Source of the DNA: Viridothelium virens
Lineage: Eukaryota; Ascomycota; Dothideomycetes; Trypetheliales; Trypetheliaceae
Direction of reading: 5' to 3'
NCBI GenBank assembly: GCA_010094025.1
Contig: ML991840.1
Coordinates: 1-64,000, forward strand
DNA length: 64,000 nucleotides
Made by a program: the position numbers and the translations under genes. Below the pieces are notes generated by a model. The model had not been told where the DNA came from. It saw nothing but the letters and a program-made list of their open reading frames with translations, and made no database searches. This document shows, piece after piece, positions 1 through 64,000 of this stretch. The first letter of the stretch is position 1. Each line of letters begins with the position of its first letter.

Positions 1-145
1 ACGCCCTCCACAATGGCTTTCTCAGTAATTTTAGCGACTCAAAAATTGCATCTAATCGAGAGCGTTATTTTTATATAATTTATATTATTCTAGCTACTCT
101 AATTGTTGAAATAAATGCATCCAAAGCTGAGGTGGTGGAACCAAT

Positions 146-580
146 TTGGGGTGTGCAGGTGGTGGGACCGTGCAGGTGGTGGGGAAAACCCATATACCTC
201 TATCGGCTATAAGCGGCAAAACACTTTATGACACTAACACCTCACCTTACATCGGCAGGACCACCTTCCCTCCTCTAATCGTCTACTTGAATGCCTTAGT
301 CTACGTTCGCGAAATCGACCTCACCGTCACCGATCCCGCCGCCAAAGCTAATCTCGACGCGCAAATCCTTCAAATCCCCGAATTTAGCTTCGGTGTCGAC
401 GTCCCCATCGACGAACTCGACGTCCCCATCCAAAACGTGCCTCCAAAATCCCTCATTTGGGCTAATTGTTACAAGCTTGAGCTTGGAGCGGATGGGGGTA
501 TCGCTGAGGTGAGGCCGAATAGCGAAGAGACGGGTGGTGGACGTAGTACGATCGGAGGAGATCAGTATGTGGCGACTTAG
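146..580 (+). CDS. Weak open frame, unrecognised
   Basis: An open frame of 144 codons with no family I recognise. Its middle carries a run rich in Asp, Val and Pro with a repeated DVPI motif, and its composition is plausible for a coding exon. No clear start context, signal peptide or intron signals were found, and the first codons lie in a short tandem repeat, so the true 5' end, if the frame is real, is unknown. It could be a fragment of a gene cut by the repeat, or chance. Confidence 0.2.
   Translation: MGCAGGGTVQVVGKTHIPLSAISGKTLYDTNTSPYIGRTTFPPLIVYLNALVYVREIDLTVTDPAAKANLDAQILQIPEFSFGVDVPIDELDVPIQNVPPKSLIWANCYKLELGADGGIAEVRPNSEETGGGRSTIGGDQYVAT
153..184 (+). repeat. Short tandem repeat, two copies of a 14-mer
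   Basis: The 14-mer GTGCAGGTGGTGGG occurs twice, two bases apart, and a related GAGGTGGTGG lies just upstream near 130. A repeat of this kind could be the end of a mobile element or a simple duplication. No partner inverted copy was found nearby. Confidence 0.5.
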
Positions 581-912
581 GGTTGCTGCCGATCCGAGAA
601 TGGAAGTGAGCAAGAAGAATTTTTCATTGTGTTCTATCAAGCTATCCTGCGATTTAGGCAACAAGAGCGAACGGTATTTAATAGAGCTCGCCACTTCGTC
701 GATCCGGGTCCGTCGCGGTCTTGAGACATTCCTCCTCCAGGTTGCATTAAAATATGGGAAATTCTTGAAATGCTTTTACATTACTTCGGTGCAGACCTTG
801 AGGTGAGCTACGGCTATAGTAACATTCAGTCGATCTCGTCTGTTAGGTAATTTCAAGGTAAATTGACGAGGGAGCGAGCAGTCCTGGTTCAGCGTTGACG
901 GCAACATTCTCA
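581..912. other. Intergenic, nothing recognised
   Basis: This is the downstream side of the minus-strand gene ending at 913. No exon, RNA gene or repeat could be supported here. Confidence 0.4.
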
Positions 913-2258
913 TCACTGGCGTTTGGCCTCCTTCCTTGAAACAGTCGTCCCCTTCCATTCTTCTTTCCGCTTCCTCTTTCTCACAAGTGGAGCCATGGAA
1001 TCCTGGGTCTGGTCACCATAAAAGCTAAGATGGATCTGGTCGGATTCTACGGAAGTTCTCGCTGACCGACTGAGACTTCGTTGCGTCGGAGCCTCATTGC
1101 TGGCACTCCGCTGAGCGCTAAGTAAAGTTATCTCGCTCAATCGGCTGCTTCGTCTCAATTGGCTGTAATCCTCGACATGCTCTGCTAATATAGCGCTGTT
1201 TGTGTGGCTGCTCCCTAGGCTGCCTTCACGAGATCCAGTAGCAAATACGGATCTAGGCCCTTGACGCACGGGAGGCTTCTTTGGAACATCCTGAAGATAA
1301 TCTGATTCATCAGGCTCACTTGGAGGATTCCACTGTTCTCTTGCAAGAGGAGTATACATCGAGTCAATGACGCTATTGTTCGCAGCGAGTAGATGGATCC
1401 ACCAAAGGGCAAGGTTCACTGTCAAGTCATTCTCACCATGCCTGTCCCACTTCACAGATTTCAACTCCATCAAGCCTGCGAGTTCGGCCCGGTGCAGCGG
1501 ATGGCCGGTTGTCTTCGGTGTATCTACTGGTGACACGCGGAACAGCACAACTTCCTTTTCCGTAATGATAAGCTGTATCTGGAGTTGATCAAAATGCAAT
1601 ACTTGAAAACTTGAAGCACTGGATCCAACTTACTCCTGGTTCGCGATCCCCAACGGACACGGCCCAGAGGCACATCACTGCTTGCCCACTTCCTGTTTAC
1701 TTTCGTATCACCAGGTAGGATAATTTTTGGGCGATTAGTAAGCTGTGCATCGATGTCGGAAGATCTGCGGCGTACGCCAGCCCAATCAGGGGCTCCCTTA
1801 AAGGGTTTCGCTGAAGAACCTACCACCATTTGCATGTTGACATTTTGAAATCTGTAGCATTGTTCGCGTGCCTTTGAAAGTGCTTCTGTTACAACGACCT
1901 GGTTCCATTGTCCTACAGGATTCTGAATGGATGGTTCGGCGCCTACTCTCCGGACACTCTCAGAGCGCGGCTCAATTTGACGTGGCTCGGTGTCTAGGGG
2001 CTTCTCCAGAACCCGAAACAATAAGCCAGCTGACATGTTCCGCAGCGCGTCAAAGCTGAATTCTTCCCATGGCTGGATTTCTTTCGGCCTGAAGCTAGCA
2101 TCAGCTCTCGTATTTTGCTTGCTCGTCGGTTCATCACTGAAGTACAGGACGCTTGGGTTTTCGTTTTGAAGATAATATAGAAGGGTTGACTTCTTCATAG
2201 CGATTGATGAAGTGTAATTTGTTGAGACTGAGGAGCCCACGAAAGCTGACAAAAGCAC
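913..2258 (-). pseudogene. GDTK-motif, PD-(D/E)XK-like fungal protein, frame broken once
   Basis: The protein resembles a large filamentous-fungal family of unknown function. It has an N-terminal FSDEPT segment, a WNQVVVTEAL helix, an ILPGDTKV core and a segment ending in INSRY that runs into LIITEKEVVLFRV, followed by an LALWWIHLLAAN helix and a basic, Ser-rich C-terminal tail. The acidic and GDTK core looks like a PD-(D/E)XK nuclease fold, but this is inference. The conserved segments before and after about position 1573 lie in different frames one base apart. A GTAAGT at this spot does not give an intron that keeps the conserved residues in phase, so a one-base indel is the simplest reading. 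It is divergent from the kinase-like gene at 2814. A sequencing error is the main alternative. Confidence 0.6.
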
Positions 2259-2813
2259 TGCTACGTGCTATTGGGGACTTGCAGTTGTATATGTTTGCTT
2301 GGATCCCATTCTCGGAGAAGTAACGAGTGCCGCTATCACAGGCAACAGCTCAACACGGGCGTATACGCAGCTTCCCAGGCGGCAGAGTCGAATGACATAC
2401 GGTCACATGCGCATGGCTTGCATCGGACCTCCCTAGTAGGGACGTGTTCTGCGGGTCGGAGAGATCTAGTCTGCTGATAATGACACCACAAGTCCACAAC
2501 GACCGGTCTATTTGGGCTGGGACAACAGAGTCGCAGAAACATCATAAAGCAATGAGCGCTAGAATGAGAAACTTAGCCTCTTTAGATATGAACTGTACAC
2601 GAAACACCAAAAACTGTGTAAATAATAGTTGTATTGAGCTTTCTGGAGGATCGGTATGGGTGAATTGTTGAATGCACCACGTCATCGATGCATGATCTCT
2701 GTCGGTAGCCGAGTTCAACGAGCCAGATTCCATCTGTATTCAAGGCGGACGAATGCCTATCGTCACTTCGCGATGTCAAGTTCGCTTGCAGATTCGCAAT
2801 CACAAATGTCTAC
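2259..2813. promoter_or_regulatory. Divergent intergenic region between two accessory genes
   Basis: About 555 bp separate the two divergent genes and should hold both promoters. No distinct motif, RNA gene or repeat stands out. Confidence 0.35.
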
Positions 2814-3735
2814 ATGTCTGAACGGAGAGCCGCAATTGAAGAGTTTGAGGAACTGCCGCAATCGAGTGAATGGAAGTTATGGAAATTTGAACACACAAAG
2901 CGACCAATCAAAGTTCTCAAATTGCTTCATCAAAATGGCCAGCATGAGCCGACCACGGCAACTCATGGCTATGTGTTCAGCGTACTGATCGATTCGAACC
3001 CTTATGCGCTGAAGATGGTACCTTCCAAACCAACTCCCTTGCACAAAACCTATTCACTAACGTATCCAGTTCAAATTTTTTGATGTAGAGACTGACAAAG
3101 ATGAACTAATACCTCTAGATAAGGACATGGTTTCTGACGATGAATATGAAAGTCAACGCGATCCCTTCTATGCCGAGTGTCGCGCATATGGCTGTATCTA
3201 TAGCAAGAAGAGACGCAATACTGCACTCGTCGTCAGATGCTTTGGTTTCATCTCTGTTCCCGCACGAATGGAAAAGACACTGACCGAGCGATTCAATGTG
3301 GAAAAGTGGAACCGTCCAGAACATGAGTATGATCTCAGACCAGAGGATAGGTCGCCTTTCCGCGCACTCGTGAAGACTTTAGTCACAAGGAACGATCCTC
3401 TGAGTCAAGTTAGGCTTCGGAAAATGAGAGACGATGTGGATGAGCTTCGTCGTATTGGGGTGTTTCCGATGGATGTGAGCCTCAGAAATTTTGTCGGTGG
3501 CCGCCTAGTAGATTTTGGTTCCTCGTGAACAATGCCGTACTTTTTGGCAAGAATTCGTGCAGAAATTCAGCTTGAGATGGATTTTGAGTATGATCTGAAC
3601 AGCTTTGATGAGATGGTCGAAGATACAGGGATCAAGACCACGATTCGCGCCATCCGCAAAGAACCAGAACCTAGCAAAAGGCGATATCCAGAGCGAAAGC
3701 GCAATAAGACTCGAATTTTCGGTCATGATCCGTAA
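2814..3735 (+). pseudogene. FTA2-type kinase-like protein with an in-frame stop
   Basis: The coding exons are 2814..3017 and from 3070 on. The 52-nt intron 3018..3069 has a CTAAC branch site, and its removal restores YALKM-FKFFD, the usual beta-3 strand region of this family. Kinase-type residues are visible: Lys67 (YALK), Asp203 and Asn208 in PMDVSLRN, and Asp216 in VDFGSS. The family, often labelled FTA2/Sim4 kinetochore-like in fungi, reads FGSSWT next. Here TGA stands where the Trp codon TGG is expected (3526-3528), and the same frame continues with the family's next block (DLNSFDEMVEDTGIKT) to 3735. This looks like a single nonsense change truncating the protein at 220 residues. A kinetochore role is not implied, since the family is widespread in accessory gene sets. 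Confidence 0.65.
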
Positions 3736-5141
3736 TAGAGATCATTTCCAATGTTTCGTTCGGGCGGCTTTTGATCCGTTTTGGAATGTAAGCAGATGCC
3801 AAGCAATCAGACGAGATACTTGTTCTAGAGAAGCAATACATTCCACTCAAATACCAAAAGCTTTCCAGCCCAGGGAATGAGGTCAGGATAGTGGTCCGGT
3901 GGCTCCAGATGAAAGATCCAATTTATTCCAGTACTCGCACTGGAATGATTGGAGCGCCCTGAAAGTAGGAATGAGACATTATCTTAGTGTCAGGAATCAG
4001 TCCAGCGCAACTACTCTACTATATATGGAAAGAGGCAAATGATAACCTAGATTTCCATTCTCTTGCCACAACTTGAAACGAGATTGAAGCCTAGATGAAA
4101 GCTGCTGCGACGACTCTCTTCTTCAGGACCAATTAGATCAATGTGCCATATTTGAAACTCTATCGGCAGAACCTTGTGCTGGTATTTTAAGTCTCATTGA
4201 TCTTTCAGGCATTGACAAATACTGTTTCTGCAGGTCGGGACAGCGTTCGTTGCTTTTTAAAGAGTAGCTACTTCTTCATACCTCAAATCTCAACAGGCCC
4301 CACGCAGCATATTGACAGGGAGTGGAGTGCGATGAACACCTTGTAATCATTTCATACAGCGAGTGGCCTTTGGTAAAATAATTCAAAACTTACCCGAAGG
4401 CTCTCTTCCATCTCTAGAGACTTTACCGTAATGCCATTAGCATGTAAAATCGCGAATTGCGAATACAATGCTTTTGAACGGAATTCGAGAAGAGAAGGTA
4501 TTTGTTTTGTCCAAGCCCTATACACGGACAAGGAGGAATCCAACATAGAAAAGGAAATATGTAAGAACGGTTGATGTGATACCAAGACTTTAGACAGTGC
4601 CGTTAGTCAAGTTCCGACGGAACTTAATGCAAGCGTATCTCTATCACTAATTCTCAGTTTTCCCTTCAGTAAATTATCAAGACTGATTATTTATTATTTT
4701 CCGTATTTGAGAAATTAATTATTGATGTATTCAACTGTCTCTATCAAATCTTCAGTAGACTTGCGAAAACATAAATACCGAGTACTGGGTAGAGACTGGG
4801 TAGTCTGAGTAGAGGAAGGGCAGCCGACGGCTCGAATTTCCCTCTTTCGTCTAAGTAGTACTCTAGAATATTGTTTTAGCCCGAAGGTATCCAAGCAAGC
4901 ACGGGCGGTCATCCTCCCCTTCGATAACAACAATAATCCCTGATTAGTCTCGTCGAAGAAATTGCTCCGCGCCTACATACAATTTGCTAACAAATTTCTG
5001 TGGTGTTTAGATTTGATCATCTCTATATTCGTAATGGCATGCGTGGGTTGGGCCACCAGAGATACATGTTCTACCTGGGAGGAACTAAATGTCACCACCA
5101 TTGACTCCAACAGAAACCCTCTTGCTATCCAAAATGATTTC
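3736..5141. other. Intergenic, no gene recognised
   Basis: About 1.4 kb with moderate AT content. Only short open frames without family resemblance are present. It contains the 3' flanks of the kinase-like gene and of the minus-strand membrane-protein gene. Confidence 0.4.
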
Positions 5142-6730
5142 TCAGACCGATTCGATTGGACAATGCTCTTTTTGTATCGCAGGCAATGGATACTGCAGAA
5201 GCTCGAGCCGTGATACCACGTCGGCCTCGGTCCCTGGCAAATACCGGCCTGCTACAGACTGTACGTCGAAACCTACCGTCTTGGAGATACCCGCTGCATT
5301 CATTCCAGATATCAGCTCATCGTTACTTGAACGGTGAAATACGTTTGGTTGGTGGCTTGGCTCGGCTCTTTTTTGGATACTTGATCTTCTGCTTCTGGAG
5401 TTCGAATTGTCTCCCCTTAGGTATGTCGATAGTGTCGTTTTGATCTTGTCCAAAAACTCTCTCGACCTCTTATTAGTGATAATGCGGCCTGGACGCATAG
5501 CAGGAAGGCATATTGCAATATTTGCAACACCGATTTCGATCTGGGACCAGAATAAGAGAAGTGTAGTCGTACCAATGATGTCTGAAGAGGAAACACCTAG
5601 AACATTTCCAGGCTTCCCATTCTTGAGATAGCTAGCGTTATATCTAACATTGATATAAAGACGGAGGATGCCACAGACGAGGGACAGAGTACCCGTGAGG
5701 AGGGTGGCAACGACAGCGACCTTTTGAATCACGGCCATGTGCAGCCGCAAAACCTAATGCCAACATCAGAACGCTTGTGAGTGGTGACTAAGGCGAAGGC
5801 TGATTGATTACCATGGGTAACGGCAGTAAGATGATGAACACATCTCCGACAACGTCGAAAGCGCAACCGAACGTGTTCTCCGCTCTTATGTCTAGACAAT
5901 CTCTTCTCAAGTTAGCTATCGAAGCTGAACTACTGCTGAATTTCTTACTCTCCCAGAGCTTCGGCGCCACCCCATATAGCCTATTTAACAGTTCTGTCAG
6001 ATCAAAAAAAGTCGGAGCAAGTTTCAATACGATTGATGGCTTACCGAGAAGCGTCGACCACACATAAAAAAGCTGGACAAGGAGAAGATAGTAGACCACA
6101 AGAGAACAAGAGCAAAAAGGGTCCAATTGATGATATCGAAAGTTCTATTGCCGCCGCCGTTTTTATTGGCAAATATTCGACGATAAAGGAAGAGGACGGA
6201 GAGCTTCATGAAGCCAAGAGCGGCGTAACAGAACGAAGTCAGAAACCATACAAACTAGATATCTGGATCAGGATCTTTGGAGGAATTTAGTGGACTAAGT
6301 GACGAGAGTACCTGGAAGAAAACATTCAATCTATGCTGCACGTTAGGAGCATCCGAAACCATCAACTGGTGCCCAATGACTTGTTTAGCAACGCCTACGA
6401 CCACATTAGCGAGTATGCTCTGCGATTTCCAGGACGCCGGAATTTGGATGCACCAATGATCAAGCCAAGTCCAAATGCGAGATTGAATAACCAGCCGAGA
6501 ACGCATGACCACTCGTCCCACCCGAGTCCTGTCTTGCTAGTCCTCCTGAAATGAAAGCGCACGACAACTGCCGCCAGGCCTATCGCTGGGAAGAAGGCAC
6601 CGATGAAGGCACATGCTGCGGGAGTGGCATAGTAACCCATTGTCGAAGAGAATGCTGTGACTAAATATTCGAGTTCTTCGGGACAACGATCAACGTAGTT
6701 ATACCGTAGATGTATCGTTGACCTGGACAC
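5142..6730 (-). CDS. Rhodopsin-domain integral membrane protein (copy 1)
   Basis: This is a seven-helix fungal membrane protein of the Fung_rhodopsin type (PF20684), a family with no proven function in most fungi. Hydrophobic helices appear in order: ACAFIGAFFPAIGLAAVVV, the WDEW motif followed by VLGWLFNLAFGLGL, FVWFLTSF..FMKLSVLFLYRRIF, a helix before FMC, the DVVGDVFIILLPLPM helix, VAVVATLLTGTLSLVCGILRLY, and TTLLLFWSQIEIGVANIAICLPA. A basic, Ser-rich cytoplasmic tail follows. The pieces require at least four short introns; the clearest are GTACTC..ATCTAG (about 6251-6309), which joins FFQ to FVWFL, and GTAATC..CATTAG (about 5753-5814), which joins LPMV to LRLHM. The start may be 6730 or the Met at 6640. 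Two further members occur in this window. Confidence 0.75.
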
Positions 6731-9017
6731 TAACTAACACTCTCCGGTGAGTCACAACGTGTCTAGCAGGTGCCATGACTAGCATACCGGTGTATTGAGC
6801 TAACTATCCCTGACTGCGTCCCTTGATGCTTCTCGCCAGAGATTGTTGGAGGATTTCACAATATAATACGATTGTCATCCGCAGGGGCAAGAGAAGCGAT
6901 GCAGTTGCGCCGATTATGGGACAGCAGGTACAAGAACTGGTCAGGCTAGTTTTATCTGGTCTGAAAAAGCTCAAGCAACGTATGAAAGTATCATTCACTT
7001 GATACTTTGACGAAGGTGCAAGGAAAAAAAGAATCAATGCCCATGGGAATCTGCGAGTGCAGAAATCAAGCAATAACTCGCATTTATGTTTGAAACATTT
7101 TGGAAGACTTGAAAGCTCAGCTGAAGAAGCAATGATGCCTGCAAGAAATATTTCATGCGCAAAATGCCATCTCTGCATTAGTATGACGACCTTGAGCGCC
7201 GTCCTGCAGCTAATCGATGGATAATGCGGCTGACACACCAGCCTAGTACCCGATGCAGGATGTTTCAACACACCATACAAGGGCACATATACACAAGCAA
7301 GCTCAACAGAAGTCTGGAAGAGATGTAGATACTGTTACCTCACCTTCTCGCCTTCCTCATATCAGGCATGAGGGCATGGCAATACATTAGACGCTCTTCA
7401 AGACACCAAGGGCGATTGATGAGCCACTCATCTTGACGACTTGCTCCCGTTTCGTTGTCACTCAGTCTATTCTTCATAGTGTATCACTGGCGAAGAGGCG
7501 GAAAGGTTGCATCCAGGGCGGGATGTTTTCGCTGAAGCTCTGCGTGTTGGCCTGTACGGGCGTTGCATTTTTTGTCAGCTACTTCGTCAGCCGCCAAGCT
7601 GGAAACTTGCTCTCTGTGCCTGGTCATTCATAAACACATCTAAAGTGCACCTAAAAATTGGAGTCGCTGTTTCCTATTCCCGGAATCATAAACAATAGCT
7701 CGCAACTAAACAGTTCCTACATTACTTTAGTGCAACTTTCCGCGTTGTTGCTTACTATAGGTAGGTACCTCGGGAATCCTCCCGCTCCCGTGCCGGCGCT
7801 TCCCGCTTGCCTCCAGTGGTTGACACTAATTCTCGAGATATCGCTCGCGGCTTCGAGATATACTCAAAGTTCGAGGGCGCTGAGTGAACAAAAGGACGCG
7901 ATATATGAGACCCGTATCATCCACACTCACTCGGTACTGGGCCATCTTTGTCACATTAACAAATGAAAAAAAGGTGCGATGGTATAACGACAGCTTTCGC
8001 TAGAGGTGGCTATCCGACAAAAACAAAGTGAGTTGTTGCAATGGATTATGTCGCAGACAGGTTCATCGCATCTCCACGCTTGGCAGCGCTTCGCGAATCG
8101 CGATAGAGTAGAACGAGAAAAACACTGCGGAGCCATCTCAAAGCAGCTGGAGCACCTTGGTCATCGGCAATCGCTCAATGCAAGAACATCAAAAGCGGCA
8201 ACTTATTTCTCAGCCGAAGAGCCTTGCAATCATGTTAGCTACATAGCCTTCCATTTACCAACTGCCGTTCAACACATTGATAACGCTGGGCTAGAGTATC
8301 GCAAGCAGCGCTTGATACGAGCGTAGCATAACTCATGCTCAAGGTAGACTTGTAGGCAACACAATGAAGCCATTACCAAAGTTCATGTGCATTTGATTCG
8401 CCCATGTGAAATGAGTTGGGGTGGCTCGATACGCAGCTTGAAGTTTGAGACTCGTGGCGCGATCGGAGTGGGGTGGGGTGCGGAAGGATCACGATCATCG
8501 ATTGAAAGATCGCGCTAGAGTACGATATCGTACCTCTAGAGTTATTCATAGAACACGATCCTTGCCTCCCGCCTTCTTCGCGCTGCAGTCCGTATCATCA
8601 CCCTTCCACCATCGAAGTCGAAGGCATTCTAGGCATCGTAGAATATGCATGCTAGATTTCCGAGATGAGCTGGATGCCTGAAGAGGCGAAGTAATCACCC
8701 AAAGGCGCTGCAATCTAGTAGGGTTGCTTTTGCTGCTTTGCAAAAGCCATGCGCCCGGTCTGGGCGGCTGCAGCGAATGATCTATCATTCCTCCACCCCC
8801 TGATTGGTGTCTAGGCGCCTTGATGTTACCTCTACTTTTGGAATTACGCAGGTCACAGCCTCTCCGCCTTCCCTGGGTCAAGGCTGATGCTTTCATGAAA
8901 TACCCTGAAATGCATTCTCGCTCAGCTTTCCCAGCAAGCTTGTGTCTTCCTTAACCTATACTTCTTATCAAAGGTCTTCCAACACTGGTAGGGCCCATAT
9001 TATCAATCTTTCTCTCC
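6731..9017. other. Gene-poor interval
   Basis: About 2.3 kb in which I can support no gene. Open frames of 60-160 codons occur on both strands, but none shows conserved motifs or convincing splice structure. The right end holds the promoter and leader of the hydrolase-GTPase gene. Confidence 0.4.
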
Positions 9018-12000
9018 ATGGCAGCTGAGGGTGTTCCCACACGACTGATTGTTTGCGTGGATGGAACGTGGTGTACGCCTGATGGACCCCATGGTAAGAC
9101 TAGCAATAGGGATTGCGGGATCCCGTGTTCGTCTAATTAGACGAGTTCTCGACAATCAGCAGAGTGCCAATGCGGAAATGAGCTGACACCATATCCCGCT
9201 TCCTCTGTGCCCGCACAATTGAAGTTGCAACGCCGCTGACGAATCTCCAGGAAACGAGCATCAAAATATCAGCAATGTTTATCGCCTGTGCGCTAGTGTC
9301 AAAGAGGGTCCCGTGGTAGATAAACAAGGGAACAACTTCATACAACGTAAGAAGTACTTCAATGGCATAGGCTCGAAAGACAACATATCACGACTGAAAA
9401 GGTTGAAAAGCGGTGTTCTCGGGGAGGGATGCTCAGAGTTGATTCGAGACGTTTATGATGAATGCTGTCAGCTGCCCGGCCATTCGCAAGATGAGTTATG
9501 GCTTTATGGCTTCAGCCGCGGAGCTTACATCGTACGCGCCGTTGCGGGCCTGCTCCATTACATACGTGCTCTCACTTCAGCGGGGACGACTAATTTCCAA
9601 ATGGATTATTCGAAGGCACTCGGGCAGTACAAGAATATGCAGAAAAATTCCAAACTACAGCAAGGGCGAATCCACGAAATACTTGCCTCTGCTACGCGAG
9701 AAGCGCCAAAAATCCAGTTTTTAGGAGCGTTCGATACGGTCAAGTACTTCAGCGATCGAGAACTGTACGATATCTCTTTTAACCACTCGATCCGTCACTT
9801 CCGCCATGCTCTTGCCCTTAACGAGTATCGGCGAGCCTTTATTCCAGAATATGCCTTCCCTGAGTTTTATCATGGAGGTCTTTCGAACCGGAGCTTTGTG
9901 CAAGCCTGGTTTATCGGCGCACACATTGACATGGGTGGGTCCGCTGCACGAGATGGCTTAGCTCTTTATCCCCTGCAATGGATGTTGCTTGAAAGCAGGC
10001 ATCAAGGTCTAGCTCTTGAATTTGACCGATCTCTTGAGTCTCGGGCATATATCGATAACCCGCTTGAGGTCTCGCTATCTGAAGCAGAAGGCGAGGAGAA
10101 GTTGTCGAGGTATTGGAATTGTACCACCAAGAACAAATTGCAAGTCACGATGCAAGATATACGCAAAACGCACACCTCATCAAGGTATCAAGGGCGATAC
10201 AGCATCCGTGTCAACCAACATAATGCGATTTATTACGTGAAGGAAAGCCGCAAGCCATTCAGCGAAGGGACTCTCAGAGGGTACTGCGAGTATGGTAAGT
10301 GCTACAGAACTTTACTTGTTACACCTCATCACGCCCTAGTCATGGATTGCAATACATCTCTTCGCCGTCACCTGAAGTTCAGACTGCCTATACCTATTCA
10401 TAGATAGTCTTGCGCCTACATCAACTGCCTTGATGGCGGTAAATCAATGTCTTTGACAGGTTTGGAAATCAAAATGATAGTTGCATCAGAAACAGTGTTG
10501 ATCTGGAACGGTTGCTTCCCAGCTGTAATTTTGGTGAAAGTTTTCTTCAGCCCAAACTCGCCTTGGGACTTGGGCCCTCTGAGCCTTGAACCAGTATACA
10601 CTTTCGTCAGTACATTTTCAACACCACTTTGACGAGCAAATACGCTCTTTGCGGCTATCTCATTAATTTCAAAAGAGCGTCGAGGCCGCATATTGCTCAC
10701 AGGATGTACTCTGAGAGCCTCCTCAGATGGAGCTCTTTCTCTATGACACTCAGATCGATATCGAGCTGCGCTGTAAAAATGCGTGCTAATTAGTGTTAGC
10801 TCCGCAGGGCACCATTATTCATCCATCTGTCTACCTGATCCTCGAAGAGTACCCGGGTTGTCTATTAGGCACAAAAGAAATGACCGACCGACAGCATATT
10901 GAGAATTGGCGCAATATGGCTCTCACATCAAGCGAGGGGTTTTGGAGCGAACAAGGTGATCTTAGTTTGGAGGTCGAAAGGATTCCTATCCGGGTATTGG
11001 TTTGTGGCAACACCGGCGTGGGAAAATCCACTTTGGTGAATAAGATCTTTGGCGAAGAAGTCACGACGTCTTCAGATCGGAAAGCAGGCTTGCACGATGT
11101 CAATAACGCCTTTACAACACCAAGTCGACCCGATCTTATAATCCATGACTCCGGAGGCTTTGAAGCTGGAGGGGATGAAGAGATCCAGAATGTCAAGCGA
11201 TTTGTCGTAGAAAAGTCAGCGGCCGGTGACATCAAGGATCGGTTGCACGTGATATGGCAAGTGGAACGCTTCTCTGTACCATGTCTTGCAGCTAAATCAC
11301 TTCAGGTTCTGCATTGATGTCAACACCGCTCGTACCCAGCAAAGAGCGACACGAAAGCTTTTCGAGGCTTGTTCACAAAGCGCGAAGAACATTCCGATTG
11401 TAGTCATTGCGACAAAGAAGGACGAGTTCATCCGAATGCAAAAGGGAACAGCGTTGGAGCAGATGCCAAATATGGATAGTATTCCAACAAGAGAGTTCAT
11501 GGCTCGTCTGCAAAGCTTTCCCGAAGAGCAGCTCCAAGAAAGAATGAAGCTGATAGAGAATGAGTTACTGGAGGTGGACACAGGGAGATTCGACGCTATC
11601 TTAGGTGTATCAAAAGGTCGGAGAATTGACGACACCTTTGCTCTCGCCCCAAACTGACTCGGGCAACAGATGACGAGGCATCGCTTAGATTTCTTACGAC
11701 GGAGACACTGCGTTGCTTTGATCACGAGAAGGTTCGCCTGTCCTACATTGCCGCGCAAGTGAACACTATCGATCTGAAAGTCGAACTAGCTATTGCGGAG
11801 AGCATGCGAGTATACAAGCACACCATGCGAACTTCAGTCGCTTCAGGAATTATACCAGGAGGAGCTACAACTACCCGTCTCACCGTGGCCGCGGTGGTCT
11901 GTCAGAAAGTCGTCAACTGCTTCGGAGTACCCGGTGTGAGCGTACAAACTATCCAGCAAATTGTGAAAACGGTCGTCTGGGATGACGTTAAAAACAACCT

Positions 12001-12568
12001 GGCTGTCTTTGGCGCGGAACTTGTCGCTTTTGGGGGCATGGCGGCTGGAACTACTGTCATACTTCTCCCGTTGGTTCTGGTTACGGGAGCAATCAATGCT
12101 TTCGTCGTCCCTCCTGCTACCGGCCGGCTTCTCTTGATGCTTGCTTGCGACCTTATACTCATATTGGTTCAAGCCTTCAAAGAGTCCATCAACAAATGCA
12201 TTGGACAGCCACGCGATAAAGATATCGAGAGAGCAGCGCATGCATACTATAAAATCTCGAAGAAAGTCCATAGAGAAGTCAAGGATGTTGTACCGAAGAA
12301 CATGATCAAAAACTTTAGATATGACAAGATCAGCAATAAGTTCAAGACTATCGTCGAGACGTATGTGGAGGAAGTGACCAAAGGTATTGATATGTCGAAG
12401 CTACGAATCAACAACCGCGATGACGATGACTCCGATTCCGATTCCGCTCCCGACGTCAAAGACGATGATTCTGTTGCAGACTATCTCAAGCCTGCAATGA
12501 CGTCTACCTCGACCCTCGTTTCTGATCACAACTCCTGGGATACACCTGTCCACAAGAAAGAGCTCTAG
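9018..12568 (+). CDS. DUF2235 (Tle1-like) hydrolase fused to a membrane-tailed GTPase
   Basis: Five exons fit one frame: 9018..9093, 9251..10294, 10800..11256, 11306..11616 and 11670..12568, giving 928 residues. The N-terminal part is a DUF2235 alpha/beta-hydrolase, with LIVCVDGTW at the start, the nucleophile elbow GFSRGA (Ser114) and IHPSVYLIL near its end. Residues from about 435 form a P-loop GTPase with GNTGVGKST (about 443-451), switch-like HDSGG and the G4 motif ATKKDEF. The C-terminal part has strongly hydrophobic helices at about 740-800, as in GTPases with DUF697-like membrane domains, then an acidic Asp/Ser-rich tail. Bacterial DUF2235 proteins include phospholipases, so a lipid substrate is possible but inferred. 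Intron 11257..11305 starts with GC. The 505-nt intron 10295..10799 is the key link; without it there would be two genes. Confidence 0.75.
10295..10799 (+). other. Long intron of the fusion gene with an antisense open frame
   Basis: The donor is GTAAGT, the branch candidate GCTAAT and the acceptor TTAG. Joining them gives CEY-APQGTIIHPSVY in phase, as expected for DUF2235 proteins. At 505 nt it is far longer than the gene's three 49-157-nt introns. On the minus strand it holds an open frame that runs from about 10775 to a stop at 10416, with an ATG at 10700 (94 codons). It looks protein-like (KVYTGSRLRGPKSQ) but matches no family I know. It may be a nested gene exon, an inserted fragment or chance. 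Confidence 0.5.
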
Positions 12569-13114
12569 GTGGAGATATGGGTGTATGGCTACCGGCGTTG
12601 CGCGCCTCTGATTCATTTGCAATGACCTCCAGTCAGAGTTGGCATCCTGTAGCAGAAGTTCTGGCCCAAAACTATTCAGTAGAGATGGATCAAGCTGACC
12701 CAAATATAATACCAAAAGTTGGCTCGCAAAGGCAGCGACTTTCGTAACAGCCACACGACTCTCCACAAAGATAGTAATTACAAATCCCATTTCATTCGGC
12801 ACGAATTGCTTCTCTCAATATTTAGAGTATCTCCCCAACATGAAGTCACCATATTTATCCTGTCCGGCGGAGTCACCATCTCAATACCCGAGCCGTTCTC
12901 ACGTAAAACGTCTGCAGTTTAGGTTCTCTTCGCTGCAGTTACTTTGCTCGAAAGACTCAACTGCTTCAGTCCTCTTCAATATGCTCAATACTAATGCGCA
13001 TATACAGCGGAAACCCATGCTCAAGCCCCCAACGCACGAATTACCGAAGTCTTGGGTATCTCACTCAGGCCTTGATGCCGTTCCTTACTTAACTCCAGAC
13101 TCCGTACTAAACAG
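12569..13114. other. Convergent intergenic region
   Basis: This is the 3' flank of the fusion gene on the plus strand and of the secreted repeat protein on the minus strand. No further gene is supported. Confidence 0.4.
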
Positions 13115-16100
13115 TCATAACAGTATAACTACAGTCACAAGCCCAATCACCACACTTGACATGTTCCACAGCCCAATGATTGACCAACACGTCATTCTGA
13201 CTTTTCCCGAAACCGTACCTGACTCCACACCTGTCCCTAATCCAGTCGCAACAGCCGCTCCATTCGTATTCGAAGGCTCTCCTATCCCAACCCCTGACGA
13301 CGTCGCACTCATTTCCGCTCCCAGCACTTCCGTCGATCCCCCAACAACCGCAAACCTCTCATCCGCCGCTAAACTCACCACTACTCCATCCACCGTTACC
13401 TCTCCACCAGGCGTCAACGTCTCTCCCGGCGTAATGACATACTCCCCCGCCCCATCAGCCGTATAGACATGCCCCGCAACTGTCAGCGGCGGGAGCGTTC
13501 GCTGTGGCTGCAGAAACTCCGTCGAGGAGCCGATGACTACAAAGGCGTCATTTGCTGCAAGAGAGATGCGAGTGCCGTCAAGGGTTGCGACACCGCCGGG
13601 GGTAAGCGTCGTGCCTGGGCCAAGCATGTAGGCGCCGGTAGCATCAGGGTGTAAGACTGCAGTGCCGAGAGTGAGGAGACCGGGTGTGGGTGCGGTGTTG
13701 GAGGGCCCAAGGAGTTGAGTGGAGGAGCCGATGAGGGCGAAGAGGCCGTTGGAGGCGAGGGATATGCGAGTTCCACTGAGGGTTGCCACGCCACCGGGAG
13801 TTAGTACGGTGCCTGCTGAGAGGGTATAGGCGCCTGCACTGTCAGCGGTGATTTGCACGTTGCCGACTCTGAGTGGAGCGGGTGTGACGGTGGGCTTGGC
13901 GGCTGCATTTGGAAGTGCTACCGTCTTCGGGGCATCGCCTTTGTTTTCTGCGATGACAAGGCCTTGGTCTCCAAGAGATACCGGCACATTGTTGATGGTA
14001 GTTGCTGGCGCGCTCATTGCCACTTTATGACCATTGACCACGGCAACGCTAGGATCGGAAGGGTCTTTGGCAATTTTGAGTCCATCGACGGCAGTAGGAT
14101 TGCTACCAATGTCGTCTACGTTCGCGATGGAAGGGCCAGAGGAATTGTCTGCGTCATCGTCTCCTTGATCTTGCTTCCAACCAGCCTCTAGGACAGCTGG
14201 GATATCACTGCCCACAGCACCTGCATCTGCCCTATGTGGATCATTTCCAGGGTCACTTCCCCCTGATTCTCCGCTGAACTGACCATGGTCTTGAACTTGG
14301 CTATGGGGATCCTCACCTTCGGTACTACCCTGCACCTTACTCGGTGCTTCCGATCCTTTGTCTGGAGCAGTAGGGGTTGAATGAATACCAGCATTAGATG
14401 GAGCACCAGGGCTACTGAAAGCAGCACTAATGATACCCCAGACACTATCTGGTGTAGGTGTTCCTGGTCCATCCCCTTTGCCACCGTTGTTTTGCGCTGG
14501 TGGACGGACGATAAGATCGCCGCCCTGCGGCCTAGAAGTGTCTGTGTCATCCGTATCAGGATCTGTTTCAGATGAAGCCTCGTCGCCCTCGTTACCATTA
14601 GGATCACTACTACCGGTTGGCTTTTCTGGACTGTCTGGCGGCAACGGGGCTTTACCAGGCTGCGGATCGCCAGTAATTTGGGGCCCTGGTTTTGGGACCG
14701 TAGCAACGGGTGCTGCTGTCGGCGATGCATGAGGGATCACTAAGGTAGGTGCGTTTGTGAGCACTTCGGGCGCGGGCCAAGGAATAGGATCCGGAACATC
14801 CGCACTGCCTTGTGCCGTGAGTGCATGTGGTGGGTCATAGAAGCCTCCAAACGGAATTGCGCAGTGAGACCAAGCAGGGTCTAAGGTACGCACTTGAGGT
14901 GGCACGACGAGCGCAGGTCGGTAGTCCGAGTTTACGATGGTGCTGCATGGGCACGATTCGATTGGTATCGAAGGGTCGGCGGTGCCGTAGACACAGTGAC
15001 ATGAAGATTGACCGGAGTACGCGCTCCAAGGGATTGGATAGTTGAGATCAGCGTAGTTGAACGGATAGGCGAGGTAATCGATGTGAGCAAGCAAGGCGTT
15101 ACTGTCTACAGTACCATATCGAGCGCTAGAGACATCGCTAGAAGCCAGGGTAAGAATATGTCCTGGGTATGACGAGCCAATTGGGGTTCCGCAGGCGTCT
15201 TGAGCGTACACCTCCTGGATGGAGATGTAGACACTGTTGAGATAGAATGTATATCCATTTGATACCGTGCTCGGACCGGATCCATTATTAGCTGGGCCTA
15301 AGGAGAGTCGCATAATCAGTAGACGTCCTCTACCCAAAGTTATAAGAAGCACCAACCGTCTGGAAGATCCGTACGGGTGTACGTCAAGGGACCCCCAACT
15401 GGAGAACTCGCACACATGTCACGCGACAAGTTGGCAGTGACTGGAGCATAATACATCTCCACTGTGCCACCGAAAATAGTGCAAGCTCCGCATATCCCTG
15501 TATTGCAGTAGCTATTGTAAGCCGGAGATGGTGCATAATAGGAGGATGTTGGTTTCGCGGCTTGTAAAGCACTACAGTCCGTCGAATCGACATGGCAGAC
15601 TGGCGAAGGGCTGGGATATGGTCCACTCATTGGAAGTGGGTGGTAGTTGTAATATGAAGAGGTCGACTCGGAGACCGCTGCGGATGGCTCAGAGCCAATC
15701 GGTCGAGGATGGCCATCGCAGAGCGTTTCAAAGTCTCCTCCGTAGATAGTAGTTGTGTAGGTGCTGGTGAAGTATTGAGTAGTGAATGGCTGTGAAAGGT
15801 TGTCATACTTCCAGAAAGATGCGGAGGCACTCCAGCTAGTTCCAAGGTCAGAACAGCTGCTTGCATATACGAGTCCTAGCGCGCAAGTTAGCAAAGTCGT
15901 ATGTCGGCTTGAGCAATTTAGAGACGTGCTGAGGCCTTGGGATCATTCTTGGTGCAGGAAAATCCTCAAGTTAGGTATCTGGTAATCGGATTTCCGTACC
16001 ATTGTGTTGTACCGGAAGTTCGTGAGAATGATGCTGGACGGAAGGAATAGAAGAGTCGCGTCACGAATGTAGAGGGAACATGAGCCTACCACTTCCAGTG

Positions 16101-16534
16101 CTAGGAAGAGCATGTGGATTCAGAGGTCCGCAATTTGTTCCGCCTATTAGTTGCATCCAGTCGCATGATGACGTCGAGGCGGTTGAAGAGTTCGAGCATC
16201 CTCCATGGCAGATCGTGTCGTGGAAGCCATTTCGTGTAGGCGTTGGGCCCGCAGTGATGTTTACTGACTCTGGTCGCGTTGCTGGTGTAGTCGAAGTCGT
16301 TGACGAGTTCGACCCAAGCACCCTTCGCGACGAGGAAGGTAGCCGCGTGGCCGAGTTATTCGATGTCCTTGATCTATTCGCTGTCGAATCTGATGAACGT
16401 GGGTGTGACGCTCCGATACCCAAAGCCACATAATCCCCGACTGCTCTCGCATCCTCGCCACGTGCTCCTCTGACAATGCTGACCGGGGAGAGTGTCAAAA
16501 GGGCAAGGACAGACGGAAAGAGATTCGGAAACAT
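13115..16534 (-). CDS. Large secreted Pro/Ser-rich protein with about 60-residue repeats
   Basis: Exons 16534..16090, 15875..15357 and 15297..13115 join in phase to 1048 residues. The first exon begins with a signal peptide (MFPNLFPSVLALL). Next come a Ser/Thr/Asn-rich, Cys-containing segment and a Tyr- and Cys-rich region of the kind found in fungal surface proteins. A long Pro/Gly/Asp/Ser linker follows. At least three repeats are built on TLTPGG, then a beta-rich TRISLA segment, then VIGSSTE. The C-terminus is a short hydrophobic stretch ending VIGLVTVVILL, which suggests a GPI anchor or membrane tail. Filamentous fungi have many such proteins, usually unnamed, and a wall or surface role is inferred. 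The donors GTAGGC and GTTGGT are not perfect, but the acceptors and phases agree. Confidence 0.75.
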
Positions 16535-17832
16535 GCTCTGGGCCGGCTTTATTGCTGAAAATATCGCATTGCACGCATGCACGAGAGAAAGGATATTTTC
16601 GCGGGCATCGCAGTTGAGACATGGCTAAGCGGAAAGCCATCACATATAAGGAAGAGGATAAAAACGAGACAGGACGTACTCAAGAGGCCGACGGACTCTC
16701 AGCTTGCAGGGAAGACAGAGGCCTCATCTAGCAGGGCAATATAGTTCAGAGCCATTTTCTGAGCACCAGTCTCTCTGCAAGGCAGCCACAACCAGGAATG
16801 CACGTTGCAGAATGATGTCCAATAGAGATTTTGGCGCCAACAGAGCATGTATTAGCCTCAGCACATGGCGGACTTGGATGCTCGATCAGCCTGCAAGAAG
16901 ATCCATTTGTGGTGAAGTTAAGGACGAAAGGGGAGGCTGCTATCCCAAACCGTACAGTGTTCTCCGCAAGCGAGCCCCTGCTCTTACTCAGCTACTGCGG
17001 CGAGTCATGGTGGTGCGTTAGACCGCGAACTATAATATGTACGGTAAGTACTTTAATAGCAAAGGGCTCTCGAACCTTTGCACTCGCGGAAACAGCCGTC
17101 TTTGTACTAAGTACTTCTTTGCAACATTCTAGACGAAGTGAGGATCCTCCCTAGCTACCTATGCTCTAGCCTACTTAGATCGGAGGATGTGTACCATTTG
17201 GGCGTTTAATGCTTGCAGGTGTCTCAGCAGCATGAAACTAATTACACACTTCACCCACTATATTTCCTTTGCAGCAAGCTTTGACCATAAGTTTAGAATT
17301 CAAGCAACTTAGGAACAGAAGACCTTTCGGGAATTCTCAATAGGTCAGGGATGATTCCACTCAGCTTCGATTGGACAAAGGGGACCATGAAGATTACTTG
17401 AAGATTCGTCTACTTTCCATACCTATCCTGTGCGCGGATCTTGTAGCGTTGATATCGTATATAGCATTATAATTGGCTTACTATTGCAAAGCGCTGCACA
17501 TCTTCCATTGCTTGATGTTGCGCCGCTAACGGAAGATACGGCTGAGGCGAACCATGGCTACCAGCGCAGCCAGCAATCTGGCGCAAAGATATAGATATAG
17601 ATTTTAATTTCGAAAGAATTTTTCTAATTGTCATGGTATCTAAGAAAAGGAGTCGTCATCATTGCACTTCGAACGTAGAAAATTGTCATGATCGTTATCA
17701 ATCCCTTCACTCATTGCGCAACTGCTCCACATCGTAACTCGCAAACCGAAACGCCCATGATTGACGCGAAGAAAGAAGAAAATAAACTTAAGAGTGGAAG
17801 GCAGTCATAATAATTATCGAGGAATAGGATCA
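16535..17832. other. Intergenic region between two minus-strand genes
   Basis: About 1.3 kb with the promoter of the secreted repeat protein near 16535-16700 and the 3' flank of the DUF3824 gene near 17700-17832. No gene, RNA or repeat was recognised between them. Confidence 0.4.
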
Positions 17833-20800
17833 TCACCTCAGAATGTCCCCAGCGAACCGGTGGAGTAGTCTTCCCGCCATGCCTCGACCTTGGAACATAT
17901 CCTGCACCGACTGCGCCAGAGGATCTTCAGGAATCTTCCTCCCTTTCCTATCGAATCGCGGAGGTAAATCCACCGTACTCTCGCTACCATCGCTCCCAGT
18001 TGGTGAAGAGTCCCTTCCCCGTGAACGCTGCTTATCCCGATCAAGGTGTGGGTTACCATTCCCGCCGCTACGCCGTTGTCTTGCGTCATCCCCTTGTCTA
18101 GGTGACTCCCCATGTCCATCCAGGCCCCTCGTGTCATGACCATCCCGCTCGTAGTGCTGTCGCTGCCTGTGATTTCGTGAAGAAGATGGAAGTCGCGGCT
18201 CCCCCTCCATCGGGCTGATCTCACTCTCCGAGTGCTCCTCGTCCTGCAAGTTGAACTGCACCTTCCGCCCTGGACTTGGTGCCGAGCTCGCCCTAGTCCG
18301 CTCCCTCTCCTGCTCTCGCCGCTCGCCCCGCTCCCGGGATCGGGCGCGGGGTTTTCGCGTGCGCGGCGAAGGGGTGGTCACACCATCTGGAACCTGATTA
18401 GCATGATGAGGGTTGAGCTGGCTAGCGCGGCGCGTCGCACTATTGCTCTCCTGCTGTCGACTCGCAAATGATGCAGCAGCTGCAGAGGCATGGGGAGCTG
18501 TCGTGGAGGCACTCACATCGTTTGGGTCATGTTCACGTGGGACATGCCCTGCCGGTCCCGCTGCAGGCTGGTGACTCCATTGTTGCTGCTGGGCACCAGG
18601 AGGTGGGGTATAGTATTGATCTTGGGGAAGGGCTTGTGGAGGTTCGCTGGACATAGGGGGATAATCCTGCGGATTGTAGGGTGGGTAAGGATTTTCCTCA
18701 GGATGCATGGGCTGCTGTTGCGGAGGATAGCCGCCAGAGTTTGGTGGAGGTGGGAAAGCGTTGTTGTGGGGATAGTAATTAGGTTCTTGAGTATAGGGGT
18801 TGACTGCGGGATGACCTGGAGAATATGGTCCTTGCTCTACTGGGGGATAACCCTCTTCCGCTTCGCGGCCTATTGTTAAGTGTGAGGGAGATAATAGATA
18901 TGCTGGATAAGAATAGCACTTACGTCTCCGTTCTCTTTCTGCCCTCTTGCGCTCGGATCGTTGTGTTGCTTTGTGAGCAGCGACGCCGGCAGCGCCAGCC
19001 ACTGCGGCAGTCTCAGCGGCACGTCTTGTCCGACTCTTACTTCTGCTTCTTCCACCACCTGGGCTAGACGATGCGGAAGAGCCACGACGATGTCTTCTGT
19101 AGTCTGCGGGATCATCGTAATCTCGCCCGCCGCGTCCCCGGTAGTAGTCTTCTTCGCGATCCGGATAGATGGGCTCACCACCGTACTCTATAAGTGCAGG
19201 GTCATTCGCTGGTCTTCGGTCATCGTATGGTGGAACAGACCTTGACCTCGGCCTCGACCTGGATCGTTCCTCAACTTCACGCTCCCCTTTCTTGTTCTTT
19301 CTCTGCTCGTAGAGACCCGCCAATGCTGCCCCTCCCAAGCCTGCAGCGGCAATAGGCGCGGCCTGTCGGATGCGAGATCGAGACCGATTATCGCCCTTGC
19401 GCTGGCGAGACTTGCTACGAGCTCGCTCAACAAGGCCCGCAACGGCTGCTGAAGCAAGACCTGCCTGCGCCACACGGGAATTACGATGCTGCGAATTCGC
19501 ACGTCTGGCTTCTTCGGGAGGCACCGATTCGAAAGATCCTGGAGAGCCGGGTCGAACTCGAGACCTGCTCCTGCCACGGTCTTCAATTACTACTTCCTGC
19601 TGCTGATTTTTGCCTCTTTGCTTTAGAGCGTAGCCAGCCAAGGCACCGACAGCGGCCACACCAGCAAGACCGGCGAGTTGGCGAGCTCTGGACTTGGAAC
19701 GCTCGCGACTCCGGCTCTTTGATTTTTCCTTATCTTTGTGACTGTGATGATGGCGGTGACGATGACGATGTCTCCTTCCACGATCACTTGACTCAGAGCG
19801 CGATCGCTCTTCCTTGCGGCGGCGGCTTCGGCTTCGAAGTCTCGAGACAGCTTCGGCACCCGCAGCGCCAACTATTCCACCGGCAGCTGCATTGCTTAGT
19901 CGACCGCCATGTTCACCCCCTTCATTTTTCCTATGTCGACGTAAGAGTTCTCCACCCACCACACCAGCAAGAGCACCTTCCGCAAGGTGTCGTCTGTGAT
20001 GAGGACTGGCTTCACGAGATCCGGCACGAGAGCCGGTTCTTTTCTTGTAGTAGACGAGATCCTCATCACTGGACCAATGGTCGTCGCCGTATTGGGAAGC
20101 GGACTCTCGAGGATGCACTTCCCTGCGACGATCCCACTCTTCGTCAGACCAAGATTCTCGTCGCTGAGGGCGCTCTACTTCCTTGATCCTGCGCTCATAG
20201 TAGTAGTCTTCTTCTTTTGGCTGAGGTGCAGGAGCAGGTGGAGGTGGTTCTTCACGACGAACTACAGATCGGTTGTCGTTTACCTCAGATCGTTCGATCA
20301 TTTCGTAAGACTCCTCTTGGCGTCGAGGCGGGGAGCGCTCCCGTGAACGTTCACGCAGAATGATCGGTTGAGGCGCAGCCTCGCGAATGATGATGGGTTG
20401 TGGTGCTGGTTCACGAATGATGATGGGTTGCGGAGCCTCGGGACGGGCAAAGAATTCAGTCGATTTGGAGTACCTTTCGACGTCGAATGGTAGACGTCTA
20501 GATGGCTCTTCGCGGTCTTCATTACGAACAACCCGGACTTCGCGCCTGTACGCAGCTGGTGGGGACGGTGCTCGTTCGACCGGGAAATCACGTTCGATGC
20601 GATAGTTATGGTCGGAACGGTAATCACGTTGAGATGATGGCGGACTTCGCGTACGGCGATCGATATCTCGATCAACTTCTCGCTCTATCCGCCACTCTCT
20701 GATGTTATCCGGCGGAGAGGGTTGGCGCTCACGGCGGATAATGCGCGTCTCGCCAATTCGAGTCTCACCACCTCGAGTCTCGGTCTCGAATCGATCGGTC

Positions 20801-20946
20801 TCGCTGGACCGCTCTGGCACTTTGTAGCGCCGAACTGTTGTGAAGGTTCTTGGACCCTCGTAGACAGAACGAGTGGTGTCCCAATCTCTATCGCGATCGC
20901 GCTCATGCTCTCGCTCTCTTTCCCTTTCTCTAATAATGACAGACAT
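17833..20946 (-). CDS. DUF3824 Arg/Ser- and Arg/Glu-rich protein
   Basis: The long frame starts with an Arg/Glu/Asp run and continues through Arg/Ser-rich blocks. These are interrupted by short Ala/Gly-rich hydrophobic helices of the DUF3824 type, such as LAGLAGVAAVGALAGYAL and AAPIAAAGLGGAALAGLYE. Near residues 180-205 the unit PQPIIIRE is repeated three times. The C-terminal third is rich in Pro, Tyr and Gln. A 54-nt segment at 18870..18923 has GTAAGT and ATAG ends, a CTTAAC branch site and no stop, and removing it joins the basic run directly to EAEEGY. I take it as an intron, giving 1019 residues instead of 1037. Proteins of this type are fungus-specific and of unknown function. RS-rich composition alone does not show a splicing role. 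Confidence 0.8.
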   Translation of the reverse strand: MSVIIREREREREHERDRDRDWDTTRSVYEGPRTFTTVRRYKVPERSSETDRFETETRGGETRIGETRIIRRERQPSPPDNIREWRIEREVDRDIDRRTRSPPSSQRDYRSDHNYRIERDFPVERAPSPPAAYRREVRVVRNEDREEPSRRLPFDVERYSKSTEFFARPEAPQPIIIREPAPQPIIIREAAPQPIILRERSRERSPPRRQEESYEMIERSEVNDNRSVVRREEPPPPAPAPQPKEEDYYYERRIKEVERPQRRESWSDEEWDRRREVHPRESASQYGDDHWSSDEDLVYYKKRTGSRAGSREASPHHRRHLAEGALAGVVGGELLRRHRKNEGGEHGGRLSNAAAGGIVGAAGAEAVSRLRSRSRRRKEERSRSESSDRGRRHRHRHRHHHSHKDKEKSKSRSRERSKSRARQLAGLAGVAAVGALAGYALKQRGKNQQQEVVIEDRGRSRSRVRPGSPGSFESVPPEEARRANSQHRNSRVAQAGLASAAVAGLVERARSKSRQRKGDNRSRSRIRQAAPIAAAGLGGAALAGLYEQRKNKKGEREVEERSRSRPRSRSVPPYDDRRPANDPALIEYGGEPIYPDREEDYYRGRGGRDYDDPADYRRHRRGSSASSSPGGGRSRSKSRTRRAAETAAVAGAAGVAAHKATQRSERKRAERERRRKCYSYPAYLLSPSHLTIGREAEEGYPPVEQGPYSPGHPAVNPYTQEPNYYPHNNAFPPPPNSGGYPPQQQPMHPEENPYPPYNPQDYPPMSSEPPQALPQDQYYTPPPGAQQQQWSHQPAAGPAGHVPREHDPNDVSASTTAPHASAAAASFASRQQESNSATRRASQLNPHHANQVPDGVTTPSPRTRKPRARSRERGERREQERERTRASSAPSPGRKVQFNLQDEEHSESEISPMEGEPRLPSSSRNHRQRQHYERDGHDTRGLDGHGESPRQGDDARQRRSGGNGNPHLDRDKQRSRGRDSSPTGSDGSESTVDLPPRFDRKGRKIPEDPLAQSVQDMFQGRGMAGRLLHRFAGDILR
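18870..18923 (-). other. Probable 54-nt stop-free intron in the DUF3824 gene
   Basis: It has a canonical GTAAGT donor, ATAG acceptor and internal TTAAC, with length a multiple of three and no in-frame stop. Retention would add 18 residues (hydrophobic and Tyr/Ser-rich) that look out of place between two charged blocks. Confidence 0.65.
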
Positions 20947-23307
20947 GATGTATGACCGTTCGGTGTTGGTATGCCGTGGAAGTGGAGCTCAGTGGTGTCA
21001 AAAGTCGCACCAAAGCTTCCAGACGGCGAGGCAAGGCTTAGTTGGGTACCGAGGGTTCGCTGGTGCAAAAATTTTCTCTTGGCTTCCACGGAAGGATGGG
21101 AAGTATGCTTTGATTCCGAAAGACTGGCGGGTCGGCTAGTAATGTGAGAGGGATGAGAGGTTGAAGTGGCACGAGGTCGTTGACGTGGGTGTTGAGGTGA
21201 GGAGAAGGACGGATCCTTGCTTGGGTGGGATGGACAGGAATCTCGACTTATCAGGCCACGGGTCGGCCCATGTGTTGGTAGACAGGCGAACCGATGGCGA
21301 AAGCTGGCCCGATGGAGGACACAACGGGCGAGGATGGTCAGTGGTGAAACTCGGGAGGGACGCAGGACGAGGGATAAGGCAATCTGGCGTGAAGGATTTC
21401 CGCCGGCGAAGAATAGAGCTGGAAGTGGGCTGAGCGCTTGATGTGAGCGTGGCTGGTGGCAGGCGCGGCTAAAGACGCTACGCTCAGATGACGTAACCTA
21501 TCGCCTTCGCAATCCTCTCAATCTTGATTTTTCCTGCATACGGCGATGAAATCAACATGCTAGGCCCACTCGTTGTAGAAAGAAAAGTGCAACGCTACTG
21601 AGATGAGCCGTGGCATCAGTCCCTTTACATACAGTACTCCACTCGGCTTCCAAGTCGTGCTCATCTCAGCCTCGGTGATCCAATGTTTGCATCGCCTTGA
21701 GGCTCTGCACACCTTCCAGCCCGCGTGATCATCCGTGTCACTCTTGACTACCCAACTAGGCTGCCAAAGCTTGTAGACTTAAGCCAAATAGAGTTCGGGA
21801 CGAAGACTGCGGAAATGCCGCATCGCGTCTTTCTAAACTCTTGGCCTTTTTGTTGCCTAATGGCGCCAAGTCTTGTAGCTTGGGGTCTTTCCCGTATCTG
21901 ACAACGTGCGTCTAAGTCAGGACGCCCGAGCACGCAAGGCTACTAGGAACATCTCGTCTATTTTGCGACTACTCCTCCCTGGTTTATTATACAGTTTTCA
22001 TGTAACGCCCAACTCTCGCCCGACATACGGAATATGTATCGCGTAATTACTAATTACCACTTTGTATCTCTCGATTCTATGAACTCAAAGCAAGATCTCG
22101 GCACTGAAATGACCGGACCGCGCTCTGCAATCGTATAAGGAACTAGTCTGATTTCGCTGAGCCAGTTGGTCCATCTGCTGAATGAGCGTTGAACTCATTC
22201 GATGATCCATTTTCTAGGTTGCGCTAGGTATTTTCCCACCCTATTCTCTAGGACAATGCTCTTCGTTGAATGAAAAGGAGAACACTATCGCCTGGTGCAT
22301 CGATTTGATGCTACTGTTGTTGAAGTCTGCTACCTGGGTACGCTCCGAAAAATCCTCTACTCCATACGACATGTGGTATGGGCTTACGCTAGAAAAGATA
22401 TAGGCCGGAAGAGTGATGAGATCGCATAGTTGATTGTACTCCATCACTCTGGCATACTTTCCTGCTACGTACTAAGTGTGGAGTACTGTATATCGTTCCT
22501 CAACGTCAACCCACCAGTCACCCTGGTTATTCATCCCCACTTCAGGTCCATTCCGTGGTACACACGATCTGGACACTTTGTGTACCCTTTGCCTCTGAAG
22601 TAGGTTTTGGGCAACGGGTGAACCCGCGCCAGGGGCTTTCCATGGCTTTGAACTTAAAGAGAGCCAGCAAACCCATGGAACGTTCCGTAACGTTTTGACG
22701 GCTCTCGCCGGGGTGATCCAGTCGATCGCTCTTTCCTTAACTTGTACATAGAACAAAGCGGAAGAGATTCAAGTGGGTGGGGCACTGTTTGTTTGAGACT
22801 TTTTACGGTGTTCAACTAACGTGGCTACCAGGTGAATACTCCAATAGCTCTCTAGGATGACCCACTGACAACGTCTATCTTACTCACTTGCCTCTTTCTT
22901 TCAGGCCTCAGATACTGTGGCTGTAGACTTGACTGCAACCCTCTCTCTCACCTGCGCATCGCTTCACATTCATTTAAACCCAGCTTTTTCTGTCTCTTCT
23001 GAAATCATTGCAACGCTCTAACCACTCTATCTTTCGACCGTCTGGAAAACAACAAGACGATTTTTCTTCGGTAAGCTTATATGATCGAAGGCGGCTGTTT
23101 TGTTCATCTTCTTAGCTTTGATTCTCTTTCCTCCAAGGTCCAGTTCACATCGGGTACGCGCAGAACGTTTAAGAGGGCTACAAGCTCTACATCCGCAGCC
23201 CTTTTGTTTGCTTCAAAATGACCATGTTACAAATTTTTAACGCTGCTGAAAATTGCTCTTCCTACGGTCCATACAGCTCGCTAATCCATCTCAGCTCCAG
23301 TTTCAAC
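20947..23307. promoter_or_regulatory. Divergent intergenic region with a pyrimidine-rich leader
   Basis: About 2.4 kb lie between the starts of the DUF3824 gene and the secreted-protein gene. The last 300 bp before 23308 are rich in C and T, typical of strongly expressed fungal genes. A possible small leader intron (GTAAGC at 23071 to TTAG at 23115) is seen. No gene could be supported in the rest. Confidence 0.35.
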
Positions 23308-24399
23308 ATGCAATTCTCTGCATTCATCCTTGCGGGCATCACTGCGCTCATCCCCTCTGTGGGAGGCACTACACTCCCTGCCTCGAAGGCCCTTGGCTTC
23401 GCTGGAGTCAACAACGCTACCGCCAACATTACCTTGAATTATTCGCCTACCCGCATTCGACGCGGTACACACATATCACGAGCTGCCAAAGCCTCCGCCG
23501 TCGTTTCAGCCACTAATGTACCTACTGGCAATACCCTTGTTCTAGATGTACGTCCTGATGAACTTGCGATGCAAAATGCTTCTCTCATGTTCGGCTGGCA
23601 ACTCGTCGCGGGATCCTCTCAAGATCATGCCGGCTATCTTTGTATCAATCTTGGCACCTACAGCGACCTGTGGGTTGCGATGGGATTCAATGTAACCCAA
23701 ATACAAGCTGCTCTTTGTCAAGCTGGTATGGCCAAGACACCACCGAACAGCACTTACATCGCGGACCAAATAAGGGCCGCAGCAAGCAACGTCTACCTCA
23801 CCTACATACTCAATTCCGGCAAGCCTAAATCCGCCACTTTCTGGGCGTCCGCCTGCCAGGGTCTTCTTCCTCAGCTCCTTGACGCCATTGACCTCAATGG
23901 TCATGACATCCACACCACCATCTGTAATCGTGCTGGCATTCCCGCCACGTCTATCCATCCGGCTACCACCATTCCCTACGCCAGCAATAGCATCCAGAGC
24001 CAGGCCTCACTCCTATACGCTTACCTCCTCGTCGGCTCCTGGAAGAGCCCCGTTGATCCGAGCAACTACTGCGCGAGCGTCGATCCTAACGGGCCTTCCT
24101 CAGCCTCCACCCGTGCCAGCATCAATGCAACTAAGATGCTCGACGCTGATAAGATTGCTCAGGTCTGGTGTGCTATAGCGGCGCCCGGGGCGGCGTTTCC
24201 GTCGATTGGAGAAGTGGAGACTAATATCACGATGGCGGTCTCGGGATTGTTCACGAATCAGTTGGCGAACACCATTAATCCGAATACGACGTATGTGCAG
24301 TATTTGAGGGACAATATGCTTGTGATGAGCTTGGATTGGGAGGGGCTGAATGGGACGGAGGTCTGGACGAGGATTCAGCAAATGGCAAATGGAGACTGA
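23308..24399 (+). CDS. Secreted N-glycosylated protein, family unknown
   Basis: From the Met at 23308 the protein is 363 residues without introns. It opens with a good signal peptide (MQFSAFILAGITALIPSV). An in-frame upstream Met at 23218 would bury this signal, so I prefer the later start. About ten N-X-S/T sites and six Cys in the mature part fit an extracellular protein. Segments such as WVAMGFNVTQIQAALCQAG and SWKSPVDPSNYC do not point to any enzyme family I recognise. An Arg-Arg pair near residue 52 could be a propeptide processing site. Confidence 0.7.
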   Translation: MQFSAFILAGITALIPSVGGTTLPASKALGFAGVNNATANITLNYSPTRIRRGTHISRAAKASAVVSATNVPTGNTLVLDVRPDELAMQNASLMFGWQLVAGSSQDHAGYLCINLGTYSDLWVAMGFNVTQIQAALCQAGMAKTPPNSTYIADQIRAAASNVYLTYILNSGKPKSATFWASACQGLLPQLLDAIDLNGHDIHTTICNRAGIPATSIHPATTIPYASNSIQSQASLLYAYLLVGSWKSPVDPSNYCASVDPNGPSSASTRASINATKMLDADKIAQVWCAIAAPGAAFPSIGEVETNITMAVSGLFTNQLANTINPNTTYVQYLRDNMLVMSLDWEGLNGTEVWTRIQQMANGD

Positions 24400-24719
24400 G
24401 GAGGGTGATATGCGGAGTATGATGAGGGATAGGAACGGGGATGATGAGATCGAAGATAGTTATCATTTGCTTTGCCGCTGAACATTAATGATGACGACGA
24501 TAATATGGCCGAAGAATGACACAATGAGCTTGAAGAAGTAATTGTGTCTTCATGTGAATTATAGATGAATACAGCTGAGACCGTGGAAGTTATGCTGCTC
24601 AATACAATTCTATCATCATCCCTCCCGATAGCGTGTCTGCACTGAGTAAGTATAAGTATCATCGACATTTCGGATTTTTAAAATGTGACACACGTGTGTT
24701 TGGCAAGATACACCCCAGC
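24400..24719. other. Convergent intergenic region
   Basis: This is the shared 3' flank of the secreted-protein gene and the minus-strand bS18m gene. Nothing else is recognised. Confidence 0.5.
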
Positions 24720-25680
24720 TCATCTCCTCCTCCCAAGTAGTTCTGGATGCTTATGCACACTCGGCATGATCCCAATCCCAATCGCCCTCCGTATCGCCTT
24801 CGCGAGTCTCCTCTGATTTCGCGGCCTCAGGCCTGTCGCATTCGAATGCTTGATCCGCCCCGTCTCGGTCATGAACTCCCCTAACAGGGCGAAATTCTAT
24901 CATATCCCTACGTCAGTCGCTATGCTCAAAACCTTGCCTAGAAAGACACGACAGGGTGCAACCTACTTTATATTCATTTCTCGGATCGATCCCCAACTCA
25001 TCAAATACATCTCGTCTCGGTGTCCCTCGCTTCGCTTTCCACTTGCTCATCTCGACACTGCTTAAATCATGCGGCGCATAGACGTCCCCACGTCGCCACC
25101 TCCGGTGCATCTGCTGCTCAAGCTCGCTGCGTGTGATATGGCTCTGAAGCTGAGCGCTCGTTTCGGAGATAGCGAAGTCGCTGCTGCGGTTATCAGAGGA
25201 CGTTAAGGAGGAGGGCGGCATGCGTCGGAATTCGGAGTGAGATTCTGCGAGGGTTTCGGCGAATCGAAACGAATCTTTCGCTGAGAATTGGGGCAGTTGA
25301 GAAGAGGAAGCAAAATTTGAAGTTGGAGAGGCGTTAGAGAACGGATTGGACTGGGTTGACCTGGGAGCCGTGGAAGGGTCTGCATAGTGGTTCCTAGACG
25401 TGTTAGAGGGTTCGATGGGAGGAGCGTTGCGCGAAGCGCGGTGTGAGACTGGAATCTGGGATGAAGAGGGAACCCGCCGATCTGAAGCAGCGGCAAGTTC
25501 TAGGAGGGCTGCAAGATTGTGGTGAGTTCGGGAAACAAAAGTTGCTCAGAACAGGAGGGATTGAATACCGGCAGCGGAGTTTCTACTTCGTTCATTTTGC
25601 TGAATCGACCGGGCTGCAGAAAAGGATCGCTTGCAGCATGTTCGTATAGTGCTTGGTCTAAGAATGTGGAATGGATTCAT
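24720..25680 (-). CDS. Mitochondrial ribosomal protein bS18m
   Basis: Exons 25680..25587, 25508..24967 and 24896..24720 join in phase to 270 residues. The start gives an Arg/Ser-rich presequence (MNPFHILRPSTIRTCCKRSF) suited to mitochondrial import. A low-complexity Ser/Asn/Pro linker follows. The S18 signature is then RRWRRGDVYAPHDL, GIDPRNEYKNFALLGEFMTE across the second splice, and TGLRPRNQRRLAKAIRRAIG. These are the 16S-rRNA-binding residues of the small-subunit S18 family. The yeast counterpart is Rsm18. The gene is divergent from the CIA84-like gene, with 248 bp between start codons. The first intron (78 nt, GTAGAA donor) is less certain than the second. Confidence 0.88.
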
Positions 25681-25928
25681 GGTGGGAGAAATCAGTCGTC
25701 GTAAAATGTGAGATGGGCGAGCTCGGGATGGTATGATAGAAATGCGGGTGGGTCGAGCTTCATACGGAAATGTCGTCGTCGACCTCCACGCTTTTGTTCC
25801 CCTTTCGATTTAGAGCATTTCAATTTCTCGCTTCGCTCCAGTATGATTGTGAGTTTCATGTACGCATTGTTATATCAAACACCTATCTTACACTCTCCTG
25901 CAGGAAGTCCAGATGTGTGCATAGGACG
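25681..25928. promoter_or_regulatory. Shared divergent promoter of two mitochondrial-protein genes
   Basis: Only 248 bp separate the bS18m and CIA84-like start codons, so both promoters must overlap here. A pyrimidine-rich stretch lies near 25780-25830. The plus-strand frame stays open upstream of 25929, but that extension lacks targeting character. Confidence 0.6.
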
Positions 25929-28553
25929 ATGCGCTCAAACCTTACCCGAATTATCCTGCAAAGGATCGCATATAGTGAACCTATCCTATTTCGAAACTGT
26001 TTATACAAAGCTCCCAGATCGAGACTGAGACTACTCTCTCACCATGGCCACCAGGCTTCGCCTTGCCAGCGGCGGACTCTGTTCGGCTGGATGCGAAAAC
26101 CCCAACGGGAGATCAAAGAGGCAGACATTGACCCAGGCTTGGAAACCATGGGAGCTTTAGTTCGGATGACAAGCCTCTCTGCTCGTAGACCTCCTCCAGA
26201 TGAGCTGAGTGATGCATGGAGGAAATTCTTTCGGGCTAAACAAGAGAAGGGTGATGCCGTACAAGACTTTCAAGCCACGCTGGCAATCCAAACCCTTGGC
26301 TACTTGCAAACGGCTCCTCGTGTAGATGGGAAGACTCCTTGGATAGAAACCCAGGATTTGAGCACCGCTTTACTCGCGCTAAGAACCATACCGAAGGACT
26401 TGGGACAAGAGCATCAAATACTTGCGCGAGCAATCTTCGAAGAGCTCAAATCCCGACATAGTAGTCTGGTGCCGGGCGAGCAACGCATGGGAACAAATTT
26501 CCTTATATTCTTGTGGGTCCTAGTTCATACAGGAGGGACGGAAGAGGCGTACGAGTTGATGCAGAAAGAACTGGACGAGGACACCACTGTCGCACCTGAA
26601 TCTACTGGTGATCAACGAAAGGGAGGTTACCAAAGTACGGCCTGGCAAGCATCCAGTCATGTTATCGATGGATACATGAGAGAGGGTAATGAGTCCGGGA
26701 TTTTAAGATGTGTTGAAATGATGAAGCGTCATCATATGCCTTTTGAGAATCGTCACCAAAAGCTAATCGTTAAGTTCTACGCGGAGCGCGACGACGTGCA
26801 GAATACCAGATACTGGTATGAGCATCCAATAGGACCCTCAGCATTCAATGAACAGGATGATCGGAAAACTGAAAAACACAGACACCCGGAAACCTATCTT
26901 ACCACTGTACGTCTCTGTATCCGAAAACATGATAAAGAGTGGGGTAGTAAGATCATGCAAGATGTAGTGCAAGATGCCAATCCCGGAGAAATGGCTTGGA
27001 ATGCGGTATTCATCTGGGCAGCTTTTATGGGCAAAGGCGTCGACGAGGTCGAGCGAATGATGGACGTGATGTTGGAGAGGTTTCCACAGAAGAAGCTGAC
27101 CACTGCTACAATTAATAATCTAGTCGAAATTGCTATGGAGCGAGACGACATTTACATGGCAGAGCGGTTCACCAACCTGGGTGAACGACGAGAAATCCGA
27201 CCGGATGCTTCTACGTACATTCTGCAGATGAAATACCGTCTCCAGATAAATGATATTGACGGCGCCCGCGCAGCTTACCGCAAACTCCAGAGTGAGGAGA
27301 TTGAGGATAATAAAGATCTTCCAGTCGTGAATCGGCTTATCCGAGCGATGTGCGCCATCAAAGAGTACAACTTCGAGTCCATCATCCACATTGTCGAAGA
27401 TATCAATCACCGGCGCCTGCGCTTTGAACCCGAAACCGTCTCTGCCCTAACTCTCCTCCATCTCTCTCGTGACGAACTTCACGACGCGATCGATCTCCTC
27501 CAAACCCACAACTTCCACTTCTCAATCCAGGAGCGCTCCCTTATCAGCAATGCTCTCTACGACTTCTGCCTCGATCCCTCCAATTCCACCGCTCGTGCAT
27601 GGGATACCTACACGATCCTAACCCAAATTTTCGGCGAGACTTCACGCGAGCAACGCACCACGATTATGAACGCATTCTTCTCCCGCCGCCGCCCTGACAT
27701 GGCGATCCACGTCTTCAACAGCATGCGCACGAACACTCAGCCCGATACCGAGGCCACCCTCGACACCTACGTCGCCGTCCTGATGGGACTCGCTCGCTCC
27801 GCCTCCACCATCTCCCTCGACGCCGGCGCCCTCTCCGAGATCATCCGCTCTGACGCCGGCCTCCCTCCAGACGACGACGTCGACATCGAGGGTTTTGGCG
27901 AGGGTGGCGCGTTGGGCGACTATGACAACGAGCTCGAGACGCTGCTGGGCTCGGTGTACTCGCATATCAAGCTCGATGCCACGCTGCCCAGCCCACACCC
28001 GACGCAGCTGCTGAATGCGCTGATGATCGTGTATACGGCGCTTGGGCATCCGGCGCGGGCGCTGGATTTCTGGGAGCAGATTGCGCAGTCGACCGAGGGG
28101 CCGAGCTGGAGTAGCGTGCATGCGGCATTTCGGTCGTGTGAGCAGGCGCCGTGGGGGGATGATGAGGCGAGGAAGATTTGGAGGAGGTTGAGGAAGATGG
28201 ATGTTGATATTGGAGCGAGTGTTTGGGCGAGTTATTTGGGAGCATTAGTGGGGAATGGGGCAGTGAATGAGGCGTGGGAAGGGGTGGAAACGTTTCAACG
28301 CGAGAGTGGAGAGGCGCCTGGAGCGTTTATGTGAGTATCTCTGGGTAGCTTCGTTTGAGTTTGGACTGACAATCCATGCAGGCTGGGAACCTTATTCAGT
28401 GCTGCGCACCAGCAGGTAGCGAAACAAAGAGAATTAGCTAGACGGATAAAAGAAAAGTATCCGGGGACTTGGGAAGAGTTGGAGAAGATTGGATACAGGA
28501 CTACGGTAGAGGGCCACAAGAGTTTTAACATTGATCGGGAGGTGTTACCGTAA
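25929..28553 (+). CDS. cia84: CIA84-like mitochondrial complex I assembly factor (PPR-type)
   Basis: Exons 25929..28330 and 28382..28553 give 857 residues. The chosen Met begins a basic presequence with Arg, Ser and Leu (MRSNLTRIILQRIAYSE). The body is all-helical, with degenerate PPR units, for example TYILQMKYRLQINDIDGARAAYRKL and NAFFSRRRPDMAIHVFNSM. The C-terminal exon encodes KEKYPGTWEELEKIGY and EGHKSFNIDREVLP, a tail I associate with fungal CIA84 proteins. CIA84 binds the membrane-arm intermediate of NADH dehydrogenase during assembly in Neurospora. The next gene on the same strand encodes a complex I subunit, which fits. A different PPR-type mitochondrial RNA factor is the alternative. 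Confidence 0.75.
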
Positions 28554-29115
28554 CGAGCGTCTCTTAATTCAGTTAAGAGTGCTACGTTTGGGATGATGAT
28601 CAGCAATCTACCCAACTTTTCTTCGGTTGTAAATAAAGCTTATGGCCTTGTTTCAAGAATGTACATAGATGTATAGGAGAATCCTGGATCCTGGACAACC
28701 TAGACGGAAGTAGTCACTTGTGTTGAGTATCGCTGCAGAAAGGACTGTTCTTACCCAGCACTCAATGCAAACTTCTGAATATGCAATTTCCAGCAGAGGT
28801 GTCTTCGTAGGCCGTTTCAGGTCGCTGGGTTTTGCCTCGAGATCCTCTCGAGATCTGTCAAAATCGATTAGGTCCTGACCAAGGCTGCCTGTGGATCTGT
28901 AATGGCTCGCTAGTAACGGCCACCAAAGAAGGCGATGCTGAAGACAGCCAGTTACCTAGCAAGATCTATGTATACCTGATATAGTGACGTCGGAGTACCT
29001 CGTCTCGTACGATGATGGCCGTGCTTCGAAATGCACTAAACCTCATTGGTTATTCATCTTCAACCTACACTTCAGAGGCGCAAACCACAGGTACACCACA
29101 GTCAAACTCACAATT
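28554..29115. promoter_or_regulatory. Intergenic region upstream of the complex I 24-kDa gene
   Basis: This holds the 3' flank of the CIA84-like gene and the promoter of the 24-kDa subunit gene. No other feature was recognised. Confidence 0.5.
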
Positions 29116-30157
29116 ATGGCTTCCAAATTGGCCTCGTTCCTCCTACGGAGGAGCGCAAGCAACGGAAGGGTTGTCTCGAGGCATCAATGCCGAAGAATCA
29201 CAGCAACCACGCCTCGGGCGAGCTCCTCTCTCAATGTTGTACGTTTCATCGTAGCATCTTGAGGCGAACTCTTGGACTAATAAGTCTAACAGCACCGCGA
29301 CGCTCCCAACAACAATCCCTCGATCCCATTCAAATTTACCCCCCAGAATGAAAAGCTCGTTGAAGAGATACTCACGCGATACCCATCCCAATACAAAAAG
29401 GCAGCCGTGATGCCTCTCCTGGACCTTGGACAGCGACAGCATGGTTTTACTAGCATCAGCGTCATGAATGAGGTCGCTCGGATTCTGGAAATGCCACCAA
29501 TGCGTGTCTACGAAGTTGCCACCTTCTACACAATGTACAATCGGACACCCGTGGGCAAATACCACGTCCAATGCTGCACCACCGTGAGTTCCGGCCGATC
29601 CTTCACTCTCGATACTCCCAGCTTATAGCAGCTAACCTGACTGTTCCTCGTCCACGTAGACTCCTTGCCAACTCCGCGACTCCGACTCCATCATGAAAGC
29701 AATTACCTCCCACCTCGGCGTCCAAAACGGCGAAACTACACCCGACAACCTCTTCACCCTCACTGAAGTCGAGTGCCTCGGTGCCTGCGCCAACGCCCCG
29801 ATGGTCCAAATCAACGACGACTACTACGAAGATCTCACCGCCGAGACAACCGTCGACTTGCTAAAATCGTTACAGGCCGCTGCTGAGCAGACAGGCGCTC
29901 ACGCCACGGGTAGCGCGCCGGGATTGGCAGGAGACGCAGGAAAGGGGGCGGTGAAGGGGGCGGAGAGGAACGTGCAGGGCGGAGGTGAGAGGACGAGTAA
30001 GAACCAGGGAAGGGGGTACAGTGCACAGGGCGTGAAGTTGCCGAGTCCGGGACCGCTGAGCGGGCGGACGACGTGTGAGCCGAAGACGGGATTGACGAGT
30101 TTGTTGGAGGTGAAGGAGTGGAGTGATGCGAAGATGAGGCAGGATGGCGCACTTTGA
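29116..30157 (+). CDS. nuo-24: NADH:ubiquinone oxidoreductase 24-kDa subunit, [2Fe-2S] (NDUFV2/NuoE)
   Basis: Exons 29116..29238, 29293..29583 and 29660..30157 give 303 residues. It begins with an Arg/Ser-rich matrix presequence ([15 protein letters not shown]). The conserved core includes [42 protein letters not shown] and the cluster ligands. The first pair is Cys in CTTTPC, which the second splice creates; the second pair is [21 protein letters not shown] follows, then a Gly/Ala-rich stretch and a C-terminal [14 protein letters not shown]. The subunit carries the N1a cluster in the matrix arm of complex I. It lies just downstream of the CIA84-like assembly-factor gene on the same strand. 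Confidence 0.93.
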
Positions 30158-31112
30158 TGGGTTGCAATGAAGGGTAGTATGGATTTGGACGGCGATAAAC
30201 ATCTGGACAGATATCCAGGCGAACTGTTTGATATCTGCTATGGAAAATAGCGTACCGTCGCTTGATGTAAGCATTAGGATCACGGAGCTCGCGTTGTAAG
30301 AGTGCATGCAGGATGCCAGCAAGCAAAAACTGCCAACTGGCAATAAGAGATCAACTACACAAGAGCTCATTGCTTCCAGCTGCGATTGTAAAGTCACAAG
30401 TGACACCATCAAAACCATTTAGTTATTACCAAGAACTTTTGAGAGCTAAAGGTAAGTCGGTTCGTCTCGCTTACCGTAATTTATGTACGGCAACGCAAGA
30501 GTGCCAAATGCTACTAGGAAAATCATATTTGGAATAGCTTCAGAACATGCTCGGACCATGATCAGGTGCTTAAATGATACTTGTGCTCAGCCATAGCGGA
30601 TAATTGGGCGGGGCGAAAACTGCCAAAACCGCTGTGCTACTCTATGGATTGCTTCATGTTTCCGGTGTGTTGACATTCATCAATCTAGCTGTTTTTTTTT
30701 TTTTTTTTTTTAGCTTCGCTTATGTTGAAGGTCTTCAGCTGATCAGTTTATGTAGAATCTTACTTTTGGTCGCATCAAAAAGCTTGCGGAAATGAACAAA
30801 ATCCGCAGTATTTAGGTATGTTTGCATCTCGACACACCGATACTAGTATACGCTGGGACGATAATATATGAACTCTTGAGCAGATTTGGGTTCATTCGAG
30901 TGAAGAAGAAAGGCTTCGAAATACGGAGTATATAGAACCCGTCAAACGTAAGACGACTCTCGACATTCTTGACTAAGGATACAATCAAATGACCGGTGTG
31001 TTCTATCCAGCCGACCCATGCCGCTAATGCCCAGCCAAAAACAACCCCAAATATGTGCAGGATCAAAATATAATGCTTCTCGGCCCCGTCGGCCCCATCC
31101 CACCTTTTCTCA
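30158..31112. other. Convergent intergenic region with a poly-T tract
   Basis: Nearly 1 kb between the complex I gene and the VPS62-domain gene. A run of about 20 T starts near 30692. No gene is supported. Confidence 0.5.
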
Positions 31113-33205
31113 TCAATCATTCAGCGTCCCCGGCCACTCCACCTCGCCCGAACCCGGCACCTCTCTCACCGCCGGCTCCTCCCAATCGACATCGTCCGCC
31201 TCGCCCTTCCCATCCCTCCCATACTCATCCCACCTCCGCACCAGCTTCACATCCGACCCTCCCAGCGCTCCCTCAATCCAGTGCTTGATCACGCATCGCC
31301 CAGGCCCCTGACATATCGTCGTCCGGTCCAGCCGCTTCGCCCACGGCCCAATCGGCCCGCTCACATAGTGGTATTGCCCTGCGAACCGGTACTGCCGCTC
31401 GTCGGACAGCGGATACACCTTGTCGCCCCAGTGGCCGCGGAAGAGAAACCACTCCAGCGGCGCGTGTGGCGTTCGGCTTGAGGCGCGCAGGATTGGCCGT
31501 CGGATCTGGGCGCTTGCCTCTTCGCTCAGGGCGAGGGTGGCGTCGGATGGGTTGGCGAGGTCGGAGGGGAGAGCGGTGGGGATGTTGCTGTCGATGGTGG
31601 TGTCGTGCAGGATGGATTCGCTGTCTTCGGATGCGAAGGGTTTGCTGGGGAGCTCGTACGTGTAGGAGTAGAGGTTGAGTGTTGGGTCCCAGAGGGGACC
31701 GCGGTCGGTTTCGTCGTGGAGGAGGCCCCACGGGAGGATGTAGGCGTGCGTGCCGGGGGTGGCGTACATGGCATGCGTACCGGTTGCCGAGTAGACGACA
31801 GGCTGCAAAAGTTGTCAGTTCTGTAGGTGTGCTGAGGGAGTGACCGTGGGGAAGAACGACTTACCCGTTTGCCAATCTTCTCCACAGCGTCGTATGCGTA
31901 CGCCTCGCCAAAGTTGTGCTCGCTAATGAACACTTCAATTGGCTCACCGTTTTTAAAGCGCACAAGTGTGTGCTCCCAGTCGCCGACATGGTTTCCAAAC
32001 CGCACGTTCAGCACCACATTTCCGAGGTTGTAACTGTAGAAGAAGAACCAAAAGGCATCGACTATTCCATCGCCTTTATCGATCGCAACGAGTACAGCTG
32101 GAGCATCGCTACGCCCACCACATGGTTTTTTCTTTTTCTGCGTTCCAGGTGATCCCGAGGTAGAGCTTATTGGGTCCCTTCTTCTAAAAATGTTATTACT
32201 GCCCCTGAATTCGACCTTCGAACCTTCTGAGCGTGACAGTATATCTTGAGTGTCTGGATCAACGACTCTACATTTCTCATCATCTGGTATGGTCGGAATA
32301 TTGCTCTTCCCGCCCAGCCATTCCGGCCTCTCTTCCACGTTGTCGTCGCTTTGTAAATACACGTGACGAGGCCCGTATTTGTTGAGATCATTAAGATTCG
32401 TGAGATTTGGGGAGTCTGTACTTGCTTTTAATGGGGTATAGTTCAGGTGAGGTGTGGTATGGATGAGATGATCAGCAATGTCACCCGGCCAGAACTCCTC
32501 GGCGGAATAAAGATGAACAAAAGGGGCGTAATCTAAAATGTATTGGGGTATCTCGCGCAATCGTCGTTCGTCGTCTGTCCAGTCTTCAGGCCGTGTTTTC
32601 CCGCTACTCCAAAAATCCCTCTTCCATCTTGCCTCCTCTTCCAATTCCTCGGCTGTTAGAGTAGGGGCCTCATGTTCGGCCCCGACCCATTCCGATTGAT
32701 GTGTCAAATGGGAAACACCACAAAGACCAACCCATTTGCAGACTTGTCTGTCGACCCAAGAATGAGAGGATCCGATCCAGTGGCGTTCTTTGAAAGACTC
32801 CGAAGCGCCAAGACGATGTAAGCGTACATGGTATCCCAATTCCAAGAGACCGCAAATGCCAAAAAAGGAGGATATAGTAGCGAGAGTCGCGGGTGACAGC
32901 TGCCACGCCTTCTTCATCACGGAATCGGAGCTAGAATTGGAAATGTCTTTAGACTGCGCCGATATCAAACATTGAGATTTTTGGGATATTTCATGGGAAA
33001 TGATAATATCTTGGTAAGGGGCTGCGGTGGAAGAAGGCCCACGGATCGTGTCACTCCATGTAGCGGGTTTATAGTGTGAAGCATTCGCCACCTGGGCTGC
33101 TATTGTTGTCGTTGGGGATAGGGAGGCTGAAGTAGAAGAAGTTGCAGTCGTTAAGTACTCGAAAGGCACGAGCGGTGCCTGACCGCCATTATATTGTAGA
33201 GGCAT
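31113..33205 (-). CDS. VPS62-domain protein (TDA6/VPS62 type)
   Basis: Exons 33205..31865 and 31802..31113 join in phase (62-nt intron, GTAAGT..GCAG) to 676 residues. Residues from about 190 match the VPS62 family: YAPFVHLYSAEEFWPGDI, LVAIDKGDGIVDAFWFFFYSYN, FGNHVGDWEHTLVRFKNGEP and, across the splice, VVYSATGTHAMYATPGTH. The last third includes ILPWGLLHDETDRGPLWDP and a conserved FLFRGHWGDKVYPLSD. A hydrophobic helix, LATISSFFGICGLLELGYHV, near residue 110 could anchor the N-terminus. Yeast Vps62 affects vacuolar protein targeting, but its biochemical activity is unknown. The frame is open to a Met at 33295; I chose 33205, and the region between may be leader. Confidence 0.82.
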
Positions 33206-33932
33206 CACTATAACAAAGGACCGGTCAGTATTTCCGGTTGATGAATGTTGTTTTCGCAGAGAATAGAAAACCTTGAGGGCCAGAAGCGAAATCAATGTCT
33301 AGGGAGATGAGCAACCTTCAGCTTTGGGGCCGGAGGCAGAGCATGTAGGGCAAGTGGCTCAGCTCTACAGCCATGGAACTCAAAAGCTTTGAACATTTGA
33401 CTCTGATTGCGATATCCTAGATTCCTCATACGCCTTGATAAAGAATTACTTACTCGTTGCCGGTGCTTCACAATGCTATCTCGTCGTCAAAGCGGGAGTC
33501 CGTCGGAGACCTTGACAGAGTTCTTGTTTGTTGACAGCTAGGTGAAACAGACAAAAGCGCCCCATGCCAGGCGAAGCGAAAGCTCAATCCGGTGAGCAGA
33601 ATTAGGTCGTGGTGATAATCCGCATGCCACGAGGTCGTGCACCATGTCACCGATGTCCTACCTGCCGCTAGGGCTGATGCACAAGACTACGTCAGATCCG
33701 GAGGATGCGCGACAGGGACTATCTTATTGGGGCATTTGGAAGGACCCTAGCCTAGCCAAAAGCATCTCGACCTCGACCACGAACGTCGAGCCTCTGACCA
33801 ACACTGTTGCTGCCCAAGTTTGCCTTCATTCGCGATTGTGATGGTCCCTGGCTAGATCTTCGGCCGTGGCACGGTTCCTAACGTCGCGCCCTCTACCAAA
33901 CATGGCCCCCCACCACCGCTTCTGCCACAACC
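33206..33932. promoter_or_regulatory. Divergent intergenic region
   Basis: This separates the VPS62-domain gene from the TFIIIC-subunit gene and should contain both promoters. No additional gene is supported. Short open frames are present but without motifs. Confidence 0.45.
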
Positions 33933-35120
33933 ATGGCCAAACGCGACCTTGCTAATGGAGGCAGCGACCATGGCGTTGACTCGGAGTGGGAATACGAGTA
34001 TAGTCAGGAGGAGAGTGAGGTGAGTATCTGGTTCTCAGCTGTGGACTAAGGGCGCATCTTAACCCTATCGTTGTAGGACTTATACTTTGTACTCGAGTTT
34101 CCCATACCGGTCGAGCCAGAAACTGAGCCAAAAATTACAAAAAGAGCTAACATAGTGTTTTCAAGCTCTGGCGACGCCCTTGCCGATGCTCAAGATGGTT
34201 CCGTGACGCCAGAGTGGTCTCCGGATCCGGCAATGCGCCGTCCGAGCGCTGTCAAGGATGACATTCAGATTACCGATTTGCATAGTTTGCACCCCTTGGT
34301 CGCATACAAGCGCCAGATCTACTCCTGTAACTGGGCGTCTACGCTTGGAACGGACATGATATTCTATCGACCTGTCAACGAGCAGAGTGAGCAACAACCG
34401 GCAGATCCGCCATCGCGACTGGTAGCAACGACTGCTGCAAAGCTTGTCGCGAAGCCCATTGAAGTGCGGGCAAGAGAATCAAATCCTCTTCGACCTCCTA
34501 CAGCAATCCCAGCTGTTGGAAACGGCCTGCAGACTGGTGAGACAGAGCAATCAAAAGTACAAAAGCAGAAGGATTTCTTAGAAAGGCTACAAGCAGCGAA
34601 GAGCAAAAGAGGCGAAGTGGACTCTGTGCCAATGGAGCCAATCCTCACGCTCAAGAGACCAGTCGATTGGGTGGATCAAGAAAAGTTCGATCAGGCTCGG
34701 GCAGAGCACGAGGGTCGTAAAAGGAAGTCCAATAATGACGAAGGAGCTCCGAAGACTCCGAAAGCACGAAAGCCAAAATCGAAGGGAGATACGCCTGTGG
34801 AGAAAGGTCAGCCGACGAGAAGAGGTTCTGGAAGACGCGTTGGACAGCCTTCGGGGAGGAAGTCTAATAGAGAGTTGCGGAATTTGTTGGGACTCAAAGA
34901 TACCGATGGAGAAAAGGGAGAGTCACAGGAAGCAGGTGTTCCTGCGAATGGCGAGAACGATTCAGCTTCGATCTCAATTCCTACTCCTGCACATTTCGAT
35001 TTTGTCGAATCAGAAGATGGGCAGCGTACCGCAACAGTGCCGCGAGACAGTTTCAGAGAGGTTGCAGCGAACGACTTAGCTACTCAGAGAGGTGCCGACA
35101 CTATGGAAGATTCGGATTGA
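33933..35120 (+). CDS. TFIIIC small subunit with triple-barrel domain (Sfc7/tau55-like)
   Basis: Exons 33933..34019 and 34077..35120 give 376 residues. The 57-nt intron has GTGAGT..GTAG ends. The first exon is acidic (SEWEYEYSQEESE). After the splice, LYFVLEFPIP starts the TFIIIC subunit 6 triple-barrel domain. The domain continues with ITDLHSLHPLVAYKRQIYSCNWASTLGTDMIF, in which W..xLGTD.IF is the family hallmark. The rest is disordered, with basic Lys/Arg/Pro clusters (KTPKARKPKSK) that may contact DNA and an acidic end. TFIIIC recruits TFIIIB and RNA polymerase III to tRNA and 5S genes. No tRNA gene was seen nearby. Confidence 0.82.
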
Positions 35121-35646
35121 TGACCTTGATGCCCTTACCAGGAATGACATTTAAAGCAGCGGGGCCACAAAATCAAGTTACATCAAAGTGAAGCTAAATA
35201 CAAGTCAGCTGCTGTCGCGGTGATGTTTATGCACAGTTCAAGGAAGTTCGACGTCGTAGAAAGCCTCCTTCTGTTTGTCACTTCCCGCGCTGCACACTCC
35301 GCATCTGCTGCTTCTAAGCTAGCCACATGCAGAACACATGTCGCTACTTTGCAGGAACATTCCTCTACACTTCTTTACCTTTGCACGCTTTCTTTGATAT
35401 TGGCTCTCAAGACCCAATCCCGTCTTGCTGCTTAGTCCACAGCATCTTACATGGATCTGTGGGAGGTTCTTGTCGCTTTTCGTGAATTTGGCCGACTTAA
35501 CCGCATTATTGAAGGATTCTGGCCACACTATTCAAGAGACATAGTCGCGTTTCTCCTCCGGGGTGTCATACGCATTAACATAAATTTTGAAGAACCCTAG
35601 CCGGTTTGAACAACCATAGGCTTCGACGAATCTTTGCAGCCGCAAC

Positions 35647-36147
35647 ATGACACCACAACGCGAAGACATACACGTTACATTCACTGCACAAGACACCCTT
35701 GCCGGACTGTTTCGCTCTCCTTCCTGGAATGCAGAAAGAGATAAGGCTTGGTTCCTATCCGCACCAAGCAACGGCTCTCCTGAAACTGCTCTCTCGGTGC
35801 CTATTCTTGCCTCCAACAAAGCCCAGGATATCGACATCATCCGTCTTGTTGCGATCGATCTTCTTGCGTCGTGCAAGACGATTGACACATTTTTCGGCAA
35901 CCTCTCCATGCAAGACGCTCTCTACGGCAATCGTGAGGATAATTCGATTACAGCTCTTGAAATGCACCGCCGAACAATGTGTTCTCCTGCAGCCGGTCAT
36001 CATGCGAGGGAGCCCTCAGCTTTACCTCGATGGCCTGGACTCCATGGCGGGGATGATGTGGAGGAGAGATGGGCGACTTTGCGTGCGAAGAGGCGGCAGC
36101 TGAACGGAATCCAGCGAAGAAGCAGTGAGCAGGGTGAATACTGGTGA
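35647..36147 (+). CDS. Possible hypothetical protein, unrecognised
   Basis: A single-exon frame of 166 codons with mixed composition. A leucine-rich helix (DIDIIRLVAIDLLASC) and an Arg-rich end (ERWATLRAKRRQLNGIQRR) suggest it could be real. I recognise no family, signal peptide or membrane segment. Because it stands alone in a gene-poor interval, it may be a lineage-specific gene or chance. Confidence 0.35.
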   Translation: MTPQREDIHVTFTAQDTLAGLFRSPSWNAERDKAWFLSAPSNGSPETALSVPILASNKAQDIDIIRLVAIDLLASCKTIDTFFGNLSMQDALYGNREDNSITALEMHRRTMCSPAAGHHAREPSALPRWPGLHGGDDVEERWATLRAKRRQLNGIQRRSSEQGEYW

Positions 36148-36670
36148 CAATGTTTCTCTGTTGTGCTTGTGCGGGAGCATCTACCGGTTCTGTCCTACGG
36201 GTTTCAGTCTCTTCCTCCCCAAATCCTCTAAGAAATTGGCTCCACCAATCCTACCTATTGCCACTCTGGTCAATTTGCAGCCTTCACAGCCTTTACCTCT
36301 GCTACCTCAAATTAGCTAGACCCTTCTGTAGTGTCTAAGTACGGAAGATCTTTTAGACTCAACCGTGCGAGTGCATACCAGGGGGCGAACTAAGAAATGT
36401 CGGTGCTGTAGGAGTGGCCGAATTTTTGACCTCTGCAGGTTTGGGAGGACCCCAGTAAGTTCGGAAGACGAGCTTAGAAAAAGTGCTTAGTTGGAGATCG
36501 AAGAGGAATGCATAAGATCGCCCTCGAACTCTATCTTGAATTTATACAACCCGGGAAGAGCCCGATAAGCTTTCAAGCCAGAAGGCACCTGCAATCATCT
36601 TAAGTCTTGGTGTGGGTCGCCGACATTTTTTTAAATTCCCCCGATGGTGTGCATCTCGTGTAAAATGCTG

Positions 36671-37078
36671 TCAACTTTGACTTCGGCCCTTTTCGATGCA
36701 CATGAAAATCGCATTTATCACCTCGGCGGGTACCGAATTAGTTGCATAAACGATCGTCTCGGCCCGGATTGGATCATCCATTGTCAACTCGTAAAAATAT
36801 ACTCTTTCATCTATCTGGGAAGGCTGGCAAGGCCTGAAACGGACGACATGTTTTGGGTTAGGATGGGAGAAGGAAAGCCGAGGCCCAATAGATTCAGAAA
36901 TGCACGCCTGTCGCTCCTTAACAAATTCCAAGATTACGTTCTGTATATTGTACAACCTCAAGGTTTCTAGCTTCATCATGTCCGGATGACTGAGCTTGAA
37001 GGTAGTCAATCGTGAAACTCCGAGGGAAACGGCTGAGCGCCAAATTTTTACATAGACTTTCTTGGAACCTCGTCCCAC
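36671..37078 (-). CDS. Possible gene fragment, unrecognised
   Basis: An open frame of about 135 codons. Segments such as FKLSHPDMMKLETLRLYNIQNVILEF have a leucine-rich, structured look, but no family is recognised. The region upstream on the same strand (37100-37550) has further short open frames that might be exons of one decayed gene. No splice scheme convinced me. Confidence 0.25.
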   Translation of the reverse strand: MGRGSKKVYVKIWRSAVSLGVSRLTTFKLSHPDMMKLETLRLYNIQNVILEFVKERQACISESIGPRLSFSHPNPKHVVRFRPCQPSQIDERVYFYELTMDDPIRAETIVYATNSVPAEVINAIFMCIEKGRSQS

Positions 37079-37790
37079 CGAGGCTAGGTGCGAAACACGG
37101 CGGTTCTAGTAGATCCTGATACGGCGGTCTATTCGCAGAACTGTACTTACTCTCAACCGACGAACCGGATCCCACCAAAACGAGACTTGAGACGATCTTC
37201 GAGAGCGATCATCCCCGTGCAAAATGTAGAGACTCACGCATCGTTCCCAGATCTCCACATCCCCAGACACCCGAGAGAAGCTTATGGAACGGAGATTTTC
37301 TGGTGTCTCGGAAGCTCCATATGGTGATACATGCCTCTTGGCAGACACTTTCAGAGGCCAACTGGACATCTGTCCCCTGCTTTCAGTCTTCTACCATACG
37401 TGATCTGAATGTCTCGATACACAGATTGCATGAGCAATTGCGGGGAGTCGTCCAAACAGCCGTCCCTTAATGCTGCACCGCCTTCTTGAACTAGACCCGA
37501 CCTTGTATCAAACCTTAGCAGGTGGATAACATGGCAATATAGTTCAAGGCTCACAGATCCTCAGTGGCAACCTTGTGAGAAAAGTATGGAAGACCTTCGG
37601 AGATATAAAGATCTCTCGTCTGTCTCCTTGCATTCGATCTGCAGCATCTCAGCTATTCCATTCTCTTCAATTCCTTTCAATTCCTAAGCTCTGAGATTTG
37701 ACATCTCGTCATTCTTCACTCTCACTCCCTAACCACTCGACTGATTCCATTCTTCCAATCTTTTCCAAAAACCATACATTCTCTTCCACC

Positions 37791-38519
37791 ATGCAGCTCA
37801 CACTCCTGACACTCTCTGCCATTCTGGCATTCGCCAATGCGATCCCTACCGCTACTCACAAACACGCCCCCAGAGGTATACCCTAACCGCTCTTACCCAT
37901 GGCCTTCTCCTCCCAATAGTAAGGCTTCCGTACTGACGCTCTCGGCTACAGAGCCTCAACTCGGCGGCGGCGCAGGCGGCTTGCTCGGTGGTCTTGGCGG
38001 CGGTGCTGCTGCCCCAACTGGCGCCGCTGGCTCTGATCCTCTTGGAGGTCTTGGTGGAGCTCTCGGTGGTATGTCTCCCTCATTTCTCTTCCTGATATCT
38101 CTCCTTTGTTATTCGTTCTCCCCAGTGCGTGCTTCACATGCTAAATTAATACTCTGTATAGGTCTCGGGGGTGGATCTGGTACCGGCGGTGGAGCAGGTG
38201 GCCTAGGCGGCTTACTCGGCGGACTCGGAGGTGGGAGCACGGGCGCAGGTGCTGGGGGCTTGGGCGGACTTGGTGGGCTCGGAGGAGGCAGCACGGGTGC
38301 GGGTGCTGGTGCTGGCGGCTTAGGCGGTCTTACTGGAGGTGAGTGAATACTTTATGGAGGTCCTTGCACATTGTTGGGTTGCTTACCAAGTGACTTGCAG
38401 GCCTCAAGGAGCGTAGTAAGGTGGATGACGCGACCGCGAAGGCAGCGAACTACCTTCGCGAGCGTGCTGCTGAGCTTGAGAGACGCGCGATCGAGGGTGA
38501 CGCCGAGGCTGAGGAATAG
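37791..38519 (+). CDS. Small secreted glycine-rich protein
   Basis: Four exons, 37791..37875, 37952..38068, 38162..38338 and 38401..38519, all joined in phase 1, give 165 residues. A signal peptide (MQLTLLTLSAILAFANA) precedes a short basic segment, HKHAPR. The middle is a low-complexity region of GG, LGG and GAG units, spread over exons 2 and 3, with imperfect repeats of GLGGLLGGLGGGS type. The last exon encodes a charged helix (KVDDATAKAANYLRERAAE). Introns of 76, 93 and 62 nt use GTATAC, GTATGT and GTGAGT donors. Such proteins may be wall components or surface factors, but no function is known. Confidence 0.78.
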
Positions 38520-39800
38520 GTTCCCTGCGACAACTTCCAAGTGTTGCTGAGACGGCACATCCGCATGTTCAGAGCAGCGGTGGTACGAATGTCAACGTTT
38601 CTATGACGCTTGTAAAAAGAGGGACTGTCTGAGATGTACGATCTTTAGGTTCTGCGAACCTTTTGTTGATTGAACATACAATAAAGCTGAGTATCGCTTG
38701 CTCACCTTCTCTTCTCCTTTATCACTTAATGAGGTACTTATTTGCAACGGAAACCTCCTGTCTCTTTCCACTCACCAACTTCCTCCTTGCTGCTGCCAGA
38801 TCATTGACGGTCTATCGCGTGTATCATTGCCATTGTCCCTTTGACCTCCCTTGCCTAGCAATCCAACACGCATATGAGGGTCGCCATCTCCACATCGCAA
38901 TTGACGTAGAAAAAGACGCCTCACGTCGACCATGATTCTCATCTTCCACTTCGTGTTCTTGCCAATGTACCACAAGACCAAGCCGAGCAAGAATTCTACC
39001 ATTGCCAAGTCCAGGAGTACCAGCGGGATCTATGCGAATGCCAGATCTCTTCGCGTTAGAGATTGCTGATCCTCGAAGCGAAAAGGAAACAGTCGTAATC
39101 ATCGCCGAAAAATCGGCCGTCGGCGCAAAGCTGCTGAGAAGTCCGACAGCGGCGCGGCCCCAAGGAGAGGAGGTGGGATGAAATTCGTGAAAAGTCAGAA
39201 CTGCTAATGACAATCCAGTCGAGTGCCGAGACTACATGTGCCGCAGATTTTCAGCTTTATAAGCCACGCCACAAAGTTGCCAGAGATCTTGTGTCTTTTG
39301 ATATTTCGTCACATCTGGATGAGAAGTGCTTTGCCAAGGATCGGATTTCCAAGCAAGGACCTTATCGAATCCCATGACGCATGTTGGTTGACAACAAGGG
39401 TACCTCAATCCGGATTCCACATCGGCGTGCTCGAGGCCAACTAGCTCGAATAACTATAGCTCGGGTCCCTAGACATGATATCTGTAGTACCTGGTCTATG
39501 AGGGGATCTCCGAGAGCTGAGTAAGGTAATGTAGAGGTCGGAGTCTCAGGACTCTTATAAGGCTCATTCGGGGATGCGCTAAGCTTGTAGCCATGGTAGG
39601 GCCGAAGTCAGATTCATTCTATATCGATTCGGTGAAGCATGCAATCGCGCTGTTATGACACAGTCGATCATATGAGAAGGTTGACACTGGGCACGTGCTG
39701 GAAATGGGTTCCTCTTTCTGAAGAACCATTGCTAGTTATTATTGTCTTGATTCCTGACTGCTTCTAAGGACTCACCAATAGGCAGCCCACTATTCTGCGT
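38520..39800. other. Convergent intergenic region
   Basis: About 1.3 kb between the glycine-rich protein gene and the second rhodopsin-domain gene. A 129-codon minus-strand frame near 38824-39213 shows no family features. No gene is supported. Confidence 0.4.
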
Positions 39801-41017
39801 TTACTTGTCGAGCCTCATATCCCTTGTCACCGTGATAACCCCTGGGTTCGTATCGTCTTTGCTGCTATTCAAGTCTTTCAACTCGTTAGCAGGCCCTTCC
39901 GCCCAGATGCCATCTTCGACCTCGTCGATCGGTGTGCTACTCATCCTCAAGTCTCGCCTTGTTTCACTCTCGTGTGTTCTGCCATGCCTTGACGACCTTT
40001 CTTCACTCGTCGTGGGCTTTGTAAGATGCAGTTTCATGAGGACTCGGCGGAAGAGTTTGCCGTAGGTTGGGAGGCAAACGCTGACTAAACCCACAGGCGA
40101 TTCGGAATCAGACCAAAGGCCAAGGTCCACCAAGTTCCAAGTAATGTCGTCCTTCACGGGCTGCAGCGCGTAATGCAAGCGAACGATAGAGATTACAGTT
40201 ACTCTAGTATAGATATTAGCCGATCATGATCGAGTAAAGGGAGTTTGTTCAGGGATGCTCACAAGCCTCCCATCATAAAGATACCAATCAGGGCGGCCCT
40301 TGAGCTCCGCGGCAGTTTAATTCCCCACACGAGTGGGACTGCCAGACCCAGGATAATAAGATCGAAAATAACAGTAGGTATGGATTGACCGAGGAACAGT
40401 GCTTCCTGACTGATACACTTTCCGGATATATCCTGATCCCAGAACTTATGGACAGGACTGCACTGGAAAAGGGCAATGCATTCGATGATGATTAGCCAGA
40501 TACCAATCGCGGCAGAAAGCATCCACGTCATAAATCTGAGTCGCCTATCATGAGGAAACACTCGTACATAAAATAGCAGAAGCGCTATTTTGAAGAAGAC
40601 TAGACCCGGGGCGTAGACAGCGAGTTGAAGATAGAGCTGCTTGAAGTATTCTGGAAGATTTTCGTTGGGGAGGGTCGCAAGATGAACGCCTTGGCCTGCT
40701 CGCACGACTAAGAGATGTGAGTATTACATTAGGTAGGATGTGCAAATAGAGCTCGATGTAAACTCACACTCTCCGCTCAGGACGTTGATGGCTAATGAGT
40801 AAGGAAGTCCAATGAGGGTGATCCAGTCATCCCACCAAAGGCCTACTCCAGATTCTATGCGAGCATAGAAGCGCAACGCGACGGCCGCCATTGCAAGTAT
40901 ACCCATTGCTACATTTTCAGCAACGATTCCAGGCCTTCGGTCCTCCGAGCAGAATTGAGCAGAGTGATTTTGCAAGCAAGCATCCATTGAGTAGAAGCGC
41001 GCCAGGCGCTTGGTCAC
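39801..41017 (-). CDS. Rhodopsin-domain integral membrane protein (copy 2)
   Basis: Exons 41017..40768, 40707..40263 and 40203..39801 join in phase to 365 residues, or 355 from the Met at 40987. It is a Fung_rhodopsin-type protein: an N-terminal extracellular Cys pair (DACLQN..QFCSED), the helix AENVAMGILAMAAVALRFYAR, the diagnostic WWDDW, LVFFKIALLLFYVRVF, ALFQCSPVHKFWD, a long helix TVIFDLIILGLAVPLVW, and a last helix crossing the 59-nt second intron. A hydrophilic, acidic tail of about 110 residues follows. These proteins sit in the plasma or internal membranes, and their ligands are mostly unknown. Domain order is the same as in the copy at 5142. Confidence 0.82.
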
Positions 41018-42738
41018 AAGGTGTGCTACCTGTGACGAGGCTCAATGGCAAAGGTTCGCCAGTAAAGGAGGGAACTTTGAGAAAGGCCCAACCACATGGG
41101 ATGGACGCAATCCTGCAGAGATGGAGCCATTTAGTACGTGGTCCAGAGCTTACCCACCATCTTTGACCGCATAGCTACTAGAGGTGCTGACAGCCCTGCA
41201 AACTATGCTTGCCTGCTTGCTAGCTTGATCTAATGCAGGCACTTCACAGATCCAAGCGAATGGAGTCGATGACTGCTCATAACCCCGCACGGTAGGCATC
41301 GCATCTTTTTGCTCTTGCATCGTGAGGCCCCCCATATACCTCTTGCGAAGACGGGCGAAGCAACTGCTTGGTGGTTGAGTGACAATCTATGCGCTCAAAG
41401 ATGTGGTTATGAGATGCGGTGAGGTGGATTGTGTACGTGTAGCTGTAGAGTACTGCGGCACGGCAGGAGCGGGAAGGATCAAAAGGGAGACGGTGCGCCC
41501 CGGCCTCGCTTAAGCGCGACCTCATGTCTGTCGGAAGCCCTTCAACTGCCGTCTCCCTTTCCACCTTCTCCTATACGTCACTACCCTTTCCGAAACGCCA
41601 ACAGGGCACATCCTCGACAGTTGTCGGTTCGACAGGATAATGCAATCGCTATTTGTAGGCGCGTTCTGAATGGGATTGTGCACTCGATCCAGAACTGCCG
41701 TACCGTGCCTCATGTCTGGGCCCCAGTACCTGGTTTGAGCTAAGTGTGATAAGTTTAATCCCAGCCATCGCCCATTCTTCTTCATTGGGAATTTGACATG
41801 GATTGCAAATTGAAGAATGTTATGCATCAGTATTCGTTCGGAGTCACCCGTCTTATTGGTTGCAAAGGATTCTCAGTTGCGGTGCGAGGTGGTCTCTAAC
41901 CTCCAACACGGCCACTTTGCTAAGTTTCCGACAAGGGGATGCTCCATCCTTCCAAAATGTCGTCAACGACGAGTATTTCTTACAGCAATATGCACGACCT
42001 CCACTGATCTTCCGGGATATGCAGGTGCTGTGGACACGAAGGAGCTTTGAATGAGTTGATCCATGCCATGAATCGTGTCAAAAAACACAGAATTGGAGCC
42101 ATGAAGGCTCTCTTTTGAAAGAAGAGGTTGATAGATCAACCCCTTTCCCGACCATTGAATTGCCTCGGAAGGAGATTTGAAGCCACGGTAACGACCATTT
42201 GTGTCACTAAAGCGAGGCACCGACTCTGTGCACTTTCTGCCACACGGCATTAAATGCCTTTTTAGGTGCGTGAAAAGCACTGACTCTCGGCTACGCCTTT
42301 GGCTGTACAGAATCGTGTAAAAATGTCCTTTGGGTCTTAACGGATCTTTGACGCAATAAGCCAGCGTTACCCGGGGATGCGGGGAGGCACCAGGAAGCAA
42401 AACCACAAGGTCTGGGAAACAGCTGCAATTTGGCAAGCGAAGGAAGGACAAGTAACAAAACGATCGGATTCAGTGTTGATTATTCAGATGCTGGACTGTC
42501 GGCGATGTCCGTTTTCTGGAGTTTCCGCGGATGTCAGGAGCACAATGTGCACGGTAGAGTACTTATCTTACAGGGTTGGAATCGCTCGAAACTTCTGTCC
42601 ATTAGGATGCCTGATGCAACTCATAATTGGTAGAAACACTGGTTTCTGTGGCCCCCAAAACTTTTGAGCTTATCTTCGACCTGCCTAATTCCATTCTCAT
42701 CCTGTTCCCTGTCATTTAATTTGCTGGCTGACTGAAGC
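41018..42738. other. Divergent gene-poor region
   Basis: About 1.7 kb between the rhodopsin-domain gene and the subtilase gene. Many short open frames occur on both strands with no motifs or consistent splice sites. Promoters for both flanking genes must lie at its ends. Confidence 0.4.
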
Positions 42739-44412
42739 ATGCTTTGCCAAGTTTTATTTTTCCTCTACTTCAGTCGAGCGGTCAATAGCTTTCGTGCGCC
42801 GTATTTTGTTCCAGAAGGGCGTTTGGTGCCGGACACTTATATCGTACGCCTTCGGGAGAACTATGGACTTCAGCAACATTTTGAACACTGTGGGACCGAC
42901 TTGTCGGTCTTAAGTCCTGAATTTAGAACGATTCCTTTGTTAAATAGGTGAAGACCACGAGCTGGTAGCTTAATGTACTGATATCGAGTGTTGGCTGATA
43001 CTTTAGTAGTTACCGGGTACAACTAGATAACGCTACAGTTGAGCGCCTTATCCGTACCGATCCTGGCGTTGAATATATCGAGCATGACGTCTACTTTGCG
43101 GGCCAAACTTTCACGGACACCGCTTTTGGAAATAGTACAATCCAAAACGCCCACTCAGATTTGGACCTAACGACCACAAATCATAGTAAACGGTGGGATA
43201 CGGAAAAAATTGCTGATGCTGGCTGGGCTTTACAGATGATTACAGTAGCGAAGAAGCTGAACCTTGACGGGCGAGACAAGACTATCAGAACGCTTAGAAA
43301 TCCAGGCGCAGGCGTAAATGCATATGTGCTAGACACAGGCGTGCGTATTACGCACAACGCCTTTGGTGTACTGCTATCCGTAGCCAAACACTGCAACAAC
43401 CTACTGAACAAATTTGAATAGGGCCGTGCATCAAATTTTCGCAGTATGACAAGAACAGAATACTGTCCACCTGGCAGTGTCAACACGGATATGGGCGACG
43501 ATAGCACTTACTCTCACGGCACAGCTGTAAGCTTCGATGCTCAACACCCTTCTCAACCATACCAACTGATGATCTCCAGGTGGCAAGCCTGGTTGCTGGT
43601 GGCAGTATGGGCCTAGGTATTTCCTTTGCCAACGCCATTAATGTTAAAGTGTGTTGCGACTGTTTAGGGCAGAATATATCTATGTCATCGTCTGGCGTTG
43701 CACTGGCCTTCATGGATATTACCGAAGACCACGAGGCTATTGTCCGATCTGCGCAAGAGGGATTCAAAGGCTCCATCATAAACTTATCATTTACAGGTCC
43801 CCATTCGCTGACTATAGAAGCGGCAATCCGCAAGGCTAAAAGTTCCGGAATAACTGTGGTCGTGCCAGCTACTAATGATCCGTGAGTTCCCAACTCTTAT
43901 TCATTAGCTCGCTCAGCTTATACAACCATAGACATCTTCTTACGTCCCAAGACTTTCCATGTAACCTGGCTGAGACAATATGCGTGGCATCTTGTGATTT
44001 TCTTTACCAATTCTATGACTACTCAGCATATGGTGACGACATCGATATTATTGCACCTGGAAAGACTATAAAAGTTGCTATTGCGAGTGATAACAATGCC
44101 ATTCACTTCTTAGCCGGTTGGTTTCGGTATTTCTCACCGCACTCTCAGCTGAAACTTCTAGGTAATTCATTCGCTTCTCCTATTGTAACAAGCGTACTTT
44201 CGAATTTCATGGGACACGAAGGTCTTACAAACGATCCCAAGACTGTCCGCAAACGTATGCTTGATAATAGCATTAGGAATGTCATCACCAAACTACCTCC
44301 TTCGACAATTGTTGGGAGGAGGAGATTAGTGAAGACTCCTAATCGATTAATCAGTATTCCAACTAACCGGGACCATCCTCGTGGACCCCCTTATATCGGT
44401 GCGCCGTACTAA
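42739..44412 (+). CDS. Secreted subtilisin-like serine protease (S8), divergent motifs
   Basis: Six exons, 42739..42947, 43007..43367, 43422..43526, 43580..43881, 43932..44116 and 44162..44412, give 470 residues. The order is a signal peptide (MLCQVLFFLYFSRAVNS), an inhibitor-type prodomain with PDTYIVRLRENYG and PGVEYIEHD, then the S8 domain. The triad is visible: Asp179 in AYVLDTGV, His222 in SHGTAVAS and Ser390 in GNSFASP. Asn324 in PATND matches the oxyanion residue. Proteinase K-type enzymes usually read HGTHVAG and GTSMASP, so this is a divergent member. A basic 60-residue tail follows the catalytic Ser block. Introns are 45-59 nt. The 45-nt one (44117..44161) is frame-neutral, and its removal restores AGNSFASP. 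Confidence 0.78.
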
Positions 44413-44810
44413 CATAGTCAGAGAGTAAAGAGAATATCCTTAGCTATCCGACTCGGGTATCAAGACTGGAGGATTTAAGATGTAAAGGACATCATTGAAT
44501 ATCTAGGCCGGGAAAATTCAGGTACTTTGGGAATGTACAGAACGATGCATCCATTGCAGACAAGTACGTCATGATAGTCGTTGTATATCCAGATGCTAGT
44601 GGTGTTTTAATGTGAGCGTATTTCTAGCACCACTGTCACGTTATTCTGTCATCAAACGCCGCATTTTCGTTCGTCGTCACTTGAAAGCATTCATTCCTTG
44701 GCTGGACTGCGATTCTAGTGCTCATGCTGACTTTGCGAGACCTAGCTCCCACTGAGGACCGAGAATGGAGATCTCGTAGGCCTGATTAGACTAATGCCCA
44801 TGCTATCGGA
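44413..44810. other. Convergent intergenic region
   Basis: This is the 3' flank of both the subtilase gene and the antiporter gene. Nothing else is recognised. Confidence 0.5.
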
Positions 44811-46643
44811 TTACTGTATGCCCCAGACACCCAAGACATCCCTTCTCCCTTCCAAGTTCACTCTATCTCCTCCATGATTCTGTCTCTCGAGCTTCTTCAC
44901 CCGCCTGACTAGGGCACCAACACATAATGGTCCGATCAAGGTGCAGAGCACGATTGCCCATGTTACCAACAAGAAAAGTTCCGATTCCGAGGCATTCGAA
45001 GCGTCGGGTGGTCTGATGTCAAAGATACCATTACTCTGAGCAAGTGCTGAAATGAGGAATCCGATTTCACCACGAGCTGCCATCGCTGAAGCTAGAATAG
45101 CAGGGGGATACAGGGAGCGAGGCTTGCGCGGCGAACGAGATGTTAGCCGAGAGCATGGCTCCTGTTGCTTCTACTCGTTGTCAACCCCATGTGAAGGCAT
45201 AGGTGGAGTGTCTGTATTAGAATCCGGAACTGCCTTCCCTTGTCGCTTAATGGCCGTTGTGCCTGAAGCCTTGTCATTCGAGGGCGGCGTACTTTGTAAG
45301 CTTCGATTGGAGCGTTTGCTGACTGATTGCTTCTTAGGCAGTCCCCAGCAAACCAGTCTCAGGGTGGGACGTATCTGCAATTGCGGCAGCTGCGGCACCG
45401 TGATTCGCACCAGCCAGATGCCGCATACCAATTTTCCTATTGCCATCAAGATGGTATAAACTGCCCCTTTCCAAATTACCGTGCTCGAGAAGATTCTTGA
45501 GATAGGAATAGAAAAACCGACTGAGGTAAAGAAGAAGGGCTTGAGAATCCGTTGGACGGCTAGTTTGTAAAAGCGTTCATAAATCGCGGCTCCCGATGTC
45601 TCACTTTCGGAAAGCTTATTAGTAGGAGACGGTTGAGGATCATGTACAGAATGCTGTTCGCATGTGTGCTGCGATGACGATACTTCGCCTGGACTATCCT
45701 GAATCTCAGCAGTCTCTCTTGTCGAGAGGCTAGGACCACGTGATTCAGGCATTTCCATTTCTTGAGGTAAATTTGGTACGACGTGAGGAACCTCAGTATC
45801 CCACCAGCTAATGATTGCGCCAGCCAAATAAGCTGCAAATAGGTTCGAGGTACCTGCATAGGACGCCGCAGTGGTAAGCGCTACAAGCAGCGCCGTATGT
45901 ATGGCTAGAGCGGTTTCGCATCGCGATAGAATCTGGTTGACTCTCCCATGAGGTTTGGCTTCCCTCAGTCGATTCAAAGCATTTGTGACAGGTTTCACCA
46001 CCGACCTGCATGCTACAGGTACGAATACAGCAAATGCCAAGCTTACCAGAACAGATCTGATAGTTACCACGGCCGTAACGGAGGCTTTTGCCCCTCCAAG
46101 ATTCGACACAACCTGCACCATGACCAGGCCTACCACATCGTCCATCATGGCCGCGCTCACCAGTACAACGCCGAGACGAGTTTTGGTCAGCCCGCTGGTG
46201 TGCAGGACCGTAAATGTTGTTCCGAGGCTGGTCGAACATAGCGCAGCACCAGCAGCAAAGGCTTGCAGGTAGGTGGCATTAGCCAGAGAGGTCAGCACGA
46301 ACGAGAGCGCAATCGGAATACTAATGCCTGTCAAGGCCACGCAAATGGAAAGGAGGAGGTTGGCCTTCAACGCGGTAAAGGATGTAGACAGGCCGCCATC
46401 AAAGACTAGGAGAATTAGACCTAGATATCCCAACTCAATAATGGTCGCTTCTGCTGTCTCTGAAAGCCATTTGCTACCTGGTGTGCCCCAAGCTACACCA
46501 AGCAAGACTTGCCCAATGAGGTCACAATAGAGCAGCTTGTCTAGGCAGTAGTTGAGGACATTGGCGAATAAGAGGAATGATGACAGGACGAGGATGGTAA
46601 TGATATCAGGCTCGACATACGGTAAGGAGGTAGAAGCAGCCAT
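44811..46643 (-). CDS. CPA-type Na+/H+ (or K+/H+) antiporter
   Basis: Exons 46643..45186 and 45122..44811 give 589 residues. The protein has about a dozen hydrophobic helices of the Na_H_Exchanger fold, including LLYCDLIGQVLLGVAWGTP, YLGLILLVFDGGL, an Ala/Ser-rich AAGAALCSTSLGTTF, and AAMMDDVVGLVMVQVV with the paired Asp that carries the cation and proton. A soluble loop of about 60 residues sits before the helix LKPFFFTSVGFSIP. The last exon supplies SLYPPAILASAMAARGEIGFLI. The 63-nt intron (45123..45185; GTTGAC donor, AAG acceptor, GGCTAAC branch) contains an in-frame TAG, so it must be removed for a full transporter. The Met at 46676 is an alternative start. Confidence 0.82.
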
Positions 46644-49600
46644 AACGTGATTGGAGAAGGTAATCCTATAGCGCAAAGCAAGGCTTGATGGGAATGCTTG
46701 ATGTATGTAAGGTCAGACCGTATTCCTCATCACATGCTTAGAAGGAAGAAATTGCCGAATTTGGGACCTCCGGAAATTAGTGACGACGAAGACAGTTGAG
46801 CCGGCGCTCCATAGGGACTGGACTGTAAGTGGCGTGTAGATTGTGACTCGAATGTATCGTATGAACGACTTTTGAGGCCTGCAGAATCAGAAATTCAAGG
46901 GTCGAAGGCTGTCCACACCAGAATTGAAGTCGAAGGCTCAGCCTGTGGGTTGAGATCCAGTGTAACTTTGTCTTTGATAGGGATGCTGTTGGCCTGACGG
47001 GAGTAAAATTGCCATTATGCTGTCTGACTTCAAAGAGAGATGTGTGGAAATAACGCCATGCAGTGAACAGAAGCTCTCAGTTGCACTGGTGTATCTGAAA
47101 GCTCACGTTGGTAATAGATAACAAAGATAGTATCAGGATAGAAACACTGGCCGAAGTGCGTCATAACGGTACTAAGCGGCAGCGAAGCTCCGACCTACCC
47201 AGAAACCAAATTTCCTGACTCCTTCCTCCATTCCTGCGTGGCTGTGCACGCAGAATCATGGTTCTCTTAAAGCATTGTTCGAAGCTATATCAGGAGATTG
47301 TTTGACAATGCAGGGCGCGGAGCTGCTCTGAGAAATCGGATGGCGAGAGCGGAAACAGGACAGGTGCGTGCAGAGGAAGGACTTGGAAGTGGAGACAGAC
47401 CATGCTTTCCCAAGAGGTCGAGCTTCTCAGTATTCGATCTCAGGAATGTGATGGCAGAACTAATCACCCTGCAAAAAACCACTTCAAGAGGCAAATCATC
47501 CTATTATGCCGTCCCTCGCCTTCTGGCCCAAACTATCCATCAGTCGCAGCAAGACTTTGCGCATGCTTACATGAAATATTCATTATTGCGCCGTGCATGA
47601 GACGGAGACTGGATATAAGATTGTATACAGCGGCCAACCAGCTCACCAATCCCACGTCCCCGTATGGATTGACGCAAGCAAATCAAGGAGCGAGCATTAT
47701 GTCGCCATCTGAAATTCGTAAATAACGGAAGATGCACTTGGTTTGAGGGCAGGTCCTGGGAGAGAGAAGTCCTCTGAAAAGGCTCAGTGAGGTTAGAGGC
47801 GGCCAATGTATCGAGAAAAGCCACCAGAGAGCGTGTTGGTCCCCTCAGGAAGCGAAAGATCAAGGGACGAGGTACAGGGCATTATGGAAATGGCTGTCAT
47901 GATGAGCGTGATCTTCCGGACGCAAGAGATGCGTGGCTGGGATGGGAAACGGCAAAAAATAAGGGTAGGGAAGTAAGTTGCTTGGGGATGAAGTTGTAAC
48001 AGGGTATAGGTAGTGGTGCTGTCATGTCTAGAGACTTTGTCGTATGGTCGTATGGCAGTTGGATTTGCTCACATCATTAGCAAACGATTTGGATTAGTAT
48101 TTGATGTTGAGATGATGGCAAACAAGCCATTCAGTCAATGAGTAGTCTTTACGAATCGTGTCTTGGGCGGTCTTTAGCATGAAATCGAGATAGGCAATAT
48201 CGACATAGCAGCAGGCGAAAAAAGCGCACCCAACATATACGAAAGTTATAGATGATATAGGATGTGAAAGGATGGTCAGGGAATATCAGGTGTTAAGGGG
48301 GATGCTAAATCGCACCAAAGGCGATCGAGCCTCACTCAGAAAGCGTGAATATTCCGGTAACTCGCAGCATTAGGGAGTTTCAGCAGGTCCTTTCAACTTC
48401 AGCTTCAACTAATTTTCAACTTGTGCTACTATGTATAGATTCTTTATGAAGTTAGCTGGCGGTGAGGTGGACCAGAAATTCTCAAGAGAACTCGCCCCTT
48501 AATTTGTTCTGTGAAGGTTAGCTAGGCTAAATTAGCTTAAGCGGCGACGCTACCAGCTCACCGCCTTCCTAATTAAAGCTGAAGTGACCTGTACAACAGT
48601 TGAATTGTCCATTTAACAACTACACCCCTGTCGCCTAAATAAAGCCTAGTAGTTACCCCTTTGAAGTTGAAAAAAAGTTGAAGCTGAAAATTTTCGACGT
48701 GCTGAAACTCTCTATTAGCAAACATTCAATGCTTCGAGATCAAGATCGAGACTGATATTTGCTCTTGCATTCGGGCGAAAGCCCAGTGTAAGATCTCCAC
48801 TATCCAGCGACGAACGTGATAGGATCCGATAGTTCCGATGCAGAGAAATCGAAACACGGTAGAGTATTAAGGATAAAGAATTTGAGAAATAACGCATAGG
48901 CGATAGCGGTCGGTTTCACCGTGTTTCTGCATGCTGCACTGCTGAGTCGAGATGCGGAATTCAAAGAAACCTTTTATCAGGCAGTTGCCGGCGATTCGCT
49001 TGACCTTTCTATCGTTTAAACCATGGACCACTCTCGCCAGCACGTAAGAATGCAGTGTGGAGCGTGGGACGAGATCAAAGGTTTAGCGCCACCGCCATAG
49101 GGATCGGGATTGGGTAAGCCATTGTTTCAAAACCAACGGGACATATCCAATTGGTGAATTGAAACCCTGTCAAAAGCTGCATGGTCGGCCCCTTTCATAA
49201 ACAAACCGACCCCGACATCGAATCAAGAGAGCCGGAGATTGCACCTCCTGAGCACGCTAAAAAAGCGTTCCTGACGATCACTGTCAGGGGACAAGCCAAC
49301 GACGAAATTTTGACAAGTTGTGTGTGATTGCATACTCTCGACGTGCATCCAGCTTATCCAAGAGTGGAGATCGGTGCACAGGTGGGAGTATCATACATGT
49401 ATCTTTCACTCAGAATGAAACCTGCTCATAGGCTTGTGTGTGAATTGAACTGCTGTGCTGGAAATGCCTACGTACAGAGCAACTTTAGCAGCGTTGTTGG
49501 AACGAAAACCCTTTAAGCCACGGTCGGACATGAGAGGGACGGGATCCAGCGACCGGAAATCCCGCCGTTCAGGATTGGCATGCGTCGCCTTCTGTTCACT

Positions 49601-50159
49601 TTACCCCTTTCGGGAGGCTTCGGCGTGGCTTGGAGGCCAGGAGTTGGGCCCACCAGAATGAAGAGGGCGAGTGGATGATTGGGATCGCTCTGGTGGCTCT
49701 CGTCCCCAGCACGGTGTGGTGAGACTACAGAGCACCTAGCCAAGCGCTGTCATGGTGGGCAAAGCTTTCTCGCCCGTATTTTGGTGCGTGTAATCACACC
49801 CAGGTCCGAAAGGGTTTAGAGGTTGTGTTGAAATGTCACTTTGGCCCTGGTCTTAATAAACGGGCCCCGCGCCGACCCTCTCCCCCTTCTTTCCCTTCGC
49901 CTATCCTTCACCTCGTGCTCATTGCCAGTCTTTCATTATTGTGAGCAAATCCCTTGCTCGTCCACTCTTTGTTTCTTGCTTCAAGGAACCCACTCTCGTT
50001 TGAACCACCGCAATAGCCCTGGTCGGCCTCCAGAATCTGCGCTCCCAGTAGCCGCGATCCTATCATTCACAGTCGGATACACATTCTTCGTGTCGGCAAC
50101 GAAAACAAGGACGGTTTCTCAATAAATACACAAGCCTTTCGTGCTCAGATATACCAAAG
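46644..50159. other. Gene-poor region of 3.5 kb containing a MITE
   Basis: No gene is supported across this stretch apart from the MITE listed separately. Open frames near 47300-47860 reach 100 codons but lack motifs. The last 300 bp are C/T-rich and contain the promoter and leader of the GH128 gene. Confidence 0.5.
48373..48712. mobile_element. MITE-like non-autonomous DNA element, TA target site
   Basis: A 340-bp element with no coding capacity. Its ends are inverted repeats: GGGAGTTTCAGCAGGTC at the left and, on the other strand, GAGAGTTTCAGCACGTC at the right (15 of 17 identical). Each end is flanked by TA, as expected for Tc1/mariner-type insertion. The homology continues inward with imperfect copies of TTCAGCTTCAAC and TTTCAACTT in opposite orientation at both ends. 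No transposase gene is visible in the window, so an element elsewhere would have moved it. Confidence 0.75.
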
Positions 50160-51632
50160 ATGTCTACCAGCGTCACCAACCTCGCTCTCTTTTCGCTCCT
50201 GTCTGCTCAGGCTTTAGCTCGTCCCGAAGTCGCACACCCCTGGAAGCGCGCTCACGCTCATGGTGGAGCTCACCACCACCATGCTCATGGCACGGGATAC
50301 TATCCAGGAAACCAAACAGCAAATTCAACTGGTCTCTTCCCTTACACTGGCAACACCGCGACGTCTACCCTCATCGCGACTGTCTCTCCTGTTGCTGCCA
50401 ATAGTGAAGTCGTGAGCGATTCTTCCTGCGCTACCGAGGGTGAGACTGTGACCCAGACCGCAACTAATGTTATCACCGTCACTGTCACCCCAGGTGGCAG
50501 CTCTGCTGTCTCAGTCGCTGCTACCGAATCCTCTGCCGCGACTTCCAGCGAGGAGAGCAGCGCCTCGGCAGCTCAGAGCACTGTTGCCTCCGTGAGCAGC
50601 CTGCCACATGCTTCCATGTATCACGGTCCTCAGCCTCAAACGACGGAGGCTTCTACCGAGAGCACCTCAAGTGCTGTTTCTGTCGAGTCGAGTGCTCCCG
50701 TCAGCAGTTCTTTCACTGCTGAGGCTGCCACGAGCAGCATCGAAGTTTCGAGCTACGTTGCACCAATCACCAGCAGTGTAGCTGCCGCTGCATCCAGCTA
50801 TGTCGCTTCCTCCTCTGCCTCTTCTTCCACGGCTGCCGAGTCTTCCAGCGCCCCAGGAACCAAGCGTGGCGTTGCTTACAACGAGAGTAGTATGACCGGC
50901 CCCTTTGAGGGCAGTGCGCCTTGGGCTTGGAACTGGGTACCTACAGCAGGCGACCTTGACACATCCAAATACGAGTACATTCCCACCTGCAAGGATGCGA
51001 GCTCATACTGGACCGGCCTCTTTGTTTCTGCGATGAAGGACTCGACGCCAAAGACCATCTTCTCATTCAACGAGCCAGACAATGCTGGTCAAGCCAACAT
51101 GGATGTCGCGGCTTGCGTTTCTGCTTTTGACCAATACATCGGCCCTCACAATACCTCGGGCGCCGAGATTGTGGCTCCTGCCGTCACCAACAGCCAGACC
51201 CCCGGTGAAGGTCTCGACTACCTCGATTCATTCCTCAGTAGCTACAGTGGCACCAAGATTGATGCTATCAACCTCCACTGGTATGACAGCTACAAGAACA
51301 CCCAGGGCTTCATTGACTACGTAAACAATGCCTCCGCTACGCTCGGCAAGAAATTTTCCCATCTCTCCGGTTCTCAGAATGGCCAATTCACCACCTATAT
51401 CACAGAATTTGGCTTCACAGATGGTGAACAGCACGATGATTACCAGTACCACCCCGCCTCAGACGCAGACCAGGCAACTGCCCTCAAAGCCGTCCTTCCT
51501 TTCCTTGATGCTCAGTCCTTCGTCAAGAGGTACTCCTACTTCATGGTGTATGACGGCCTGCTGGTTAATGATGGCTCGACCACCCAAAGCGGTGATGTCT
51601 ACAAGTCATTCTCTGCTCCCTACAATGGTTAA
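50160..51632 (+). CDS. GH128 (Asl1-like) cell-wall beta-1,3-glucanase
   Basis: A single exon of 490 residues. It starts with a signal peptide (MSTSVTNLALFSLLSAQALA), then a His/Ala/Gly-rich stretch and about 180 residues of Ser/Thr/Ala-rich, probably O-mannosylated linker. From about residue 235 (KRGVAYNES) comes the Glyco_hydro_cc domain: WAWNW, YIPTCKDASSYW, FSFNEPDNAGQ with the likely acid Glu305, INLHWYD, and YITEFGFTDG with the likely nucleophile Glu416. It ends RYSYFMVYDGLLVNDG. GH128 enzymes cleave beta-1,3-glucan, and fission yeast Asl1 is a wall protein of this family. The domain is complete. A wall-remodelling role is inferred from family and layout. Confidence 0.88.
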   Translation: MSTSVTNLALFSLLSAQALARPEVAHPWKRAHAHGGAHHHHAHGTGYYPGNQTANSTGLFPYTGNTATSTLIATVSPVAANSEVVSDSSCATEGETVTQTATNVITVTVTPGGSSAVSVAATESSAATSSEESSASAAQSTVASVSSLPHASMYHGPQPQTTEASTESTSSAVSVESSAPVSSSFTAEAATSSIEVSSYVAPITSSVAAAASSYVASSSASSSTAAESSSAPGTKRGVAYNESSMTGPFEGSAPWAWNWVPTAGDLDTSKYEYIPTCKDASSYWTGLFVSAMKDSTPKTIFSFNEPDNAGQANMDVAACVSAFDQYIGPHNTSGAEIVAPAVTNSQTPGEGLDYLDSFLSSYSGTKIDAINLHWYDSYKNTQGFIDYVNNASATLGKKFSHLSGSQNGQFTTYITEFGFTDGEQHDDYQYHPASDADQATALKAVLPFLDAQSFVKRYSYFMVYDGLLVNDGSTTQSGDVYKSFSAPYNG

Positions 51633-52501
51633 ATCAAGCCTGGCTCATGGGTTTAAATTCTGGTTGAGCAAGTGATGATGGCGTGCGTGCATTGGAAAAG
51701 GAGCGTAGAAGCTGCACATACGGAGTACGGATATTGCTAAAAGGAGCAAAGGCTGGAGCTTCAAGCCAGCCATTTGTAGGCGACTGGAAACATGACTTCT
51801 CGGAACGGCGACATTTTACTTCTTTCGCTTCGATATTGTTCTTCTATGGACATACTATTATGTGTAGTGTTATTATTTGATCTCTCTGCCAGTTAATGCA
51901 TAGCGAATAGATATGCTGATGATGATCCTCTTATACTCCAAATGAAAGGCAGCTTGGCCATTTATTGGACATTTATCTAGATCTCTCATAAGGTTAGTGA
52001 CGTACGAGTTTGGTAGCAATTCTAAATTATCGCGCCTCGACTCTTGAAGGCACTGTTCTGCCTACGGTCGCGCAGAGGATGTGATTGCGAGAAGAAGATA
52101 ATTTCAAGGGCCCTAGAAAACGCATGAATAATCTGGTAGAAGATCAACCTCGTGCGATATCTCGCGTGTTCAATTGGCCAAGGGTGGCCAGACCCCCAGG
52201 GCTAAGCACGCCAAGCTCAGAACTCTGAAGCTCTCCGCGAAGTGGAGCAACAGTGGACCAGCCAAACTCCTTTCCCCCGCCTTCCCAATGTGATCTTTGC
52301 AGATTCTTGCCATACCTTAGCTTTCAGAAGCTTCAGAAAACCCCTTTGACAGCGCTTCTTGTTTTTGTTAGGAGTTTTGAGTACATTCCAAAGCGTCAAC
52401 AAGCGCAAAACAACGCGGAACTGCCCCGCCTCGCCTCGTTTCCTAAACACGTGAACCCTGTGGGTACTTGCAGGCTTCGGCCTCTATGAGAGGCTAAGAG
52501 C
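51633..52501. other. Intergenic region between GH128 and VTC4
   Basis: About 870 bp with the 3' flank of the GH128 gene and the VTC4 promoter. No gene is supported. Confidence 0.5.
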
Positions 52502-55463
52502 ATGAGGTACGTAAGGAAATCTCAGCGTCCAATGCTTGGTCGTCAAGTTCGCTTGCATGTGTGATGGTACACGCAAATTGAAGCTTGACTTGTCTCCAAC
52601 TCATAGGGGATCCATTCAATTGACGTTTCTGTTCATCTCCCAGATTTGGCGCCCAACTCCGCCAATCCCTCATTCGGGACTGGGAATTTCACTTCATCTC
52701 TTACGACGACCTAAAGCGCTCTCTCAAAACCGATTTCGAGCCAGGCTCGACCACAAAACGCCGACCATGGACGGAAGACGACGAACAGCGGTTTGTGAAG
52801 CAACTCGAAGGCGAACTTGACAAAGTCTATACATGGCAGCGAGTGAAAGCCTCAGAGATCATTCGGCGCATCGCGACTAGCGAGAAAGAAGTTGATCAAG
52901 TCATTGATCGTTCAAAAAAGCTCGGTATCGGCGGCAATGGTGCGGTTAATGGGACCGGAGGGGCAGGAAGGAATGTAGGAGCAGGAGAGGCTGCGTTTGG
53001 AGGCATAGAAGAGGAAGAATCAATAGAAGAAGATTTCATGTTGCTGGAAGAGGACTTGAGCGATATCATTGCGGACGTGCATGATTTGGCAAAGTTCACG
53101 CAGCTGAATTACACAGGATTTCAGAAGATTATCAAGAAACATGATGTGAGTGCTCCTGCGACTACCACTCAGACAGGCCGGTAGAGTGAAAGTTATGACC
53201 GTGTGAGCAGAAACAAACGTCGTGGCATTTGAAGCCAGTCTTTGCTGCACGGTTGAAAGCGAAACCGTTCTTCCAAGATAACTATGATGCAATGATTGTC
53301 AAACTTTCTAAGCTGTACGATCTTGTGCGGACGCGAGGAAACCCAACGAAAGGCGATGCTGCAGCAGGAGGCGGACAGCAGAATTTTGTCAGGCAGACAA
53401 CAAAGTACTGGGTACATCCGGACAACATCACCGAGCTCAAACTCATCGTCCTCAAACATCTCCCTGTTCTTGTCTTCAATCCAAATAAAGAGTTTGACCC
53501 TAAGGACTCTGCTATTACATCTATATATTACGATAACCCTCAGACATGGGAACTATATACTGGTCGCTTGAAGAAGACTGAAGGTGCCGAAGCTATCCGT
53601 CTGCGTTGGTATGGCGGTATGAATTCCGACACTATCTTCGTCGAACGCAAGACGCATCGGGAGGATTGGACAGGCGAGAAATCGGTCAAGGCTCGATTTG
53701 CACTAAAGGAGAAAAATGTCAATCCTTTCCTCGAGGGACGCATGACAGTCGGTGCCGCCTTTTCTGATAAGATGAGAAGAGACGGAAAGAAGTCTGAAGA
53801 GGAGATTGCAAACCTGGAGCAACTAGCTCACGAGATCCAATATCGCGTGCTGACTCGAAAGCTTGTCCCCGTTACACGAAGTTTCTACAATCGAACTGCG
53901 TTTCAGCTCCCTGGTGATGCGAGAGTGAGAATATCGTTGGACACAGAATTGACCATGGTAAGAGAGGATAACCTTGACGGTCATCAACGGTGCAGGAGGA
54001 ATTGGCGGAGAATGGATATTGGAATCGACTGGCCTTTCCGACAACTACCACCTGAGGATGTAGAAAGATTTCCGTACGCGGTACTCGAGGTGAAGCTCCA
54101 AACTGCTGCTGGACAAGAACCACCGCAGTGGATTCGAGAGCTAACTGCCAGTCACTTGGTAGAGGCAGTCCCAAAATACAGCAAGTTCATTCACGGCACG
54201 GCAACCCTGCAGCCAGACCGTATTAAGCTGCTCCCATTTTGGATGCCCCAGATGGAGAGGGACATCAAAAAACCCGTTTCCCACCACTTCGGCATCGAGA
54301 GACCAGGCACTAGTAACGAGGCGAGCACCGGCAATATAGACGAGGATACAGACGATGATGACGGTCTACTAGAAGATGAACAAGAGGGCCGTCCGACTGG
54401 CCGTGTTGAGCCATTGGGAGACGGAGACAATGAGACGTTGAGACGACTCCGTGCAGCTAGGGACGCAATGGAGCAACATGAGCAAGATCAACGCCGAGAT
54501 TACGGCACCACTTCTGGTGCTATTTCATCTTCCCAAGTAGATGGCGCTACGGCAACGCGAAATCGTCTGGATGTCGAAGAGCGCGTGGCTACTCAGATCT
54601 CACATGATTATCCCATCTACGAATCCGACGATGAAGACGATGACGAAGTGGAAGAGGCGAAGCGGGTTGGTGGGTGGCGATATACGAGTCTCGTGCTCAA
54701 GAGGGGACTGAGGAAAGTCGAAGAGGGCGCATGGAATGTCTTCATGGCCATCATACCACGGCCGCGACCCAGTGGACTACCAGGGATTGAAGGCAGTCTT
54801 GGAGTGCCAAAGGCGACGGGGCAGATGGAGAAGTTCAAGGCGCCAAAGGGAAAGAGTACGTTCTCATGCCTCATTCCTCGCCTAGTCATTCTACCCTGAC
54901 TGAATTGCTGACACCTCATCTTGCTCGTCATAGAAATCCATGTTCCCGTCCGCATCGAACCAAAGGTTTACTTCGCTGCCGAACGTACCTTCCTCTCCTG
55001 GCTCGAGTTTTCCATTCTCCTTGGCTCCATCGCAGCCGCTCTCGTCAACTTCGGTGGACCCATTGCTCCCTCTCTGAAACAGCTCGATTCCGCCTCTCAC
55101 TCCTCCTCTTCCGACATTCGCGTCCCTTCCGGAGACCACCAACAACGCGTCATTGCCCTCGACTTACCAGGTGAGAATAGCAATAGCGGTGCCAGAGGAG
55201 TGAGTGCGCAAAGAGGGGAGGATGAAGTATTGCCGTTTGCCCTCTACAGCAGCATCGCCTTCACGATCCTCGCGGTGCTGGCACTCTTCTACAGCATGGC
55301 GCTGTATCTGTATCGCAGCGAGCTGCTGCGGGAGCGGAAAGAAGGACGGAATGTCTGGTATGATAAATGGGGTCCTACTGTGCTCTGTGTGGGGCTGTTT
55401 GCTTGCTGCGCGATCAGCTTTGGGTTGCGATTTACCCGGGGAGAAGGGGGATATTTTGGGTGA
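52502..55463 (+). CDS. vtc4: Vacuolar transporter chaperone 4, polyphosphate polymerase
   Basis: Four exons, 52502..52506, 52644..53145, 53211..54855 and 54934..55463, give 893 residues. The first exon is only ATGAG; splicing across a 137-nt intron with a perfect GTACGT donor gives [12 protein letters not shown], the start of the SPX domain. Residues up to about 190 are SPX, including [11 protein letters not shown]. The polymerase tunnel follows with [17 protein letters not shown], the ATP/phosphate-binding Arg299 and Arg301 (RLRWYG), Lys316 (VERKTHRED), [38 protein letters not shown] and AVLEVKLQT. An acidic linker leads to a DUF202 domain with three membrane helices ([12 protein letters not shown] onward). 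VTC4 makes polyphosphate from ATP at the vacuolar membrane and is controlled through inositol pyrophosphate binding to SPX. The motif set fits VTC4, not VTC2/3. Confidence 0.93.
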
Positions 55464-56090
55464 GCTTGGCTGCTAAGTGGTTCAGAGATTTGACTGGGGG
55501 AGTGGCATCCAGCTACGGATGGAAAATTGAAAGGCAGACTCTAATAAGGAACCCTGTTCTTGAGAAGGGCGCGAGAATTTGGGTACTGGGGTGTTCATGC
55601 TCCAGTCTGTATCAGCATAATTCTAAGCCAGGATTAAGTCTTATTAATAGCTATGTCAGCTTTGTACATAATCAATAGGTACATATATGCGAATTATTGC
55701 GCTTACATGCACCATCATCGCCCTTTTGTTCTTTTGTTGTTGTTTCTAGTTGTCCTTCCTTCTGCATGAACAGACGGGATCGATCCGTCCGGCCAGCCGA
55801 CCAGTGAATGCTGCTGCCTGCTTGGTGAAAGAGCTAGCTTCAAAGGAACGATAATCTTGCATCGACGTGCGGGGAATTCGTTAGGTACTCTAGAGTAACG
55901 CATGTTGTGTCACAAACCTAGGACTGAATCTTTCCATGTACAAGCGATTGAGCTTTACCTCCCAACGCATGAGTCAGTAAATCGAAAAGAAAATACAGAA
56001 CTCCATTTCGCCAATAGCCCCCTTCAGAGCTTTCGGACGACATCAGAACTAGTTTCGCGTCTCTACATTTCTCTTTCGGGTCTTGCAAAC
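55464..56090. other. Intergenic region
   Basis: This holds the VTC4 3' flank and the promoter of the beta-lactamase-like gene. The plus-strand frame of the next gene is open back to 55902, but that extension precedes the signal peptide and is probably not translated. Confidence 0.5.
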
Positions 56091-58142
56091 ATGTTTGCAG
56101 GTCTACGTTTTCTCATTCAATTTTTTGGAGCTACATATCTACTTCTAAACCTTTTTCCCACAGCTGCAGCAATCTCCTGCGTTCCCAATCCAGCATACAC
56201 CATCCCTGCTCTTCCCTCTTCCAACCCGCTCCTTAATCCTCTCCGAGCTGCGCTTGACTCTGCTTTCCTTGAGCTTCTCGAAAGTGATAAAGCTGCTCGG
56301 AAAGCCGTCTATGAAGACGCTTGTACGAGTGACCTGGATTCGGAACAAGAGGGGGTGATATGCAGGCTTGAAACTGGTGAAGAGATCAAGGATAGGAGCA
56401 GTGGGAGCGCCCCACTCTTTGCTAACATCACCAGTTTCTCCATTGCGGTGACAACTAAGGAGGATTTGGTTTACGAATTTCATCATAGTGCTGAGGTGCA
56501 GGGTAGAGCTGGGACTGGGGTGGCGATAGATAAGGATCTGCACGGTCAGGAGCAGGAGGTCTTAGGGAGCAGACGCCCGGGGAGGAAAATCGTGGACGGT
56601 GACACGGCCTATCGCATTGCGTCCTGCACCAAGGTCTTCACTATTCTTGCGCTATTGCTTGAGAAAGACATAAATTGGGACGATCCTGTGACGAAATGGC
56701 TCCCTGAACTCCGTGGTCCAGAGCCAACTCCAGCTGACGACGATTATGGGTCCAAGTCTGAACTGGAAGAGCTCGAAGAAGTAGAAAGACTTATAAATCA
56801 CGTCCACTGGGAGTCCATTACCCTCCGCAGTCTTGCCAGTCAGCTTAGCGGTATCGCGCGCCAGTACGGCATATTCGACCTCCTTCAAACGGCACCGGAA
56901 AACTGGCAAGGAAGACTTGAGAGACTTGGGTTCCCGCCAGTACACGACGAGGACGATGTACCAAGGAGTGATGGTAGGGGCGACCAGAGTATTAGCCGAG
57001 AAGACTTCTTGAAGGGGGTGAAGTGGCAGTATCCGATATTTGCGCCGAACTATCAGAGCACGTATTCTAACACGGGATTCATTCTCCTAGGTATGGTCCT
57101 TGAAAAAATGGCGGGAAGAAAGTACACGGACGTCATCGCTGAAAGAATCACCCGGCCGCTGGGTTTGAATCGAACTACCTTCACTACACCACATGATAGG
57201 GATGCAGTAATTCCTGCAGTTCCAAACGATTGGGATTGGGGCAATGAAATCAACATGCCTACCGGCGGACTTTATTCCACGGCATACGATACTACGACTT
57301 TCCTGCGCTCTCTCTTGAGGTCAGACATGCTGACCGAGGAGGCTACGAACAAGTGGCTCCATGTGCAGTCGGAAAGCCCAGGACTCTATGGATTTTATGG
57401 TATGCCATGGGAAATTTTCCGCACTGCACGCGCCACATCTGATGGTCGTGCTGTCACTATGATCAACAAAGGAGGAGACCTGGCTGGCTATCACTCCAGG
57501 CTGGCCATCATCCCTGAGTTTGGTGTCGGCGCGAGTATTCTAATTGCAGGCAAGCCCGAAGCTTTGCCGCCACTTCGGGCAACGTTAGACGAGGTGCTTT
57601 TGAAGGTCATGGATGGCATCCTAAGACACTGGACCGAGAAGATGTATACTGGCACCTTTGTTGCGCGAGGCAAGTTGAACTCAAGTCTTGAGTTGGGCAT
57701 TGCTGAGACTGGAGGCTTGGAAGTCAAGAGATGGATCAGCAATGGAACGGACTTCCTGGACACAATAGTGAAGGTATTCGAATATCCTCCATTAGAAAGT
57801 AACTCTACTATGCAGGGAATGCAGGCGCGAATATTTCCTACGGGTCTCAAGCGGACTCAGAAAAAGATAGAGCAATCCGTGGCCGTAGGAGAGGTATGGA
57901 GAATGGGCCTTCTGACGATTGAGGATGCAGATCCGGTGTTTGGATCTGAGTTTTGTATGGGTGATGCGGATGAGGGAGCTTATGCAGGCAGGGCGATAAA
58001 TGAAATGATCTTATTCAAAGATGGAGACGGAAGGCTGGAGAAGGTTACGATCCCGGTATTGAAGGTTGAGTTAGTCCGCAAGACAAAGTGGATGGAGTGG
58101 ATAGAGGGGACTAGAGGGTTGGTGGGACAGTTGGGATTGTAA
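56091..58142 (+). CDS. Secreted serine beta-lactamase-like hydrolase
   Basis: A single exon of 683 residues from the Met at 56091, where a signal peptide begins (MFAGLRFLIQFFGATYLLL). The penicillin-binding/beta-lactamase fold motifs are present: S-x-x-K in IASCTKVF (Ser178, Lys181), Y-S-N in TYSNTGF (Tyr325, Asn327) and a KGG in INKGGDLAGY (Lys460). Further family landmarks are WDDPVTKWLPEL, SITLRSLASQLSGI and MPTGGLYSTAYD. Fungal proteins of this type act on esters, amides or lactams in secondary metabolism or extracellular breakdown; the substrate cannot be read from the sequence. About 150 C-terminal residues form a beta-rich extra domain. No biosynthetic cluster genes adjoin it. Confidence 0.85.
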   Translation: MFAGLRFLIQFFGATYLLLNLFPTAAAISCVPNPAYTIPALPSSNPLLNPLRAALDSAFLELLESDKAARKAVYEDACTSDLDSEQEGVICRLETGEEIKDRSSGSAPLFANITSFSIAVTTKEDLVYEFHHSAEVQGRAGTGVAIDKDLHGQEQEVLGSRRPGRKIVDGDTAYRIASCTKVFTILALLLEKDINWDDPVTKWLPELRGPEPTPADDDYGSKSELEELEEVERLINHVHWESITLRSLASQLSGIARQYGIFDLLQTAPENWQGRLERLGFPPVHDEDDVPRSDGRGDQSISREDFLKGVKWQYPIFAPNYQSTYSNTGFILLGMVLEKMAGRKYTDVIAERITRPLGLNRTTFTTPHDRDAVIPAVPNDWDWGNEINMPTGGLYSTAYDTTTFLRSLLRSDMLTEEATNKWLHVQSESPGLYGFYGMPWEIFRTARATSDGRAVTMINKGGDLAGYHSRLAIIPEFGVGASILIAGKPEALPPLRATLDEVLLKVMDGILRHWTEKMYTGTFVARGKLNSSLELGIAETGGLEVKRWISNGTDFLDTIVKVFEYPPLESNSTMQGMQARIFPTGLKRTQKKIEQSVAVGEVWRMGLLTIEDADPVFGSEFCMGDADEGAYAGRAINEMILFKDGDGRLEKVTIPVLKVELVRKTKWMEWIEGTRGLVGQLGL

Positions 58143-58803
58143 AACACACAAACTCGAACTTTGAAGACTGCTAGGCAGACCGAAGACAGAATAGATTTAT
58201 TGATGAAAGACTTCCAAGATGATAGGCATCTCGAGGGATAGTTGTGAACACAGGCTTCCTTTACTACCTCCACCTCGATTCCAAGACTTGTTTCGAAAAT
58301 CTTGATGGCTGATCTAACAACTATTGTTTTGATATAGCCAGGGAGGTCTCAGCCCACCTAAGATTGTCTTCGCAGGCAGAGAAAATGTAATTAGTTTGGA
58401 AGAACCGGATGTGGCTGCACGATGAACACATACGCCACGCTGTCTCCCGTTCGCGTCGAAATAGTGTTCAGGCTATGACCCTATCATTCTAGCTTCCGCA
58501 GGGGATCAACAATGTCCGTGTCAGATGTTATCGCAATTCTTGAACGACAGTCCTTCGATTTGCGTTCCAAGGTGTGAAATTCTGTATATTAATTTTCCTC
58601 GTGGCTCGCACTTCAAAATCTGGGTCGTGGATTGAAAAGACAAGCTCGCATGTTCTTGAGCGAGACGCGTCGATTTTGTTTGCAGCCTCGGGAGCGCGTC
58701 TTTGCTGTTCCAGCATCCTTGCGCAAATCAGCTGTCATACCACTTCACCCGTAATTACGGCCTTCCATCTACCTGAGAATATGTCAAAACTGGTCAGAAC
58801 TCA
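58143..58803. promoter_or_regulatory. Intergenic region upstream of the KAR9-domain gene
   Basis: The 3' flank of the beta-lactamase-like gene and the promoter of the KAR9-domain gene. No other feature is supported. Confidence 0.45.
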
Positions 58804-61800
58804 ATGAGCGAACAAAATGCTTTGAAGCCACAGACAGCCTCATCGTTATCAAGCAATTCACCTCCATCGCCAGAGTCGCGCCCATCCGCCAGAGGTCACC
58901 GTGACTGGATCCCCACCACACCTTCGACATCCCCCAGCGGGGTTGCCTCGTCTTCTCAACCCTCGCGATCTCTCCGCAGGCCTTCGCCTCGTCTTCTGGA
59001 GCGCATGAAGTGGCTCGACTTTCACAAAAGCCGAGTTGTGTCCAGCCCCGCATTTACGCAGGATAAGATTGGGCGAATACCGGAATGCCAATTACGCGAG
59101 CTTGAAAGCCTTCACCGAGACGACTCGATACGTATTGAACGCAGAGGGCGGGCTTGGAGTGGGCTCCCGCCTCATTTGGACCTGCAGCCTTCAGAACCCT
59201 TCGATCAAGCTCTTTTAGGGTCAGACCTAGGAGATGTAGCCAGTGATCAGTCATCCCTCATCAGCGTCAGCGAAAAGATCATGGCTTCGGATACCGAGGA
59301 CAGCGAGGCCGGACTCGACACCAACAAATATCGCTTGCCAGACTCTGAGAAGACACCTCTGGGATCCATCACCGTTAAGCCATTTACCCGAGATTCCAGC
59401 ACCAATGGTAGTAGCCATTCTCCAGAGCCTCGTCAAGATACGCCCACATCCGATGCCGGAACAATTCAACGCCATGATACAGATCGCTCAGCCGCGGAAG
59501 GATCGTCTGACTTTGAAAACTACATATCAAACTTCACGCATTCACGAGCCCCTTCGATTTATACCCTCTCCCGCGCTTCGTTTTCAAGTCAGCTCGGCCA
59601 GTTGACAGCGATACAGCTCCCATCTGCCGCCTCGCTCTCTTCTAGCATATCCTCGATACCAACCTCGAACGCAGCTGCTAGGGCTTTGGATGATGCTGCT
59701 CAACAAATAAGAAGGTGGATACACCAAGCATCGCGAGTTCTGAGCGGTCTCAGTGCAGAGGATGATGTTGATTGGGCTGCAGCGGGCGGAAGGGAAGGTC
59801 TGGATGATGTCGATCAAGCTATCAATCGGTTTGAGACGCTCATAAATGTCTATGTGTTGGCTATCGAAGAATTGGAACAACGGAGGGATATTGCCGAACT
59901 GCCTGCGGCGCAATTGCAGTCGGTCGTCTCAAGAATGGAGGATATAATGGTGGAATGGAAGAAAATCAAGGACAGTCTAAAGAGCGTCAAGGAGCAAGTG
60001 GAAACGGCCATGGAGTGGGAAGAGCTTTGGAATACTGTATTGGGTGAAATTGGACTCGAGGTTGAAGCACTTGCTCGATTGGTTTTTGAGATGGAAGAAA
60101 GACGCCACAGGAGTATTGCAAATGAGGCAGATCAACACCCAGGTCTGGATATCGGTGAGCTTGAGACCATCGTTGAAGAGACACCGAGTCGTACACAAGT
60201 TGCTGCTGGAAGCCACCGACTCAGTCTTCCCGGTGTTGTAAGTTCACCGGCGTCGCCTTCACCCGCCCCAGTACCGCCTCTGGCAAAGGAAGACTCGAAC
60301 CTTTTAGCCCTCTTCGCGCGAATGCAGCCGCTTCGAGCATCACTAGATTTCTTGCCAATGCGGCTTTCTAGTTTCCAAAGCCGAGCAAATGCTTTGTTTC
60401 CGACTGCTTGTGAGGATCTTACGAAGAGAGAGGACGTCCTCGAAGAAAAATGGAGGAAGCTCGAAAACGATGCAGAATCTCTCAGAAGGGAATTGAGTGA
60501 GGACCAGTGGGTGATGATCTTCCGTAATGCTGGCAGGCAGGCACAGAAGATGTGCGAGTCTGTCGAGAGGAGCTACAATAAACTGAGAGAAGCCTTGGAT
60601 ATTGGTGCCCAGAACAACAACATCCCGTCGACGGCGAAGAAGATTGAGAGTTACGAGGCAAAGAAGATGCACTATGCTCCGGCTATTGAGAGGGTCCTTG
60701 CAATCATCGACCGCGGTGTTCGTGATCGCCTGACTGTTAATGGAGAGATCCTACGACTACAATCGGATATCAGACGGAGATGGTCCAACTTGCAAGATGA
60801 CATGGTGGAGCTAAACAGCAGACTCGAAGCGTTCACAGCCTCGGCGAAGAGTCAACAGCTCCGTGATTCAATCTCTACTATCCTTTCGACTGAGCACTCA
60901 GCAAGTAGTAGCATGATAGAAACACCTGGCAGCTCCCCAGCCTCGTCAGTGATTCTGTTGAGCCGCAAAAACAGCGAGCACGAACCGTCCACACCTTACG
61001 CGAATGGAAAACGTCAAAGCAGTCTCACCCGCCGCACCTCGCGCTCAGGCGATCCTAGTAAGCGACACTCAAGTCTTCCTCTACGCTTCGGTCCTACCTC
61101 CTCTGCCGCTCGCAAATCCTCTATCGGCACGCCCACAAACGGCAATACGGCATCACCTTCTCGCCTTAGCGGCTCAGCAACGCCTACCTCCAATCGCCCA
61201 TCGCCACCACAACCGATCTCCAATAAACCTCGCTGGAATGCCTCCACAAGCATGCGAGACACAGTCGTCGGCCACAACTTCAAGCCTCTCACCGTCACAA
61301 CCCCCTCTCCCTACAAACGCCCCCCCTCAAATATTCCCGGCCGACCCGCCTCCCGCACCTCCTCAATCCCACTACCAAGTCCCCTCAGCCGCGGCTCCTC
61401 CCTCCCCCGTAACGAATCTCCCGCACCCGGCCTATCTCCAACTCCGCGTCACGTCTCCGCCCCGCTCGCCTCCGGCATCACTACCAACAAACGCCAAAGC
61501 ATGCTTTTCACCCCCTCGCAGTCCCGACCGATATCGTCTCTTCCCGCCCGCCCCGCATCAAGCCTGCAACGCCCTTCCTCGCGCCTTGCGCGTCCCGCAG
61601 GCTCCGTCTCCGCCCTCCCCACCCCCACAACCTCCCACTACCCAAAAACCGCACTCTCGACGCCGCCGACGCCGTCCGCTGCAGCGCCTACGTCATATCT
61701 GCCCGTCTCGGCGACTGCGAGCCGGCGACAGTCGTCTGCGCTTGAGGCGCTGGCGCCGGATGGTGAGGCGGGAGGCGTAGGCGAGAGTCCGCTTGCAAAT

Positions 61801-61980
61801 CGGCAGGTGGCGCTGGCGGGGTCGAGAAACGTGCGCAGTGTTAGCGCGATGGGAGATCGGAGTGGGAGTGGGAGTGCGATGGGTGGGCGCAGGAGCAGCA
61901 TGCTGCCGCAGCCGAGGACGCGTCCGGCGAGTGGGATGATGGATTTGGGGAGGTTGGAGGAGCGGCCGCGGTGGAGGTGA
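58804..61980 (+). CDS. KAR9-domain spindle-positioning protein
   Basis: A single long exon of 1058 residues. The first 280 are Ser/Pro-rich and probably disordered. From about residue 300 comes the KAR9 helical domain: QQIRRWIHQASRVLSGL, FETLINVYVLAIEEL, MVEWKKIKDSLKSVKEQVE, WEELWNTVLGEIGLEVEALARL, and later SLDFLPMRLSSFQSRANALFP and EDQWVMIFRNAGRQAQKM. The last third is basic and Ser/Pro/Thr-rich, with SNIP and SSIP tetrapeptides near residues 840-860 and an SSLP further on, which fit SxIP end-binding motifs for EB1/Bim1. Yeast Kar9 links microtubule plus ends to myosin V and orients the spindle. Filamentous-fungal members are less studied. Orthology to Kar9 is inferred from the domain alone. 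Confidence 0.85.
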   Translation: MSEQNALKPQTASSLSSNSPPSPESRPSARGHRDWIPTTPSTSPSGVASSSQPSRSLRRPSPRLLERMKWLDFHKSRVVSSPAFTQDKIGRIPECQLRELESLHRDDSIRIERRGRAWSGLPPHLDLQPSEPFDQALLGSDLGDVASDQSSLISVSEKIMASDTEDSEAGLDTNKYRLPDSEKTPLGSITVKPFTRDSSTNGSSHSPEPRQDTPTSDAGTIQRHDTDRSAAEGSSDFENYISNFTHSRAPSIYTLSRASFSSQLGQLTAIQLPSAASLSSSISSIPTSNAAARALDDAAQQIRRWIHQASRVLSGLSAEDDVDWAAAGGREGLDDVDQAINRFETLINVYVLAIEELEQRRDIAELPAAQLQSVVSRMEDIMVEWKKIKDSLKSVKEQVETAMEWEELWNTVLGEIGLEVEALARLVFEMEERRHRSIANEADQHPGLDIGELETIVEETPSRTQVAAGSHRLSLPGVVSSPASPSPAPVPPLAKEDSNLLALFARMQPLRASLDFLPMRLSSFQSRANALFPTACEDLTKREDVLEEKWRKLENDAESLRRELSEDQWVMIFRNAGRQAQKMCESVERSYNKLREALDIGAQNNNIPSTAKKIESYEAKKMHYAPAIERVLAIIDRGVRDRLTVNGEILRLQSDIRRRWSNLQDDMVELNSRLEAFTASAKSQQLRDSISTILSTEHSASSSMIETPGSSPASSVILLSRKNSEHEPSTPYANGKRQSSLTRRTSRSGDPSKRHSSLPLRFGPTSSAARKSSIGTPTNGNTASPSRLSGSATPTSNRPSPPQPISNKPRWNASTSMRDTVVGHNFKPLTVTTPSPYKRPPSNIPGRPASRTSSIPLPSPLSRGSSLPRNESPAPGLSPTPRHVSAPLASGITTNKRQSMLFTPSQSRPISSLPARPASSLQRPSSRLARPAGSVSALPTPTTSHYPKTALSTPPTPSAAAPTSYLPVSATASRRQSSALEALAPDGEAGGVGESPLANRQVALAGSRNVRSVSAMGDRSGSGSAMGGRRSSMLPQPRTRPASGMMDLGRLEERPRWR

Positions 61981-62627
61981 GGAAGTGGGGGGAGAGGCTT
62001 TCTGTGTGTGATGGTTGGTGCTTGGGTCTGTGTTGGAACGGGACTTTGTGGATGTTGGAATTGGGGAGGGATAAGGATGAGAGTGAGACGGGTAGTAGTG
62101 AGCGTCCGTGGAAAATGTATAGGAAGTTTGAACGGGCATGTTGCGAATGGCGCAGACATTTCTTGGGTTCCGCATAATATGAGAGCGCCGAGGCACGATT
62201 CTACCTTCATATATTGTGTACATTCTTCAGTATTCAGCAAGCGAGTGTGAAATTGTCATTCTACATTGGTCCCAGCGCATTGGGGATTGTGCGATAGTGG
62301 ATAAAGTCTAGGAGTAAGGCTACGATATGTAGTCATCCAACTATTATCGATCAAACATAGCGCAGCATGATTCTGTCAACAAAATTGAACAGGAAATTGA
62401 CTCAAGAGGAAAATTCAGTGCATCATAATCATTTTTGCGAAATTATTCCAACTGGGAGCATGGTGAACTTGTAATATTCCATCTTCTCGCCCACGCAGAG
62501 TCTGAATGGTCAACTCCGTTCCTCAGGCCCGAAATCGTCGACTAAAGCCCATACTACCTGCGGTAGAGTATGCAGGTTACGACCCTCGCCATCAGCACTT
62601 CCGTCTCATGCTCTTCTGACACGATGC
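61981..62627. other. Convergent intergenic region
   Basis: The shared 3' flank of the KAR9-domain gene and the third rhodopsin-domain gene. Nothing else is recognised. Confidence 0.5.
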
Positions 62628-63775
62628 TCAGACATGATGTACATCCTGTTCCACAAGGACCGACCGCCACACTCCATTCCGATCACTAGTATGATTGCCT
62701 TCATTGAAGGACGTCTGTGCCTTTGGAGGGCTGCTGATGACAACTTTGCTGGCAGTAGAATTGAAGTTTGGACTGTCGTATGTTGGAGGGTATGCAGGCC
62801 TGACGTGTTGGTCTTCAAGCTCCACGTAATTACTAGATTCGCTCTTTGGAGTATATTTCCGTTGATCCAAAGGTGTGTCGCTTTCGTGCGTTTGCCTATT
62901 CGTTCGACGTCCCCAAGAAAAAATTGTAAGAAAGTTCTTAATTTTGGAGAGGTATATCCTGAAAAAGCGCGGAAGGCATATGAAGTTACCAACAAGAATG
63001 CCAGCACTGGTCTCACCAACTCTATCAATAGGTGAGTCAGGTATAGTTAAGGTATCCAGTAGACACATATCGTGACTGACGTGCAGTGCCCAACCTGGGT
63101 TAATACGAATGTATTGTCTTCGCTGCTATTGTTGAGAAAACTAAAAATTACGAAAAGGATACTCGCGACAAGTGCACTCCCTTTATGTCAGCATTATAAT
63201 TCTAATCAAATTAGCAGTCTAGGTAAGGGCTTTGAACACTTACAGTATCCCAATGAGAAAAATTAATAAAACCCCGACTTTCCGTTCCCTGGACATTTGT
63301 AAGTTCCAGATACAGAATATAGGAAACGCCAACATAAAAGCATCTGAGACTAAATTAAAAATGCTAATAGCAGGGATAAAGTGCTGGTATTGGAGACAAG
63401 TCCCGGGAATAGTACGGTTCCATGCCCTTGCCCGAGGATTGCATTGCAAGAGAGCGATAAAAAATGAGGCAATAAATAAAGAGCTGTTAAGAAAGATAAA
63501 TCCCTGGATCAATCGATATTTTCTAGTATAACTCGGCGTAAATATATTCATAAATTGTAGGCAGATGGAGATCTTAGTAATAGCGAGGACGATAGGATAC
63601 ATCACTTCAGAGGTGTAACCAACCTATGGTTTCTTAGTAGCCAATGTGCCAATATGATGTACATACTTACTTTTGCAAAAGAGACGAGGTTTGTAATCGG
63701 GACATCCCATTGGTGTATCCCGGCTCCATACTGATAATTTTGCCAGTGCACGGCGATTCGAATGATGAGACCCAA
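62628..63775 (-). CDS. Rhodopsin-domain integral membrane protein (copy 3), 5' end unresolved
   Basis: Four consecutive exons join in phase: 63775..63671, 63623..63244, 63176..63081 and 63021..62628, giving 324 residues without the start. They carry LGLIIRIAVHW, HQWDVPITNLVSFAK, MYPIVLAITKISICLQFMNIF, FFIALLQCNPRARAWN, FNLVSDAFMLAFPIFCIW, LALVASILFVIFSFLNN, then VGETSAGILVGNFICLPRFF and a hydrophilic tail. This is the Fung_rhodopsin fold in the right order. The first helix and the W-DD motif should lie upstream, but I could not place them in 63776..64000, where stops are frequent. They may be beyond the window, or the copy may be damaged. Introns are 47-67 nt. Confidence 0.7.
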
Positions 63776-64000
63776 CTACGTTCACATTAGTGCTGATCTG
63801 CGGTATCTTTTCGAAGAACGTCAAGGCTCAAAGTTGCGCCTCTGGAGATTTGAAAGGTGGGCAAATACCCATGCAAGGACAATTGTATCTTGTATGGTGT
63901 CAGCAGATGATGTAACCTATTCAAGAAGACCTACAATCGGGCCACCCGTAGCTTTTGATGATGAAGAGCTTCGTATATATGCGAGCAAGGGTTGTGAGAG

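What the first reader, a model, noticed from the sequence alone, without database searches (positions are those of the whole stretch)
9018..12568. DUF2235 hydrolase fused to a membrane-tailed GTPase
Five in-phase exons join a Tle1-like hydrolase (GFSRGA, Ser114) to a P-loop GTPase (GNTGVGKST, DSGG, TKKD) with C-terminal hydrophobic helices. DUF2235 enzymes in bacteria include secreted phospholipases. A GTP-switched, membrane-bound lipid hydrolase would be a new kind of fungal machine, perhaps in membrane remodelling or non-self response.
Basis: partly seen in the sequence, partly recalled or inferred. Interest (0 to 1): 0.72.

Follow-up and report, generated by a model that had tools for sequence, protein, structure and literature searches.

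The report
Fungal phospholipase-like enzyme joined to GTPase
A fungal gene appears to encode one protein that joins a bacterial-toxin-like lipid-cutting enzyme to a GTP-binding switch with a membrane anchor, which would be an unusual way for a fungus to hold a membrane-damaging enzyme under control.

Summary
On the + strand, 9018-12568 reads as one 5-exon gene of about 928 aa. Its N-terminus is a Tle1-like (DUF2235/PF09994) hydrolase (169 bits). An MMR_HSR1 GTPase (36 bits) and two adjacent hydrophobic segments follow. The Ser114-Asp187-His250 triad is invariant in 60 of 60 aligned rows. A C-terminal I-H-x-S-V motif found in 30 of 80 bacterial relatives lies in the same uninterrupted exon as the P-loop, upstream of that exon's first in-frame ATG. 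That argues against two genes. The genome's two other DUF2235 genes show no GTPase. None of 80 bacterial and 29 viral DUF2235 loci showed a nearby GTPase, by tests with poor sensitivity. The hydrolase half is very divergent. Best reading: an endomembrane-anchored, GTP-regulated phospholipase-type effector, laid out like fungal hydrolase-STAND receptors with a different switch. Lipase activity, GTP control and role are inferred. The splice before exon 3 is unsettled. No fungal collection was available to see how common the fusion is.

The parts
9018..9093 (+). Exon 1: start codon and first strand of the hydrolase with DGT (aa 15-17)
   Evidence: DGT invariant in 10/10
9094..9250 (+). Intron 1, 157 nt, GT-AG
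9251..10294 (+). Exon 2: most of the Tle1-like/DUF2235 catalytic domain; alternative donor at 10237
9514..9516 (+). Ser114 codon, nucleophile in GFSRGA
   Evidence: invariant in 10/10 and 60/60; position checked
9733..9735 (+). Asp187 codon, FDTV box
   Evidence: invariant in 10/10 and 60/60; box aligned with Tle1-family chains; position checked
9922..9924 (+). His250 codon, GAHIDMGG box
   Evidence: invariant in 10/10 and 60/60; box aligned with Tle1-family chains; position checked
10295..10799 (+). Intron 2, 505 nt; in-frame alternatives 10295-10793 and 10237-10807; only its own match found in this genome
10800..11256 (+). Exon 3: hydrolase C-terminal motif plus first half of the GTPase in one uninterrupted reading frame
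10817..10831 (+). IHPSV, matches the [IVL]HxSV pattern near the C-terminus of 30 of 80 bacterial DUF2235 proteins
11006..11032 (+). G1/P-loop GNTGVGKST
11147..11158 (+). G3 DSGG
11257..11305 (+). Intron 3, 49 nt, GC-AG
11306..11616 (+). Exon 4: second half of the GTPase
11412..11423 (+). G4 TKKD
11617..11669 (+). Intron 4, 53 nt, GT-AG
11670..12568 (+). Exon 5: tail, hydrophobic pair, acidic C-terminus and stop
12053..12178 (+). Two hydrophobic segments, aa 758-776 and 781-799, four residues apart
   Evidence: hydropathy peaks 2.35 and 2.04 over 19 residues; positions checked
12554..12565 (+). C-terminal KKEL, fits the K-K-x-x dilysine signal
   Evidence: motif definition in the abstract start of PMC3521961 (listing)

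Best explanation
One gene encodes an endomembrane-anchored (most likely ER) protein. Its parts are a Tle1-type Ser-Asp-His lipid hydrolase, a TRAFAC (MMR_HSR1) GTPase, a helical tail with a membrane hairpin, and a cytosolic KKEL dilysine tail. The nucleotide state or GTP-driven self-association of the GTPase controls when the hydrolase reaches phospholipids of the membrane it sits on. The likely use is a latent, self-directed membrane-lipid effector in stress or non-self response, with a GTPase in the place of the STAND switch of fungal NLRs. Shown by sequence: the parts, their order, intact catalytic and nucleotide-binding motifs, two hydrophobic segments and KKEL. Inferred: transcription as one mRNA, lipase activity, topology, GTP control and biological role.
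For: In-phase five-exon frame. PF09994 and MMR_HSR1 above cut-off. Triad invariant in 60/60. The profile's three best solved structures are 9j3f (Tle1 phospholipase domain), 4o5p (that it is P. aeruginosa Tle1 is recalled) and 6sjl (Tle1 by its title); Foldseek's five hits at E<=0.001 are 6sjl, 4o5p (2 chains), 4m0m and 9j3f. IHPSV shares an exon with the P-loop and precedes the exon's first in-frame ATGs at 10880 and 10916. In the 30 bacterial proteins with the motif it lies 19-111 aa from the C-terminus, in 26 within 47 aa; here the P-loop starts 63 aa after it. Hydrophobic pair in the tail. Very long hydrolase branch (4.27 vs median 0.38) with the triad kept, as in fast-evolving conflict genes. 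Bacterial Tle1 is a phospholipase A2, toxic when membrane-associated (PMC13133936, passages).
Against: No transcript or activity data. The in-frame acceptors for donor 10295 are weak, and intron 3 needs a GC donor. A profile of the 80 bacterial ORFs aligned to the fused protein only up to aa 339 and did not itself reach the IHPSV motif, so that link rests on a pattern noticed after the fact. The tail matched no Pfam family except a weak FtsK_4TM hit (E 0.097), and its single-sequence model is poor (pLDDT 42). The hydrolase model's TM-scores to Tle1 are only 0.30-0.34; it lacks exon 1, and residues 265-347 are mostly low-confidence. No HET, NLR or other immune domain was found among the 30 window ORFs scanned (28 of the 54 of at least 150 aa, and 2 shorter). 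Fast evolution can also mean relaxed constraint.
Confidence: 0.45

Rival explanations
1. A membrane-anchored GTPase-lipase for ordinary lipid remodelling (ER or lipid-droplet turnover), not for killing or non-self response.
For: Same anatomy: intact triad, hydrophobic pair, KKEL tail. No second GTPase-tail copy found in this genome at E<=0.001 and no immune domain among the 30 window ORFs scanned.
Against: The hydrolase belongs to a family filed as toxins (PMC3482391) and sits on a very long branch, unlike a conserved housekeeping enzyme.
Confidence: 0.27
2. An alpha/beta hydrolase acting on something other than phospholipid, for instance a thioesterase that removes lipid from proteins, regulated by the GTPase.
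For: After the five Tle1-like hits Foldseek lists thioesterases, but weakly (E 0.04 and above). Substrate cannot be read from the triad.
Against: The five hits at E<=0.001 are Tle1-family chains and the functionally unknown lpg2422.
Confidence: 0.15
3. Two neighbouring genes: a hydrolase ending at 10407 and a GTPase starting at ATG 10880 or 10916.
For: Long intron 2 with weak in-frame acceptors for the strong donor; an open frame runs to 10407; the bacterial profile does not reach exon 3.
Against: An IHPSV motif like that near the C-terminus of 30 of 80 bacterial relatives lies at 10817, inside the GTPase exon and upstream of its first ATG; the pattern is expected 0.0016 times in 30 residues of this window's six-frame translation. 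The run-on to 10407 scores lower than any exon.
Confidence: 0.06
4. A fusion gene that is decaying and no longer works.
For: GC donor in intron 3, weak acceptor in intron 2, very long branch.
Against: No stop or frameshift in 928 codons; triad and G1, G3, G4 intact; positive codon score in exons 2-5.
Confidence: 0.07

Closest known systems
Tle1 / DUF2235 hydrolases (PF09994; Tox-ABhydrolase-1 of Zhang et al. 2012)
   Same: Catalytic domain, Ser-Asp-His boxes, and the IHxSV motif seen near the C-terminus of 30 of 80 bacterial members.
   Different: Spliced fungal gene, followed by a GTPase and hydrophobic tail in place of the Tle1 membrane-anchoring module; 24-34% identity to the 9 relatives aligned.
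MMR_HSR1 / Era-Der-like TRAFAC GTPases
   Same: G1, G3, G4 motifs and Pfam, NCBIfam and PDB similarity.
   Different: Carries an N-terminal hydrolase and a hydrophobic tail; far below the cut-offs of the Era and Der equivalogs (35 vs 237 and 29.8 vs 306.7 bits).
AIG1/GIMAP immune GTPases
   Same: Same broad GTPase group and, for some GIMAPs, a C-terminal membrane anchor (both recalled).
   Different: AIG1 model below its cut-off (16.5 vs 27 bits); GIMAP structures match only at E 0.2-0.3; no hydrolase in GIMAPs (recalled).
Fungal NLRs with patatin or SesB-like hydrolase effector
   Same: N-terminal lipid hydrolase, then an NTPase switch; PLP-1 patatin domain essential for cell death (PMC10197012 passages).
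   Different: A TRAFAC GTPase, not STAND; no repeat sensor matched in Pfam; a hydrophobic tail instead.
Bacterial GTPase-centred conflict systems (DO-GTPase; Kaur et al. 2020)
   Same: GTPase as switch, often at a membrane, with effectors (PMC7159879 passages).
   Different: Multi-gene systems; the term DUF2235 does not occur in that paper's main text.

Membership tests
PF09994 T6SS_Tle1-like_cat (DUF2235) | Score over the curated cut-off | tested here: met
   169.3 vs 27 bits, aa 9-271
PF09994 T6SS_Tle1-like_cat (DUF2235) | GxSRGA nucleophile, DTV aspartate and GxHxDxGG histidine | tested here: met
   Ser, Asp and His invariant in 60 of 60 rows; boxes aligned with 4o5p, 9j3f and 6sjl
Tle1 phospholipase effector | Phospholipase A activity | not testable with these tools
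   Needs an enzyme assay
Tle1 phospholipase effector | Delivered by a type VI secretion system with adaptor and immunity partners | tested here: not met
   Fungal gene with introns; none of the 30 window ORFs scanned matched secretion parts at E<=0.01
MMR_HSR1 (TRAFAC) GTPase | Score over the curated cut-off with G1, G3 and G4 motifs | tested here: met
   36 vs 21.9 bits; motifs located
MMR_HSR1 (TRAFAC) GTPase | Binds and hydrolyses GTP | not testable with these tools
   Needs an assay
AIG1/GIMAP | Score over the AIG1 cut-off | tested here: not met
   16.5 vs 27 bits
Fungal NLR (STAND) | NACHT or NB-ARC domain | tested here: not met
   Neither is among the 19 Pfam matches at E<=1
DUF697-tailed GTPase | DUF697 match in the tail | tested here: not met
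   Not among the 19 Pfam matches at E<=1; a remote relation cannot be excluded
COPI dilysine cargo | K-K-x-x at a cytosolic C-terminus of a membrane protein | tested here: inconclusive
   KKEL present; topology only inferred from two adjacent hydrophobic segments

The most novel reading that the evidence does not exclude
A fungal one-protein cell-death device: a toxin-family phospholipase held at the ER by a hairpin and dilysine tail and released by a GTPase switch, in effect an NLR-like receptor-effector in which a TRAFAC GTPase replaces the STAND domain.
Probability: 0.25. Interest if true: 0.75.

Novelty: new variant of a known kind. Interest (0 to 1): 0.47.

Why it matters
DUF2235 hydrolases were said in 2012 to have entered fungi before the ascomycete-basidiomycete split, and fungal use in intra-specific conflict was suggested for a subset of such toxin domains (PMC3482391). 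A copy wired to a GTPase and a membrane tail would hint at how a fungus keeps such an enzyme latent and directs it at its own membranes. It would widen the fungal hydrolase-plus-NTPase plan beyond STAND switches, and it is testable with one deletion, one localisation and one enzyme assay.

Tried and rejected
Two-gene reading: judged unlikely, because a DUF2235-like C-terminal motif lies in the GTPase exon. Acceptor 10807 with donor 10295: rejected, it breaks the frame. Intron 2 as a repeat or a hidden gene: 1 match (itself) in the genome for its DNA and for the 132-aa antisense ORF, and no Pfam family at E<=0.01 for that ORF.

GTPase near bacterial DUF2235 genes: the 80 bacterial loci are the best 80 of at least 565 relatives. 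phmmer with the window's GTPase and tail over L017-L102 hit only the window's own pieces in L097 and L098, and nothing in the 29 viral loci. Run on its own over four known GTPase loci (L099-L102) it also found none, so it only excludes close relatives. A motif pattern found 0 of 80 and 0 of 29 but recovered only 2 of 4 controls. Pfam on 8 of the 80 bacterial proteins, chosen among the longest, gave PF09994 in 8 of 8, a thioredoxin/DsbA domain in one, and no GTPase.

Tail identity: Pfam gave one weak transmembrane hit, and the NCBIfam and PADLOC matches lie in the GTPase part; the single-sequence fold was poor. Finding relatives of the fused gene: genome contigs none, viral contigs none for the GTPase part, plasmids 108 records, none covering 80% of the query (20 listed, 8 fetched). 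Grouping the three fungal hydrolases: they did not form one group, but the fusion's branch is too long for a safe placement.

Literature: searches listed 14, 9, 13 and 0 papers; no title or abstract start shown names a DUF2235-GTPase fusion. Three papers on fungal NLRs and cell death hold neither DUF2235 nor GTPase in their main text. I read passages only of PMC3482391, PMC10269595, PMC5536079, PMC7824268, PMC9815663, PMC10197012, PMC13133936, PMC12881547, PMC7159879 and PMC8195603, plus section 33 of PMC3482391; the rest I saw as listings (included). PMC3521961 was seen as an abstract start only. The search was too loose to be useful.

Full report
What is there. The window lies on a 159-kb contig of a 30.7-Mb genome. 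Other window ORFs carry fungal families such as fungal rhodopsin, FTA2 and KAR9, so this is a fungus, most likely a filamentous ascomycete (inference). On the + strand 9018-12568 an in-phase five-exon gene encodes 928 residues. Codon usage, trained on eight other window ORFs, is positive in the named frame of exons 2-5 (0.059 to 0.097 per codon) and above every other frame of those exons. Exon 1 (25 codons) scores -0.031 and says nothing. The run-on past the exon 2 donor toward the stop at 10407 scores -0.109. The measure is weak: the antisense frame in intron 2 reaches 0.046 and a reverse frame of exon 1 reaches 0.063.

Splicing. The consensus donor at 10295 leaves one base over, and the tidy acceptor at 10807 needs none, so that pair breaks the frame. 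Three pairs keep the frame and the IHPSV motif: 10295/10799, 10295/10793 and 10237/10807. Four more acceptor choices keep the frame but lose the motif. All seven keep the fusion. Intron 3 needs a GC donor.

Hydrolase. PF09994 matches aa 9-271 at 169 bits. Across 60 aligned sequences the Ser, Asp and His of the three boxes are invariant. The rows are window exon 2 plus 59 bacterial segments: 60 of the 80 fetched loci were tried and one was dropped as not in frame or not stop-free. A ten-row profile finds 9j3f, 4o5p and 6sjl as its three best PDB matches; 9j3f and 6sjl are named Tle-family phospholipase or effector, and that 4o5p is Tle1 is recalled. The exon 2 model (pLDDT 72) gives five Foldseek hits at E<=0.001: 6sjl, 4o5p (two chains), 4m0m and 9j3f. 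TM-scores are low (0.30-0.34), perhaps in part because exon 1 is missing and the last quarter is uncertain.

GTPase and tail. MMR_HSR1 matches aa 438-563 at 36 bits against a cut-off of 21.9. AIG1 stays below its cut-off, and DUF697 is not among the matches. PDB similarity is best to Der/EngA. The tail holds two hydrophobic segments, 758-776 and 781-799, four residues apart, which suggests a hairpin with both ends in the cytosol (inference). The protein ends in KKEL, which fits the K-K-x-x signal that COPI uses to return membrane proteins to the ER (PMC3521961, abstract start in the listing). With this protein's lysine content such an ending would arise by chance in roughly 0.4% of proteins, so it is a lead, not proof.

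Is the fusion real? Bacterial DUF2235 proteins often carry [IVL]HxSV near the end (30 of 80), 72-116 residues after the histidine box, and in 26 of these 30 the C-terminus follows within 47 residues. The fusion has IIHPSV at 10817 in exon 3, 132 residues after the box (110 with the 10237/10807 splice), in the same open frame as the P-loop 63 residues later and upstream of that exon's first in-frame ATGs, 10880 and 10916. The pattern occurs 7 times in the six-frame translation of the whole window, 0.0016 expected in 30 residues. A separate GTPase gene would leave this piece untranslated. Two cautions: the motif was noticed before it was counted, and a profile of the 80 bacterial ORFs aligned only up to aa 339 and did not reach it.

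How unusual? The genome has three DUF2235 loci. Around the other two there is no homologous GTPase, none of the genome's 23 MMR_HSR1 matches at E<=0.001 lies on their contigs, no GTPase motif pattern in the 5-5.5 kb around them, and only PF09994 in the pieces scanned (the whole C30 frame and one C21 exon). None of the 80 bacterial loci (the best 80 of at least 565; up to 4 kb of flank) and none of 29 viral loci showed a GTPase. The phmmer test missed 4 of 4 control GTPase loci and the motif test found 2 of 4, so these negatives are soft. Of the 108 plasmid records matched, none covers 80% of the query. No fungal collection was available, so recurrence in fungi is unknown. The literature searches listed no paper whose title or abstract start names this fusion.

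Evolution. In a 62-row tree the fusion's hydrolase has an end branch of 4.27 against a median of 0.38, and the three fungal copies do not group. The placement is unsafe. Divergence with a kept triad is what a conflict gene would show, but an old divergent paralogue or relaxed constraint would look alike.

Mechanism. Bacterial Tle1 is a phospholipase A2 with a catalytic domain and a membrane-anchoring module, toxic when membrane-associated (PMC13133936, passages). Here the anchoring role could pass to the GTPase tail. I propose that the resting GTPase holds the hydrolase away from the bilayer, and that GTP-driven self-association exposes it to ER or endomembrane phospholipids. Fungal receptors with patatin or SesB-like hydrolases on STAND NTPases give the functional parallel, and bacterial conflict systems use GTPase switches. 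The proposal is inference throughout.

Verdict. A real and unusual architecture built from known parts: a new variant of a known kind. Interest is moderate until transcripts and fungal orthologues are checked.

Noticed in passing
L002 1900-2200 (own genome C21): The C21 DUF2235 paralogue reads GVFETVG where all 60 rows of A2 keep Asp (frame translation; A2): a possible Asp-to-Glu change in the catalytic acid.
   Followed up: no
window 10416-10814, - strand: A 132-codon antisense open frame nearly fills intron 2; only its own match in the genome, no Pfam family at E<=0.01, codon score 0.046.
   Followed up: partly
window 13115-15418, - strand: A 767-aa open frame with internal repeats of the type LTPGGVATLSGTRISLA, convergent with the finding, no Pfam family at E<=0.01.
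   Followed up: no
window 17833-20988, - strand: A 1051-aa open frame with DUF3824.
   Followed up: no
window 5142-5753 and 40259-40723, - strand: Two pieces of fungal rhodopsin-domain (Fung_rhodopsin) genes.
   Followed up: no
L062 4001-5776: A bacterial DUF2235 protein (Paraoerskovia) with a C-terminal DsbA/thioredoxin domain in the same frame.
   Followed up: no
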